From the NCBI RefSeq assembly GCF_020148005.1, contig NZ_JAGXFD010000001.1:2259739-2323738 (forward strand): a DNA stretch of 64,000 nucleotides. Direction: 5' to 3'. How positions within the stretch are numbered: position 1 is the first letter of the stretch; every line of letters starts with the position of its first letter. The notes beneath the pieces were generated by a model. The model searched no databases. It saw only the letters and a list, made by a program, of their open reading frames with translations, and was not told the DNA's origin. This DNA is from Modicisalibacter tunisiensis. GTDB taxonomy: Bacteria > Pseudomonadota > Gammaproteobacteria > Pseudomonadales > Halomonadaceae. Of this stretch, positions 1-64,000 are shown in pieces. The translations under genes and the position numbers were made by a program.

Positions 1-378
1 CCGCTGGAGGGGGCCGGGCTGTTCATTCCGCCGACGGTGTTCGATGGCGTGACCCCGGCGATGGCGATCGGCCGCGAGGAGGTGTTCGGCCCGGTGCTGG
101 CGGTGTTCGGCTTCGACAGCGAGGACCAGGCCGTGCACCTGGCCAACGACAGCGAGTACGGGCTGGCCGCCGGGCTCTGGAGTCAGGATATCGACCGCAT
201 CATGCGTGTCGCCCGGCGGCTGCAGTCGGGCCAGGTGTTCGTCAACAACTGGGCCGGGGGCGACATGACGGTGCCCTTCGGCGGCGTCAAGCAGTCGGGC
301 AACGGCCGCGACAAGTCGCACCACTCGCTGGCGGAGTATTCCGAGCTGAAGACGGTATGGATGACGCTCGCGCCCTGA
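1..378 (+). CDS. puuC: Aldehyde dehydrogenase, PuuC-like (C-terminal part)
   Basis: The frame is open from base 1, so only the last 125 residues are present; the catalytic Cys and most of the NAD fold lie outside the window. The visible part has the aldehyde dehydrogenase stretch EEVFGPVLAV and ends in GGVKQSGNGRDKS followed by ELKTVW. That ending closely resembles gamma-glutamyl-gamma-aminobutyraldehyde dehydrogenase (PuuC), a cytoplasmic NAD(P)+-dependent enzyme of putrescine breakdown. A PuuR-like regulator lies 1.8 kb downstream, which supports the assignment. Family membership is certain; the exact substrate is inferred. Confidence 0.8.
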   Translation, partial: PLEGAGLFIPPTVFDGVTPAMAIGREEVFGPVLAVFGFDSEDQAVHLANDSEYGLAAGLWSQDIDRIMRVARRLQSGQVFVNNWAGGDMTVPFGGVKQSGNGRDKSHHSLAEYSELKTVWMTLAP

Positions 379-498
379 GGCGCCCTCGGCCTGGAGAGGA
401 CTGCGGCCTTTGGTCGAGGGTGTTTCAGACGCCGCCCGATGAGCGATCCGCTACCCTGAAAGCCAGCGTCGGGGCAGCGTTGAGGGAGAGGCGAGCGC

Positions 499-2193
499 AT
501 GCGCAATGGCATCGGGGTGACGGTCGTTCTGGGGGTGATGGCCGTGCTGGGGATTGCGGGGCGTGCCGGCGCGGCCGATGACGCTGCCGCCGTCGACCTG
601 CTGGCGTATGACTGGTCGCACCTCGACGGCGCCGTGGTTGCCGCCGACGGCGTGCGGGTCAGCGGGCTGGGGCGGGCCATCGTGCCGCCGGCGGACATGG
701 CCGATACGCCGCCGACCGCCAACCCGCCGATCAACCTGCGCGGGCCGGTGCTGACCCTGGCGGGGGATTTCGCGCTGACGGCTCGCCTGCGCCTGGGCAC
801 GGACGGCCCGCCGCAGGCACGGCTGACGCTCTACGGGGCGTTGCCGGTGATCCAGGACGAGTGGCGCCAGCCCGGCGAGGCGATGACTCTGGCGGTGGAG
901 GGCGACACGCTGCGTCTGGTCGTGCAGCATGTCTCGGGCGAGCGCGAGACGTACACCCGCGCCTGGCGTCCGGCGGATTCGGTCATCCTGGCCCTGGCGC
1001 GCCGGGGCGAGCGGCTGGCGCTGAATGTGAACGGTGCCCCCGCGGTCACGATGCCGGCGCCGGCGGTGCTGGCGCGCAAGCGGCTGTGGCTCGGGCTCGA
1101 TACCGGCGTCGGCCATGCCTTCACGCTGGAGAATCTGCGCCTTCGCCCGCTCGGTGAGGCGTCACGGGTCGCGGTGGCGCCCGCCACCCTGGTGAGCACG
1201 CCGCCCGCGCCGGACGGATTGCGGGCACTGGCCGCGCGCAACGCGCCGCACCTGGCGATCGGCACGGCGGTAGCGACGAACCCGCTGCTCGGCGATCCCG
1301 GCTATGCGCGAGTGCTGGCCCGCGAGTTCAGCATGGTCACGCCCGAGAACGCCATGAAGTTCCAGTTCATCCACCCCCGGCCCGGGCGCTACGCCTTCGC
1401 CGAGGCCGATGCCATCGTCGACTTCGCCGAACACAATGGCATGGCGGTGCACGGCCACACCCTGGCCTGGGGCGAGGCGCTGCCGCGCTGGCTGAGCCGG
1501 GGTGACTACAGCGACGGTGAGCTGCGCGAGATTCTGGCCGACCACATCGCCACCGTGGTGGGGCGCTACAAGGGGCGCGTCGCCGGCTGGGACGTGGTCA
1601 ACGAACCGCTCGAGCCGTTCGGCCCCGGGCTGCGCCGCGACTCGCCCTGGTATCGGGCGATGGGGGCCGACTACATCGCCTTCGCCCTGCGGGCGGCGCA
1701 TCGTGCCGACCCCGACGCGGCGCTCTACATCAACGAATTCGCCTGCGAGGAACGCAACGCCAAGTCGGATGCGCTCTATCGGCTGGCCCGGGGCCTGCTG
1801 GCCGACGGCGTGCCGCTGGATGGCATCGGCTTCCAGCTCCACGAGGACCTGACCGACGACTATCGGCCGGTCACTGCCGCGGCCTTTCGCGACAACGTCC
1901 GGCGGTTCATCGACCTGGGGCTTGCGGTGCGCATCTCGGAGATGGACGTCAACCTGCACGACGACGCCTCGCCCGCGCGTCTGCAGCAACAGGCCGCGTA
2001 TTACGCCTCGATGCTGGCGCTGGCCCGGGACATTCCGGCCTTCTCGGCGTTTTCCACCTGGGGCTTCACCGATCGCTACTCGTCGCTGCAGGACTGGTGG
2101 AATCCGGACGGGCTGGGCAATGGCCTGATCTTCGACCCGGCGCTGCGGCCCAAGCCGGCCTATGATGCGTTGCGCCGCGTGCTGGCACGCTGA
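499..2193 (+). CDS. Secreted endo-1,4-beta-xylanase, GH10 family, with N-terminal accessory domain
   Basis: 564 residues. An N-terminal signal peptide (hydrophobic to about residue 26, ending GRAGAA) predicts export. Residues about 35-230 form a beta-rich region resembling a laminin-G/concanavalin-like module. Residues about 245-560 are a GH10 barrel. Family motifs are clear: TPENAMKF, GHTLAW, WDVVNEP with the acid/base Glu369, and ISEMD with the nucleophile Glu481. It should hydrolyse beta-1,4-xylan or related xylo-oligosaccharides outside the cytoplasm. The ATG is preceded by a GGGAGAGG ribosome binding site. It lies between two putrescine-type genes that are unrelated to xylan, and ends 26 bp from a convergent regulator. 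No other xylan genes are in view. Confidence 0.92.
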   Translation: MRNGIGVTVVLGVMAVLGIAGRAGAADDAAAVDLLAYDWSHLDGAVVAADGVRVSGLGRAIVPPADMADTPPTANPPINLRGPVLTLAGDFALTARLRLGTDGPPQARLTLYGALPVIQDEWRQPGEAMTLAVEGDTLRLVVQHVSGERETYTRAWRPADSVILALARRGERLALNVNGAPAVTMPAPAVLARKRLWLGLDTGVGHAFTLENLRLRPLGEASRVAVAPATLVSTPPAPDGLRALAARNAPHLAIGTAVATNPLLGDPGYARVLAREFSMVTPENAMKFQFIHPRPGRYAFAEADAIVDFAEHNGMAVHGHTLAWGEALPRWLSRGDYSDGELREILADHIATVVGRYKGRVAGWDVVNEPLEPFGPGLRRDSPWYRAMGADYIAFALRAAHRADPDAALYINEFACEERNAKSDALYRLARGLLADGVPLDGIGFQLHEDLTDDYRPVTAAAFRDNVRRFIDLGLAVRISEMDVNLHDDASPARLQQQAAYYASMLALARDIPAFSAFSTWGFTDRYSSLQDWWNPDGLGNGLIFDPALRPKPAYDALRRVLAR

Positions 2194-2219
2194 GATTGCG
2201 GCGGGCTGGGGGCGGCTGC

Positions 2220-2771
2220 TCAGAAGGCCCGGGCGGGGGTAGCGCAGCTGACCAGCCGGCAGTCGCGGTCGCCGATATTGCGGAAGCGGTGGGGCAGGCC
2301 GGTGTTGAAGTAGTAGGCCTCGCCGGGGCCCAGCACGCGGGTGTCGAGGCCGATGGTGATCTCGATCTCGCCCTCGAGCACCACGCCGGCTTCCTCGCCG
2401 CGGTGAACGATCATCTCGCGACCGGTGTCGGCGCCGGGCGGGTAGGTCTCGATCATGAACGACAGCGCCCGGGACGGGCGGTTGGCGCCGATCAGCCGGT
2501 AGCAGACGTCGCCGCTGCCGATGTCGGGGAGGTCGTCGGGGGAGTAGAAGACCTGGTCGCGGTTTTCCAGGTCCAGCGTGAAGAAGTCGCCGACGCTGAT
2601 GGGGATGGCGTCGAGGACCTTCTTCAACGAGCTGACCGAGGGGCTGACCTTGCCCTGCTCGATCAGCGACAGGCTGGAGTGGGTGACGCCGCAGCGCTTG
2701 GCCAGCTCCCGCTGGGAGATGCCGCGCAGGGTGCGCAGGGCACGCAGTCGCGCGCCGACGTCGTCTGCCAT
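2220..2771 (-). CDS. puuR: XRE-family regulator with cupin domain, PuuR-like
   Basis: 183 residues. An N-terminal helix-turn-helix (about residues 6-62, with SQRELAKRCGVTHSSLSLIE) is followed by a C-terminal cupin barrel containing HRGEEAGVVLEGE and GLPHRF. This layout and length match PuuR, the repressor of putrescine utilisation genes, so it probably controls the nearby puuC-like gene. The ATG at 2771 is chosen because the helix-turn-helix begins right after it and AAGGAG lies 8 bases upstream. The frame stays open further upstream, but that part is a shadow of gatB and looks non-coding. The effector is not evident from sequence. Confidence 0.82.
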   Translation of the reverse strand: MADDVGARLRALRTLRGISQRELAKRCGVTHSSLSLIEQGKVSPSVSSLKKVLDAIPISVGDFFTLDLENRDQVFYSPDDLPDIGSGDVCYRLIGANRPSRALSFMIETYPPGADTGREMIVHRGEEAGVVLEGEIEITIGLDTRVLGPGEAYYFNTGLPHRFRNIGDRDCRLVSCATPARAF

Positions 2772-2790
2772 TCGGGAACTCCTTGCCAGG

Positions 2791-2818
2791 CCGGCCGGCG
2801 GGCGAGCCCGCCGGCCGG
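2791..2818 (-). terminator. Hairpin after gatB
   Basis: A perfect 12-bp GC stem (2791-2802 with 2807-2818, loop CGAG) begins six bases past the gatB stop codon. No U-run follows on the minus strand, so it may act as an mRNA 3' end or a weak terminator. It also separates gatB from the puuR-like gene. Confidence 0.5.
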
Positions 2819-2824
2819 GCGTCG

Positions 2825-4275
<1,451 letters not shown>

Positions 4276-4276
<1 letters not shown>

Positions 4277-5736
4277 CAGGCGTTCTCCTTACCGAAGGCG
4301 GGCTGGCGGCGGTGCCAGTCGGTGGCTTGCTGGAAGCGGTGGGCGACGTTGAGCAACCGCGATTCGGCGAAGTGCGGGCCGAGGATCTGCAGGCCCACGG
4401 GGCGGCCGTCCACGAAGCCGGCGGGAACGCTGAGGCCCGGGATGCCGGCCAGGTTGATGGCGATGGTGTAGATGTCCTGCAGGTACATCGACACCGGATC
4501 CTTCTTGGCGCCGAGGTCGAAGGCGGGCGTGGGCGAGGCCGGGCCCATCAGCACGTCGACGTCCTCGAAGGCGTCGAGGAAGTCCTGACGGATCAGCCGG
4601 CGGACCTGCTGGGCCTTCTTGTAGTAGGCGTCGAAGAAGCCCTCGGAAAGGGTGTGGGTGCCGATCAGGATGCGCCGCTTGACCTCCTCGCCGAAGCCTT
4701 CCGCGCGGCTGCGCTTGTAGAGATCGACGAGATCGGTCGGGTTCTCGCAGCGGTGGCCGAAGCGCACGCCGTCGTAGCGCGACAGGTTCGAGGAGGCTTC
4801 CGCGGGGGCGATGACGTAGTAGGCCGGGATCGCCAGCTCGGTATGCGGCAGGCTGACCTCGCGCACGCTGGCGCCCAGCGATTCGTAGACGGCGATCGCC
4901 TCGCGCACCGCGGCCTCGACCTCGGGGGCGAGGCCGTCGCCGAAGTATTCCCGGGGCAGGCCGATCTTCAGCCCTGACAGCGAGGCCTCGAGCTCCTCGC
5001 GGTAGTCGGGGACGCCGCGGGCCACGCTGGTCGAGTCGCGCAGGTCGTGGCCGGCGATGGCGCCGAGCAGCAGCGCGCAGTCCTCGGCGGTGCGGGCCAT
5101 GGGGCCCCCCTGGTCGAGGCTCGAGGCGTAGGCCACCATGCCGTAGCGCGAGACGCGGCCGTAGGTGGGCTTCAGGCCGGTGATGCCGCAGAAGGCGGCG
5201 GGCTGGCGGATCGAGCCGCCGGTGTCGGTGCCCAGCGCCGCCGGCACCAGGCCGGCGGCCACCGCCGCGGCGCTGCCGCCGGAGCTGCCGCCCGGCACCG
5301 CGGCGAGGTCCCAGGGATTCTTCACCGGGCCGTAGTGACTGTTCTCGTTGGACGAGCCCATGGCGAACTCGTCCATGTTGGTCTTGCCGAGGCTGACGGT
5401 GCCGGCGGCGGCGAGCTTCTCGACCACGGTGGCGTCATAGGGCGAGACGAAGTTGTCGAGCATCCTCGAGCCGCAGCTGGTGCGCACGCCCTGGGTACAG
5501 AAGATGTCCTTGAGTGCCAGCGGCAGGCCGGTCAGCGGCCCGGCCTTGCCGGCGGCGCGTGCCCGGTCGGCGCGGTCTGCAGCCTCGAGGGCGGCGTCTG
5601 CCGTTACGGTGATAAAGCTGTTGAGCTCGCCATCGAGGCGGTCGATGCGCGCGAGCAGCGACTCGGTCAGCTCGCGGCTGGAGAACTCGCCGGCGGCCAG
5701 GGCCGCGGCCAGCTCGGTCAGGGTCTTGTCATGCAT
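4276..5736 (-). CDS. gatA: Asp-tRNA(Asn)/Glu-tRNA(Gln) amidotransferase subunit A
   Basis: 486 residues. It is an amidase-signature enzyme that hydrolyses glutamine and channels ammonia to GatB. The Ser-cisSer-Lys triad is visible as Lys76 (PLALKDIF), Ser151 (GGSSGGS) and Ser175 (TDTGGS), with the family's 75- and 24-residue spacing. It lies 48 bp after gatC and overlaps gatB by one base. The ending is typical. It forms the GatCAB complex with its neighbours. Confidence 0.97.
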
Positions 5737-5784
5737 GGGGCGTCGGGCTCCGTGGAAAGCATGTCCGGCGAACGGGGAGGGGCG

Positions 5785-6072
5785 TCACTCGACGACGCGG
5801 GGGACCAGGTAGAGGCCATTCTCGACGGCCGGCGCACAGCGCTGGAAGCGCTCGCGCTGGTCGGACTCGGTGACCTCGTCGGCACGCAGGCGCTGGGTGG
5901 CATCCAGCGGGTGGGCCAGCGGGGCCACGCCCTCGGTATCGACGGCCTGCAGGCGGTCGACCATCTCCAGAATGCGGCTCAGGTCATCCACGTAGCGCGC
6001 GGCTTCCCGGTCGTCCAGACCCAGGCGGGCGAGGTGGGCGGCTCGCCGTACATCTTCGGGTTCAAGCGCCAT
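5785..6072 (-). CDS. gatC: Asp-tRNA(Asn)/Glu-tRNA(Gln) amidotransferase subunit C
   Basis: 95 residues. The family hallmark [11 protein letters not shown] is near the N-terminus, and the protein ends with a typical hydrophobic tail (LYLVPRVVE). GatC wraps around GatA and stabilises the complex. The ATG at 6072 is preferred over an in-frame TTG at 6090, because a GAAGGA ribosome binding site lies about 10 bases before the ATG and family members begin there. It is the first gene of the operon and is divergent from mreB. Confidence 0.95.
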
Positions 6073-6219
6073 AACGTCGGCTTCCTTCAACTATGATGCG
6101 ATGCCAATGCGGATCGATCGTCGCCAAGCCAGACGACGACCGATGATGCGATCCCGGATTCAGTCCGGTTCGGAAAATAGGCGAAACGGTACCACAACTC
6201 CGGGACCCGGGCATCTCGC

Positions 6220-6248
6220 TTGCCGCTCTGCCCCCGCGATGATACCGT
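6220..6248 (+). promoter_or_regulatory. Weak promoter candidate for mreB in the gatC/mreB divergent gap
   Basis: The 221-bp gap between gatC and mreB must hold promoters in both directions. The best sigma-70-like match toward mreB is TTGCCG (6220-6225), a 17-bp spacer and TACCGT (6243-6248). The -10 box is poor. I see nothing else in this gap. Confidence 0.25.
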
Positions 6249-6284
6249 TTGCGTCCGCACAGGGTTCCGGTCTGGACTAGGTGA

Positions 6285-7331
<1,047 letters not shown>

Positions 7332-7450
7332 GTCCGGCGGCACGCACGGCGTGCCGTCCCGGGTCGATCGTGTTCCGGTCATTGGCCAGCTCGTAGGGGA
7401 GTCGTGCTATCAAACCGCTGTTCTCGCAGGGTTCCGCCCCCGGCTATCGC

Positions 7451-8311
7451 ATGCTGCTGTGCGCCTTCATCGCCTTCGCGCTGATGTTCGCCGAGCATCG
7501 CCTGCCGCGCGTGGCGGAGCTGCGGGCACATCTGTCCACCGTGGTCACGCCGGTGCAGTGGCTGGCCAGCCTGCCCAGCGAGGCGCTCTCCTGGGGGGCG
7601 CTGGCGGTTTCCGATCAACGCGATCTGATCGACGAGAATCGTCGGCTGCGTCGGCAGCTTCTCACCCTCTCCCATCGTGTGCAGCGCATGGCCAGCCTGT
7701 CCGCCGAGAATGCCCGGCTGCGTGAGCTGCTCAACGCCGCCCGGCACCGCCGGGTTCCCTATATCACCGCCGAGCTGCTGTCGCTGGACTCCGACCCCTT
7801 CACCCATCAGATGGTGCTCGATCGTGGGCGCACCGACGGCGTCTACGTCGGGCAGCCGGTGACCGATGCCTCGGGGCTGATCGGCCAGGTGATCGCCGTG
7901 TCCGCCTACACCAGCCGGGTGCTGATGGTGGCCGACGCCAGTCATGCGGTGCCGGTGCGCGTGACGCGCAACGGGCTGCGCTTCATCGTCCAGGGAACCG
8001 GCAGCTACGACACCCTGGATGTGCTCCATGTGCCGGACACGGCGGATATCCGCGAGGGCGATCTGCTGGTGACCTCCGGGCTGGGCGGTCGCTTTCCCGA
8101 AGGCTATCCGGTGGCCCGCGTGACCCTGGTGGTGCACGATCCCGGCGCCCCCTTCGCCCGGGTCGAGGCCGAGCCGGTGGCCCAGCCCGAACGCTCGCGG
8201 CACTTCCTGATGCTCTTTCCGCCCCGGCGCACGCCCGCGGCCGGGATCAGCGACGTGGCCCGACAGGCCGCCCTGAGCGTGGCCGCTGGGGCCGTCGAGG
8301 AGGCGCCATGA
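7451..8311 (+). CDS. mreC: Rod shape-determining protein MreC (start codon problem)
   Basis: 286 residues from the first canonical ATG. One transmembrane helix at the N-terminus is followed by a coiled coil (about residues 50-90) and a periplasmic beta domain that links MreB filaments to the cell-wall enzymes. The frame upstream of this ATG encodes IKPLFSQGSAPGYR, which looks like the normal start of MreC, and continues to a TAG at 7394. No ATG, GTG or TTG occurs there in frame. The codon at 7409 is ATC, eight bases after an AGGGGAG ribosome binding site, and a GTG at 7404 is out of frame. The true protein may start at 7409, or a base may be changed or missing. The stop overlaps mreD by four bases. 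Confidence 0.88.
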
Positions 8312-8793
8312 TCGGCTCGCTGCGCAGCCTGCTGATGACCTGGGTGACCCTGGGCCTGGCCCTGTGCCTGCAGGCCATGCCGCTGCCCGATGCCTGGCTG
8401 ATCTGGCGGCCCGACTGGCTGGGCCTGATGCTGATCTACTGGTGCCTGGTGGCTCCCCGGCGGGTCGGCGTCTTCCATGGGTTCGTGCTGGGCCTGCTGA
8501 TCGATCTGGTCGAGGGCGCCCCGCTCGGACAGAATGCGCTGGTGCTGTCGCTGCTGGCCTATCTGTCGCTGCTGCTCTATTCGCGCATGCGCGCCTATGC
8601 GCTGATCCAGCAGGCGGTGCTGGTATTCGTGCTGCTGGGCATTGCCCAGCTGGTCGAGCAGTGGCTGCGCACCATCTTCGGGCCCTTCGCCATCAACCTG
8701 GCCTTCCTGCTGCCGGCGCTGATCGGCGCCGTCCTCTGGCCGTGGCTGTTCACCCTGCTGCAGATGCTGCGCCGCCGTCTCGGCGTGAGCTGA
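8308..8793 (+). CDS. mreD: Rod shape-determining membrane protein MreD
   Basis: 161 residues and very hydrophobic, with about five predicted membrane helices, the normal size and topology for MreD. It belongs to the elongasome and works with MreC and RodA/PBP2. The ATGA overlap with mreC indicates translational coupling. The family motif region [11 protein letters not shown] is present. Confidence 0.95.
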
Positions 8794-8855
8794 CCCCCGG
8801 ATGCGGCGCGCGCGTCGCCATGTTCACCGACTGGAATCAAAATCAGGAGGGCGCC

Positions 8856-9449
8856 ATGTCCCCGGTTCTGCGTCTGGCGTCGGCCTCGCCCCGCCGCCGT
8901 GACCTGCTGGCCTCGATCGGCATCGCCGTCGAGGTCGCTCCCGTCGATATCGACGAAACCCCGCGGCCCGACGAGTCGGCCGAAGCCTATGTACGGCGCC
9001 TGGCGCGCGAGAAGGCCGAGACCGGGGCGCGGGGCAGTGCACTGCCGACGCTCGGCTCGGATACCGCCGTAGTGCAGGACGGGCGGATTCTCGGCAAGCC
9101 GCGTGATCGCGCACACGCCGCCGAGATGCTCTCGGCCCTGTCCGGGCGTGCTCATGCGGTGCTGACCGCGGTGGCGGTGGTCGGCCCGGCGGGGCTGCTC
9201 GAGACCTGCGTGACGACGCGGGTGGTCATGCGCGCTGTCGCGGCCGGCGAGATCGACGCCTACTGGGCGACCGGCGAGCCGGCCGACAAGGCCGGCGGCT
9301 ACGCCATCCAGGGGCGGGCGGCGGTGTTCGTCGAGCGCATCGAGGGCAGCCACTCGGCGGTGGTCGGCCTGCCGCTGTTCGAGACCGCCGAGCTGCTGCG
9401 CCGCCAGGGGATTGCGCTGTGGCCGGCGGCGGGCGAGGCTGTGTCATAA
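8856..9449 (+). CDS. maf: Maf-family nucleoside triphosphate pyrophosphatase
   Basis: 197 residues. The Maf/YhdE signature [13 protein letters not shown] is at the N-terminus, with LGSDTAV and GKPRD in the middle and KAGGYAIQG in the C-terminal half. The family hydrolyses non-canonical or excess pyrimidine NTPs (dTTP/UTP type in YhdE), giving a house-cleaning or division-checkpoint role in the cytoplasm. The ATG at 8856 is fixed by a perfect AGGAGG five bases upstream. It sits between mreD and rng, as in many gammaproteobacteria. Confidence 0.95.
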
Positions 9450-9483
9450 TCGTTCAGGAAGTTTTCAGCACAAGGACCGGCGC

Positions 9484-10947
9484 ATGAGCGGTGAGGTACT
9501 GATCAATCTGACCCCGATGGAGACCCGCGTGGCGGTGGTGGAGAACGGGGTCCTGCAGGAAGCCTTCATCGAGCGCAGTCGGCGCCGGGGCATCGTCGGC
9601 AACATCTACAAGGGCAAGGTGGCGCGGGTGCTGCCGGGCATGCAGGCGGCCTTCATCGACATCGGCCTGGAGCGGGCGGCCTTCATCCATGCCAACGAGG
9701 TGATGCCGCCCAACACGCCGGCCGACGAGCAGGTCTCGATCAGCCAGCTGCTGCATCAGGGCCAGCCGCTGGTGGTGCAGGTCACCAAGGACCCGATCGG
9801 CTCGAAGGGGGCGCGGCTGACCACGCACCTGTCGGTGCCCTCGCGCTATCTGGTCTACATGCCCGACTCGCCGCATACCGGGGTCTCGCAGCGCATCGAG
9901 GACGACAGCGAGCGCGAACGCCTGCGCGGCCTGGTCGATACCTGCCTGGCGGGCATCGACACGCCGGTGTGCGGCGGCTTCATCATTCGCACCGCCGCCG
10001 AGGGCGTGGGCGAGGAGGAGCTGATTACCGACATGCAGTTCCTGCTGCGCCTGTGGCGCAAGGTCGAGCAGCGCAAGGGCAGCGCGCTCGCGCCCAGCTG
10101 CATCTACGACGACCTGCCGCTGTTCATCCGCACCCTGCGTGACGTGATGCGCGACGACATCGAGAAGGTGCGCATCGATTCCCGCGAGAACTACCACCGC
10201 CTGGTGGAGTTCGCCGAGGAGTTCATGCCGGGCATGGTCGAGCGCATCGAGTACTATCCCGGCGAACGGCCGATCTTCGACCTGTTCAGCGTCGAGGACG
10301 AGATCCAGAAGGCACTGGGGCGCAAGGTCCAGCTCAAGTCCGGCGGCTATCTGGTGATCGACCAGACCGAGGCGATGACCACCATCGACGTCAATACCGG
10401 CGGCTACGTGGGGCATCGCAACCTCGAGGAGACCATCTTCAAGACCAACCTCGAGGCGGCGACCACCATCGCCCGCCAGCTGCGTCTGCGCAATCTCGGC
10501 GGCATCATCATCATCGACTTCATCGACATGGAGGACAGCGAGCACCAGCGCCAGGTGCTGCGCGTGCTCGAGAAGTCGCTGGAGCGCGACCATGCCAAGA
10601 ACAAGCTGACCGGGGTGACCGAGCTGGGGCTGGTCCAGCTGACCCGCAAGCGTACCCGCGAGAGCCTCGAACAGACGCTTTGCGAGCCGTGCCCGACCTG
10701 CCAGGGGCGCGGCACGCTGAAGACGCCGGAAACGGTGTGCTACGAGATCTTCCGCGAGATCCTGCGCGAGGAGCGCGCCTACAGCCCCGAGACCTACATG
10801 GTGCTGGCCTCCCAGGCCGTGGTGGACCGGCTGCTCGACGAGGAGTCGGCGGCGGTCGCCGACCTGGAGATCTTCATCGGCAAGACGATTCGCTTTCAGG
10901 TCGAGGGCCATTACTCCCAGGAGCAGTACGACATCGTGCTGATGTGA
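9484..10947 (+). CDS. rng: Ribonuclease G
   Basis: 487 residues, RNase G length, without the long C-terminal scaffold of RNase E. An S1 RNA-binding domain (about residues 35-125) is followed by the RNase H-like and catalytic regions. The metal-binding aspartates are Asp302 (TTIDVNTGG) and Asp345 (IIIIDFID). The Zn-link cysteines are in CEPCPTCQG. It processes the 5' end of 16S rRNA and degrades some mRNAs. The frame is open upstream inside maf; the ATG at 9484 matches the family N-terminus and has AAGGA upstream. Confidence 0.97.
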   Translation: MSGEVLINLTPMETRVAVVENGVLQEAFIERSRRRGIVGNIYKGKVARVLPGMQAAFIDIGLERAAFIHANEVMPPNTPADEQVSISQLLHQGQPLVVQVTKDPIGSKGARLTTHLSVPSRYLVYMPDSPHTGVSQRIEDDSERERLRGLVDTCLAGIDTPVCGGFIIRTAAEGVGEEELITDMQFLLRLWRKVEQRKGSALAPSCIYDDLPLFIRTLRDVMRDDIEKVRIDSRENYHRLVEFAEEFMPGMVERIEYYPGERPIFDLFSVEDEIQKALGRKVQLKSGGYLVIDQTEAMTTIDVNTGGYVGHRNLEETIFKTNLEAATTIARQLRLRNLGGIIIIDFIDMEDSEHQRQVLRVLEKSLERDHAKNKLTGVTELGLVQLTRKRTRESLEQTLCEPCPTCQGRGTLKTPETVCYEIFREILREERAYSPETYMVLASQAVVDRLLDEESAAVADLEIFIGKTIRFQVEGHYSQEQYDIVLM

Positions 10948-10951
10948 GCCC

Positions 10952-13900
10952 ATGAGTTCGAGTCGCGTGACGCTGCGATGGGCCCTGACCGCGCTGGCCG
11001 TGGCGCTGGTCGTTGCCGCGCTGGTGGTGAGCGGGGCCCGCTGGATGCTGGGCCGGCTCGACGGGCAGCGCCTGGCCGCCGCCGTGGAGCAGTCGCTCGA
11101 CGCCACGCTGACGGTGGAGGGCCTGCAGGGGCGGCTGCAGCGCCTGGATCCCGGCGTGACGGCCCGGGGGCTGCGGATCGTCAGCCGGGACGGGCCGAAT
11201 GGCGAGGCGCGTCCCCTGCTGGAGGTCGGCAACGCCGCCTTGCGTCTCGATACCCTGTCCAGCCTGCTGCACTGGCAGCCGGTCTTCGCCCGCGCCCGGC
11301 TGGGCGCGGTCACCGTGCATCTCTATCAGGACGACGCGGGTGACTGGCGCTGGCCGGGTGTCGCGAGTGGCGGCGCCGCGTCGGGGGATCTTGCGGCCGG
11401 GGGGCTCGACCAGTGGCTGGGCCTGCTGCTGCGCCAGCGCCTGAGCGTCGAGGACGTGCGGGTGGTGCTCCACGGCCGCGACGGCGAGCTGACCCTGACG
11501 GCGCCACGCCTGCTGGTGGCCGGGCAGGATCGGCGCGTGCATGTCGAGGGCCAGTGGTTCGTGGAAGGGCAGAAGACGCGCTCGCTGTCGGTGGTGATGG
11601 AGGTCCAGCCCGGCGACGACGGCCTCGAGGACTTCGATGCCGCCCTCCAGGCGCGCATGGATCTGGGCAGTCTCGACCGCCTGGGGCAGCTGCTCTCCCA
11701 TGGCAACGCCGTGCGCCTGGATCGCGTCTCCGGGCAGGCCTCGCTCTGGGCGCGCTGGCAGAAGGCGCGCGTCGCGGATGCCCGCCTGCAGGTCTCGGTC
11801 CCCTCGCTCAGCCTGGACAGCGACGATGGCCCGGTGGTGCTCGAGGATATCGGCGCTCGTGCCCAGTGGCGCCGTGCGCCCTCGGGCGACGGCTGGCAGG
11901 CCTGGGTGAATGCCCTGTCGCTGCGTGACGCCGACCAGGCGGCGACCGTTCTGCCGTCACGCCTGGCGCTGCGCGGGAATGACCAGGGCTGGTGGTTGCG
12001 CAGCACGCCGTTCTCGCTGGAGGCACTGGCGGCGCTGGGCGGTCGGCTGCCGCTGCCGGAAGCCGCCCGGCGGACGCTGGACGCGTTGCAGCCCCGGGGC
12101 CGGGTGCAGGGACTGCAGGTCGGCCGGCAGGCCGGCGCCTGGCAAGTGAAGGCGGCATTGCAGGGGGCGGCGGTGGATCCCTGGCAGAACGTGCCGGGGG
12201 GCGGCCCGGTGGACGCCTGGGTAGTGGCCGACGGCAAGCAGGGGCATGTCGACTTCTCGGGCGGCAAGGGAATGACGCTCCACTTTCCCGAGATCTTTCC
12301 CGATCCGCTGGTGCTGGATGCCGCCGGCGGGCGGGTCGACTGGTCGCTGGCCGAGCGCCAGCCACTGATCACCGGCAGGAATCTCCAGGTGCGCTGGCGC
12401 GATGCCCCGGTGGATGGCGGCTTCTCGCTGCGCCTCCCGGGCAACAACGCCGATCGTCGGCCGGGTCAGTTCACGCTGGATCTGGCGATGCGCGACGTCG
12501 ACGCCGTGGAAACGCCGCTGGGCGAGTGGCTGCCGCTGAAGCTGTTCGATGCCGACCTGCGCGACTTCCTGACCGGCGGCATTCGCGGACGGGTGCCGCG
12601 CGGCAACCTGCATGTCGAGCAGCGCCTCGACAAGGAGGCGATGGCCGATGACGGCAATGACGGAGGCGGCGACGACCTGGGGACACGCACGCGCCTGACG
12701 CTGGACCTCGACATCGAGCAGGGGCGATTGCCCTATGATCCGAAGTGGCCGGCCCTGGAAGCGGTCAGCGGGCACCTGCACATGGTCGACGATACCCTCA
12801 AGGCGCGGGTCGACCATGCCGAGACGCTGGGGCTGGTCAGCGAGGGGGCGACGGTCTCGATGGTCGACAAGCGCCTGCGCGTCGACGGACCGGTGAGCGG
12901 CCCCGTGCAGGGCCTGCTGCAGTTTCTGGCGGCGGCGCCGATCGACGGGCTCGACGACTTCGCCGACTGGCGCGGCGAGGGGCGGGTCGCCGGGAAACTG
13001 GGTGTCGCGGTGGGGCTGGCTACCCAAGGAAAGGGCGATCCGCCGGTGACGGTGGATGTCGACGCCCGGGTCGACGCTCCCTCGCTGCGGCTGCCGCAGT
13101 CCGGGCTGGTGCTGGGCAATGTCAACGGCCGGCTGAACTACCGGCATGCCGGCGATACCGACACCCTGACCGGCCAGCTCGGGGCGCGCGCCTTCCAGGG
13201 GCCGCTGCTGGCGACCTTCGATGTCGGCGGCGCCGGCGTGACCCTGGAGGGCCGTGCCCTGGCGCGCGGGCTGCTGGCCTGGGGGGGAGTCGCCGGACTG
13301 AGCGGGTTGCTGGAGGGCTACTTTCCCTATTCGGCGACGCTCGACCTGAGCGGCGCATCCCCCCGGCTTTCCCTGGACAGCGACCTGCAGGGGCTTGCCA
13401 TAAGGCTGCCGGCACCCTTCGGCAAGACCGCCGCGGCGCAAGTGCCGCTGCATTTCGAGGCGGCACAGGGGCCGCGGCGGGTCGAGGCGACCCTGAAGAA
13501 TCGCCTGCGCCTGCGCTGGCGGGCGCTGGGGCCGGAGACGGGCCAGGGGCAGGTGTGGCTGGAGCAGTGGCCTGCCACGCTGCCGGCCTGGCCGGGCGAC
13601 CAGGGCTGGACGGTCGACTGGCGGACCCCGCGGCTGCCGCTGACGGCATGGCAGGAAGCCCTGGCGGGCCTGGGGGGCTGGCCCGGGGGTGACGGTGGCG
13701 CCTCCGGGAGTACGGCACTGCGCCGCCTGACCCTGCAGACGCCCTGTCTTTCCCAGGCCGGGCGCTGTCTCGGCGACCTGCAGGCCCGGGCCACGCCGCT
13801 GCCGGCGCAGGGCTGGTCGGTGGATCTGCAGGGGAGTGTGGTCGCCGGACATGCCAGCTATCGTCAGCGCCGGGTGACACCGGTGTCGGTGCAGCTGTCG

Positions 13901-14815
13901 CGGCTCGACCTGGACGCCCTGACGCCCGACATGCCGCAGGCGACGTTGAGCGGGGAGATCGCCACCGCGCCCGAGCCGCAGCCGCTGCCCGACGGGATCG
14001 CTCGCCTGCCCGCGGGGCGTGTCGAGATCGCCACGCTGATTCGCGGCGGGCAGCGCTTCGGTCCCTTCTCGGCCAGCTGGGAGGCCACGCCGTCGCGCCT
14101 GCGCATCGCGCCGGTGTCGCTGACCCTGGGGGACATCACCGGCCAGGGCGAGCTGGTATGGGAGGCCTCGGGGAAGGAAGCGAGCCTGAGTCGTTCGCGG
14201 CTGACGCTCGAGGGCGGCGATCTGGGCAGCGCACTGCAGGCCCTCGGCCAGCCGGTGGCGGTGCGCTCGCGGCGTACACGGGTGCAGTCGCAGCTGGCCT
14301 GGCCGGGTGCGCCCTGGCAGTTCGCCCTGGCGCGCTCGCGGGGCAACATCGATGCCGAACTCGACGACGGCAGCTTCCTGACCCTGGATTCGCCCTCGGC
14401 GCGCTTGATCGGCCTGCTCAATATCGACAACCTGCTGCGCCGCCTGCGGCTGGACTTTTCCGACGTGACCGACAAGGGCACGGCTTTCGACAGCGTTCGT
14501 GGACATGCCACACTGTATGATGGTCGCCTGGAAACCCGCGGGCCGGTCAAGATCGATGGCGCCTCCACGCAGTTCAGCCTCGATGGCAGCGTGGACCTGA
14601 TGGCCCGCCGGCTGGACCTGATGCTGGGCGTCACCGTACCGGTCAGCCAGAACCTGCCGCTGGCCGCCGTGCTGGCGGGCGCGCCCTACGTGGGCGGCGC
14701 CCTGTATCTGGCCGACAAGCTCTTCGGTGGCTGGCTGGATCAGGTCACGCGAATTTACTACCGCGTGCAGGGGCCCTGGACCTCGCCGCGAATCACTGTG
14801 GAAAACGCTGAATGA
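10952..14815 (+). CDS. yhdP: AsmA-like envelope protein YhdP
   Basis: 1287 residues. One N-terminal membrane anchor (about residues 8-32) precedes a very long periplasmic beta-rich body, the YhdP/TamB/AsmA type thought to form a hydrophobic groove that carries phospholipids to the outer membrane. The C-terminus has the conserved DUF3971/AsmA-2 region ([20 protein letters not shown]). It starts four bases after rng and its stop overlaps the tldD start (ATGA), so rng-yhdP-tldD is probably one transcript. The transport role is inferred from the family. Confidence 0.95.
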
Positions 14816-16266
14816 CCCGACTCTCTCAATCGCCTCTCGATGAGGCCACGACGACCCTGCTGGTTCCCGGCGGGCTCGACGCACAGGCGCTCGAGCCGGG
14901 CCTGGCGGAAGCGCTGGGCCCGGGGATCGACTACGCCGACCTGTACTTCCAGCGCAGCTGGCAGGAAAGCTGGGTACTGGAGGACGGCGAGGTCAAGGAC
15001 GCCAGTTTCAATATCGACGGCGGCGTCGGTGTGCGCGCCCTGGCCGGCGAGAAGACCGGCTTCGCCTTCTCCAACCAGATCACTGCCGAGGCGCTGGCCG
15101 AGGCCGGGCGCACGGCCTCGGGGATTGCCCGCAGCGGGGCGCGCCTGTCGCCGGTACCGATCGCCGCCGGCGGCGCGCCGGCCCGCTACGCCGGGGTCGA
15201 CCCGCTCTCGGGGCTGGCTCCCGAGGACAAGATCGCCATGCTCAAGCAGGCCGATCGCGTGGCACGGGCCGCGGATCCCAGCGTGGTCCAGGTCAGCGCC
15301 TCGCTGAGCGGCGTTCACGAGGTGGTGCTGGTGCGCGCCAGCGACGGCACCCTGGCCGCGGATATCCGCCCGCTGGTGCGCTTCAACGTCAGCGTCATCG
15401 CCATGCGCGATGGCCGCCGCGAGCGCGGCAGCGCCGGGGGCGGCGGCCGCTATCCGATGTCACGCCTGCGCGACGAGAACGTGGCCGAGCGCTACGCGAA
15501 GGATGCCGTGCGCCAGGCGCTGGTCAATCTCGAGGCAGTGGATGCGCCGGCCGGGCAGATGCCGGTGGTGCTGGGTGCCGGCTGGCCGGGCATCCTGCTG
15601 CACGAGGCGGTGGGCCACGGTCTCGAGGGCGACTTCAACCGCAAGGGCAGCTCCGCTTTCGCCGGGCGCCTCGGCGAGCGGGTCGCCGCGCCGGGGGTCA
15701 CGGTGGTCGACGACGCCACGCTGGCCGACCGGCGCGGCTCGCTGTCCATCGACGACGAGGGCACCCCGGGTGCCTGCACGCCGCTGATCGAGGACGGCAT
15801 CCTCACCGGCTACATGCAGGACAAGCTCAACGCCCGGCTGATGGGCATGGCGCCCACCGGCAACGCACGCCGCGAGTCCTATGCCCACATGCCCATGCCG
15901 CGCATGACCAACACCTACATGCTGGCCGGCCAGGCGGACCCCGAGGAGATCATCGGCAGCGTCAAGCGCGGGCTCTACGCGGTCAGCTTCGGCGGTGGTC
16001 AGGTCGACATCACCTCCGGCAAGTTCGTGTTCTCGGCCAGTGAGGCCTATCTGATCGAGGACGGCCGGATCACCGCGCCGGTGAAGGGCGCGACGCTGAT
16101 CGGCAATGGCCCCGAGGCGATGGGTCGGGTATCGATGATCGGCCACGATATGGCGCTCGACACCGGTATCGGGGTCTGCGGCAAGGAAGGCCAGGGTGTG
16201 CCGGTCGGCGTGGGGCAACCGACACTCAAGCTTGACGAGCTGACCGTCGGCGGCACCCAGTCCTGA
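14812..16266 (+). CDS. tldD: Metalloprotease subunit TldD
   Basis: 484 residues. The zinc motif HEAVGH (His264, Glu265, His269) is inside the conserved block [18 protein letters not shown], and a late Cys ([11 protein letters not shown]) fits the third ligand. With PmbA/TldE it forms a heterodimeric protease that trims unfolded peptides, for example microcin B17 precursor and CcdA in E. coli. Its partner pmbA is only 0.75 kb downstream. The start overlaps the yhdP stop by four bases. Confidence 0.97.
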
Positions 16267-16413
16267 GCCGGACGTGCCTGCGCGGCGCCCATGCGGCTAC
16301 GGCGTTGGGAATCGACTCGGCCTGTTCGTTTACGGCCTGTAAGCTCCGCGGCCTCGTCGATTTCCGCCTTGTCCGGGCACCGCTCGGCGTCGTCTTGCAA
16401 TGGCGCGAGGTTG

Positions 16414-16439
16414 GCACGGCGTGAGCGCCGGGTGCGTTT
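16414..16439. terminator. Imperfect hairpin between tldD and yjgA
   Basis: GCACGGCG (16414-16421) can pair with CGCC plus GTGC (16426-16435) around a two-base bulge, and GTTTA follows on the plus strand. It lies at the end of a 171-bp gap between convergent genes, so it could end either transcript. I see nothing else in the gap. Confidence 0.3.
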
Positions 16440-16953
16440 ACACTCCCGCCGTGTCCCGAATCAGCTTGAACAGCTTGCGGGCGCTGGTGGGCGGCTTGCC
16501 GCGTTCACGCTCGCTGCGGGCGTTGCGGATCAGCTGGCGCAGGGTCTGGCGGTCGACGTCGGGGTAGTCGGCGATGAAGGCCTCCAGTTCGGCCTGGTCG
16601 CCGTCGATCAGCCGGTCGCGCCAGCGCTCGAGTTTGTGGAAGGCCAGGTCGTGGCGCTGGCGTTCCTGTTCGAAGCGATCGAACACGGCACGAATGGCGT
16701 CGAGGTCCTCGCGGCGCATCAGCTTGCCGACGTACTGCATGTGGCGTCGGCGCCCCTCGTGGGAGCGGATGCGACCGGTTTCCTCGACGGCGGCCAGCAG
16801 GTCGTCGGAGAGCGGCAGCTGCGCCCGCTGGCCCTCGGGGAGCGCGATGATCTGTTCTCCCAGCGCCTGCAGCGCCTGCATCTCGCGCTTGCGCTGGGTC
16901 TTGCTGGGACGTTGCGGGGAGTCGTCGTGCGACTCGGACGAATCGAAAGACAT
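16438..16953 (-). CDS. darP: Ribosome biogenesis protein DarP (YjgA/DUF615)
   Basis: 171 residues, highly charged and helical. It has the family stretch PSKTQRKREMQALQALGEQ near the N-terminus and a KLERWRDRLI segment. DarP/YjgA binds late 50S ribosomal precursors and promotes their maturation. The ATG at 16953 matches the family start; the longer frame upstream runs into the pmbA leader. It lies inverted between tldD and pmbA and is divergent from pmbA across 64 bp. Confidence 0.93.
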   Translation of the reverse strand: MSFDSSESHDDSPQRPSKTQRKREMQALQALGEQIIALPEGQRAQLPLSDDLLAAVEETGRIRSHEGRRRHMQYVGKLMRREDLDAIRAVFDRFEQERQRHDLAFHKLERWRDRLIDGDQAELEAFIADYPDVDRQTLRQLIRNARSERERGKPPTSARKLFKLIRDTAGV

Positions 16954-17017
16954 GCCATTTCCATCATGATGGGTGGGTTGGAGCAGTATACCAGCCCCCG
17001 GTAACAAGGAGATCAGG

Positions 17018-18358
17018 ATGACTCAGGCCTTTGATGCCGAGGCGCAGCAGGCGCTTCTGGAGTCGCGGGTGGCGCTGGCGCTGGAGCAGGCGCGCCACGC
17101 CGGTGCGGATGCCTGCGAGGTCGGCGCGAGTGTCGATCAGGGCATCGAAATCAACGTGCGCATGGGCGATGTGGAATCCGTCGAACTGGCGCGCGATCAG
17201 GGCTTTGCCGTGACCGTCTATCTGGGGCAGCGCAAGGGCAGTGCCTCGTCGTCGGATGCCAGTGAGGCGTCGATCCGCGACGCCGTGGACAAGGCCATGG
17301 CGATTGCCCGCTATACCGGCGAGGATCCGGCCTCGGGGCTGGCCGATGCCGAGCTGATGGCGCGCGAACTGCCCGACCTCGGGGTGCATCATCCCTGGCG
17401 GCTGAGCACCGACGAGGCGATCGAGCTGGCGCTGGCCTGCGAGAATGCCGGGCGCGGCGTGGCGGGCATCAGCCAGTCCGACGGGGCGAGCCTGTCGAGC
17501 GGCGAGGGCGTGCGCGTCTACGGCAACAGCCATGGCTTTCTGGGCAGCCAGCGCGGCAGCCGCCACTCGCTGTCCTGCGTGCTGATCGCCCGCGACGACA
17601 AGGGCATGCAGCGCGATTACGACTACACCAGCGAGCGCGATCCGGCACGTCTGGCCTCGCCGGAGGCGGTGGGGCGTCGGGCCGCCGAGCGCACCGTGAG
17701 CCGTCTGGGTGCGCAGCGCCCGCGTACCGGGCGGATGCCGGTAATGTTTGCCCCGGAAATGGCCGGCGGTCTGGTCGGTCACTTTCTCAGCGCGATCGCC
17801 GGCGGGGCCCTCTACCGTCAGGCGTCCTTCCTCTGCGACAGCCTGGGCGAACCGCTGTTTCCCGAGTGGCTCTCGCTCGTCGAGCGGCCGCGGGAGCCGG
17901 GAGCGATGGCCAGCAGCGCCTTCGACAACGACGGGGTCTACACCCGTGACAATGTCTTCGTCGACCGCGGCAAGATCGCCAGCTACATGCTCTCGGCCTA
18001 CAGCGCCCGACGGCTGGGCATGACCACGACCGGCAACGCCGGTGGCGCGCGTAACGTGCGTCTCGAGGCGCCGCTCGTTTCGCGCGAATCCCTGCTGAAG
18101 GAGCTGGGCACCGGCGTGCTGGTCACCGAGCTGATGGGGCAGGGGGTCAACGGGGTCACCGGTGACTACTCGCGTGGCGCGGCGGGCTTCTGGGTCGAGG
18201 ACGGCGAGATTCGTCACCCGGTCGAGGAGTTCACCATCGCCGGCAACCTGCGCGACATGTTCGCCAATCTGCGGGCGCTGGGCGATGACATCGACACCCG
18301 GGGCAGCGTGCATACCGGCAGCTGGCTGGTCGATGGCATGACCGTGGCCGGCGACTGA
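17018..18358 (+). CDS. pmbA: Metalloprotease subunit PmbA/TldE
   Basis: 446 residues, homologous to TldD but without the HExxxH zinc motif, as expected for the non-catalytic partner of the TldD/TldE protease. The conserved block GVTGDYSRGAAGFWVE and a C-terminal GNLRDM are present. The ATG at 17018 follows AAGGAG; the frame is open a few codons further but lacks family similarity there. A strong hairpin follows its stop. Confidence 0.96.
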   Translation: MTQAFDAEAQQALLESRVALALEQARHAGADACEVGASVDQGIEINVRMGDVESVELARDQGFAVTVYLGQRKGSASSSDASEASIRDAVDKAMAIARYTGEDPASGLADAELMARELPDLGVHHPWRLSTDEAIELALACENAGRGVAGISQSDGASLSSGEGVRVYGNSHGFLGSQRGSRHSLSCVLIARDDKGMQRDYDYTSERDPARLASPEAVGRRAAERTVSRLGAQRPRTGRMPVMFAPEMAGGLVGHFLSAIAGGALYRQASFLCDSLGEPLFPEWLSLVERPREPGAMASSAFDNDGVYTRDNVFVDRGKIASYMLSAYSARRLGMTTTGNAGGARNVRLEAPLVSRESLLKELGTGVLVTELMGQGVNGVTGDYSRGAAGFWVEDGEIRHPVEEFTIAGNLRDMFANLRALGDDIDTRGSVHTGSWLVDGMTVAGD

Positions 18359-18367
18359 GCGGCCAGG

Positions 18368-18401
18368 GCCACCGGGCGAGGGGGCTCCCTCGCCCGGTGG
18401 C
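18368..18401. terminator. Perfect 15-bp hairpin between convergent pmbA and mgtE
   Basis: The arms 18368-18382 and 18387-18401 are exact reverse complements with a GGCT loop. The hairpin fills most of the 43-bp gap between two convergent genes. Neither strand has a U-run, so it probably marks both 3' ends as a bidirectional structure rather than acting as a classic intrinsic terminator. Confidence 0.6.
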
Positions 18402-19757
18402 TCAGAGGTAGAACAGGGTCGCCAGGCCCAGAAAGGCCATGAATCCCACCACGTCGGTCACCGTGGTGAGAATCACGCTGCCCGACAGGGCCGGGTCGAT
18501 GTTGAGCTTCTTGAGCACCACCGGCAGCAGGGTGCCGACCAGGGCGGCGATCAGCAGATTGATGACGATCGCCGCCGCGATGATGACGCCCAGTGCCGGG
18601 TCGCCGAACCACAGTACGGCGATGGCGGCGATGACCAGCGCCCACAGAAGGCCGTTGAGCAGGCCCACCACCAGCTCGCGGTTGAGCAGCCACTTGACGT
18701 TGCCGCCGCCGACGTGGCCCAGGGCGATGCCGCGGATCAGCACGGTCAGCGTCTGCGAGCCGGCGATGCCACCCATGCTGGCCACGATCGGCATCAACAC
18801 CGCCAAGGCGGTGATGCGCTGAATGGTGCCTTCGAACAGGCCGATCACCGCGGCCGCCAGGAAGGCGGTGAGCAGGTTGATGCCCAGCCACACCGCGCGA
18901 CGACGGCTGGTGCGCCAGGCGGGCGCGAAGGTGTCTTCCTCCTCGTCCAGGCCGGCCATGCTCATCACCTGATGCTCGGCGTTCTCGCGGATGACGTCCA
19001 CCACGTCGTCGATGGTGATCCGTCCCAGCAGGTGGCCGTCGGTACCGACCACCGGTGCCGAGACCAGGTCGAACTTCTCGAACAGCTTGGCGACCTCAGC
19101 ATCGGGGGTCATGGCGGGAATGCTGACGCCTTCGGTATCCATCAGTTCGCGGACCAGCATGGTGGTATCCGAGACCAGCAGGCGCTCGATCGGCAGGCTG
19201 CCGATCAGCTTGTCGCCGCGGGTGACCACCAGCAGGCTGTCGGTGGTGTCGGGCAGGCGCTCGTGGCGGCGCAGGTAGCGCAGCACGACGTCGAGGGTGA
19301 TGTCCGGGCGGATGGTCACCGCATCGGTGTTCATCAGCCCGCCGGCGGTGTCCTCCGGGTAGGCGAGCACCGTCTCGAGACGCTGGCGTTCCTGCGCCTC
19401 CATCGAGGCCAGCACCTCGAGCGTGACGGTGTTGGGCAGCCGCTGCAGCAGGTCGGCCAGGTCGTCGACGTCCAGCCCCTCGGTGGCCGAGACCAGCTGC
19501 TGGGCGTTCATCCGGTTGAGGAACAGGGTCTGTAGGTCGTCGTTGAGATACTGCAGCACCTCGCCCTGCAGTTCCGGGTCGACCAGTTCCCAGAGGACCT
19601 CGCGCTCTCGCGGCGGGGTGGATTCCAGCAGGTGGGCCACATCGACGGGCGCCAGGCCGCGATTGAGCATGCGCCGGGCCTGGTCGAGGGCGCCGCTTTC
19701 CAGTGCCTCGTTGAGTCGTTCCAGGCGGGGCTGCAAGCGTTCGGGATTCTGGCTCAT
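18402..19757 (-). CDS. mgtE: Magnesium transporter MgtE
   Basis: 451 residues. The order is the usual one: an N-terminal helical domain (about residues 10-130), a pair of CBS domains (about 135-255) that sense cytoplasmic Mg2+, and five membrane helices at the C-terminus. The segment PIVASMGGIAGSQ lies in the pore region. It imports Mg2+ or other divalent cations through the inner membrane. The ATG at 19757 is chosen because the longer frame adds 16 atypical residues. It is downstream of ptsO in the same direction. Confidence 0.95.
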   Translation of the reverse strand: MSQNPERLQPRLERLNEALESGALDQARRMLNRGLAPVDVAHLLESTPPREREVLWELVDPELQGEVLQYLNDDLQTLFLNRMNAQQLVSATEGLDVDDLADLLQRLPNTVTLEVLASMEAQERQRLETVLAYPEDTAGGLMNTDAVTIRPDITLDVVLRYLRRHERLPDTTDSLLVVTRGDKLIGSLPIERLLVSDTTMLVRELMDTEGVSIPAMTPDAEVAKLFEKFDLVSAPVVGTDGHLLGRITIDDVVDVIRENAEHQVMSMAGLDEEEDTFAPAWRTSRRRAVWLGINLLTAFLAAAVIGLFEGTIQRITALAVLMPIVASMGGIAGSQTLTVLIRGIALGHVGGGNVKWLLNRELVVGLLNGLLWALVIAAIAVLWFGDPALGVIIAAAIVINLLIAALVGTLLPVVLKKLNIDPALSGSVILTTVTDVVGFMAFLGLATLFYL

Positions 19758-19850
19758 GCGTCTGTCGTCCTCGACCGGGTGGGCAGGCAGGCGCCATCTT
19801 AGCATTGCCTTAACGGGGGCAGGCAGCCCCGGCGTATCGACGACGTCGGT

Positions 19851-20120
19851 TCATTGCTCCTCGTCGAAGCGTGCCTCGAAGAGCGCCTGGAGGGCGTCCA
19901 GGGCTTCCTCGGCCTGGGGGCCTTCCGCCTCGATGGTCAGGCAGGTGCCGCAGGGGGCGGCGAGCATCAGCAGCGACATGATGTTGGCGGCATCGCCGCA
20001 GCGGGTCTGATGATGGACGATGATCCGCGCTTCGTAGCCCTGACAGCACTGGACGAGCTTGGTGGCGGCGCGGGCGTGCAGGCCGCGCTTGTTGGTCAGG
20101 GTCAGTTCACGGCTCGGCAC
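19851..20120 (-). CDS. ptsO: Nitrogen-PTS phosphocarrier NPr
   Basis: 89 residues. HPr-like fold with the phosphorylated His15 in KRGLHARAATK. NPr carries phosphate from PtsP to PtsN in the nitrogen PTS, which regulates potassium and nitrogen physiology rather than sugar uptake. The start is GTG and lies 14 bases inside the end of rapZ, so the two are translationally coupled. It is part of the rpoN-hpf-ptsN-rapZ-ptsO cluster. Confidence 0.94.
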   Translation of the reverse strand: MPSRELTLTNKRGLHARAATKLVQCCQGYEARIIVHHQTRCGDAANIMSLLMLAAPCGTCLTIEAEGPQAEEALDALQALFEARFDEEQ

Positions 20121-20997
20121 GGGACGCCCCCACGGCGGTGTTGATGCCCAGCTCCCGATGGCGTAGCCGTACCTGATAGCGCCCGGCGAATATCGCGGCG
20201 AGACGTTCGGTGAGATAGACCGAGCGGTGCTGGCCGCCGGTGCAGCCGACGGCCACGGTCAGGTAGCTGCGGTTGCTGGCTTGGTAGGCCGGCAGCCAGC
20301 GCTCCAGCCAGGCGCGGATGTCGTCATGCATGGCGGTGACTTCCGGGTAGCCTTCGAGGAAGTCGACGATTTCCGGGTCGCGGCCGTTGAACTGGCGCAG
20401 CCGCGGGTCCCAGTAGGGGTTGGGCAGGCAGCGGGCATCGAAGACGATATCGGCGTCGAGCGGCACGCCGCGCTTGAAGCCGAAGGACTCGAAGGTCAGG
20501 GTGAGCTGGCCGCTGCGGTGATGGGCGACCTGCTCGGCGATGCGCCCGCGCAGCTCGTGCACCGACAGCTGCGAGGTGTCGATGACGAGGTCGGCGAGGT
20601 CGCGGATGCCCGACAGTGCCTGTTCCTCGGATTCGACGGCTTCCGCGAGGGTCATCTCGCTGTCCCGGGTCAGCGGGTGGCGCCGCCGCGTGGCCGAGTA
20701 GCGCTCGAGCAGGATCTTGTCCTCGGAGGTCAGGTAGACCACCTGGCAGTCGAGGCCGCGGGCGCGCAGCGTTTCCAGCAGCCCGGGAAAGCGTTCGAGG
20801 GCGGTGGGCACGTTGCGGGCATCGATGCTCACGGCAATATTGGAGCGGCGGGTGTCGTCCTGTCGGAGTTCATCGATCAGGGGGTCGAGGAGCATGGCCG
20901 GCAGGTTGTCGATGGCATAGAAGCCCAGGTCCTCGAGGGCCTGGAGGGCGATCGACTTGCCGGACCCGGAACGACCGCTGATGATCACGAGCTGCAT
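20107..20997 (-). CDS. rapZ: RNase adapter protein RapZ
   Basis: 296 residues. An N-terminal P-loop (GRSGSGKS, residues 8-15) starts the kinase-like domain. The C-terminal domain has SFGFKRGVP and GCTGGQHRSV, the conserved metabolite/RNA-binding block. In E. coli RapZ binds the sRNA GlmZ and presents it to RNase E to control GlmS and cell-wall amino sugars. It follows ptsN by 40 bp and overlaps ptsO. Confidence 0.96.
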   Translation of the reverse strand: MQLVIISGRSGSGKSIALQALEDLGFYAIDNLPAMLLDPLIDELRQDDTRRSNIAVSIDARNVPTALERFPGLLETLRARGLDCQVVYLTSEDKILLERYSATRRRHPLTRDSEMTLAEAVESEEQALSGIRDLADLVIDTSQLSVHELRGRIAEQVAHHRSGQLTLTFESFGFKRGVPLDADIVFDARCLPNPYWDPRLRQFNGRDPEIVDFLEGYPEVTAMHDDIRAWLERWLPAYQASNRSYLTVAVGCTGGQHRSVYLTERLAAIFAGRYQVRLRHRELGINTAVGASRAEP

Positions 20998-21037
20998 CGC
21001 GGCGGCTCTCCTGGTGGCGGTGGAACGAGAAGCGCGA

Positions 21038-21526
21038 CTAGCCGAGCGTCTCGCCGGATGTGCCTTCCTGGCGGCGAATGGCGTCGAGCAGGGTCTCGTA
21101 GAGCTCGCGCTGACTTTCGCTGTGACGCAGACGGCTGCGGATGTCGGCGTCGTTCATGATGCCGGCCACCTGGCCCAGCAGGGCGAGGTGAGTGTCGTCC
21201 GCTTCCTCGGGCACCAGCAGCACGAAGATCAGGTCGACCGGCTCGCCGTCGACGGCATCGAAGTCGATGGGTTCCTGCAGCTTGAGGAAGCCGGCGATCG
21301 GCGCCTTGCAGTGAGGGTTGCGCGCATGGGGGATCGCCACGCCGTTGCCGATCCCGGTGCTGCCCAGCCGCTCGCGGCCGATCAGGCGGCTGAAGACTTC
21401 CTGGCTGTCCAGGCTCGGCGTGTTCTGCGCGATGAAGGTGCTGAAGAATTCCAGCACGCGCTTCTTGCTCCCCCCGGGCACCGCGAAGAGCGTGCGCTCG
21501 GGGGGCAGGATGGCTTCCAGTGTCAT
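21038..21526 (-). CDS. ptsN: Nitrogen-PTS enzyme IIA
   Basis: 162 residues. EIIA (mannitol/fructose type) domain with active His67 in GVAIPHARN. PtsN receives phosphate from NPr and in its dephosphorylated form regulates potassium transport and sigma-54 related functions in relatives. It is 11 bp downstream of hpf, within the rpoN cluster. Confidence 0.96.
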   Translation of the reverse strand: MTLEAILPPERTLFAVPGGSKKRVLEFFSTFIAQNTPSLDSQEVFSRLIGRERLGSTGIGNGVAIPHARNPHCKAPIAGFLKLQEPIDFDAVDGEPVDLIFVLLVPEEADDTHLALLGQVAGIMNDADIRSRLRHSESQRELYETLLDAIRRQEGTSGETLG

Positions 21527-21537
21527 GATGGGCGGAG

Positions 21538-21846
21538 TCAGCGGGCCCCGGCGCCTTGCGCGCGGGCCTGGGCCTTTTCCTTGTGCTTGACGAGCTGGCG
21601 ATCGAGCTTGTCGGCCAGAGCGTCGATGGCGGCGTACATGTCGCCATTCTCGGCTTCGGCATGCAAGTCGGCACCGGCGGCGTGAAGGGTGCAGGCAGCC
21701 TGGTGGCGTTCCTTCTCGACCGAGAGGGTTACCTGAACGGTCGTGATGTTGTCGTAATGACGCTCGAGACGCGTCAGTTTCTCGTTGACGTAGTCACGCA
21801 ATGCATCTGTCAGTTCGACATGATGGCCGGTGATATTCGCTTGCAT
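21538..21846 (-). CDS. hpf: Ribosome hibernation promoting factor, short form
   Basis: 102 residues, starting MQANITGHHVELTDALRDYV, a clear match to the HPF/YfiA fold. It binds the 30S decoding centre in stationary phase. The short length lacks the C-terminal dimerisation domain of long HPF; the tail is basic (KHKEKAQARAQ). The ATG at 21846 has CAGGAG upstream, and the longer frame adds residues unlike the family. Confidence 0.95.
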   Translation of the reverse strand: MQANITGHHVELTDALRDYVNEKLTRLERHYDNITTVQVTLSVEKERHQAACTLHAAGADLHAEAENGDMYAAIDALADKLDRQLVKHKEKAQARAQGAGAR

Positions 21847-21972
21847 GGACACGCTCCTGTTCCGGCGAGTGGTGGCTCGATTGTAACCCTTTTTGCAGCT
21901 TAGCAAACCCCTGTGAGAGGGCCGACGTGAAGATGGTTCGGACCCTGTCGATCAGGACGCTTCTGCGCCCCT

Positions 21973-23382
21973 TCAGGCTAGTCGCTTGCGCTCGCTGGAG
22001 GAAGGGATCCCCATGGCCTCGCGATACTTGGCGACGGTGCGGCGAGCCACCTTGATGCCGTCCGCGGCGAGCAGGTCGACCAGCTTGCTGTCGGAGAGCG
22101 GCTTGCGGGGCGGTTCCTCGCCGATCAGCTTCTTGAGCCGGGCGCGGATCGCGGTGCTGGAATGCGCATCGCCCTCGCCGCCGACATGGCTCGAGAAGAA
22201 GTACTTGAGCTCGAAGACGCCGCGTGGCGTGTGGATGAACTTCTGGGTGGTCACCCGCGAGATGGTGGATTCGTGCATTTCCACCGCCTGTGCGATGTCG
22301 GCCAGGATCAGGGGCTTCATGGATTCCTCGCCGTGGTCGAGGAAGTCCAGTTGCCGGGTCATGATCTCGCGCCCGACCTTGAGCAGGGTGTCGTTGCGGC
22401 TGGAGAGGCTCTTGATCAGCCAGCGCGCCTCCTGCAGGTGCTGCTTCATGAAAGTGTTGTCGTCGCTCTTGTCGGCGCGGCGAATCAGGGCGGCATAGTC
22501 GGGCTGGATGCGCAGGCGGGGCAGGGCTTCGGGGTTGAGCTCGATGCGCCAGCCTTCGTGCGAGTGGCGTGCCACCAGATCGGGAATCACGTAGTCGTTG
22601 CCGGTGGCGTCGAAGGCCTGGCCGGGACGCGGATCGAGGGTACGGATCAGCGCGATCACGCTGTCGAGCTGGTCGTCATCGAGCCGCAGCCGGCGCTTGA
22701 GCAGCTTGCGGTCGTCGCCGGCCAGGGCCTCGAGGAACTGCCGCACCAGTCGCCGGGCCTGAGGGAGCAGGGGCGTGTCGTCGGGCAGGACGCCGAGCTG
22801 CAGCAGCAGGCATTCGCGCAGGTCGCGGGCCAGCACGCCGGTGGGCTCGAACTGCTGAAGGCGCATCAGTACCGCTTCCACCTCGGGGGCGCGCAGCCCC
22901 TCGAGGCCCTGGGCGCGCAGCCCGTCGACGAGACTGTCTAGGGGGGCGGCCAGGTAGCCGTCGGCGTCGACGGCGTCGATCAGGGTTTCGGCGATGATGC
23001 GTTCGCGCTCGTTCAGGTCGGCCATGGCGAGCTGCCAGGTGAGGTGGTCCTGAAGGCTTTCCCCGGCGGCATTGCGTTCGAGATCCGGCCCCTCGTCGCT
23101 GCGACTGCCGGAAGCCATGTCCTGATAGGTGTCGGACCAGTCGCTGTCGACGGCCAGCTCATCCGGGATGTCCTGGTTCCAGTCGTCCTCGGCCGCATCG
23201 CTGACGGCGGTCTCGCCGAACTCCTCCTCCATCTCGAGCATGGGGTTGGACTCGAGCGCCTGCTGAATTTCCTGGCGGAGGTCCAGCGTCGACAGCTGCA
23301 GCAACTGGATGGCCTGCTGCAGCTGGGGCGTCATGGTCAGCTGCGTGCCGACCCGGAGCTGCAACGTGGGTTTCATAGCCAT
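21973..23382 (-). CDS. rpoN: RNA polymerase sigma-54 factor
   Basis: 469 residues. Region I is Gln/Leu rich (TPQLQQAIQLLQLSTLDL) and contacts activators. An acidic region II follows, then the core-binding domain and the C-terminal DNA-binding part with the RpoN box ARRTVAKYRE (about residues 446-455). It directs RNA polymerase to -24/-12 promoters that need an activator ATPase. The start is taken at 23382; an ATG two codons later (23376) is equally close to the family start. The frame is open 29 codons further upstream but without similarity. It lies between lptB and hpf, the classic arrangement. Confidence 0.97.
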   Translation of the reverse strand: MAMKPTLQLRVGTQLTMTPQLQQAIQLLQLSTLDLRQEIQQALESNPMLEMEEEFGETAVSDAAEDDWNQDIPDELAVDSDWSDTYQDMASGSRSDEGPDLERNAAGESLQDHLTWQLAMADLNERERIIAETLIDAVDADGYLAAPLDSLVDGLRAQGLEGLRAPEVEAVLMRLQQFEPTGVLARDLRECLLLQLGVLPDDTPLLPQARRLVRQFLEALAGDDRKLLKRRLRLDDDQLDSVIALIRTLDPRPGQAFDATGNDYVIPDLVARHSHEGWRIELNPEALPRLRIQPDYAALIRRADKSDDNTFMKQHLQEARWLIKSLSSRNDTLLKVGREIMTRQLDFLDHGEESMKPLILADIAQAVEMHESTISRVTTQKFIHTPRGVFELKYFFSSHVGGEGDAHSSTAIRARLKKLIGEEPPRKPLSDSKLVDLLAADGIKVARRTVAKYREAMGIPSSSERKRLA

Positions 23383-23496
23383 GACGTGCCTACTTCGCTG
23401 ACGGATTCGGGGATACCGTATCCCGGCCCCTCTTGCCTTGCAAGTAAATAAGCAATAACTGTGCCACAAGATGGCGGGCGCAGTGCGCCCTGCGGG

Positions 23497-24222
23497 CTAG
23501 AGCCGGAATTCGTGGCCCAGGTAGACCTCGCGGACCTTTTCACTGGCCAGGATCGCCTCGGCGCCGCCTTCGGCGATGATCTGGCCGTCGCCGACGATGT
23601 AGGCCTTGTCGCAGATGTCCAGGGTCTCGCGGACGTTGTGATCGGTGATCAGGATGCCGATGCCGCGGTCGCGCAGCTGGCGGATGATGCTCTTGATCTC
23701 GCCCACCGAGATGGGGTCGACGCCGGCGAAGGGTTCGTCGAGCAGGATGAAGGCCGGCTCGGTGGCCAGCGAGCGGGCGATTTCCACGCGACGCCGCTCG
23801 CCGCCGGACAGGCTCATGCCCGGATTGTCGCGGATGTGGCCGATATGGAACTCCTCGAGCAGCTGCTCGAGCTGCGCCCGGCGGCCCGCCCTGTCGAGGT
23901 CCCGGCGGGTCTCGAGAATGGCCATGATGTTGTCGGCCACCGACAGCTTGCGGAAGATCGAGGCTTCCTGGGGTAGGTAGCCGATGCCGGCGCGGGCACG
24001 CTGGTGCATGGGCGCACGGCTCAGGTCCAGGTCGTCGATCGCCACCTCGCCGGCATCGGCACGCACCAGGCCGACGATCATGTAGAACGAGGTGGTCTTG
24101 CCCGCTCCGTTGGGGCCGAGCAGGCCGACGATGCTGCCCTGGCCGATGGTCAGGCTGATGTCCTGGACCACACGGCGGCTCTTGTAGCTCTTGGCGAGAT
24201 GGCGGGCGACAAGGGTCTTCAT
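23497..24222 (-). CDS. lptB: LPS export ABC transporter ATPase LptB
   Basis: 241 residues. Walker A GPNGAGKT (residues 36-43), signature LSGGE (138-142) and Walker B FILLDEP are intact. LptB powers LptFG to extract LPS from the inner membrane and push it through LptC and LptA. It follows lptA by 22 bp and precedes rpoN. The lptF and lptG genes are not in this window. Confidence 0.98.
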
Positions 24223-24244
24223 GCTATTCCTCGAAGCGGCGGGT

Positions 24245-24760
24245 TCACGGCGACGACTTGGGCGTCAGGGTCATGCGCACCCGCTGGCCATCGCTGCCCT
24301 GCGCGCTGGAGCGGGCCTGGACCTTGCGGCTGTCGAGGTAGTACTCGACGTAGGCGCCGTTGAAGGTGTCCCGGGCCTTGTGAAGCTCGGCGTTGCCGAT
24401 CAGCTCGACCCGGCGCTCGCCGGCATGGTAGACGACGGTGTTGCCCCAGCCCTTCACCAGGGGCTCCTTGGGAGCGGGGCGCTGCTCCAGGTAGGCGCGC
24501 TGCTTGTCGCCGGTGGCGGTGACCTGGGTCACCTCGCCCTGGTCGTTGCGTTCGATCTCGACGCGTTCGGCCTCGAGCACCATGCTGCCCTGGGTCAGGT
24601 TGACGTCGCCGGTGTAGACGGCGGTGCCGGCACGATCATCGAGATCCAGGCGATCCGCCGCCACGTTGATGGGTTGCCGGGCATCGCTTTCCAGCGCCGA
24701 GACGCCGGGGGCGAACAATGCCAGTGCGGTCAGGCCGAGGCCGGCAAGATAGGGGCGCAT
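24245..24760 (-). CDS. lptA: Periplasmic LPS bridge protein LptA
   Basis: 171 residues with a cleavable signal peptide (hydrophobic to about residue 22, ending GVSA). The OstA-like beta-jellyroll (starting [14 protein letters not shown]) forms part of the bridge that carries LPS to LptD. The start overlaps the lptC stop by one base. The C-terminus is Lys/Ser rich and short. Confidence 0.95.
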
Positions 24761-25344
24761 CAGGTTCCTCCCTGTGGGCTGATCGGCGGATGAAAGCCCT
24801 GAACGTCGCCGTTCAGGCGCATGCGGCCGGTGTCGATCCAGGCGTCGAGCCGGTCGCCGCTGGCGTGCTGCCGGTGCTGGCGCAGCGTGGCACGGCTGTC
24901 GCTCCAGGCGTGGTAGGTGTCGGCATCGTAGTGGAGCACGTCGCTTTCCACCTGCCAGCCTTCTTCCGGAGCCTGCAGCCTGGCGTCGCCGACGAGCACC
25001 AGCGGGTTGCCGCCGGCCTCCAGCCTACCCTTGTCGGCGGTGGCAAGCCAGGTGCGGCCCTGCTTGTCGTCCAGCCGGGCTCGGGGCGTTTCCAGGCGAG
25101 TGATGTCGTCGTCCGGGGTGTGCGCCAGGCGCGGGGTGGTCAGGTGCTGGTAGGCCCGGCCCGTGGCATCGAAGCGGGTCAGGCGGGCATTTTCCAGATA
25201 GTAGTCCGGCTCGCCGGTCTCGCCGGTCGGCACCGGACCGGGCAGGCCCACATCGCGCTGGTCGATGAGCGTCAGCACGCCGCCCAGGCCCACCAGGAGC
25301 AGGACCAGCAGCAGGGTGGAGAGGCGTCGGCGCGACAGGGTCAT
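24760..25344 (-). CDS. lptC: LPS export protein LptC
   Basis: 194 residues. An N-terminal membrane anchor (LSTLLLVLLLVGLGG) is followed by a periplasmic LptC beta domain with DYYLENARLTRFD. It receives LPS from LptBFG and hands it to LptA. The ATG at 25344 is right for the family; the frame upstream overlaps kdsC and is a shadow. It lies four bases from kdsC and overlaps lptA by one base, so kdsC-lptC-lptA-lptB is one transcript. Confidence 0.94.
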   Translation of the reverse strand: MTLSRRRLSTLLLVLLLVGLGGVLTLIDQRDVGLPGPVPTGETGEPDYYLENARLTRFDATGRAYQHLTTPRLAHTPDDDITRLETPRARLDDKQGRTWLATADKGRLEAGGNPLVLVGDARLQAPEEGWQVESDVLHYDADTYHAWSDSRATLRQHRQHASGDRLDAWIDTGRMRLNGDVQGFHPPISPQGGT

Positions 25345-25348
25345 GGCG

Positions 25349-25906
25349 TCAGCCCTGGCCGTGGAGGTAGGTGTCGAGTACCGACGCCCAGTGTCCCTGC
25401 AGTTCGAGCAGGCCGTCGCAGATCTCGCGGACCGCGCCGTGCCCGCCGCTGCGGGCGGTGACCCAGTCGGCGTGGCGGCGGATGTAGTCCGGGGCGTTGG
25501 GCACGCTGATGCCCAGACCGGCGCGCTGGATGGGGGCCAGATCGGGCAGGTCGTCGCCACAGTAGGCTGCCTGCTCCCAGCTCAGCCCCAGCTTGTCGAG
25601 CAGCTGGCGCAGCAGGTCGAGCTTGGCGTCGTTGCCCTGATAGACGTGCTCGATGCCCAGTGCGGCGGCGCGGCGGCTGACCATGGACGAGGTGCGCCCG
25701 GTGATCAGGGCGATCTCGATGCCCGCCTGGCGCAGCAGCTTGATGCCCTGGCCGTCCTGGGTGTGGAAGCTCTTGATCTCCTGGCCGTCGGACTGAAAGT
25801 GCAGCCGCCCGTCGGTCATCACGCCGTCCACGTCGAGGGCCAGCAGCCTGACGCGGCGGGCGCATTCCACGAGGCGCGGGTGATTGAGGCGCGGATCCAG
25901 AACCAT
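25349..25906 (-). CDS. kdsC: KDO-8-phosphate phosphatase
   Basis: 185 residues. A small HAD phosphatase with the nucleophile motif DVDGVMTDG (Asp25, Asp27) and the late GDDLPD metal loop, without a cap domain, as in KdsC. It removes the phosphate from KDO-8-phosphate, the last step before CMP activation for LPS core synthesis. A strong GGAGGAG ribosome binding site supports the ATG. It is 41 bp downstream of kdsD. Confidence 0.96.
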   Translation of the reverse strand: MVLDPRLNHPRLVECARRVRLLALDVDGVMTDGRLHFQSDGQEIKSFHTQDGQGIKLLRQAGIEIALITGRTSSMVSRRAAALGIEHVYQGNDAKLDLLRQLLDKLGLSWEQAAYCGDDLPDLAPIQRAGLGISVPNAPDYIRRHADWVTARSGGHGAVREICDGLLELQGHWASVLDTYLHGQG

Positions 25907-25947
25907 GGCGTTCTCCTCCTGTCGGTGGGCGGGGTGCAGGGCTCGGC

Positions 25948-26928
25948 TCAGATGACGCCGCTGGCCAGCAGGTCGTGCATGTGCAGGGCGCCGATCGGGC
26001 GCTCGTCGGCATCGACCACCGCCAGGGCGGTGATGCGATTGTCCTCCATCAGCTTGACGGCCTCGGCGGCCAGCACCTCGGCGCGGATGCGCTTGCCGCC
26101 TCGCGTCATGACGGCATCGACGCTCAGGTCATGCAGGTTGGCGTGCTGATCGAGGGTGCGGCGCAGGTCGCCGTCGGTGTAGACCCCGCAGAGCCGGCCG
26201 TCGGCATCGACCACACAGGTGAAGCCCAGCCCCTTGCGGGTGATTTCCAGCAGGGCGTCGCGCAGCGGGCTGCCCAGCGTCACGCGCGGCAGCCGCTCGC
26301 CGGTGTGCATGAGGTCCTCGACCTTGAGCAGCAGTCGGCGGCCGAGGCTGCCGCCGGGGTGCGACAGGGCGAAGTCCTCGGCGGTGAAGCCGCGGGCCTC
26401 GAGCAGGGCCACCGCCAGGGCGTCGCCCAGCGCCAGGGCGGCGGTGGTCGAGGCGGTGGGGGCGAGATCCAGGGGGCAGGCCTCGCGGGACACGCCGGCG
26501 TCGAGGTGCGCCTGAGCGTAGCGGGCCAGCGTGGAGCCGGGGCGGCCGGTCATGCTGATCAGCGGGGTTCCCATGCGCTTGAGCAGCGGCAGCAGGGCCG
26601 TGACCTCGGCCGTCTCGCCGGAGTTCGACAGGGCGAGCACCACGTCGCGCGGGGTGATCATGCCCAGGTCACCGTGGCTGGCCTCGCCGGGGTGCACGAA
26701 GAAGGCCGGCGTACCGGTGCTGGCCAGGGTGGCGGCGATCTTGCGAGCGACATGGCCGGACTTGCCCATGCCGGTGACCACGACGCGCCCCTGGCAGGTC
26801 AGCATCAGGCGGCAGGCCGTGTCGAAGTCGTCCGAAAGCTTGCCCTCGAGCGCGGCGATGGCCTGCTGTTCGATGTGCAGGGTGCGGCGGGCGCTGTCAC
26901 GAAAGGCGAACTGGGGATCGATGGTCAT
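25948..26928 (-). CDS. kdsD: Arabinose-5-phosphate isomerase
   Basis: 326 residues (E. coli KdsD 328). An N-terminal SIS domain (VVTGMGKSGHVARKIA, SNSGETAE) is followed by two CBS domains in the last 120 residues. It converts ribulose-5-phosphate to arabinose-5-phosphate, the first committed step to KDO. The ATG at 26928 gives the expected length; an in-frame ATG at 26997 would add 23 unconserved residues. Neither has a clear ribosome binding site. It is divergent from mlaF. Confidence 0.95.
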   Translation of the reverse strand: MTIDPQFAFRDSARRTLHIEQQAIAALEGKLSDDFDTACRLMLTCQGRVVVTGMGKSGHVARKIAATLASTGTPAFFVHPGEASHGDLGMITPRDVVLALSNSGETAEVTALLPLLKRMGTPLISMTGRPGSTLARYAQAHLDAGVSREACPLDLAPTASTTAALALGDALAVALLEARGFTAEDFALSHPGGSLGRRLLLKVEDLMHTGERLPRVTLGSPLRDALLEITRKGLGFTCVVDADGRLCGVYTDGDLRRTLDQHANLHDLSVDAVMTRGGKRIRAEVLAAEAVKLMEDNRITALAVVDADERPIGALHMHDLLASGVI

Positions 26929-27039
26929 GACGTCGTCGTGGGTGCCGGTCGGGAGATGGGCGCCCGATACGGGCGTCGCGGATGAACGGTCGCCCATTAA
27001 ACGGGTTGCGCGGGGGGCTTGCAAGCGCCGTCAGTGGGG

Positions 27040-27085
27040 TATGGCAACAGTAATATTAGTTAGGATACAATGTTCGATAATTTCC
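27040..27085. promoter_or_regulatory. AT-rich pocket between kdsD and mlaF
   Basis: This is the only AT-rich stretch in the 175-bp divergent gap and probably carries the promoters for both operons. A TACAAT box (about 27065) points toward mlaF, but I find no good -35 at the right distance. Confidence 0.35.
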
Positions 27086-27103
27086 GCTCATCAGGTTGCG
27101 CCA

Positions 27104-27916
27104 ATGGACGATTCGTTGCTCGTCGATGTGGAGGGGCTGCATTTCTCACGTGGCGAGAAGGAAATCTTTCGCGGCCTCGACTTGCAGGTCCCCCGCGGCA
27201 AGATCACGGCGATCATGGGCCCCAGTGGTACCGGCAAGACCACGTTGCTCAAGTTGATCGGCGGCCAGCTGTATCCGGATGCCGGCCGGGTGCGCATCGC
27301 CGGCCAGGATGTTCATCGCCTGCCGCGCCGCACGCTGTTCCGGCTGCGCCGGCGCATGGGCATGCTCTTTCAGAGCGGGGCGCTGTTTTCGGATCTGTCC
27401 GTCTACGAGAACGTGGCCTTCCCGCTGCGGGTGCACACCGACCTGCCGGAAGCGATGATTCGCGACATCGTGCTCATGAAGCTGGAGGCCGTGGGCCTGC
27501 GCGGGGCGCGTGCCCTGATGCCCTCCGAGCTGTCCGGCGGCATGCTGCGCCGGGTGGCGCTGGCCCGGGCGATCGCGCTGGACCCCGAGCTGATCCTCTA
27601 CGACGAGCCCTTCGTCGGCCAGGATCCCATCTCGATGGGGGTGCTCGTGCAGCTGATCAAGACGGTCAATCAGGCGCTGGGGCTGACGGCGGTGGTGGTG
27701 TCGCACGACATCAAGGAGACGCTGTCGATCGCCGATTACGTCTACGTGATTTCCGATGGTCAGGTGATGGCCCACGGCACGCCCGCGACCCTGAACGTCG
27801 ACCAGGACGATCGCGTTCGCCAGTTCATCCACGGTGAGCCGGACGGCCCGGTGCCCTTCCACTATCCGGCGCCGGACTATTTCACCGATATCATGACGGG
27901 GAGGGCGTCATCGTGA
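27104..27916 (+). CDS. mlaF: Phospholipid ABC transporter ATPase MlaF
   Basis: 270 residues. Walker A GPSGTGKT (39-46), signature LSGGM (143-147) and Walker B LILYDEP (163-169) are intact. It is the ATPase of the MlaFEDB inner-membrane complex that keeps outer-membrane lipid asymmetry by moving glycerophospholipids with MlaC. The ATG at 27104 matches the family start. The frame is open far upstream, but that is a shadow of kdsD. It is first in mlaFEDCB. Confidence 0.96.
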
Positions 27917-28740
27917 GTCATGAGCACGCACGTCGCCGCGGGGCGTCGCGCCGTCAGCCGGTGCGCCAGATCATGGCACTGGGGCGCGGCACGCTGGACA
28001 TGATCGATGCCCTGGGGCGGGCCGGCCTGTTCCTGATGCTGTCCTGCCTGGGCATTCCGTCGCGCGAGGGCATTCGCCTGTGGCTGCGCCAGATGCACTT
28101 CGTCGGTGTCATGTCGCTGGCCATCGTGCTGGTGTCGGGGCTGTTCATCGGCATGGTGCTGGCCCTGCAGGGCTACACCATTCTGGTGGACTTCGGTGCC
28201 GAGGACGCGCTGGGGCAGATGGTGGCCCTGTCGCTGCTGCGTGAGCTGGCACCGGTGGTCTCGGCGCTGCTGTTCGCCGGGCGGGCGGGCTCCGCGCTGA
28301 CCGCCGAGATCGGGCTGATGAAGGCCACCGAGCAGCTGACCAGCATGGAAATGATCGGTGTCGACCCGCTGCGCCGGGTGATCGCCCCGCGACTGTGGGC
28401 CGGCTTCGTGTCGCTGCCGCTGCTGACCATCGGTTTCAGCGTGGTGGGCATCTGGGGGGGGTACCTGGTGGGCGTCGAGTGGCTGGGCGTGTTCGAGGGC
28501 TCCTACTGGAGCAACATGCAGGGCAGCGTGGGCTTCGTCGCCGATATCGGCAACGGGCTGATCAAGAGCCTGGTGTTCGCCATGGTGGTGACCTGGATCG
28601 CCGTGTTCCAGGGCTATGACCTGATTCCCACCTCGGAAGGCATCTCGCGGGCGACCACGCGCACGGTGGTGTATTCCTCGCTGGCGATTCTGGGGCTGGA
28701 TTTCGTGCTGACGGCGATGATGTTTGGAGAGATCGGATGA
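27913..28740 (+). CDS. mlaE: Phospholipid ABC transporter permease MlaE
   Basis: 275 residues with an amphipathic N-terminal helix and about five membrane helices. The conserved MlaE core [22 protein letters not shown] is present. It is the membrane channel of MlaFEDB. The GTG start overlaps the mlaF stop (GTGA). Confidence 0.96.
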
Positions 28741-29201
28741 AGCGCAGCAAGATGATGGAGTTTGGTGTCGGCCTGTTCATGCTGGCCGGCATTCTGGGGC
28801 TGGTGTTCCTGGGGCTGCGCGTCAGCGGCCTGGGCAGCGGCGTGGGGGGCGACACCTTCACCCTGAACGCCAATTTCGCCAACATCGGCGGCCTCAAGGT
28901 GCGCTCCAAGGTGACGGTCTCGGGGGTGGAAGTCGGTCAGGTGACCGGCATCGAGCTGGACCCCAAGTGGTACGACGCCCGGGTCACCATGGCCATCGAC
29001 AGCAAGCTGGAGGGGCAGCTGCCCCGTGACAGCACCGCGGCGATCCTGACCGCCGGGCTGCTCGGCGAACAGTATGTCGGCCTGTCGCTCGGCGGGGCTC
29101 CGGACACCCTGAAGGATGGCGATACCATCCGCGATACCCAGCAGGCGCTGGTGCTGGAAGAGCTGATTCAGCAGTTTGTCTCGAACATGGTGAAGAACTG
29201 A
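28737..29201 (+). CDS. mlaD: Phospholipid ABC transporter MCE protein MlaD
   Basis: 154 residues. One N-terminal membrane helix ([18 protein letters not shown]) is followed by a single MCE domain containing [18 protein letters not shown]. MlaD forms a hexameric ring that binds phospholipid in the periplasm. ATGA overlap with mlaE. Confidence 0.96.
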
Positions 29202-29218
29202 GTCACGGGAGGTTATCG

Positions 29219-29884
29219 ATGAAGACGATCGCAAGGTACCCGAGGTCCTTCGGCTGGCTGGCCATGCTGCTGCTGACGGGGGGGCTGCTGATCAGTCAGC
29301 TTGCCCTGGCCGAGGCCCAGAACCCCGAGCAGATGATCCGCAACAGCGTCAATCAGCTGATGGACAAGCTCGAAGGGCGCAAGGACTACTACACTCAGCA
29401 CACCAATGAGCTCGAGGCGCTGGTCGACGACAGCCTGCGGGACGTGGCGGATTTCCACTATATCGCCGCCAGCGTGATGGGGCGCTATTTCCGCAGCGCC
29501 TCGCCCGAGCAGCGCTCGCGCTTCGCCAAGACCTTCCGCCAGACGCTGATCGACACCTATGCCAAGGGGCTGGTGACCTTCGACTATCGCGATATACGGG
29601 TGGTCGGCAGCACCACCGGCCGCTACGAGGATCAGGCCAGCGTCGACATGGAAGTGGTCGCCGACGACGGCAAGGTCTACCCGGTCAACTACACCCTGCG
29701 CCGCACCGATGACGGTCAGTGGAAGGTGGTCAACGTGATCGTCAACGGCATCAACCTGGGGCTGACCTTCCGCAACCAGTTCGACCAGGCGATGCGCGAC
29801 CAGAACCACGACTACGACGCGGTGATCAGCAACTGGGCGCCGGAGGTCGGCACCGACGAGCTGGAAAAGGGGAGCCAAGGGTGA
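29219..29884 (+). CDS. mlaC: Periplasmic phospholipid carrier MlaC
   Basis: 221 residues with a signal peptide (hydrophobic 12-30, cleavage after ALA). The mature part matches the MlaC/Ttg2D fold, with FAKTFRQTLIDTYAKGL. It shuttles phospholipid between MlaA at the outer membrane and MlaFEDB. A GGGAGGT ribosome binding site precedes the ATG. Confidence 0.95.
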   Translation: MKTIARYPRSFGWLAMLLLTGGLLISQLALAEAQNPEQMIRNSVNQLMDKLEGRKDYYTQHTNELEALVDDSLRDVADFHYIAASVMGRYFRSASPEQRSRFAKTFRQTLIDTYAKGLVTFDYRDIRVVGSTTGRYEDQASVDMEVVADDGKVYPVNYTLRRTDDGQWKVVNVIVNGINLGLTFRNQFDQAMRDQNHDYDAVISNWAPEVGTDELEKGSQG

Positions 29885-30216
29885 CCCTGCTGCTCGAGCA
29901 GGCCGGAGCGCGGCTCGAGGTGCGCGACATGACGCTGCTGGCCAGCGGCGAGGCGGACTTCGACGTGGCGACGGCACTGGCCGCCCAGGGCCGGGAATGG
30001 CTCGACGCGCAGGCCGCCGGGGCTCGAGTCCGTTTCGACCTGACCGGCGTCAATCGCGCCAGCAGTGCCGCGCTCAGCGTGATGCTGGAGTGGCTGCGCT
30101 GTGCCCGGCGGGGGCAGCTCGAGGTGGCCGGGGTGTGTCTTTCGGCGCCGCTGGCCCGGCTGACCGCCATGGCCGGCCTCGAACCGCTGCTGCCCCGCCT
30201 CGAGACCGCCGAATAG
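29881..30216 (+). CDS. mlaB: STAS-domain protein MlaB
   Basis: 111 residues, a STAS domain (FDLTGVNRASSAALSVMLEW). MlaB binds MlaF and is needed for activity of the Mla complex. The GTG start overlaps the mlaC stop (GTGA). It is the last gene of the mla operon. Sequence divergence is normal for this subunit. Confidence 0.9.
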   Translation: MTLLLEQAGARLEVRDMTLLASGEADFDVATALAAQGREWLDAQAAGARVRFDLTGVNRASSAALSVMLEWLRCARRGQLEVAGVCLSAPLARLTAMAGLEPLLPRLETAE

Positions 30217-30287
30217 ACCCCGGGCAGGCCGACGCCATCGCCATTCGGGGCGCTTTTCATTACCATGGGCGATTCACGAGATTCATG

Positions 30288-30310
30288 ACCCGCCGACCGG
30301 TTCGGCGGGT
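30288..30310 (+). terminator. Hairpin between mlaB and ibaG
   Basis: A 9-bp stem (ACCCGCCGA with TCGGCGGGT, loop CCGGT) lies in the 125-bp gap after mlaB. Only a weak T-rich tail (GCTTCATTG) follows, so termination may be partial. Confidence 0.35.
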
Positions 30311-30341
30311 GCTTCATTGCCGATAGGAGTCGCCGCGACCC

Positions 30342-30599
30342 ATGCAACCCAGTGACGTCAAGGCTTTGCTCGAAGCCCGCATCGACGGATGTGAATTCTT
30401 CATTCAGGGAGAAGGCTGCAATTTCCAGGTCATCGCCGTCGGCGACGTGTTCGACGGCCTGTCGCCGGTCAAGCGCCAGCAGCTGATCTACTCGGCACTT
30501 TCCGACGAGATCGCCAGCGGCGCCCTGCATGCGGTGAGCATCAAGACCTACACGCCGACCCAGTGGCAGTCGGCGCCCGAAAACCCCCGGGTCGAGTGA
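30342..30599 (+). CDS. ibaG: BolA-family protein IbaG
   Basis: 85 residues. BolA fold with the Cys/His region (GCNFQVIAVGD) and the PVKRQQLIYSAL helix of the IbaG/YrbA subgroup. With monothiol glutaredoxin it helps Fe-S cluster trafficking and acid tolerance. It lies 9 bp before murA and is likely co-transcribed with it. Confidence 0.94.
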   Translation: MQPSDVKALLEARIDGCEFFIQGEGCNFQVIAVGDVFDGLSPVKRQQLIYSALSDEIASGALHAVSIKTYTPTQWQSAPENPRVE

Positions 30600-31874
<1,275 letters not shown>

Positions 31875-31946
31875 GGTGTCGCCTCGTCCCGGCGCGTGCC
31901 GGGGCGGTGGCCGGCTGACCTGCACCCACCAACCGCGGTTGTCGCA

Positions 31947-32603
31947 ATGTCGAAGCAATTGATTCTGGCCCTGTCGAAGGGGCGCATACTCGAGGAAACC
32001 CTGCCGCTGCTGGCCGATGCCGGCATCGAGCCGGCCGAGGATCTGGGCAAGAGCCGCAAGTTGCTGTTCGATACCAATCTCGAGGACGTCAAGCTGGTGG
32101 TGATCCGTGCCACGGACGTGCCCACCTATGTACAGATGGGTGCCGCCGACCTGGGCGTGGCGGGCAAGGACGTGCTGCTCGAGCATGGCGCCGAGGGGTT
32201 GTACGAGCCCCTGGACCTGGAGATCGCCGGCTGCCGGTTGATGACGGCGGGCATCACCGGCGCGGTGCCGGTGCATGCGCGGCGCCGCGTGGCGACCAAG
32301 TTCGTCAACGTGGCGCGTCGCTACTATGCCGAGCAGGGCATCCAGGCCGAGGTCATCAAGCTGTACGGGGCCATGGAACTGGCGCCCCTGATGAACCTGG
32401 CCGACGAGATCGTCGATATCGTCGACACGGGCAACACGCTGCGTGCCAACGGCATGGAGCCGCGTGAACTGATCGCCGACATCAGCACGCGCCTGGTGGT
32501 CAACAAGGCGTCGATGACCATGAAGCACGCGCGTCTCAAGCCATTGATCGGACGGTTGCGGGATGCGGTCGCCACGCGTCGCGGCGCGCCGGCGGGCGAG
32601 TGA
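31947..32603 (+). CDS. hisG: ATP phosphoribosyltransferase, short form
   Basis: 218 residues. It begins [15 protein letters not shown] and has the PRPP-binding region [15 protein letters not shown]. It performs the first step of histidine synthesis. The length is that of the short HisG, which lacks the C-terminal regulatory domain and needs HisZ for activity; hisZ is not in this window. The ATG at 31947 matches the family start. Confidence 0.96.
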
Positions 32604-32642
32604 CGAACGGCTGACGCCGAGCAGAGAAGAGGAGTGTCACCG

Positions 32643-33971
32643 ATGGCCGAGCGTGCCACAGCGAATTTCACCCTGTCCCGGCTCGATACCCGCGAGGCGG
32701 ATTTCGAGGCGCGGCTGGACGCCCTGCTGGACTGGGAAGGCGTGTCCGACGCGGAGGTCCAGGCGCGCGTCGCGTCGATCATCCAGGCTGTCCGCGCCCG
32801 CGGCGATGCGGCGCTGGTCGAGCTGACCGCGCGCTTCGATCGACTCTCGGTCGATGGCATGGCGTCGCTGACGCTGTCCGCCGAGCGCCTGGCCGAGGCC
32901 TATGAGGGGCTTCCCGAGGCGCAGCGCGAGGCGCTGCGCCATGCCGCCGAGCGGGTCCGGGCGTATCACCAGCACCAGAAGCCTGAGTCCTGGCAGTACA
33001 CGGAGGCGGACGGCACCGTGCTGGGGCAGAAGATCACCCCGCTGGATCGGGCCGGCATCTATGTGCCCGGCGGCAAGGCGGCCTATCCGTCGTCGGTGCT
33101 GATGAACGCGATCCCGGCGCATGTCGCCGGCGTGAACGAGATCATCATGGTGGTACCCACCCCGGACGGGGTGCTCAACGAGCTGGTGCTGGCCGCCGCT
33201 CATCTGGCCGGCGTCGACAGGGTCTTCACCCTGGGCGGCGCCCAGGCCGTGGCCGCGCTGGCCTACGGTACCGAGAGCGTGCCGCGGGTCGACAAGATCG
33301 TCGGGCCCGGCAACATCTACGTGGCCACCGCCAAGCGGGCGGTCTTCGGCCAGGTGGGCATCGACATGATCGCCGGTCCCTCGGAGATCCTCGTCGTCTC
33401 GGACGGTGGCACCGATCCCGATTGGCTGGCCATGGACCTGTTCTCCCAGGCCGAGCACGACGAGGACGCCCAGGCGATCCTGGTGAGCTGGGACGACGCT
33501 CATCTGGAGGCCGTCGAGGCGGCGATCGAGCGCCTGCTGCCGACCATGGAGCGCGATGCGATCATCCGTCAGTCGCTGCAGGCCCGAGGGGCGCTCATTC
33601 GCTGTCGTGACCGCGACGAGGCGCTGGCGCTGGTCAATCGCATCGCCCCGGAGCATCTCGAGCTGTCGGTGGCCGAACCGGAAGCCCTGCTGGCGCAGGT
33701 GCGCCATGCCGGTGCCATCTTCATGGGCCGCTACACCGCGGAAGCCCTGGGCGACTACTGTGCCGGGCCCAACCACGTGCTGCCCACCTCGGGCACGGCG
33801 CGTTTCTCGTCGCCGCTGGGAGTCTACGACTTCCAGAAGCGCTCGTCGCTGATCCACTGTTCCGCCGAGGGCGCGGCGACTCTGGGGCGCACCGCCTCGG
33901 TGCTGGCCCGTGGCGAGTCGCTCACCGCTCACGCCCGCTCCGCCGAGAACCGCATTCCCGACGCCGACTAG
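32643..33971 (+). CDS. hisD: Histidinol dehydrogenase
   Basis: 442 residues. The conserved NAD/zinc blocks are visible: [42 protein letters not shown] and NHVLPTSG. It oxidises L-histidinol to histidine in two steps and is Zn-dependent. An AGAGGAG ribosome binding site nine bases upstream fixes the ATG at 32643. It is 39 bp after hisG. Confidence 0.97.
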
Positions 33972-33972
33972 G

Positions 33973-34019
33973 CGCCGCGTGCCACCGGCTCGCCGATCGG
34001 CGGCCGGTGGCGGCGTTTT
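33973..34019 (+). terminator. Terminator after hisD
   Basis: GCCACCGGC (33981-33989) pairs with GCCGGTGGC (34003-34011), with a further four outer pairs across a bulge and a small inner CGCCG/CGGCG hairpin in the loop. TTTT at 34016-34019 follows. It is placed between convergent hisD and the degS-like gene. Confidence 0.6.
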
Positions 34020-34038
34020 CCATCAGCGCCTCAGCCCG

Positions 34039-35250
34039 TCAGCCCGACGGGTTCTTCTGGCTGGGTATCGGTCGTTCCCCCACCTCGATGGTGACCGTGC
34101 GCCGCTCGCCGCCGCGGATGATCGTCACCGGCAGCTGCGTGCCGGGCTTGATCTCGGCGATGTCGGCCATGGCCACGCGGGGGTCGAGAATCGGCTTGCC
34201 GTCGATGGCGGTCATGATGTCCCCGGGCTGCAGCCCGGCCTTGTCGCCGGGGCCGTTGGGCAGCACGCTGGAAATCACCACCCCCTGGGCCGCCTTGAGG
34301 CCGAACGAGGTCGCCAGGTTGGGGGTGATTTCCTGGGCCTCGATGCCCAGCCAGCCGCGGATCACCCGGCCGTGGGTGATGATCTGGCGGAGAATCTCGC
34401 GTGCCAGGTTGGTGGGGATGGCGAAGCCGATGCCCTGCGAGCCGCCCGAGCGCGAGAAGATCGCCGTGTTGATGCCCACCAGCGCGCCCCGGGCGTTGAC
34501 CAGCGCGCCCCCGGAGTTGCCGGGGTTGATCGCCGCGTCGGTCTGGATGAAGTCCTCGTAGGCGGACAGCCCCAGGTGGTTGCGCCCCGTCGCGCTGATG
34601 ATGCCCATGGTGACCGTCTGGCCCACCCCGAAGGGGTTGCCGATGGCCAGGCTGACATCGCCCACGGCGATCTTCTCGGAGTCGGCCAGGCGAATCACCG
34701 GCAGGTTGTCGAGGTCGATCTTCAGCACGGCCAGGTCGCTGTCGGGGTCGGTGCCGACCAGCGTGGCCAGGGTCTCGCGGCCGTCGCGCAGGGCCACCTG
34801 GATCTGGTCGGCCCCCTGGATCACGTGGTTGTTGGTCAGGATGTAGCCCTCGTCGCTGACGATCACCCCCGAGCCCAGGCTGGAGAGCAGGCGCTGTCGG
34901 CGCGGCATGTCCTTGCCGAAGAACTGGCGGAAGAAGGGGTCGGACATCAGCGGATGCTGCTCGCGCTGGACCACGCGCGACGAGTAGACGTTGACCACCG
35001 CCGGGGCGGCCTCGGCGACGGCGCTGGAGTAGCTGACCGGGCCTTCGCCGCGCTTCATGGGGGCGGCTTCGCGCAGCTGGGGCGCCGCCCGGGACGCGGT
35101 GTCGGCGGCAGGCGTCGCCGTCGCGGCGGGCGGCGAGGTCGTCTCGGGGGCGGGCTTGCCGAGCAGCTGCGGGAACTGGTCGAGCAGCACCACGGCCAGC
35201 AGGATCCCGGTGATGACGGGCCAGAGCAGGGGCATCACGAAGCGACGCAT
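34039..35250 (-). CDS. degS: DegS/AlgW-type periplasmic serine protease
   Basis: 403 residues. One N-terminal membrane anchor (PLLWPVITGILLAVVLL) precedes a trypsin-like domain with His142 (TNNHVI), Asp172 (DSDLAVL) and Ser246 (GNSGGAL), then a single PDZ domain (about residues 300-390). One anchor and one PDZ fit DegS/AlgW, which senses misfolded porin tails and cleaves the anti-sigma factor RseA/MucA. A ~35-residue Ala/Pro/Thr-rich linker follows the anchor. AAGGA six bases upstream supports the ATG at 35250. Confidence 0.93.
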   Translation of the reverse strand: MRRFVMPLLWPVITGILLAVVLLDQFPQLLGKPAPETTSPPAATATPAADTASRAAPQLREAAPMKRGEGPVSYSSAVAEAAPAVVNVYSSRVVQREQHPLMSDPFFRQFFGKDMPRRQRLLSSLGSGVIVSDEGYILTNNHVIQGADQIQVALRDGRETLATLVGTDPDSDLAVLKIDLDNLPVIRLADSEKIAVGDVSLAIGNPFGVGQTVTMGIISATGRNHLGLSAYEDFIQTDAAINPGNSGGALVNARGALVGINTAIFSRSGGSQGIGFAIPTNLAREILRQIITHGRVIRGWLGIEAQEITPNLATSFGLKAAQGVVISSVLPNGPGDKAGLQPGDIMTAIDGKPILDPRVAMADIAEIKPGTQLPVTIIRGGERRTVTIEVGERPIPSQKNPSG

Positions 35251-35360
35251 GAAAGATCCTTGGATGCGGGGGGCGGACACCGGGCGTCTCGAAGCCGGTG
35301 GAGGCAGCCATTACAATGAGCGAATTGTAACACTGCCGTGAATCGAATGCTGGAGGAGTG

Positions 35361-36119
35361 ATGGTTGCACGTGATCGCGTGGTGAACGCCTGTACCCGGC
35401 TGCTGGCGCCCGAGCGCTTCAAGGATTACACCGAGAACGGCCTGCAGGTCGCCGGGCGCGAGTCGGTGGGGCGCATACTCAGCGGCGTCACCGCCTGCCA
35501 GGCGTTGCTCGACGAGGCGGTGGCCTGGCAGGCCGACCTGGTGCTGGTGCATCACGGCTACTTCTGGAAGAACGAGCCGGTGGCCGTGACCGGCATGAAG
35601 CGCCGGCGCCTGGCGACGCTGCTGACCCATGACATCAACCTGCTGGCCTACCACCTGCCGCTGGATGCCCACCCCGAGCTGGGCAACAACGCGCAGCTGG
35701 CCGAGCGTCTGGGGTTCCGGGTCGACGGCTGTGCCGATGGCGAACTCGGCGAGGGGCTGCTCTGGCTGGGCGAGCCGCCGCAGGCGCTGGATACCCGGGC
35801 GATGAGCACGCACCTGGCGTCGCGGCTGGGGCGTGAGCCGATGACGGTGCCGGGGCACGAGCGGGCGATTCGTCGTGTCGCCTGGTGCACCGGCGGCGCT
35901 CAGGACATGATCGCTCGAGCCTGTGAGGCGGGAGCGGACGCCTTCATCTCCGGCGAGATTTCCGAGCGTACCACCCACATGGCGCGCGAGATGGGCATCA
36001 GCTATTTCGCCGCCGGCCATCACGCCACCGAGCGCTACGGGGTTCAGGCGCTGGGCGAATGGCTGGCCGCCGAGCTGGGCGTCGAGCACCGTTTCGTGGA
36101 TATCGACAATCCGGCCTGA
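35361..36119 (+). CDS. ybgI: Nif3-like dinuclear metal centre hexameric protein
   Basis: 252 residues. It has the Nif3/YbgI metal-binding motifs LVLVHHGYFW and GHHATERYG and an ENGLQVAG start region. The family binds a di-metal centre and is linked to GTP cyclohydrolase I type 2 activity, but its true role is unsettled. The ATG at 35361 follows GGAGG by four bases; an adjoining GTG at 35358 is too close to it. It is divergent from the degS-like gene. Confidence 0.92.
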   Translation: MVARDRVVNACTRLLAPERFKDYTENGLQVAGRESVGRILSGVTACQALLDEAVAWQADLVLVHHGYFWKNEPVAVTGMKRRRLATLLTHDINLLAYHLPLDAHPELGNNAQLAERLGFRVDGCADGELGEGLLWLGEPPQALDTRAMSTHLASRLGREPMTVPGHERAIRRVAWCTGGAQDMIARACEAGADAFISGEISERTTHMAREMGISYFAAGHHATERYGVQALGEWLAAELGVEHRFVDIDNPA

Positions 36120-36146
36120 TGGGGCGGGCGCGGAGTGGAAGAACCG

Positions 36147-36166
36147 CGGCGCCCGTCCGGGCGCCG
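36147..36166. terminator. Hairpin between convergent ybgI and zapG
   Basis: An 8-bp stem (CGGCGCCC with GGGCGCCG, loop GTCC) lies in a 78-bp gap between convergent genes, with no U-run on either side. Confidence 0.35.
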
Positions 36167-36197
36167 GGGCAAGGGAGGCATGTGCCGACGTGTTCGC

Positions 36198-36653
36198 TCA
36201 GTAGCGGACCGGGGTTTCGCCGTTGCGGACGGTGTCGTCGTCTCGCTGCAGGCCGAAGTCCTCGGACAGGGTGCCGTGACTGCCGTCCGCGTAGTCCCGC
36301 GGGGTCGTCGAGACCTCTGCCGCGTCGCTTTCGGCCGGCTCGCCGTCGGCACCGCCGAGACGGCGCTTGAGCGCCGGATCGTCGCTCAGCTGCTCGGCGC
36401 TGCGGGCCAGCTGGCGTTCGAGCTCCTGACTCTGGCGCTGGATGTTGGTCACCAGGTCGGCGGCGCGGGACAGATGGTCGTTGAGGTGGCCGCGCATCTG
36501 GCTGAGTTCCAGCTCGCTCTCCGCCAGCCGCTGGCGGGTCTTCTGGTTGCGGGCGACATTGGCGTTGAGCAGGTGATAGCCCAGCGCGCCGACACCCACG
36601 CCGGCCAGGAAGCCGGCGATGGCCAGGATCCAATCGATGTTGCTCTGATACAC
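36198..36653 (-). CDS. zapG: Division-associated membrane protein ZapG (YhcB/DUF1043)
   Basis: 151 residues. An N-terminal membrane helix (WILAIAGFLAGVGVGALGY) is followed by a coiled coil (about residues 30-95) and an acidic, disordered tail. This is the DUF1043/YhcB layout; the protein links envelope growth and the divisome. The start is a GTG (36653), chosen because family members begin right there and GGGGA lies five bases upstream. It is divergent from zapE. Confidence 0.88.
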   Translation of the reverse strand: MYQSNIDWILAIAGFLAGVGVGALGYHLLNANVARNQKTRQRLAESELELSQMRGHLNDHLSRAADLVTNIQRQSQELERQLARSAEQLSDDPALKRRLGGADGEPAESDAAEVSTTPRDYADGSHGTLSEDFGLQRDDDTVRNGETPVRY

Positions 36654-36734
36654 GTCGTTCCCCTTGATTGCTCGCGATTGCCATGCCGGTGGCATGGCCG
36701 GCCGGGTCCGGTCCTGTGGTACCCGGGCGAGAAT

Positions 36735-36765
36735 ATTATACGGGGCAGGGTCGCGCGCGGGTCAA
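36735..36765 (-). promoter_or_regulatory. Promoter for zapG
   Basis: On the minus strand TTGACC (36765-36760) and a perfect TATAAT (36740-36735) are separated by 19 bp. The predicted transcript starts about 75 bases before the zapG GTG. The spacer is two bases long of ideal. Confidence 0.5.
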
Positions 36766-36803
36766 CGCATGGCGTCGCCCATGATTCATTCGGCGTCGGC
36801 GCG

Positions 36804-36809
36804 TATAAT
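36804..36809 (+). promoter_or_regulatory. -10 box for zapE
   Basis: A perfect TATAAT lies 40 bases before the zapE ATG, pointing toward it. No good -35 is seen 16-18 bases upstream, so an activator or other contacts may be needed. Confidence 0.45.
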
Positions 36810-36849
36810 AGCGGGCTCATTGACCGCAGCCGAGGACCGTTCGACGACA

Positions 36850-38046
36850 ATGACCTCGTCCATCACGCCATCTTCCGCCGGTGGCCGGCAGGCCGCCGCA
36901 CACACGCCCATCGAACGCTATCGCAGTGACCTGCAGCGCGAGGGCTTTCAGCATGATGCCGCCCAGGAGCGGGCCGTCGCCCATCTTCAGCGACTGTACG
37001 ACGACCTGGTCGCCACGCCGCGCCGCGAACTGGCGCCGGGCGGCGCCGACGCCGGCAGCGGCCTGAAGTCGCGCGTCGCCCGCCTGTTCGGCAAGCGCGA
37101 GAGCGTGCCGAGCCGGCCGGACGTGCCCGAGGTTCAGGGGCTGTACTTCTGGGGCGGGGTCGGTCGCGGCAAGACCTACCTGGTCGATACCTTCTATGAG
37201 GCACTGCCGTTTCCGGACAAGATGCGCACCCATTTCCATCGCTTCATGCAGCGGGTGCACAACGAGCTCGACCACTATCGCGGCGAGAAGAATCCGCTGA
37301 CGCTGATCGCCGCCAAGTTCGCGGCGGAAGCCCGGGTGATCTGCTTCGACGAGTTCTTCGTCAAGGACATCACCGACGCGATGATTCTGGCCAACCTGCT
37401 CGAGGCGCTGTTCGCCCAGGGCGTGGTGCTGGTCGCGACCTCCAACATCGTGCCCGACGACCTGTACAAGAACGGCCTGCAGCGAGCGCGCTTCCTGCCG
37501 GCCATCGATCTGGTCAAGCGTCACTGCAAGGTGGTGAACGTCGATGCCGGGGTCGACTATCGCCTGCGCGCGCTCGAACACGTCCCCCTGTTCCATTCGC
37601 CGCTGGACGACGCGGCGGATCGGCAGCTGGAACGCAGCTTCCGCAAGGTGGCCGGCACGGACGGGGAGGCCGACGTGCCGATCGAGATCAATCATCGCGT
37701 GCTGACGGCCCGGCGGCTGCACGAAGGCGTCGTGTGGTTCGAGTTCGCGACCCTGTGCGACGGGCCGCGCAGCCAGAACGACTACATCGAGCTGGCGCGC
37801 GAGTTTCATACCGTGCTGATGGCCAACGTGCCGCAGATGGGGCGAGCCAGCGACGACCAGGCCCGGCGCTTCATCAATCTGGTCGACGAGTTCTACGATC
37901 GCGGCGTCAAGCTGCTGATGTCGGCGGCCGTGCCGGTGGCGTCGCTCTACCCCGAGGGCAGCCTGGCCTTCGAGTTCGAGCGGACCCTCTCCCGGCTGCA
38001 GGAGATGCAGTCGCGGGAATACCTGGCGCTGCCCCACAAACCGTGA
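36850..38046 (+). CDS. zapE: Cell division ATPase ZapE
   Basis: 398 residues. AFG1-like ATPase with Walker A GGVGRGKT (102-109), Walker B VICFDEFF and TSNIVPDDLY. In E. coli ZapE (375 residues) joins the constricting Z-ring. A charged insert before Walker A (about residues 62-90) makes this copy longer. The ATG at 36850 fits the family; the frame is open upstream but lies in the promoter region. Confidence 0.93.
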   Translation: MTSSITPSSAGGRQAAAHTPIERYRSDLQREGFQHDAAQERAVAHLQRLYDDLVATPRRELAPGGADAGSGLKSRVARLFGKRESVPSRPDVPEVQGLYFWGGVGRGKTYLVDTFYEALPFPDKMRTHFHRFMQRVHNELDHYRGEKNPLTLIAAKFAAEARVICFDEFFVKDITDAMILANLLEALFAQGVVLVATSNIVPDDLYKNGLQRARFLPAIDLVKRHCKVVNVDAGVDYRLRALEHVPLFHSPLDDAADRQLERSFRKVAGTDGEADVPIEINHRVLTARRLHEGVVWFEFATLCDGPRSQNDYIELAREFHTVLMANVPQMGRASDDQARRFINLVDEFYDRGVKLLMSAAVPVASLYPEGSLAFEFERTLSRLQEMQSREYLALPHKP

Positions 38047-38055
38047 CGCGGCCCC

Positions 38056-38084
38056 TTAACCTGGGCGAGTGAAGCATGTACAAT
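38056..38084 (+). promoter_or_regulatory. Promoter for rplM-rpsI
   Basis: TTAACC (38056-38061), a 17-bp spacer and TACAAT (38079-38084) lie just after zapE. Transcription would start near 38091, giving a leader of about 100 bases before rplM. Confidence 0.65.
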
Positions 38085-38100
38085 GCGCGCTCGCTCGACC

Positions 38101-38127
38101 GTTGTCGGCTCATCACGGGCCGACAAC
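38101..38127 (+). promoter_or_regulatory. Hairpin in the rplM mRNA leader
   Basis: A perfect 9-bp stem (GTTGTCGGC, 38101-38109, with GCCGACAAC, 38119-38127, loop of nine) lies near the predicted 5' end of the rplM transcript. In E. coli the rplM-rpsI operon is autoregulated by L13 at its leader, so this may be an L13 operator. It is not a terminator, because no U-run follows. Confidence 0.45.
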
Positions 38128-38194
38128 CAAGAAAAATAGGGATGGCCAACCGCCGATGGCGCAAGGCCCAATACATCAATTGGTGATTCAATCC

Positions 38195-38623
38195 ATGAAG
38201 ACGTTCAGTGCTAAGCCGCAGTCCGTCAAGCGCGACTGGTATGTCGTCGACGCTGCGGACAAGACACTCGGCCGCCTGGCCACCGAAATCGCTCGCCGCC
38301 TGCGTGGCAAGCACAAGCCCGAATACACGCCGCACGTCGACACCGGCGACTACATCGTCGTGGTCAACGCCGAGAAGGTCCGCGTGACCGGCAACAAGGC
38401 CCAGGCGAAGAACTACTATCGTCACACCGGCTACCCGGGTGGCCTGCGTTCCATGAACTTCGAGCAGATGATCGATCATGCGCCGGAGCGGGTCATCGAG
38501 GCGGCCGTCAAGGGCATGCTGCCGAAGGGGCCGCTGGGCCGTGCCATGTATTCCAAGCTCAAGGTCTATGCCGGTACCGAGCATCCGCATGCCGCGCAGC
38601 AGCCGCAAGAACTGAACATCTAA
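38195..38623 (+). CDS. rplM: 50S ribosomal protein L13
   Basis: 142 residues, the exact family length. Motifs [17 protein letters not shown] and [10 protein letters not shown] are present. It is a primary 23S rRNA-binding protein of early 50S assembly. The frame is open 42 codons upstream, but similarity starts at this ATG. rpsI follows after 13 bp. Confidence 0.98.
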
Positions 38624-38636
38624 AGGATATTTCGCC

Positions 38637-39026
38637 ATGTCACAGCAGTATTACGGTACCGGTCGTCGCAAGACCTCCACGGCCCGCGTATTCCTCAAGC
38701 CGGGCACCGGCAAGATCACCGTCAACAACCGCGAGCTGGGTGAATACTTCGGCCGCGTGACCGCCCAGATGGTGGTGCGCCAGCCGTTCGAGCTGACCCA
38801 GACCGGCGAGCAGTTCGATGCCTACATCACTGTCGCCGGTGGTGGTGGCTCTGCCCAGGCCGGCGCGATCCGCCACGGTCTGACCCGGGCGCTGATCAGC
38901 TACAATGAAGAGTTCCGCAAGCCGCTGCGCGAAGCCGGCTACGTGACTCGCGACGCTCGCGAAGTCGAGCGCAAGAAAGTGGGTCTGCGCAAGGCTCGCC
39001 GTCGTCCGCAGTTCTCCAAGCGTTAA
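38637..39026 (+). CDS. rpsI: 30S ribosomal protein S9
   Basis: 129 residues. It starts [17 protein letters not shown] and ends in the conserved RRPQFSKR tail that reaches the P-site tRNA. AAAGGA precedes the ATG. A clear intrinsic terminator follows. Confidence 0.98.
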
Positions 39027-39052
39027 GACGACGCGGCATCGCGACCGCACAG

Positions 39053-39080
39053 CGCCCGGGCCATTTGGCCCGGGCGTTTT
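39053..39080 (+). terminator. Intrinsic terminator after rpsI
   Basis: A 10-bp GC stem (CGCCCGGGCC with GGCCCGGGCG, loop ATTT) is followed directly by TTTT. It is the best-formed Rho-independent terminator in the window and separates rplM-rpsI from sspA. Confidence 0.9.
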
Positions 39081-39206
39081 CGATTCTGCCGCGGGCAAGC
39101 CGGCCGGCGGGTTGCTCCGGGTTGCGGAGAGCATGATCGGGGCTGCCCTTGCGCCGGGCTTCTCGTGTTATCATGCATCGCTCGAACTGATGCGAGGAAC
39201 TGTTAC

Positions 39207-39833
39207 ATGGGTGTAGTGGCCAAGCGGTCGTCCATGACCTTCTACTCCGGCAGCGATGATCATTACAGTCATCGCGTGCGCATTGTGCTGGCCGAGAAGG
39301 GTGTCGCCGTCGACATCATCGAGGTCGGCGAGGACAGCCGTCCCGCCGAACTGGCGGATCTCAACCCCTATAACAGCGTGCCGACGCTCCTGGATCGCGA
39401 CCTGGTGCTCTACGAGTCGAAGGTCATGATGGAGTATCTCGACGAGCGTTTCCCGCATCCGCCGCTGCTGCCGGTCTATCCGGTGGCGCGCGCCCAGAGC
39501 CGGCTGTGGATGCATCGCGTCGAGCGGGAATGGTGCCCGCTGGTCGAGACCATCGTCGCCGGCAGCAAGAAGGAGGCCGAGCGCGCCCGCAAGGAACTGC
39601 GCGAGAGCATCGTCGGCATCTCCCCCATCTTCGAGGACATGCCCTACTTCATGAGCGAGGAGTTCTCGCTGGTGGACTGCTGCATGGCCCCGCTGCTCTG
39701 GCGTTTGCCGGCGCTGGGCATCGAGCTGCCGGAAAAGCAGGTCAAGCCGCTGATGGGTTACATGGATCGTCTGTTCTCGCGGGAGGCCTTCAAGGCCTCA
39801 CTGACCGAGACCGAGCGCGAGATGCGCACCTGA
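39207..39833 (+). CDS. sspA: Stringent starvation protein A
   Basis: 208 residues with a glutathione-S-transferase fold: a thioredoxin-like N-terminal half ([23 protein letters not shown]) and a helical C-terminal half. SspA binds RNA polymerase and regulates stationary-phase and acid-stress genes rather than acting as a transferase. GAGGA eight bases upstream supports the ATG at 39207. It is followed by sspB. Confidence 0.96.
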
Positions 39834-39884
39834 ATTCACTGTGACGGCCGCCGCACGGCGGTCGTGTCATCGGAGGGTCTGTGC

Positions 39885-40385
39885 ATGCAGTCTAGCCGTC
39901 CCTATCTGGCCCGCGCCCTGTACGAGTGGTTGCTGGACAACGACCATACGCCCTACATCGTCGTCGATGCCGAGCACGACGGGGTTCAGGTGCCGTCGCA
40001 GTTCGTCCAGAACGGGCAGATCGTGCTCAACGTCGCGCCGAGTGCGGTGCGCGAGCTTCACATGGCGAATGACGTCATCACCTTCAATGCCCGCTTCGGG
40101 GGGCAGCCGATGCAGGTCATCGTGCCCTGCAACGCCCTGATCGCCCTCTATGCCCGCGAGAACGGGGTCGGCATGGTCTTCGGTCACGAGCCGGTGATGC
40201 CCGGCGCGGAGGAGGCCGGGGAGGCGGGCGAGCCGGAGGCCTCGTCCCCTGAGACACGCCCGTCGCTGGAAAGCGTCGAGGGCCGTGGCGACGAATCCGG
40301 GGTGTCCGCGACAGAGGACGAGGACGGCGAGGCCGCGTCCCGGGATCGCAAGAAGGGGCGTCCGTCGCTGCGCGTGATCAAGTAG
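39885..40385 (+). CDS. sspB: ClpXP adaptor SspB
   Basis: 166 residues. The N-terminal domain (about 1-110) matches the ssrA-tag-binding SspB fold, with SSRPYLARALYEWL at the start. A flexible acidic linker follows, and the very C-terminus is RPSLRVIK, the ClpX-tethering (XB) motif. It delivers ssrA-tagged stalled proteins to ClpXP. A GGAGGG ribosome binding site lies seven bases before the ATG. It is co-transcribed with sspA. Confidence 0.96.
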   Translation: MQSSRPYLARALYEWLLDNDHTPYIVVDAEHDGVQVPSQFVQNGQIVLNVAPSAVRELHMANDVITFNARFGGQPMQVIVPCNALIALYARENGVGMVFGHEPVMPGAEEAGEAGEPEASSPETRPSLESVEGRGDESGVSATEDEDGEAASRDRKKGRPSLRVIK

Positions 40386-40416
40386 CGCAGCTGCCGAGGC
40401 CGGCAGTGCTATCGCA

Positions 40417-40449
40417 ACGACGCCGCGGGGCCGAGCCTCGCGGCGTCGT
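40417..40449. terminator. Hairpin between convergent sspB and dolP
   Basis: A 14-bp stem (40417-40430 with 40436-40449, one G-U pair, loop CCGAG) fills the 77-bp convergent gap. There is no U-run; it probably marks both 3' ends. Confidence 0.55.
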
Positions 40450-40462
40450 CGCGTCAGCAGGG

Positions 40463-41041
40463 TCAGTTCAGGTAGTCGAAGATCTTGACGATGCGCTGCA
40501 CGCCACTGATGTCCGAGACCTCGTTGACGATGCGCTGGGCCTCGTCGCGGCTCACCATGCCCATCAGATACAGGGTGGCGTTTTCCGCGATCACTTCCAC
40601 GTGGCGTGAGTCGATGCCCTTGTTGGCGGCGATTTGCGCCTGGGCGCGGGTCTCGAGCCAGTCGTCCTTCAGGCGCTGTCCCAGGGGGAGGTTGGCGGCC
40701 ACGGTGAGTTCGTTGTAGACCTTGCGGACCTGGCGGGTGTCATGGGCGATGCTTTCGGCCTTGTCCTTGAGTTCCTGGCTGGGCACCTGACCGAACAGCA
40801 GCACCACGCCGTTGTAGCTGTTCACCCCGACGCGGGCGTCGGTCAGGCGGGCATCGGTCCGGGCCATGGCGTCGTGGATCTTGGACTCGATGTTCTCGTC
40901 CTCGACCTTCATGCCGGGAGTGCGGGTGCTGTAGTCCTCTCCCTGGGGGGCGGGCGTGGCCACCTCGTTGACCACGCTGCAGCCGCCGAGGCCCAGGGCC
41001 AGGGCCAGAAGTACCGGGGTAAGCGCTGTTGTCTTCTTCAT
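40463..41041 (-). CDS. dolP: Outer-membrane lipoprotein DolP (YraP), dual BON domains
   Basis: 192 residues. A lipoprotein signal ends in LGLGGC with Cys21 as the lipid site. Two BON domains follow (about 40-110 and 118-190). DolP supports outer-membrane integrity and BamA function, binding anionic lipid. The ATG at 41041 gives the proper signal peptide. It is five bases after diaA, last of the lpoA-yraN-diaA-dolP operon. Confidence 0.94.
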   Translation of the reverse strand: MKKTTALTPVLLALALGLGGCSVVNEVATPAPQGEDYSTRTPGMKVEDENIESKIHDAMARTDARLTDARVGVNSYNGVVLLFGQVPSQELKDKAESIAHDTRQVRKVYNELTVAANLPLGQRLKDDWLETRAQAQIAANKGIDSRHVEVIAENATLYLMGMVSRDEAQRIVNEVSDISGVQRIVKIFDYLN

Positions 41042-41046
41042 GGTAG

Positions 41047-42030
<984 letters not shown>

Positions 42031-42044
<14 letters not shown>

Positions 42045-43896
42045 GGTCGGCCGGAGCGGTGTCGGGGCTCGGTTCGCCATCCGGCGGGCTGGTGGTGGCG
42101 TCATCCGTGCCGAGCGAGAGGTTGCCGGCGTCTTGGGGGTCGAGCACGGCGAGCGGCGGCTGCGGCACGCCATCGACGAACATGGCCCAGGGCAGTTCGC
42201 GGTGGATGCGCCCGTCTGGCGCGGCGCTGAGCATGCCCGTGGCGCCGAACACCTCGACGCCCGGGGCGGCCTGCAGCAGCGGCAGGCGGCGGGCCAGCTC
42301 GAAGGCGTCGACGCCCATCGCCTCCAGCTTGAACAGAGCGGGGTCGCTGCCGTCGTGCAGGGCCTGGTAGCTGGCGTGGTAGGGCAGGGCATCGGCCCCG
42401 CCCACGGCGGCTTCGGGAATCTGCCAGGGGATCTCCACGAACTGCACGCCGTTCAGGTCGTGATCCTGGCGTGGCTGCGGACGCCCCTCGTAGAGGTGGG
42501 AGGTGGCGTAGATGGGCAGATCGGCGGAATAGTAGAACTCCAGCATCGGCGGCACCTGGCGCGCATAGGGCGGCAGGGCCAGCAGGAAGAGCGCGTCCAG
42601 GTGGCGCTGTGGGTGCTGGTTGCGCGTGGCGAGGAGCTTCTGCACGGCCTGGGACACCGAGCCCTGCGGGTCGTAGCGCACCTCGGCGGCGACCCGGCCC
42701 CCCTCCTGCTGCCAGGCGTCGCGGAAGGCGCTGCCCACCCGGCCGCCCCAGTCGTTGTCGGGGACCAGCATGCCGGCCACCCGGTGGCCGTCGAGACTCG
42801 CGCGGTGGGCCGCCTGGCGGGCCTCGTCCTCGGCGGACAGGCCGTACTCGAAGAGATCGTCGGCCTGGTTGGCGTCCGCCACCCCGTAGTTGAGCGCCAG
42901 GGTGGGCAGGGGCACGGCGCCGCCTTGTTCGAGCTGCGAGACCTTGTCCTTGTCCAGCGGCCCCAGCACCACCTGGGCGCCGGCCAGCGCGGCCTGGGCA
43001 TAGAGCGTCTGCAGGTCGCCCCGGCTGGTGTCGTAGAAATGCAGCTGAGGGGTCTGCTCGCCCTGGTCGAGAGCCTTCATGTGGCGGGTCTCGATGCCCT
43101 GGCGAATCGCCTTGGCGACCCCGGCGAGCGGGCCGGATTCGGGCAGGAAGACGGCGACATGCCGCACGTCGCGGCCCTGCAGGTCACGCAGGGCCTGCAG
43201 GTCGCCGGGCAGGCGGCGGGCGGCCGGGTGATTCGGGTAGCGCGAGCGCCACTGGTCGATGCGCGCGAACAGCCTGGCGATGTCGCCGCTGTTGCGACGC
43301 TGCAGGGTCAGCAGGTCCACCCAGCCGCGGGTGAGGCTGTCGCGGGGCGTCAGGTCCTGCAGGGCCGCGCCGCGCAGGCGGGTCAGCTGGCGCCAGATGT
43401 CGTCGTTGAGCGAGAAGGGCGCCTCGTCGCGCTGCAGGGCGATCAGGGTTTCCACGGCGGCGCGGGGTTCGCCGACCATGCCCTGTGCCTGGCCGCGGCG
43501 ATAGCGCAGGGTGAGCGCCTGATCGCGGGACAGGGGGATGTCGCTGTCGAGCACCTCGGTGGCCCGGAGCACGCTGCGGCCGTCTTCCTGGGTGATGCCC
43601 AGGCGTGACTGCAGCAGCGCCCAGTCGCGCCGTGCCGGCGCTGGAAGCTGCGCGGCGTCGAGGCTGCGGGTGACCTGCAGCGCCTGCGCCGTCTCGCCCT
43701 GGCGTGCTAGGATGTCGGCAGCCCGGAGCCGGGTCCTGGCGGCGTCGGCACCGCTCTGACGCTGGGCCTGGTTCAACAGTTCGGCGGGATCCGCCCCGCC
43801 GGCCGGCTTGCCGGTGATCGGTGACTGGCCGGCGCAAGCCGACAGCAGCAGGGCGACCAGGCCGACACCGCACAGGCGTCGCAGCGATTTGTCCAT
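42031..43896 (-). CDS. lpoA: Outer-membrane lipoprotein LpoA, activator of PBP1A
   Basis: 621 residues. A lipoprotein signal ends LLLSAC with Cys21. The N-terminal half is helical and TPR-like; the C-terminal half is a periplasmic binding protein type I fold (starting VRHVAVFLPESGPLAG). LpoA reaches through the peptidoglycan to switch on PBP1A. A Pro/Asp-rich tail of ~30 residues follows the last domain. It is first of a four-gene operon and divergent from rsmI. Confidence 0.94.
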
Positions 43897-44015
43897 AGCG
43901 TCTCGATTCCTTGTGTCTGGCGGAGTCCGGCCCGGCGTCGACCTGTCGCTGGCGTCGTCTGCCATGCGCGCCTTCCTGGCTCATGACCATGACATCGACG
44001 TTCGGATAACGACCC

Positions 44016-44870
44016 ATGACCGAGTCTAGCAAAGGCACATTGTACGTGGTGGCCACCCCGATTGGTAACCTCGCGGATCTCTCGCCCAGGGCGCGGGACG
44101 TGCTGGCTGCCGTGGCCCTGATCGCCGCCGAGGACACCCGCCATTCCGCGCACCTGCTGCGCCACCTGGGGGTCGAGACGCCCCTGATCTCGCTGCACGA
44201 GCACAACGAGGCCCAGCGCATCGCCTCGCTGACGGCCCGCCTGGAGGCGGGCGAGGACGTGGCGCTGATCAGCGATGCGGGGACGCCGCTGATTTCCGAC
44301 CCCGGCTTCCTGCTGGTTCGGGCGCTGCGCGAGCGCGGCCTGCGCGTGGTGCCGGTGCCCGGGGCCTGTGCCCTGGTTGCGGCGCTCTCGGCCTCGGGGG
44401 TGGCCACCGATCGCTTCCTGTTCGCCGGCTTCCTGCCGGCCCGGGGCGGGCCCCGGCGCTCGGCCATCGAGGCCCTGGCGGAGCGCCAGGAAACGCTGGT
44501 GTTCTACGAGTCGCCGCATCGCATCCGCGAGACCCTGGCCGATCTGGGCGCGGTACTGGGCGAGCGTCACCTGGTGCTGGCCCGCGAGCTGACCAAGACC
44601 TTCGAGACCTTCCTGGACGGTACTCCCGCCGAGCTGCTGGCCACGCTGGAGGCCGATCCCAACCAGGCCCGCGGCGAGTTCGTGCTGGTGGTCGAGGGCG
44701 CGCCGGCTGTGGACCGCGACCCGGAGAGGGAGCGGGGGCGCGAGCTGCTCGGGGCCATGCTCGCCGAGGGTGTGGGGGTCAAGCAGGCCGCGGCGGTGGC
44801 GGCCCGACTGCTGGGCGGGCGCAAGAAGGGCTGGTATGACGAGGCCTTGTCGCTCAAGGCCGACGGTTGA
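44016..44870 (+). CDS. rsmI: 16S rRNA 2'-O-ribose C1402 methyltransferase
   Basis: 284 residues. Tetrapyrrole-methylase fold with VVATPIGNLADLSPRA, AAEDTRHS and SDAGTPLISDPG. RsmI methylates the ribose of C1402 in 16S rRNA; RsmH, encoded just downstream, methylates the base of the same nucleotide. The stop codon overlaps the -35 box of the rnpB promoter. Confidence 0.97.
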   Translation: MTESSKGTLYVVATPIGNLADLSPRARDVLAAVALIAAEDTRHSAHLLRHLGVETPLISLHEHNEAQRIASLTARLEAGEDVALISDAGTPLISDPGFLLVRALRERGLRVVPVPGACALVAALSASGVATDRFLFAGFLPARGGPRRSAIEALAERQETLVFYESPHRIRETLADLGAVLGERHLVLARELTKTFETFLDGTPAELLATLEADPNQARGEFVLVVEGAPAVDRDPERERGRELLGAMLAEGVGVKQAAAVAARLLGGRKKGWYDEALSLKADG

Positions 44871-44895
44871 GGGGGGCGTGGCGCGCTGCTATTCT
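44867..44895 (+). promoter_or_regulatory. Promoter for rnpB
   Basis: TTGAGG (44867-44872), a 17-bp spacer and TATTCT (44890-44895). The -35 box overlaps the rsmI stop codon, and the predicted start matches the 5' end of the P1 helix of RNase P RNA. Confidence 0.7.
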
Positions 44896-44904
44896 TGCGC
44901 GCTT

Positions 44905-45262
<358 letters not shown>

Positions 45263-45295
45263 CTTCTTTTCATCGATCAGGCTTTCGAGACTTGC

Positions 45296-46249
45296 ATGCC
45301 GCACAGCGCCGCTTCTTCGTCGTCCGCCTACCGTCATGCCAGCGTGCTGCTCGATGGTGCCATCGACACCCTGCTCAATGACCCCGCCGGCGTCTATCTG
45401 GACGGCACCTTCGGCCGCGGCGGCCACAGCCGGGCGCTGCTCGAGCGCCTGAGTCCCGAGGGGCGGCTGCTGGCCATCGATCGCGACCCCGCGGCGCTGG
45501 CCGAGGCCCGGCGCATCGAGGATCCGCGCTTCTCCATCCACGCCAGCCCCTTCAGCCGGCTCGACGCGATCGCCCGCGAACAGGGCGTCCACGGCCGGCT
45601 GGCGGGGATCCTGCTGGACATCGGCGTCTCCTCGCCGCAGCTCGATGACCCCGAGCGCGGCTTCAGCTTCCTGCGCGACGGCCCGCTGGACATGCGCATG
45701 GACCCGACCCAGGGCGAGAGCGCGGCGCAGTGGCTCGCGCATGCCGACGAGCGCGACATCGCCTGGGTCTTCAAGACCTACGGCGAGGAACGCTTCGCCC
45801 GTCGCATGGCACGGGCCATCGTCGAGCGCCGCCGCGAGGCACCGATCACCCGTACCGGCGAGCTGGCCGAGCTGCTCAAGGCCGCGCATCCGGCCTGGGA
45901 GAAGGGCAAGCATCCGGCGACGCGGGCCTTCCAGGCCCTGCGCATCCATGTCAATCGCGAGCTCGAGGAGCTCGAGGCGGCGCTGACCGCGGCGCTCGAG
46001 GCGCTGGCGCCGGGCGGGCACCTGGTGGTCATCAGCTTCCATTCGCTGGAGGATCGGCGGGTCAAGCGCTTCATCCGCGATCAGGTGCGTGGCGATACCC
46101 ATCTGCCCCGCGGCATGCCGATCCGCGACGACCAGCTGGCCCGGCGCCTGGAAACGCTGGGCAAGGCACAGCGTCCCGGAGAGGCCGAAGTCGCCGAGAA
46201 CCCCCGTGCACGCAGCGCGGTGATGCGCGCCGCCCGTAAACTCGCCTAG
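45296..46249 (+). CDS. rsmH: 16S rRNA (cytosine-N4) C1402 methyltransferase
   Basis: 317 residues. SAM-binding [14 protein letters not shown], with AIDRDP and [13 protein letters not shown], and the ending [15 protein letters not shown]. It opens the division and cell-wall (dcw) cluster. The usual first gene, mraZ, is absent: the ATG is only 33 bases past the end of rnpB. The ATG at 45296 fits the family; the longer frame overlaps rnpB. Confidence 0.96.
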
Positions 46250-46258
46250 GACGTCGGC

Positions 46259-46582
46259 ATGGCCAGCACTTCCCCGGACACGCCCAGGACGCAACCGCGC
46301 CGCCGCTGGCGGTTGCAGTGGCGACTGTGGCTGGTGGGCCTGCTGATCGTGCTGATTCTGGGCAGCGCGCTGGCGGTGATCGCCAGTGCCCACCGCACCC
46401 GCGTGCAGTATGCGCGCCTGCAACGCCTCGAGGCCCAGCAGGACAAGCTGCAGACGGCGTGGGGGCGGCTTCTGCTCGAGGAAAGCACCTGGTCGGCGCC
46501 GTCGCGGATCGAGCGTCTGGCTGCCGAGCGCCTCGACATGCAGGTGCCCGACATCAGCCAGGTCAAGGTGATCCAGCCATGA
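46259..46582 (+). CDS. ftsL: Cell division protein FtsL
   Basis: 107 residues. A single membrane helix (LWLVGLLIVLILGSALAVIA) is followed by a leucine-zipper-like periplasmic coiled coil. It forms FtsQLB at the septum. It lies between rsmH and ftsI with an ATGA overlap to ftsI. Sequence alone is weakly conserved, but position and topology are decisive. Confidence 0.93.
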   Translation: MASTSPDTPRTQPRRRWRLQWRLWLVGLLIVLILGSALAVIASAHRTRVQYARLQRLEAQQDKLQTAWGRLLLEESTWSAPSRIERLAAERLDMQVPDISQVKVIQP

Positions 46583-48282
46583 CGCAGTCGCGGCAGACAC
46601 CGACGCGGGCCGAGGTGGCGCCGATGGGCCGGGGGCGCTACCGCTTCCTGATCGGTGTCGTGCTGATCGCCCTGGCGGCGCTGGTGGGACGGATCGCCTA
46701 CCTGAACGTCATCGACCGGGACTTCCTGCAGGGGCAGGGGGATGCCCGCACCCTGCGGGTCGAACCGATCGATGCCCACCGGGGCATGATCACTGACCGT
46801 CATGGCGACCCGCTGGCGATTTCCACCCCGGTGGTAAGCCTGTGGGCCAATCCCCAGGAGCTGCCCGACGACGATATCCAACGGCTGGTGCTGGCTCGGG
46901 CGCTGGGGGTCGACCTGGATTCGCTGGATGCGCGCATCCAGCGCTACCGGAATCATGAATTCATGTACCTGCGGCGACGCATGACCCCGGATGCCGCCCA
47001 GAAGGTGCTCGATCTTCAGCTGCCGGGCGTCTACGCGCAGCATGAATATAAGCGCTACTATCCCTCCGGCGAGGTGACGGCGCAGCTTGTCGGCGTGACC
47101 AATATCGACGATCAGGGGCAGGAAGGTCTCGAGCTGGCCTACAACAGCTACCTGTCCGGGGAGCCGGGAAAACGCCGCGTACTCAAGGATCGCAAGGGGC
47201 GGTTGGTGCGCGATCTTCACCTGCTCAAGGAGGCCAAGCCGGGCGGCGACCTGACTCTGTCCATCGACCTGCGTCTGCAGTATATGGCCTACCGCGAGCT
47301 CAAGGCAGCGGTCGACGAGCACAATGCCGACGGCGGCACCCTGGTGATGATGGATGCCCATACCGGCGAGGTGCTGGCCATGGTCAACTCGCCCTCCTAC
47401 AACCCCAACAACCGCACCGATATCGATGTCGACGGGCTGCGCAACCAGGCGATCACCGACGCCTTCGAGCCCGGTTCGGTGATGAAGCCGCTGGCGATGT
47501 CGGCGGCGCTCGAGACCGACAAGATCACCCCGGACACGGTGATCGACACCTCGCCCGGGTACACGCGGGTCGACGGCTACACCATCAATGACTTCCGTAA
47601 CTACGGCAAGCTCAAGCCGGCCGGAATCCTGCTGCACTCGTCCAACGTCGGCATGACCCGCATTGCGCTGCAACTCGATGACGACACCATCTGGAATCGC
47701 TATCAGGCGCTGGGGCTGGGAAAAGCGCCGGAAATCGGCTTCCCCGGCGAGGCGGAGGGCAGTCTTCCCGCCCCCTACAACTGGTCGGACAGCAAGCGGG
47801 CCACCATGGCCTACGGCTACGGGGTGGCGGTCTCGGCGCTACAGCTGGCCACCGCCTACACGGCGATCGCCAATGACGGGCGCGAGCTGTCGCCGTCGCT
47901 GCTCAAGGTCTCGGACCCGCAGCCGGGCAAGCCGGTGATCAAGCCCAAGGTGGCCCATGAGCTACTGGGCATGCTCGAGCACATCGTTCAGCCCCATGCC
48001 GGCGGTTCCAAGGCGATGGTGCCCGGCTACCGGATCGCCGGCAAGACCGGGACGGTACGCAAGGTCGAAAGCAGCGGCTATCAGACCACCGCCTATCGCT
48101 CGCTGTTCGCCGGGATCGCGCCGGTCTCGGACCCGCGCATCGTCACCGTGGTGATGATCGACAATGCCCGCGGACAGGAATACTACGGCGGCCTGGTGGC
48201 CGCGCCGGTATTTTCCCGGGTAGTCGGCAAGGCGCTGCGCCTGCTGGATGTACTGCCGGACAAGAAGGAGGCCCTGCCGTGA
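46579..48282 (+). CDS. ftsI: Septal peptidoglycan transpeptidase PBP3
   Basis: 567 residues. A membrane anchor near residues 18-38, a pedestal domain and the penicillin-binding transpeptidase. The active Ser300 is in EPGSVMKP, the second motif is SSN and the third KTGT. It crosslinks septal peptidoglycan with FtsW and is the target of aztreonam-type drugs. The ATG overlaps the ftsL stop. Confidence 0.97.
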   Translation: MTQSRQTPTRAEVAPMGRGRYRFLIGVVLIALAALVGRIAYLNVIDRDFLQGQGDARTLRVEPIDAHRGMITDRHGDPLAISTPVVSLWANPQELPDDDIQRLVLARALGVDLDSLDARIQRYRNHEFMYLRRRMTPDAAQKVLDLQLPGVYAQHEYKRYYPSGEVTAQLVGVTNIDDQGQEGLELAYNSYLSGEPGKRRVLKDRKGRLVRDLHLLKEAKPGGDLTLSIDLRLQYMAYRELKAAVDEHNADGGTLVMMDAHTGEVLAMVNSPSYNPNNRTDIDVDGLRNQAITDAFEPGSVMKPLAMSAALETDKITPDTVIDTSPGYTRVDGYTINDFRNYGKLKPAGILLHSSNVGMTRIALQLDDDTIWNRYQALGLGKAPEIGFPGEAEGSLPAPYNWSDSKRATMAYGYGVAVSALQLATAYTAIANDGRELSPSLLKVSDPQPGKPVIKPKVAHELLGMLEHIVQPHAGGSKAMVPGYRIAGKTGTVRKVESSGYQTTAYRSLFAGIAPVSDPRIVTVVMIDNARGQEYYGGLVAAPVFSRVVGKALRLLDVLPDKKEALP

Positions 48283-49802
48283 TCGAGACGACCCGTGTGC
48301 GCCTGGCCGATGCGCTGGCTGCACTCTGGCCCCATGGCGATGTACTGCCGTTGCCGCATGACGCCACGCCGATCTGCCTGACCCGTGACAGCCGGGAGGT
48401 GCCGCACTGCCCGCATCCGGCGGTATTCATCGCCGTGCCGGGCGTGATGGGCGACGGGCGCCGCTTCATCGGTGACGCCCTGACGGCCGGTGCCGAATGG
48501 GTGCTCGCCGAAGGGGAGGGCGAGCCGGCGGCGTCCGAGTCGCGCACCAGCTGGCTGCCCGAACTCGGCGAGTCCCTGGGCGAGCTCGGCCGGGAACTGT
48601 TCCGCGTGCCCGCCTCGCTATCGCTGATTGCCGTCACGGGCACCAACGGCAAGAGTTCCGTGACCCACTATCTGGCGCAGCTGTCGACGGCGCTGGGGCA
48701 TCCGGCGGGGGTCGTCGGCACGCTGGGCTGGGGGCGCCTCGGGGCGTTGATCGACAGCGGCCAGACCACGCCGGGGGCGCTGGAACTGCAGGCGGCGCTG
48801 GGGGCGATGGCGGCCGACGGCCTCGAACGGGTGGCGATCGAGGCCTCGTCCCATGCGCTGGCCCAGCAGCGGCTGGCGGGCACCCGGATCGCCACCGCGG
48901 TGTTCACCAACCTGAGCCGTGACCATCTCGACTACCACGGCAGCATGGCGGCCTATGCCGCCGCCAAGGCGCGGCTCTTCCAGCGTCCCGAACTCGAGCA
49001 CGCGGTGGTCAATGGCGACGACCCGCTGGCGCGGCTGATGCTGGCCGGGCTGCCGGCGGGCGTGCGGGTGCTGGCGACCGGCAGCGCCGAGGCCACCACC
49101 CTGAGGGTGCTGGACTGGCTGCCCCACGAAACGGGGCAGCGGGCGCTGATCGCCACCCCGGACGGCGAGCGGGCCCTCGAGCTTTCCCTGATGGGGCGCT
49201 TCAACCTGGATAATGTGCTGCTGGCCATGGCCGCGCTGCTGGGGCAGGGCGAGGATCTGGACGAGCTGTGCCGGGCCGCAGCCGAGCTGGCGCCGGTGCC
49301 GGGGCGCATGCAGCGTCTGACCCGGCCCGGGGCGCCGACTGTGGTGGTCGACTACGCGCATACCCCGGATGCCCTGGCACACGCCCTGCGAGCGCTGCGT
49401 GACCACCTGCCGGGCGAGGGCGCCGCGACGGCGAAGCTATGGTGCGTATTCGGCTGTGGCGGTGATCGCGATACCGGCAAGCGGGCGTTGATGGGCGAGG
49501 TCGCCGGCCGCGAGGCCGACCGCGTGATCGTCACCGACGACAACCCCCGCAGCGAGGACCCGGCGGCGATCCGCGAAGCTATCCTCTCCGGCATGAGCGA
49601 TGCCGGCCGTGCCGCGGCGCTGAGCCTGGAAGGGCGGGCGGCGGCCATCGAACGGGCGGTGGCCGACGCCGATGCCGGTGACCTGATCCTGGTGGCCGGC
49701 AAGGGCCACGAGACCTCCCAGGAGATCGCCGGGCAACGCCATCCCTTCAGTGATGAAGCCGCGGCGCGCGACGCGCTGGCTCGGCGGGAGGCCCGCGCAT
49801 GA
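48279..49802 (+). CDS. murE: UDP-MurNAc-L-Ala-D-Glu:meso-DAP ligase
   Basis: 507 residues. The ATP loop GTNGKSSVTHYL and the DAP-specific DDNPRSEDP motif show it adds meso-diaminopimelate, so the cell wall is Gram-negative type A1gamma. The GTG start overlaps the ftsI stop, and the stop overlaps the murF start. Confidence 0.97.
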   Translation: MIETTRVRLADALAALWPHGDVLPLPHDATPICLTRDSREVPHCPHPAVFIAVPGVMGDGRRFIGDALTAGAEWVLAEGEGEPAASESRTSWLPELGESLGELGRELFRVPASLSLIAVTGTNGKSSVTHYLAQLSTALGHPAGVVGTLGWGRLGALIDSGQTTPGALELQAALGAMAADGLERVAIEASSHALAQQRLAGTRIATAVFTNLSRDHLDYHGSMAAYAAAKARLFQRPELEHAVVNGDDPLARLMLAGLPAGVRVLATGSAEATTLRVLDWLPHETGQRALIATPDGERALELSLMGRFNLDNVLLAMAALLGQGEDLDELCRAAAELAPVPGRMQRLTRPGAPTVVVDYAHTPDALAHALRALRDHLPGEGAATAKLWCVFGCGGDRDTGKRALMGEVAGREADRVIVTDDNPRSEDPAAIREAILSGMSDAGRAAALSLEGRAAAIERAVADADAGDLILVAGKGHETSQEIAGQRHPFSDEAAARDALARREARA

Positions 49803-51166
49803 CACCGCCGTTCCCGGCCCGTCTGGGCGAGGTCGCGCGTCTGCTTGATTGCCCCGCGCCGCTGGCCGACGCCGCCATGGGTGCCGTGACCACCGATACC
49901 CGCAGCCTCGGTCGCGGCGACCTGTTCGTCGCCCTCGAGGGCGAGCGCTTCGACGGCCATGCCTTTCTGGCCCGGGCGCGAGAAGCCGGTGCCGTGGCGG
50001 CGGTCGTCTCGCGCCCGGTTGATGATCCTCTTGCGCAGCTGGTGGTGCCCGACACGCGGCTGGCGCTGGGCATGCTGGCCGAGGCGCGGCGCCGGGCCTG
50101 GGGCGGCAGGCTGGCGGCCGTCACCGGCAACAGCGGCAAGACCACCGTCAAGGAGATGCTGGCGACCCTGGTGCGCCGTCAGGGGGCGACACTGGCGACC
50201 CGTGGCAACCTCAACAACGAGATCGGAGTTCCGCTGACCCTGCTGGGTCTCGAGGCCGGGCACCGTCACGCGGTGCTGGAGCTGGGGGCCAACCATCGCG
50301 GCGAGATCGCCTGGACGACGACCCTGGCACGCCCCGACGTGGCGGTGATCACCAACGTGACCGGGGCTCATGTCGGTGAATTCGGTGGGGCGGGCGCCAT
50401 CGCCCAGGCCAAGGCCGAGATCCTGGCAGGATTGCCGGCCGACGGGACGGCGGTGCTCAACCGCGAGGATCGTTTCTACGCCTTCTGGCGGTGCATGGCC
50501 GGAGAGCGCGAGGTGCTGGACTTCGCCGTCGAGCGTCCGGCGCGGGTCCGTGCCGACGATCTGGTCGCGGATGACACGGGGCGTTATGCTTTCACGCTCG
50601 TCATTGATGGCCGCGAGGCAGGGCGCGTCAGTCTGGCATTGATGGGACGTCACAACGTGGCCAACGCGCTGGCCGCCGCGGCGGCTGCGCTGGCGCTGGG
50701 GCTGCCCGAGAGCGAGCTGGCCGCGGGGCTGGACGAGGCGGCCGCGCTGCCGGGGCGGCTGTCGCTGACGGCGGGCCGCGAGGGACGCCGGCTGCTCGAT
50801 GATACCTACAATGCCAATCCCGGCGCCGTGAAGGCGGCGCTGGACGTGCTGGCCGCCTTGCCGGGGCCGCATTACTGCTACCTGGGCGCCATGGGGGAAT
50901 TGGGCGCGGCCTCCGCGGCATTGCACGCCGAGGTGGGGCGGTATGCCCGCGAACGGGGCATCGACTTTCTCGGTACACTGGGCGTCGATGCCGAGCCGGC
51001 GGCTCGAGCCTTCGGCGATCCCGGGTGCCATTTCACGGACTGGGCGGCGCTGCTGTGTCACGCCCACGACCATCTGCCGCCCGGGGCCAGCGTGCTGGTC
51101 AAGGGCTCGCGCAGTGCCGGCATGGAGCGTCTGATTGCCGAGCTGCGTGCCGATGATTCAAGGTGA
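49799..51166 (+). CDS. murF: UDP-MurNAc-tripeptide:D-Ala-D-Ala ligase
   Basis: 455 residues. The ATP loop VTGNSGKTTVKEML and NLNNEIGVPLTLL are Mur ligase hallmarks of MurF. It adds D-Ala-D-Ala, the last cytoplasmic peptide step. ATGA overlap with murE; mraY follows after 9 bp. Confidence 0.97.
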   Translation: MTPPFPARLGEVARLLDCPAPLADAAMGAVTTDTRSLGRGDLFVALEGERFDGHAFLARAREAGAVAAVVSRPVDDPLAQLVVPDTRLALGMLAEARRRAWGGRLAAVTGNSGKTTVKEMLATLVRRQGATLATRGNLNNEIGVPLTLLGLEAGHRHAVLELGANHRGEIAWTTTLARPDVAVITNVTGAHVGEFGGAGAIAQAKAEILAGLPADGTAVLNREDRFYAFWRCMAGEREVLDFAVERPARVRADDLVADDTGRYAFTLVIDGREAGRVSLALMGRHNVANALAAAAAALALGLPESELAAGLDEAAALPGRLSLTAGREGRRLLDDTYNANPGAVKAALDVLAALPGPHYCYLGAMGELGAASAALHAEVGRYARERGIDFLGTLGVDAEPAARAFGDPGCHFTDWAALLCHAHDHLPPGASVLVKGSRSAGMERLIAELRADDSR

Positions 51167-51175
51167 GCGGAACCC

Positions 51176-52258
51176 ATGCTGCTTTTCTTAGCCGATTTGC
51201 TGGCGCAGTTTCAGAGCGCTTTCACGGTCTTCAACTATCTCACGCTGCGAACCATCCTGGGGACGCTCACGGCATTGCTGTTGTGTCTGTGGCTGGGACC
51301 ACTGGTGATTCGTCGCCTGGTCGAGCGCCAGATCGGCCAGGCCGTGCGCGACGACGGCCCCCAGTCGCACCTGTCCAAGGCGGGCACACCCACCATGGGC
51401 GGGGCGATGATCCTGATCGCGATCGCCATCAGTACCCTGCTGTGGGGGGATCTGACCAACCACTATGTCTGGCTGGTGCTCATCGTCACCCTGGGCTTCG
51501 GTGCCATCGGCTGGGTCGATGATTTCCGCAAGGTGGTGGAAAAGAATCCACGGGGCCTGCCGGCGCGCTGGAAGTATTTCTGGCAGTCGGTGCTGGGGCT
51601 CGGTGCGGCGGTGTTCCTCTACGTGACCGCGGCCAGCCCGGTGGAGACCAGCCTCATCGTGCCGCTGTTCAAGGAAGTGGCCGTACCGCTGGGGCTGGGC
51701 TTCGTGGTTCTGACCTATCTGGTGATTGTGGGCAGCTCCAACGCGGTGAACCTGACCGACGGTCTCGACGGGCTGGCGATCATGCCCACGGTGATGGTTG
51801 CCATGGGGCTGGCCGTGTTCGCCTATGCCAGCGGCAACACGGTGTTTGCCGAATACCTGCACATCCCCCAGGTGCCGGGTGCCGGCGAGCTGGCGGTGTT
51901 CTGCGGCACCATCGCGGGGGCCGGGCTGGGCTTTCTGTGGTTCAACACCTATCCGGCGCAGGTGTTCATGGGCGATGTCGGTGCCCTGTCGCTGGGCGCC
52001 GCGCTGGGCGTGGTGGCCGTGGTGGTGCGCCAGGAGATCGTGCTGTTCATCATGGGCGGTGTCTTCGTCATGGAGACGGTCTCGGTGATCCTGCAGGTGG
52101 CCTCCTACAAGCTCACCGGCCGGCGCATCTTCCGCATGGCGCCGCTGCATCATCACTTCGAGCTCAAGGGCTGGCCGGAACCCCGGGTGATTGTGCGTTT
52201 CTGGATCATCACCGTGGTGCTGGTGCTGCTGGGCCTGTCCACGCTGAAGATTCGCTAG
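51176..52258 (+). CDS. mraY: Phospho-MurNAc-pentapeptide transferase MraY
   Basis: 360 residues and ten predicted membrane helices. Conserved cytoplasmic loops are [20 protein letters not shown], the Asp of [11 protein letters not shown], and [11 protein letters not shown]. It makes lipid I on undecaprenyl phosphate. Confidence 0.98.
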
Positions 52259-52301
52259 GCGCGCGGCGTCCGTCGAGCACAAGGAAAGGGGAGAAGCGGC
52301 G

Positions 52302-53696
52302 ATGACAACGGTGCCACCGGGCTACACCCTGGTCGTCGGTCTGGGCGTGTCGGGGCTGGCGATCGCGCGTCACCTGGCACGACGCGGCGAGCCGTTCATG
52401 ATGGCCGACACCCGGGCCGAGCCGCCCGGGCTGGCCGATTTCCGTGCCGCGTTTCCCGACGTGGCGGTGCACACCGGGTCGCTGACCGAGCTGGACATGG
52501 CCGGGGCTCGGGAGCTGGTGCTGAGCCCCGGCGTCGATCCGCTCACCCCGGGCATCGCCGACTACTGGCGAGCGACACTGGCCGGACGTGCCGATGTACC
52601 GCGGGTGGTGGGCGAGATCGCGCTGTTCGTGCGCGACTGCCCGGGGCGGATCGCCGCGATTACCGGCTCCAATGCCAAGTCGACGGTGACCACGCTGCTC
52701 GGCGAGATGGCCGCCGAGGCCGGTCGGCGCGTGGCGGTCGGCGGCAACCTGGGCACCCCGGCCCTCGACCTGCTGGCCCTCCAGCCCGAGGCGGAGCTGT
52801 TCGTGCTCGAGCTGTCGAGCTTCCAGCTCGAGACCACGCCCGAGCTGGGCGCGGCGTGTGTGGCCTTCCTCAACCTGTCCGAGGACCATCTTGACCGGCA
52901 TGGCGACATGGCCGGCTATCAGGCCGCCAAGCGTGCCATCTTCCGGGGCGCAACACACGCGGTGGTCAATGCCGAGGATCCCTGGACCTGGCCGGCAGCG
53001 CCGTTGTCGTCGCAGTCACGCTTCACCACTCGCCCGCCGCAGGGTGACGAGTGGGGCATCGCCCCGGGGCCGGAAGGCTCGCCCTGGCTGATGCATGGCG
53101 CGACGCCGCTGATGGCGACTCGCGAGATGCGCCTGGCCGGGCGGCACAATCAGGCCAATGCCCTGGCGGCGCTGGCCATGGGGACCTATCTGGGGCTCGA
53201 GTGGCCGGCGATGCGCCGGGTGCTGGCGCGCTTTCCCGGCCTGGCGCATCGCGGCGAGCTGGTCGCCGAGGCCGGCGGCATCCGCTGGATCAACGACTCC
53301 AAGGGCACCAACGTCGGCGCGACCCTGGCGGCGATCGACGGACTCGGACCCACCCTGACCGGGCGGCTGGTCTGGCTGGGTGGCGGCGTCGGCAAGGGCG
53401 CGGACTTCTCGCCGCTGGCCGAGCCGCTGGGTCGCCATGCCCGGGAGGCGATCGTGTTCGGCGCGGATGCCGAGCGGCTCGCGCAGGCGCTCGCCGGGCA
53501 TGTGGCGGTGACGCGCTGCGCGACGCTCGCCGAGGCGGTGGCGCGTGCCGTGGTCGTCGCCGAGCCCGGCGACTGCATCCTGCTGTCGCCGGCCTGTGCC
53601 AGTCTCGACCAGTTCACCGACTATCGCTCGCGCGGCGACGCCTTCCGGGCCGAGGCCCGGGCGCGCGGCGCGGCCGACGAGGAGCGCCAACCGTGA
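52302..53696 (+). CDS. murD: UDP-MurNAc-L-Ala:D-Glu ligase
   Basis: 464 residues. It starts with a Rossmann-like LVVGLGVSGLAIA, has the ATP loop ITGSNAKSTVTTLL and WINDSKGTNVGAT. The loop has Ala where many MurD have Gly (NGKS); this looks like a tolerated variant. It adds D-Glu to UDP-MurNAc-L-Ala. The stop overlaps the ftsW start. Confidence 0.96.
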   Translation: MTTVPPGYTLVVGLGVSGLAIARHLARRGEPFMMADTRAEPPGLADFRAAFPDVAVHTGSLTELDMAGARELVLSPGVDPLTPGIADYWRATLAGRADVPRVVGEIALFVRDCPGRIAAITGSNAKSTVTTLLGEMAAEAGRRVAVGGNLGTPALDLLALQPEAELFVLELSSFQLETTPELGAACVAFLNLSEDHLDRHGDMAGYQAAKRAIFRGATHAVVNAEDPWTWPAAPLSSQSRFTTRPPQGDEWGIAPGPEGSPWLMHGATPLMATREMRLAGRHNQANALAALAMGTYLGLEWPAMRRVLARFPGLAHRGELVAEAGGIRWINDSKGTNVGATLAAIDGLGPTLTGRLVWLGGGVGKGADFSPLAEPLGRHAREAIVFGADAERLAQALAGHVAVTRCATLAEAVARAVVVAEPGDCILLSPACASLDQFTDYRSRGDAFRAEARARGAADEERQP

Positions 53697-54853
53697 TCGC
53701 CGCGCTGCGCCGCCGCCTGTCCACCGACCACCAGCGCTGCGATGGCTGGCTGCTGATCGCGGCGGTCTCCCTGCTGATGGTGGGCTGGGTCATGGTCACC
53801 TCGGCCTCCACCGAAATTGCCGCCAGCCTGACCGGCAATCCCTATTATTTCAGTCTCCGCCACGGGGCCTTCATCCTGATCTCGCTGTTGATCGCCGTGC
53901 CCCTGGTGCGGGTGCCGCTCGCGCTGTGGAAGCGCTATGCCGGCTGGCTGCTGGTACTGGCCTTCGGCCTGCTGGTCGTGGTGCTGTTCGTGGGCACCGA
54001 GGTCAACGGCAGTCGCCGATGGATTCGTCTGGCCGTCATCAACGTGCAGGCCTCGGAAGTGGCCAAGCTGTGCCTGATCCTGTTCGTGGCCCGCTATCTC
54101 GAGCGTTTCCTGCCGGGGGTACGCCGCTACTGGTGGGACTTCCTCAAGCCGCTGGTGATTCTGGTGCCGTTCGGCGTGCTGCTGATCATGGAGCCGGACT
54201 ACGGTGCGCTGGTGGTGGTGACCGGTTGCGTGATGGGCATGCTGCTGATGGCCGGGGCGCCGCTGATGCGCTTCATCCTGCTGCTGGCGCTGGTGGTGGC
54301 GCTGGGCGGCATCGTGGCGGTGGCCGAGCCCTATCGCCTCGAACGACTGACCAGCTTCACCAACCCCTGGGCGGACATGTATGACTCGGGCTACCAGCTG
54401 ACCCAGGCGCTGATCGCCTATGGGCGCGGGCACTGGTTCGGCCTGGGGCTGGGCAACAGTGTGCAGAAGCTCTTCTACCTGCCCGAGGCGCATACCGACT
54501 TCGTGTTCGCGGTGATCGCCGAGGAACTGGGGCTGGTGGGCGCCGTGGCGGTCGTGGGGCTGTTCGCCGTGCTGGTGTACCGGGCGCTGCGGATCGGTCG
54601 GCGTGCCGAGCTGGCGCGATTGCCGTTCGCGGCCTATCTCAGCTACGGTATCGCCCTTGTCTTCGGTGCCCAGGCATTCATCAACATCGGCGTGAGTACC
54701 GGCATGCTGCCGACCAAGGGTCTGACCCTGCCGCTGCTCAGCTACGGCGGGTCGAGCCTGGTGGTGAGCGCGGTGATGGTGGCGCTGCTGGTGCGCGTCG
54801 ATCTCGACACGCGGCAGGTGCTGCGCAGTGCCCCCGGCGGCAAGGCGCGCTGA
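53693..54853 (+). CDS. ftsW: Septal peptidoglycan glycosyltransferase FtsW
   Basis: 386 residues with ten membrane helices of the SEDS family. Motifs NGSRRWI and TKGLTLPLLSYGGSS are clear. It polymerises lipid II at the septum with PBP3. The GTG start overlaps the murD stop (GTGA). The frame is open 214 codons upstream, but that is a shadow of murD. Confidence 0.96.
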   Translation: MIAALRRRLSTDHQRCDGWLLIAAVSLLMVGWVMVTSASTEIAASLTGNPYYFSLRHGAFILISLLIAVPLVRVPLALWKRYAGWLLVLAFGLLVVVLFVGTEVNGSRRWIRLAVINVQASEVAKLCLILFVARYLERFLPGVRRYWWDFLKPLVILVPFGVLLIMEPDYGALVVVTGCVMGMLLMAGAPLMRFILLLALVVALGGIVAVAEPYRLERLTSFTNPWADMYDSGYQLTQALIAYGRGHWFGLGLGNSVQKLFYLPEAHTDFVFAVIAEELGLVGAVAVVGLFAVLVYRALRIGRRAELARLPFAAYLSYGIALVFGAQAFINIGVSTGMLPTKGLTLPLLSYGGSSLVVSAVMVALLVRVDLDTRQVLRSAPGGKAR

Positions 54854-54886
54854 CGATCTTCAACACACTCAGGGAGCCATCAGGCG

Positions 54887-56005
54887 GTGATACAGGAGAC
54901 GACTTCCTCCGCGCCCTTGCGTCGGGTGCTGATCATGGCCGGCGGTACCGGCGGGCACGTGATCCCGGCGCTGTCGCTGGCCGAGGCCCTGACCCGGCGC
55001 GGCGTTCAGGTGGAGTGGCTGGGCAGCCCGCGAGGCATCGAGAACCGTCTGGTGCCCGAGGCCGGGCTGGTGCTGCATCGCATTGCGGTGGCCGGCCTGC
55101 GCGGCAACGGCATGACCGGCTGGCTCAAGGCGCCGTGGCGGCTGTGGCGCGCGGTGGCGCAGGCGAAGCGCGTGCTGGCGAGCTTCGACCCGCAGCTGGT
55201 GGTGGGGCTGGGCGGCTTCGCCAGCGGCCCCGGCGGGCTGGCGGCCTGGCTGGGTGGACGGCCGCTGATCGTCCACGAGCAGAACGCGATCGCCGGGCTG
55301 ACCAACCAGGTGCTGGCGCGGCTGGCGCGGCGTGCCTATGCGGCCTTCCCCGGAGCGTTTCGCAAGCTGGGCTCGCGTCGCGAGGCGATCGTCATCGGCA
55401 ACCCGGTGCGGCCGGCCATCGCCCGTCTGGGCGAGACGCCCCGCAAGGCTGAAGCCATGCAGGATCGCCGCCTGCATGTCCTGGTGGTGGGCGGCTCCCT
55501 GGGGGCGGTGGCTCTCAACCGGCTGCTGCCCGAGGCACTGGCGCTGCTGCCCGACGCACGGCGCCCCGAGGTTCGCCACCAGGCCGGTCGCGAGCGGCGC
55601 GAGGCCACCGAGCAGGGCTATCGGGGGGCCGGGGTCGAGGCCCGGGTCAGCGAGTTCATCGATGACATGGCCGAGGCCTACGACTGGGCCGACCTGGTGG
55701 TCTGCCGTTCCGGCGCCCTGACGGTCAGCGAGCTGGCGGCCGCGGCGAAGCCGGCCCTGCTGGTGCCGTTTCCGCATGCGGTCGACGATCATCAAACGCG
55801 CAATGCCGACTACCTGGTGGAGGCCGGGGCCGCGCGACTGCTGCCCCAGGCCACCCTGAACGCGACCTCGCTGGCCTCCGTGCTGGAGGAGGTCCTGAAT
55901 CCCCAACTTCTCGCCACCATGGCCGGGGCGGCGCGCTCGCGGGCGCGCCTCGACGCCGTCGATCGCCTGGTGGAAGGCTGCATGGAGGCCGCTCGTGAGC
56001 GATAG
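54887..56005 (+). CDS. murG: Lipid II-forming GlcNAc transferase MurG
   Basis: 372 residues. GT-B fold with the GGTGGHV phosphate loop near the start and [11 protein letters not shown]. It adds GlcNAc to lipid I at the inner membrane. The GTG at 54887 starts the protein; its ribosome binding site is poor. The end overlaps murC by 11 bases. Confidence 0.96.
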
Positions 56006-57461
56006 CCTGTTTTCCCCCGTCCCCGGCCAGCTCCGCAAGGGGCCGGGCATGCGACGCATCCGGCGCATTCATTTCGTCGGCATCGGCGGCGCCGGCATGT
56101 GCGGCATCGCCGAGGTGCTGGCCAATCAGGGCTACGAGGTCAGCGGCAGCGACCTCAGGGCCTCTGCGGTGACGGCGCATCTCGAGGGCTGCGGCGTGCG
56201 TATCGCCATCGGCCACGCCGCGGCCCATGCCGAGGGGGCCGACGTGGTGGTGGTGTCCACCGCGGTGGATGCCGGCAACCCCGAGATCGCCTGGGCCCGG
56301 GAGCACCGCGTCCCGGTGGTGCGGCGCGCCGAGATGCTGGCGGAGCTGATGCGCTTTCGCCACGGCATCGCCATCGCCGGCACCCACGGCAAGACCACCA
56401 CCACCAGCCTGACCGCGACGCTGCTGGCCGAAGGCGGGCTGGACCCGACCTTCGTGATCGGCGGCAAGCTGACCAGTGCCGGCACCAATGCCCGGCTGGG
56501 GGAGGGCGATGTGCTGGTCGCGGAGGCCGACGAGTCGGACGCCTCCTTCCTGCACCTGCAGCCCATGGTCGCGGTGGTGACCAATGTCGATGCCGATCAC
56601 ATGGGGACCTACGCCGGGGACTTCGCGCGGCTCAAGGACACCTTCGTCGAGTTCCTGCACAACCTGCCGTTCTACGGCCTGGCGGTGCTGTGCCTGGATG
56701 ATGCCAACGTGCGCGAGCTCCTGCCCCGGGTGCAGCGCCAGTTCGTGACCTACGGCTTCGACGCCCAGGCGGACTACCGGATCGCCGACTTCGTGCAGCA
56801 GGCCGGCGAGATCCGCTTCACGGCACTGCGCCCGGAAGGGCATGCGCCGCTGGCGGTGCGCCTGGCGATGCCCGGCGAGCACAATGCACTCAATGCCCTG
56901 GCGTCGATCGCCGTCGCTACCGATGCGGGTGTCGATGATGCGGCGATCCAGCGCGGTCTGGCGGGCTTCGCCGGCGTCGGCCGGCGTTTCCAGGTGCATG
57001 GCGAGTTCGCCCTGCCCGATGGGGATGGCCGGGTGATGCTGGTGGATGACTACGGACATCATCCGCGCGAGGTCGAGATGGTGATCCGTGCGGTACGTGC
57101 GGGCTGGCCGCAGCGGCGCCTGGTGATGGTGTACCAGCCGCATCGTTTCTCGCGTACCCGGGATCTCTACGAGGACTTCGTGCGCGTGCTGTCCGGGGTC
57201 GACACCCTGGTGCTGCTGGATGTCTACAGCGCCGGCGAGGCGCCGATCACCGGTGCGGAGGGACGGACCCTGGCGGGCTCGATCCGGCAGCGCGGCGAGG
57301 TCGATCCGCTGTTCGTCGAGGCCAAGGCCGAACTGCCGCGCCTGTTGCACAACGTGCTGCAGGATGGCGATATTCTGATCACCCAGGGGGCGGGCGACAT
57401 CGGCGGTATCGCCCTGGCCCTGGCCGACTGTCAGCTGGACTTGCATGAGGTCGAACTATGA
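55995..57461 (+). CDS. murC: UDP-MurNAc:L-alanine ligase
   Basis: 488 residues. [17 protein letters not shown] at the N-terminus, ATP loop [12 protein letters not shown], and [11 protein letters not shown] near the C-terminus. It adds the first amino acid of the stem peptide. The GTG at 55995 has GGAGG six bases upstream; a later in-frame ATG at 56049 would also give a plausible protein lacking the first 18 residues. The stop overlaps ddlB. Confidence 0.97.
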
Positions 57462-58408
57462 GCGTCAGGCATCAGGCGCGCACCGGGGCGCCATGTCCCG
57501 GGCGATACGGTCGCGTGATCGTGCTCTATGGCGGCAATTCGGCCGAGCGTGAGGTGTCGCTGGTCAGTGGTGCCGCCGTGCTGGCCGCCTTGCAGCGCGG
57601 CGGTGTGGATGCGCGCGGGTATGATCTGGCGGCCGGTGGCCTGAGCGGTCTCGAGGCGCTGGCGCCGGATCGGGTGTTCATCGCGCTGCACGGCCGGGGT
57701 GGCGAGGACGGGACCGTCCAGGGCGCCCTCGAGCTGCTCGGGGTCCCCTACACCGGCAGCGGCGTGCTGGCCTCGGCACTGGGCATGGACAAGCAGCGGA
57801 CCAAGCAGCTGTGGCGGGCCGTCGGGCTGCCCACGCCGGAGAGCATCACGCTCGGCCCCGACTCGGACTGGGACGCGGTCGTGACACAGCTGGGCCTGCC
57901 GCTGATCGTCAAGCCCGTCCATGAAGGCTCGACGCTGGGGATTAGCATCGTCCACGACCGCCAAGCCCTGGAAGCCGCCTTCGGCGAGGCGGCGCGCTTC
58001 GACGCGGCGGTCATGGCCGAGCGCTACATTCAGGGTGACGAGTACACGGTGTCGCTGCTCGGCGACCGGACGCTGCCGGCGATTCGGGTCGAAGTACCCG
58101 GCGGGTTCTACGACTACCAGGCCAAGTATCACTCCGACGCCACTCGCTACCATCTGCCCTGCGGACTGAACGAGGCGGACGAGCGTACCCTCGGGGCGCT
58201 CTGCCGGGACGCCTTTCGTGCCATCGGCGGCCGGGGCTGGGGGCGTGTCGACGTGATGCGCGACGCTCGGGGACGCTTCTGGCTGCTCGAGGTCAACACC
58301 GTGCCGGGAATGACCGATCACAGCCTGGTGCCGCAGTCCGCCGCGCATGCCGGGATCGACTTCGATGACCTGGTGCTGCGCATTCTCGACACGGCGCTGG
58401 AGTCCTGA
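57458..58408 (+). CDS. ddlB: D-alanine:D-alanine ligase B
   Basis: 316 residues. [17 protein letters not shown], the ATP-grasp loop [12 protein letters not shown] and [12 protein letters not shown] fit Ddl. It makes the D-Ala-D-Ala used by MurF. ATGA overlap with murC; the gap to ftsQ is 5 bp. Confidence 0.97.
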
Positions 58409-58413
58409 CCCGG

Positions 58414-59142
58414 ATGGCGGCGAGCGGGAGCGGTTCGCGGGGTTCCTGGCTGGGTGTCGTCCTGCTGCTGGTACTGCTGGTGGCCGGTGGCCGGGCGTTG
58501 TGGCTGTGGCTGGATCGGCCGATCGAGCGGGTCTCCATTCGCGGCGAGCTGGAACACGTCAGCGCGGATTACCTGCGCAGCAAGCTGGCGCCACTGGTGA
58601 GCGGCAGGACCTGGCTGTCGGTGGATCTCGGCGAGCTGCGCGAGCGGGCGCGACGCATCGAGTGGCTCGAGGAGGTCCGCGTGTCGCGGCACTGGCCCGA
58701 TGCCCTGACCTTCGAGCTGTTCGAGCAGCATCCGGTGGCGCGCTGGAACGACAGCGAGCTGCTCAATCCCCGGGGGAAGGCGTTTCGTCGCGATTCGGTG
58801 ACGGTCGACGAGCCGCTGCCTGACCTGGCCGGCCCGCACGGCAGCGGTGCGGAAGTGCTGGCCTGGTACGACCGCCTTCAGCGGCAGCTCAAGCCGCTGG
58901 GGCTCACGGTCACCCAGCTGCGCCTCGAGGACCGCGGCGCCTGGCGCTTTCAGGTCAATGACGGCCTCTGGGTGATGCTCGGGCGCAACGACAGACCGGC
59001 CCGGCTGGCCCGCTTCGTGGCGGCCTGGCGTCGCCAGTTGGGCGAACAGGCGTCGCGGATCCGCTACGTCGACCTGCGTTATCCCAACGGGGTTGCCGTC
59101 GCCTGGCATGGCGAGGATGCCGAGGCAGGTGCGGACGGCTGA
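58414..59142 (+). CDS. ftsQ: Cell division protein FtsQ
   Basis: 242 residues. One membrane helix (about residues 11-31) precedes a POTRA domain (RVSIRGELEHVSADYLR) and the FtsQ beta domain with YVDLRYPNGVAVAW. It is the scaffold of FtsQLB. It ends the tightly overlapped part of the cluster; a 212-bp gap follows. Confidence 0.96.
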   Translation: MAASGSGSRGSWLGVVLLLVLLVAGGRALWLWLDRPIERVSIRGELEHVSADYLRSKLAPLVSGRTWLSVDLGELRERARRIEWLEEVRVSRHWPDALTFELFEQHPVARWNDSELLNPRGKAFRRDSVTVDEPLPDLAGPHGSGAEVLAWYDRLQRQLKPLGLTVTQLRLEDRGAWRFQVNDGLWVMLGRNDRPARLARFVAAWRRQLGEQASRIRYVDLRYPNGVAVAWHGEDAEAGADG

Positions 59143-59354
59143 CGGGGGCAGGCGTCTGTCGTGATTCCGGTCACTAATTCCGGCCATCGGGGGCATGACG
59201 AGGTATTTCTTTCGCCAAAAAATCCCCGTATTCTGAGCCGAATTCTCTTGGGTCACGGCCTGCTTGGCGTTTACGTTCTATACTTCGACCCAACTTTGTA
59301 TCTGCAAAAATACGGTTTCTCAATTCAGTGAAGATCGAGGAGTGATCCCGACCC
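59143..59354 (+). promoter_or_regulatory. AT-rich leader region before ftsA-ftsZ
   Basis: This is the only long gap between ftsL and ftsZ, and its base composition is visibly more AT-rich than its surroundings. TATACT (59279-59284) is the best -10 box toward ftsA, and TATTCT (59229-59234) is a second candidate; neither has a good -35. GAGGAG lies 12 bases before the ftsA ATG, farther than usual. I see no other feature. Confidence 0.4.
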
Positions 59355-60629
59355 ATGGCAGGACAATCCAATGCTTCCAATATGGTGGTCGGGCTGGATA
59401 TCGGAACATCCAAGGTCGTGGCGATCGTCGGTCAGCCCACGGACGATGGCGGGCTGGAAATCGTCGGTATCGGTTCGCACCCTTCCCGGGGCATGAAGAA
59501 GGGGGTGGTCATCAATATCGAGTCCACCGTCCAGTCGATTCAGCGGGCGGTGGAAGAGGCCGAGCTGATGGCCGGATGCGATATCCATTCGGTTTACGTG
59601 GGGATCGCGGGCAGCCACATAAGCTCGATGAACTCCGACGGTGTGGTCGCGATCAAGGACCGCGAGGTGACGCCCTCCGATATCGAGCGGGTCATCGACT
59701 CGGCCCGGGCCCGGGCCATCTCCGAGGGGCAGCGTATCCTGCATGTCCTGCCCCAGGAGTTCGCCATCGACACCCAGGAGGGCATCCGTGAGCCGCTCGG
59801 CATGTCGGGCGTGCGTCTGGAGGCTCGGGTGCATCTGGTGACCGCGGCGCTCAACGCGGTGCAGAATATCGAGAAATGCGTGCGGCGCTGTGGTCTCGAG
59901 GTCGATGCCATCATCCTCGAGCAGCTGGCGTCGAGCCACGCGGTACTTACCGAGGACGAGCGCGAGCTGGGTGTGTGCATGGTGGATATCGGTGGCGGCA
60001 CGACCGACATCGCGGTGTTCACCGAGGGCGCCATTCGTCACACCTCGGTCATCCCCATTGCCGGCGACCAGGTCACCAACGACATCGCCATGGCGCTGCG
60101 CACGCCGACGCAGTATGCCGAGGACATCAAGGTCAAGTATGCCTGTGCCCTGACGCAGCTGGCGTCCAGCGATGAAATGATCAAGGTTCCCAGCGTGGGA
60201 GACCGCCCGGCTCGCGACCTGTCGCGTCAGTCGCTGGCCGAGGTGGTCGAGCCGCGCTACGAGGAACTGTTTACCCTTGTACGCGAGGAACTGCGGCGCA
60301 GCGGCTACGAGGATCTCGTGGCCGCGGGCGTGGTGCTGACCGGGGGGACGGCGCGCATGGAAGGCGTGGTCGAACTCGCGGAGGAAATCTTTCACATGCC
60401 GGTGCGCATCGCGAGCCCCCAGAATGTGCGGGGGCTGGTCGACGTGGTGCGCAATCCGATTTATTCCACGGGCGTGGGTTTGCTACTCTACGGAATGCGT
60501 GACGCCAAGCCGGGCGATAACCGTGCGGTGTCCGCCCAGCCCCGTAGAGAGGAAGTCTCACGGCGTGGTCTCAAGGATGGCATCTCGGCGCTGGAACGGG
60601 TCAAAGGCTGGTTCAAAGGAAATTTCTGA
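59355..60629 (+). CDS. ftsA: Cell division actin homologue FtsA
   Basis: 424 residues. Actin-fold phosphate loops [16 protein letters not shown] and [12 protein letters not shown], a 1C domain, and a C-terminal amphipathic tail ([11 protein letters not shown]) that tethers FtsZ to the membrane. The longer spacing to the ribosome binding site may keep its synthesis low relative to FtsZ. Confidence 0.97.
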
Positions 60630-60660
60630 CAAGGCCGAAACTGGCCAGGAGACGGGGCAA

Positions 60661-61824
60661 ATGTTCGAACTGGTAGATAATGCACCTTCCAGCAGCGCTG
60701 TCATCAAGGTGATCGGCGTTGGTGGTGGCGGCGGCAATGCCGTCAATCACATGGTCGAGAGCAACATCGAGGGCGTCGAATTCATCTGCGCCAACACCGA
60801 TGCGCAGGCCCTCAAACGGGTTGCCGCCAAGACCGTTCTCCAGTTAGGCAGCGAAATAACCAAGGGGCTGGGTGCCGGTGCCAGCCCGGACGTGGGCCGT
60901 CAGGCGGCGATGGAGGATCGCGAGCGCATCGCGGAACTGCTGCAGGGCGCCGACATGGTCTTCATCACCGCCGGCATGGGCGGGGGGACCGGTACCGGCG
61001 GTGCACCGGTGGTGGCCGAGGTGGCCAAGGAGCTGGGCATCCTGACCGTGGCCGTGGTGACGCGGCCCTTCCCGTTCGAGGGGCCCAAGCGCATGAAGGT
61101 CGCGGAGGAGGGCATGAAGGAGCTCTCCCAGCACGTCGACTCGCTGATCACCATCCCCAACGAGAAGCTGCTGGCGGTGCTGGGCAAGAGCGCGAGCCTG
61201 CTGACGGCGTTCAGTGCCGCCAACGACGTGCTGCTCGGCGCGGTCCAGGGCATCGCCGAACTGATCACCAGCCCGGGGATCATCAACGTCGACTTCGCCG
61301 ACGTGCGCACCGTCATGTCGGAGATGGGCATGGCGATGATGGGCACCGGCGGCGCGACCGGCGAGAACCGGGCCCGCGAGGCCGCCGAGAAGGCGATTCG
61401 CAGCCCGCTGCTCGAGGATATCGACCTGCACGGCGCGCGCGGCATCCTGGTCAACATCACGGCCGGCCCGGATCTGTCGATCGGCGAGTTCAACGACGTC
61501 GGCGCCACGGTGCAGGAGTTCGCCTCCCAGGATGCCACCATCGTGGTGGGCACGGCGATCGACATGGAGATGTCCGACGAGCTGCGGGTCACCGTGGTGG
61601 CCGCCGGCCTGGACGGTGTCCGCGAGAAGCCGGCCGCCCGCGAGTCGGTCGCGCGGCCCGAGACCACCGACTACCGCAAGCTCCAGCAGCCGACCGTCAT
61701 GCGTCAGCAGGCGGCCAAGGCCGAGCAGGAGGAGACCGCGAAGGCCCGTCAGGAGCGTCGCAAGGCCAAGGACATCGACGACTATCTCGATATTCCGGCC
61801 TTCCTGCGCCGCCAGGCCGACTGA
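60661..61824 (+). CDS. ftsZ: Cell division GTPase FtsZ
   Basis: 387 residues. The tubulin GTP motif GGGTGTG is at 107-113, with NTDAQAL and the T7 region following. A charged linker leads to the conserved C-terminal peptide [12 protein letters not shown] that binds FtsA and ZipA. An AGGAGA ribosome binding site lies nine bases before the ATG. The frame is open upstream inside ftsA, a shadow. Confidence 0.98.
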
Positions 61825-61869
61825 TCCATCCGGTCGGCGGGCGTCATGGGCGTGGCCAGCGACAAATTT

Positions 61870-61898
61870 TTGGTTAAACAGGCGTTCGATGGTATAGT
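61870..61898 (+). promoter_or_regulatory. Promoter for lpxC
   Basis: TTGGTT (61870-61875), a 17-bp spacer and TATAGT (61893-61898) lie between ftsZ and lpxC. Transcription would start about 35 bases before the lpxC ATG. Confidence 0.65.
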
Positions 61899-61940
61899 GA
61901 ACACTGTTTGACAATTTATGCAGCAGCCTGGTCATTGCCC

Positions 61941-62855
61941 ATGATTAAGCAAAGAACCCTCAAGAACACCATGCGGGCCACGGGAGTCGGCCTGCACTCG
62001 GGCGAGAAGGTCTATCTGACCCTGCGTCCGGCGCCGGTCAACACCGGCATCGTGTTCGTGCGCACGGACCTCGAGCCGGAAGTTCGCATCCCGGCGCGCG
62101 CCGAGAATGTCACCGATACCACCCTGTGCACGGCCCTGTCGCGCGACGGCGTCAAGGTGGCGACCGTCGAGCACCTGATGTCGGCCTTCGCGGGACTGGG
62201 TATCGACAATGCCTTCGTCGAGCTGAGCGCACCGGAAGTGCCGATCATGGACGGCAGTGCCGGACCCTTCGTGTTCCTCATCCAGTCGGCGGGAATCGCC
62301 GAGCAGGAGGCGCCGAAGAAGTTCATTCGCATCAAGCGCGAGGTGCTGGTGCGCGACGGCGACAAGGAAGCCCTCTTCCTGCCCCATGAAGGCTTCAAGG
62401 TCACGTTCTCGATCGATTTCGACCATCCGGTCTTCGAGCAGCAGAAGCAGCTGGCCAGCGTCGACTTCTCGACCACCTCCTTCGTCAAGGAAGTCTCGCG
62501 GGCCCGGACCTTCGGCTTCATGCGCGACCTGGAGTTCCTGCGCTCGCAGAATCTGGCCCTAGGCGGCAGCCTGGACAACGCCATCGTCGTCGATGACTAC
62601 CGCATTCTCAACGAGGGTGGGCTGCGCTACGAGGACGAGTTCGTTAAGCACAAGGTGCTCGATGCCATCGGCGACCTCTACCAGCTCGGCCACAGCCTGA
62701 TCGGCGAGTTTCGCGGCGTGAAGTCCGGTCATGCCCTCAACAATCAGCTCTGCAGGGCCATGCTGGAAAACCCCGACGCCTGGGAGATCGTCACCTTCGA
62801 GGAGGCGTCCCAGCGAGCGCCGATCTCCTACTCGGCCCCTGCCATGGCCATGTGA
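61941..62855 (+). CDS. lpxC: UDP-3-O-acyl-GlcNAc deacetylase LpxC
   Basis: 304 residues. The zinc ligands are His78 (VEHLMSA), His237 and Asp241 ([10 protein letters not shown]), with the catalytic His264 (SGHALNN). It performs the committed step of lipid A synthesis. The ATG at 61941 is the family start. A terminator follows it. Confidence 0.98.
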
Positions 62856-62888
62856 CGCGTTCTTCTACAGGCAACCAGGCATGCTTGA

Positions 62889-62915
62889 CGCCAGCCCGAC
62901 CGGGCTGGCGTTTTT
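62889..62915 (+). terminator. Intrinsic terminator after lpxC
   Basis: A 9-bp stem (CGCCAGCCC with GGGCTGGCG, loop GACC) is followed by TTTTT. It ends lpxC before convergent dciA. Confidence 0.9.
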
Positions 62916-62925
62916 CGTGGGCGAT

Positions 62926-63414
62926 TCACGCGTCCCGGCTGTCGCCGTTCATCGACGCGTGGGCAGCGAGGCGCTCCAGGGCGCGCTTGAGTTGCGGGTC
63001 CTGGGTGTCCCGGGCGCAGGCCTGCAGTTCATCGGCGGCGGGGGAGGACAGCGTTCGGTGCTGGACCGGGGGTGGTCTGACCGGGCTGACGGGGCGCACC
63101 TTGAAGGTCAGGGCGAGCACGGCCTCGAAGCCGGGCAGTTCTCGTATCAGGCGCAGCAGGCGTGTCTGATCGTAACGCAGTGCGGTCAGCCAGTGGGCTC
63201 CATCCGTGATCAGGGTCAGGCGCCCATCCCGGTAGCCGCCCACGAACAGGTGGGGGCGCATCTCTTCCGGGAGATGATGGCGCAAGTGCGCCTGGGCGCG
63301 GTCGATGAGCTGTGCCTTGTGCAGCAGCCCGCCGAGGTCGGCGCCGGAGGGGCCCTGGGGGGAAAGGAGGCGTGTCGCGGGCTGGGCGCGAAAACGCTTA
63401 GCCTTTATACTCAT
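62926..63414 (-). CDS. dciA: DUF721 protein, DciA-like helicase operator
   Basis: 162 residues. The DUF721 core (LLHKAQLIDRAQAHLR, HWLTALRYDQTRLLRLI) covers about residues 25-115, with a Pro-rich linker and a basic N-terminus. DciA loads or operates the replicative helicase DnaB in bacteria without DnaC. Position between lpxC and secA is as in pseudomonads. It is divergent from the small ORF upstream of secA. Confidence 0.85.
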   Translation of the reverse strand: MSIKAKRFRAQPATRLLSPQGPSGADLGGLLHKAQLIDRAQAHLRHHLPEEMRPHLFVGGYRDGRLTLITDGAHWLTALRYDQTRLLRLIRELPGFEAVLALTFKVRPVSPVRPPPVQHRTLSSPAADELQACARDTQDPQLKRALERLAAHASMNGDSRDA

Positions 63415-63481
63415 TGGCTTGCCCGTGAAACTGCGAAAGCGATACTGCGCAATCTAGCATGCCCTGGAGCCCTTCGACAGC

Positions 63482-63835
63482 ATGACCTGCCCCACTCCTG
63501 CCGCGAGTCGCGCCGATGGAACCGGTCGGCAGCGTGCCAGACGCACGTCGCGCTGGTGGCTGGCCGGCCTGCTGGTCGGTTGCCTGCTGCCGACCACGCT
63601 GGGGCATGCCGAAGCGCTCCGGCTCGCCGAACAGATCACCCAGATCTGCCTCATGGCGCCCGCGGCGATCCGCGAGGAATCGCGTCGGGCGCGCAAGCGG
63701 GCTTCGCACCGGTGGCCGACGAGTGTCGGTCGGCCCGGGCGCGAGACGCGTGTCTGGCGGCAGGTGGCCGGGCACGCCTGTTCCGGTGCGGATCTGGCGT
63801 CTCGCGCCCCCCGGGCACCGCCTTTCATTGTGTGA
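63482..63835 (+). CDS. Putative SecM-like secretion-monitoring arrest peptide, upstream of secA
   Basis: 117 residues; I do not recognise a named family. What is seen: a basic N-region (RQRARRTSR), a hydrophobic stretch of about 17 residues and a GHA cleavage-like site near residue 42, so the nascent chain should enter the Sec pathway. The C-terminus reads SRAPRAPPFIV, with Arg111-Ala112-Pro113-Pro114 three residues before the end. Arg-Ala-Pro-Pro is the motif of recently described translation-arrest peptides (ApdP type), and E. coli SecM stalls at Arg-Ala-Gly-Pro. Codons are G/C-ending like those of neighbouring genes, and secA starts 69 bases after the stop. E. coli has the same order, lpxC-secM-secA. 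The ribosome binding site is weak. The arrest role is inferred; opposite-strand ORFs here look like shadows. Confidence 0.65.
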   Translation: MTCPTPAASRADGTGRQRARRTSRWWLAGLLVGCLLPTTLGHAEALRLAEQITQICLMAPAAIREESRRARKRASHRWPTSVGRPGRETRVWRQVAGHACSGADLASRAPRAPPFIV

Positions 63836-63891
63836 ATGCGTGATCGAGGTTTTCGGTCGGCAGAGTGCCGCCGGCCTTCTTTGCACAATGA
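63825..63891 (+). promoter_or_regulatory. mRNA helix linking the arrest-ORF end to the secA ribosome binding site
   Basis: Bases 63825-63836 (end and stop codon of the small ORF) can form a 12-bp helix with 63880-63891, including two G-U pairs. Its 3' arm ends next to the secA ribosome binding site (TTGGA, 63892-63896). CC at 63821-63822 could also pair with the GG of that site across a 2x2 loop. An inner hairpin, 63853-63862 with 63866-63874, closes the loop. A ribosome paused at Arg-Ala-Pro-Pro would cover the 5' arm. Confidence 0.6.
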
Positions 63892-63904
63892 TTGGATACT
63901 GCTA

Positions 63905-64000
63905 ATGATCAATACTCTGGTTCGCAAGCTCGTCGGGTCCAAGAACGACCGTGAAGTCAAGCGCATGGGCAAGCTGGTCGCCGACATCAACCGTCTGGAA
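63905..64000 (+). CDS. secA: Preprotein translocase ATPase SecA (N-terminal part)
   Basis: Only the first 32 codons are in the window. MINTLVRKLVGSKNDREVKRM, continuing into LVADINRLE, matches the SecA N-terminus, where SKNDR is conserved. SecA drives secretory proteins through SecYEG. The ribosome binding site (TTGGA, eight bases upstream) is weak and lies beside a predicted helix, consistent with translational control by the small upstream ORF. Confidence 0.92.
   Translation, partial: MINTLVRKLVGSKNDREVKRMGKLVADINRLE

Follow-up and report, generated by a model that had tools for sequence, protein, structure and literature searches.

A candidate SecM-like arrest peptide with an Arg-Gly/Ala-Pro-Pro motif upstream of secA in the Halomonadaceae

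Introduction

The analogy of a ribosomal stall that is released by pulling on the nascent chain derives from E. coli SecM and from the RQH arrest peptides (Fujiwara et al. 2024, PMC10987492; PMC10951233). In the account given in PMC10987492, the latter are products of small ORFs without annotated function upstream of secA, secDF or yidC, with a secretion signal or a transmembrane segment at the N-terminus, an arrest site more than 30 residues away from this signal, and a RAPP-like C-terminal sequence that is kept among homologues. Stalling in vitro was located by toeprints at the third motif residue, and the same work examined E. coli and B. subtilis proteins that contain RAPP-like motifs, most of which did not stall. 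One of the RQH peptides, uA_RQH_Pseudomonadales, is encoded directly upstream of secA in a subset of the GTDB Pseudomonadales, and its tested peptide, with the motif R109GPP, is reported there to reach an arrest fraction above 0.9 in both the E. coli and the B. subtilis PURE systems. For one RQH peptide encoded upstream of secDF2, a reporter and stem mutants support a stem that masks the downstream Shine-Dalgarno sequence (PMC10987492). ApdA and ApdP, which carry the RAPP motif, are also described upstream of secDF2, in Actinobacteriota and Alphaproteobacteria.

A literature search found no paper joining Halomonas or Halomonadaceae with SecM, secA or an arrest peptide. Halomonas serves as a production host, and a native response of secA to export load could be relevant to engineering secretion.

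A small ORF directly upstream of secA

The DNA analysed here (the window) is a 64,000-nt stretch of the Modicisalibacter tunisiensis genome (contig NZ_JAGXFD010000001.1), at whose 3' end a small ORF lies in front of secA:

63482..63835, + strand: candidate secA-controlling arrest peptide ORF, 117 codons (ORF list and homologues)
63905..64000, + strand: 5' part of secA, continuing past the window edge (sequence)

The 117-aa product begins with RRTSRWWLAGLLVGCLLPTTLGHAEA, judged by inspection to be signal-like, and ends in SRAPRAPPFIV. A gap of 69 nt separates the stop codon from the secA ATG at 63905, so that position 63904, the end of the interval given in an earlier sequence-only reading, is the final base preceding secA. 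The description of the ORF in that reading was confirmed from the sequence, and a SecA N-terminal query aligned to the source genome starting at base 63905 with 85 % identity. The ORF ending upstream at 62855 is presumably lpxC; between it and the small ORF lies a 162-aa ORF on the opposite strand (62926-63414, -), which we take to resemble a DciA/DUF721 protein. The position of the small ORF resembles that of secM in the E. coli order lpxC-secM-secA.

The ORF most probably encodes a SecM-like monitoring substrate of the Sec pathway that stalls the ribosome at R111-A-P-P and thereby tunes SecA to export capacity (probability about 0.87). Like E. coli SecM, it encodes a presumptive exported protein with an Arg-x-x-Pro motif, and its footprint arm pairs with the secA start region; unlike SecM, it lacks FxxxxWIxxxxGIRAGP and has RAPP in place of RAGP. 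The Pfam SecM family (PF06558) matched neither the window protein nor the source genome, while the E. coli control was matched, and homology to SecM was rejected with an hhalign probability of 0.1, in line with the earlier remark that no similarity to SecM is visible. The window protein had no match in Pfam or NCBIfam, and the 14 members of the same-genus profile gave a single weak Pfam match (E 0.071). No solved structure for the window protein was found by search; the predicted structure (mean pLDDT 59, helices at 17-58 and 60-77, unstructured C-terminus) is uninformative.

The closest match among described families is uA_RQH_Pseudomonadales, which, as far as its published description goes, shares with the window ORF the position directly upstream of secA, a localization signal and an RGPP/RAPP-like motif near the C-terminus (PMC10987492). 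The two are very likely the same family, an identification by analogy that draws on the fitting order, on RGPP in most members and on the motif Arg falling at residue 109 in nine of the 112 aligned loci, eight of them RGPP (numbering from script-set starts). Halomonadaceae are taken here to be placed by GTDB in Pseudomonadales. The suggestion that the family might be undescribed was therefore not upheld: it has probably been described already, in PMC10987492. In contrast to the peptide tested there, the window ORF has RAPP and an Ala-Pro insertion. The sequence-only reading had also invoked ApdA/ApdP-type motifs, namely RAPP and RAPG; the former stands, whereas the latter is, in the published account, the motif of ApcA. 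ApdA and ApdP themselves are set apart from the window ORF by the description of their genes upstream of secDF2 rather than secA. What appears to be new here is the RAPP subtype, the fixation in one clade, the statistics of the switch, the invariant Cys-Leu-x-Pro of the signal and the near-fixed distance from this Cys to the stall.

Distribution and origin

Relatives were found with the whole ORF or with two N-terminal peptides, and the motif was not used as a search key. The ORF is present in all 14 same-genus genomes, each time with R[AG]PP. A profile built from these 14 ORFs and run on 250 family genomes found a homologue in 234 Halomonadaceae genomes belonging to 20 of 24 genera. Among the best 80 of 161 loci, relatives include Modicisalibacter, Chromohalobacter, Salinicola and Halomonas, the closest being that of the Halomonadaceae MAG T82-2 (84 % identical). 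Parsing of 158 loci left 113 distinct secA-upstream stretches after the removal of 37 duplicates and of eight loci in which the script's pattern recognised no secA start, these eight being two weak chance matches and six loci of one genus (g4); four g4 genomes read separately contain RGPP.

R[AG]PP occurs in all 113 distinct stretches, in 112 of them within 25 residues of the ORF end; these 112 are the aligned loci referred to throughout. Their gap between ORF and secA measures 15-207 nt (median 71). In the remaining locus (L149), RGPP lies farther upstream, and the ORF continues beyond the motif to overlap the secA start by 4 nt. Another departure is seen in four loci of genus g7 (L151-L154), where secA lies 167-188 nt from the ORF.

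Of 293 genomes sampled from the order, 20 matched the profile, and the 12 strong matches all belong to the same family. The eight weak matches outside it (the best at E 2.8e-5 with two internal stops, the others at E 0.005-0.01) were regarded as fortuitous. Among 67 secA-upstream stretches fetched from the order's other families, four had no recognised secA start and one was too short; in none of the 62 readable stretches did an ORF ending near secA contain R[AG]PP.

The 16 of 250 family genomes without a match fall in four genera (g3, g5, g22 and g24, with 8, 6, 1 and 1 genomes). All 16 have an M23 peptidase ORF in the secA-upstream stretch (L159-L161, L164-L166, L168, L169 and L171-L178), which ends 112-184 nt before secA in 14 of them; in one it does not end within 450 nt, and one has no recognised secA start. 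The M23 ORF was also found in 49 of the 67 stretches from other families and, by the same scan, in none of seven ORF-bearing family loci.

A SecA tree (69 rows, 442 columns, quick search) was computed from 40 of the 112 parsed loci, two g4 loci, ten M23-bearing members of the family (g24 excepted) and 17 members of other families. In this tree, a single branch with an SH-aLRT of 100 separates the 42 ORF-bearing rows from all others, corresponding to one change of state, so that most simply the ORF would have been gained once and never lost within the sample. The M23-bearing family rows do not form one group, part of them being placed among other families. An origin of the ORF from the N-terminus of the M23 peptidase was rejected since the two N-termini are unlike, a comparison made by eye only. 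The ORF would be a secretion monitor of the RAPP/RGPP kind that has become fixed throughout one bacterial clade, at a site occupied by an M23 peptidase gene in the sister genera sampled.

Proposed arrest motif and linker

The C-terminal half of the product and the block preceding it comprise the following features:

63611..63700, + strand: conserved basic block, residues 44-73, with a helix predicted at low confidence (alignment and structure prediction)
63701..63781, + strand: hypervariable Arg/Pro-rich linker, residues 74-100 (mean pairwise identity)
63791..63823, + strand: C-terminal arrest module, residues 104-114 (family alignment)
63803..63811, + strand: first Arg-Ala-Pro, residues 108-110, of which 109-110 are a lineage-specific insertion (family alignment)
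63812..63823, + strand: Arg111-Ala112-Pro113-Pro114, predicted stall site, Pro113 occupying the P site and Pro114 the A site (conservation; P site by analogy with the toeprints in PMC10987492)

A RAPP motif in a chain rich in Arg, Ala and Pro could be fortuitous, the ORF then encoding an ordinary small exported protein that happens to lie beside secA. From the composition of the ORF, R[AG]PP is expected with p about 0.026 anywhere and p about 0.004 in the last 20 residues, which makes the lone sequence only mildly surprising, so that conservation had to decide. Among the 112 loci, RGPP occurs 105 times and RAPP seven times, with R, P and P invariant, and R-[GA]-P-P recurs in L149. Its codons vary synonymously, all six Arg, all four Gly and all four Pro codons being used, which points to selection on the peptide rather than on the DNA. 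Mean pairwise identities, computed over 30 chosen lineages, are 0.11 (residues 1-19), 0.54 (signal region), 0.38 (residues 44-73), 0.13 (linker), 0.64 (residues 101-114) and 0.08 (beyond the motif). The motif has therefore been kept between a linker and a tail that have diverged, which makes a chance origin very improbable and bears out the expectation that the C-terminus would be the more conserved part in Halomonadaceae homologues. The same data lend support to the proposal of a SecM-like arrest peptide with RAPP as its conserved element.

The idea that the first Arg-Ala-Pro is a further arrest element found no such support: residues 109-110 occur in two of the 112 aligned loci, and elsewhere the last motif alone is conserved. 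RAPP is seen in three lineages, the clade of the window and two others (together L001, L003, L070 and L151-L154). Pro precedes the motif in 7/7 RAPP loci versus 2/105 RGPP loci, although with only three lineages a Fisher p value overstates this association. Two of the three lineages have RAPRAPP; one acquired it through an insertion, the other apparently through substitutions.

The linker consists of 24 % Arg+Lys and 1 % Asp+Glu, and such a basic segment may make the product a deliberately poor export substrate.

Signal peptide and tether length

In the N-terminal part, two features were delimited:

63539..63610, + strand: signal peptide region, residues 20-43 (inspection; identity 0.54 over the 30 chosen lineages, a value that is too low because the script set some starts too late)
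63581..63583, + strand: Cys34 codon; Cys34, Leu35 and Pro37 are invariant in 112/112 loci (family alignment)

The assignment of a secretion signal is based on inspection and on conservation of the hydrophobic core. Cys-Leu-x-Pro (63581-63592 in the window) is invariant in all 112 loci despite synonymous codon variation. Cys34 and the P-site Pro are 77-84 residues apart in 112/112 loci (mean 80.2, sd 1.8), well above the 30 residues of the RQH description, even though the intervening linker is only 13 % identical. For arrest peptides of secA and secDF, PMC10987492 describes spacers that in most cases range widely in length. The near-fixed distance in the present family may partly reflect shared ancestry.

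The invariant Cys, preceded in 103/112 loci by a lipobox-like context ([LVI][ASTVIG][GAS]C), raises the question of whether the ORF monitors a special branch of export, lipoprotein processing, and not the general capacity of Sec. Only 19/112 loci, however, fit a fuller lipoprotein pattern (modelled on PS00013); the hydrophobic stretch extends past the Cys, and at the expected signal peptidase I cut position the most frequent residue is Ala (59/112). Together these observations leave such a specialised role quite unlikely. A related and rather speculative reading, also on the unlikely side, is that in core Halomonadaceae the ORF acts in the manner of a ruler, sensing one specific step of export (engagement of the signal or processing of lipoproteins), and not as a generic Sec sensor with a freely variable spacer; it draws on the single gain, the presence throughout the 20 ORF-bearing genera (all 234 genomes sampled from them), the near-invariant lipobox-like signal and a basic tether of about 80 residues that is fixed in length and free in sequence. 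The invariant signal Cys and the near-fixed tether length make it testable what such a monitor senses.

Proposed control of secA and the mRNA stem

Three further features connect the end of the ORF with the start of secA:

63821..63832, + strand: 5' arm of a predicted stem, codons Pro114 to Val117, inside the predicted footprint of the stalled ribosome (duplex prediction)
63884..63895, + strand: 3' arm of the stem, ending with the GG of the secA Shine-Dalgarno sequence (duplex prediction)
63894..63896, + strand: secA Shine-Dalgarno core GGA (sequence)

On the model of SecM and the RQH peptides, from which the stall, its exact position, its release by pulling and the feedback on secA are adopted, the signal peptide would direct the nascent chain to the Sec machinery, and the ribosome would stall at R-A-P/P. 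During active export, a pull on the nascent chain would relieve the stall and the ribosome would complete the ORF; the downstream stem would then re-form, and the CC in the codon for Pro114 would mask the GG of the secA Shine-Dalgarno sequence. When export is limiting, the stall would be prolonged, and the ribosome would sit on the 5' arm (63821-63832), keeping the stem open so that SecA could be made. A ribosome stalled with Pro113 in its P site, as published for this motif, would indeed cover the 5' arm, the edge of the footprint being set, as an assumption, at +15 from the P-site codon.

In the window, the duplex between the footprint arm and the secA start region has a predicted energy of -18.0 kcal/mol, a strength reached by 0.6 % of 5000 single-base shuffles (mean -9.2 kcal/mol, sd 2.7). 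By the same measure, the duplex of E. coli secM has -17.5 kcal/mol, with 2.4 % of 2000 shuffles as low. Across genomes, the duplex of each footprint arm with its own secA start region was compared with those formed with the regions of other genomes. The own pairing is the stronger in all 112 loci taken together (z -9.7), in reduced sets of 64 rows (p <1 in 5000) and 56 rows (z -6.2), and under stricter redundancy cuts (z -5.0, n=45; z -5.7, n=35). In the last two sets, the own duplex lies below the median in 33/45 and 28/35 loci, and the best duplex touches secA positions -14 to -5 in 30/45 and 25/35 loci, thus not in all.

Eight arms shifted along the mRNA, at distances of 12 to 126 nt (n 39-56), gave z values from -2.75 to +2.33, the lowest belonging to an arm just upstream that shares 4 nt with the test arm. 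Two control targets inside secA gave z -2.0 and -0.6; the former implies that part of the complementarity signal may reflect relatedness, some of which remains in all of these z values because the permutations ignore the tree. The positional specificity is nevertheless good evidence, at the sequence level, for a stem coupled to the footprint. Pairing of the footprint with the downstream start would constitute a statistical trace of a SecM-style switch.

As in SecM, a predicted stem would mask the secA Shine-Dalgarno sequence with its 5' arm in the footprint, but folding with the footprint blocked does not support the unmasking. The median unpaired probability of the Shine-Dalgarno sequence is 0.31 free versus 0.35 stalled; the block raises it by more than 0.2 in 25 % of the 111 loci folded, and in general the Shine-Dalgarno sequence was not freed among them. 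In the window, the value changes from 0.33 to 0.35, a small rise attributable to a weaker hairpin that can re-form.

This outcome speaks for an alternative in which the stall is real but secA is controlled by translational coupling or by antitermination/Rho instead of by Shine-Dalgarno unmasking. The 4-nt overlap in L149 would suit coupling, yet 95/112 loci have 55-110 nt between the stop codon and secA, which is long for this mechanism. Antitermination could involve a hairpin at 63855-63876 that resembles a terminator and has a weak T run, but the hairpin count of 1 is near the shuffle mean of 0.5. Against such control also stands the within-genome complementarity, which peaks when the footprint arm is paired with the start region of secA, and the alternative is considered unlikely. 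The Shine-Dalgarno-masking stem is thus retained as the preferred form of control. A point against it is that the whole-region fold of the window is only modestly more stable than its shuffles (z -1.83, 9 of 200).
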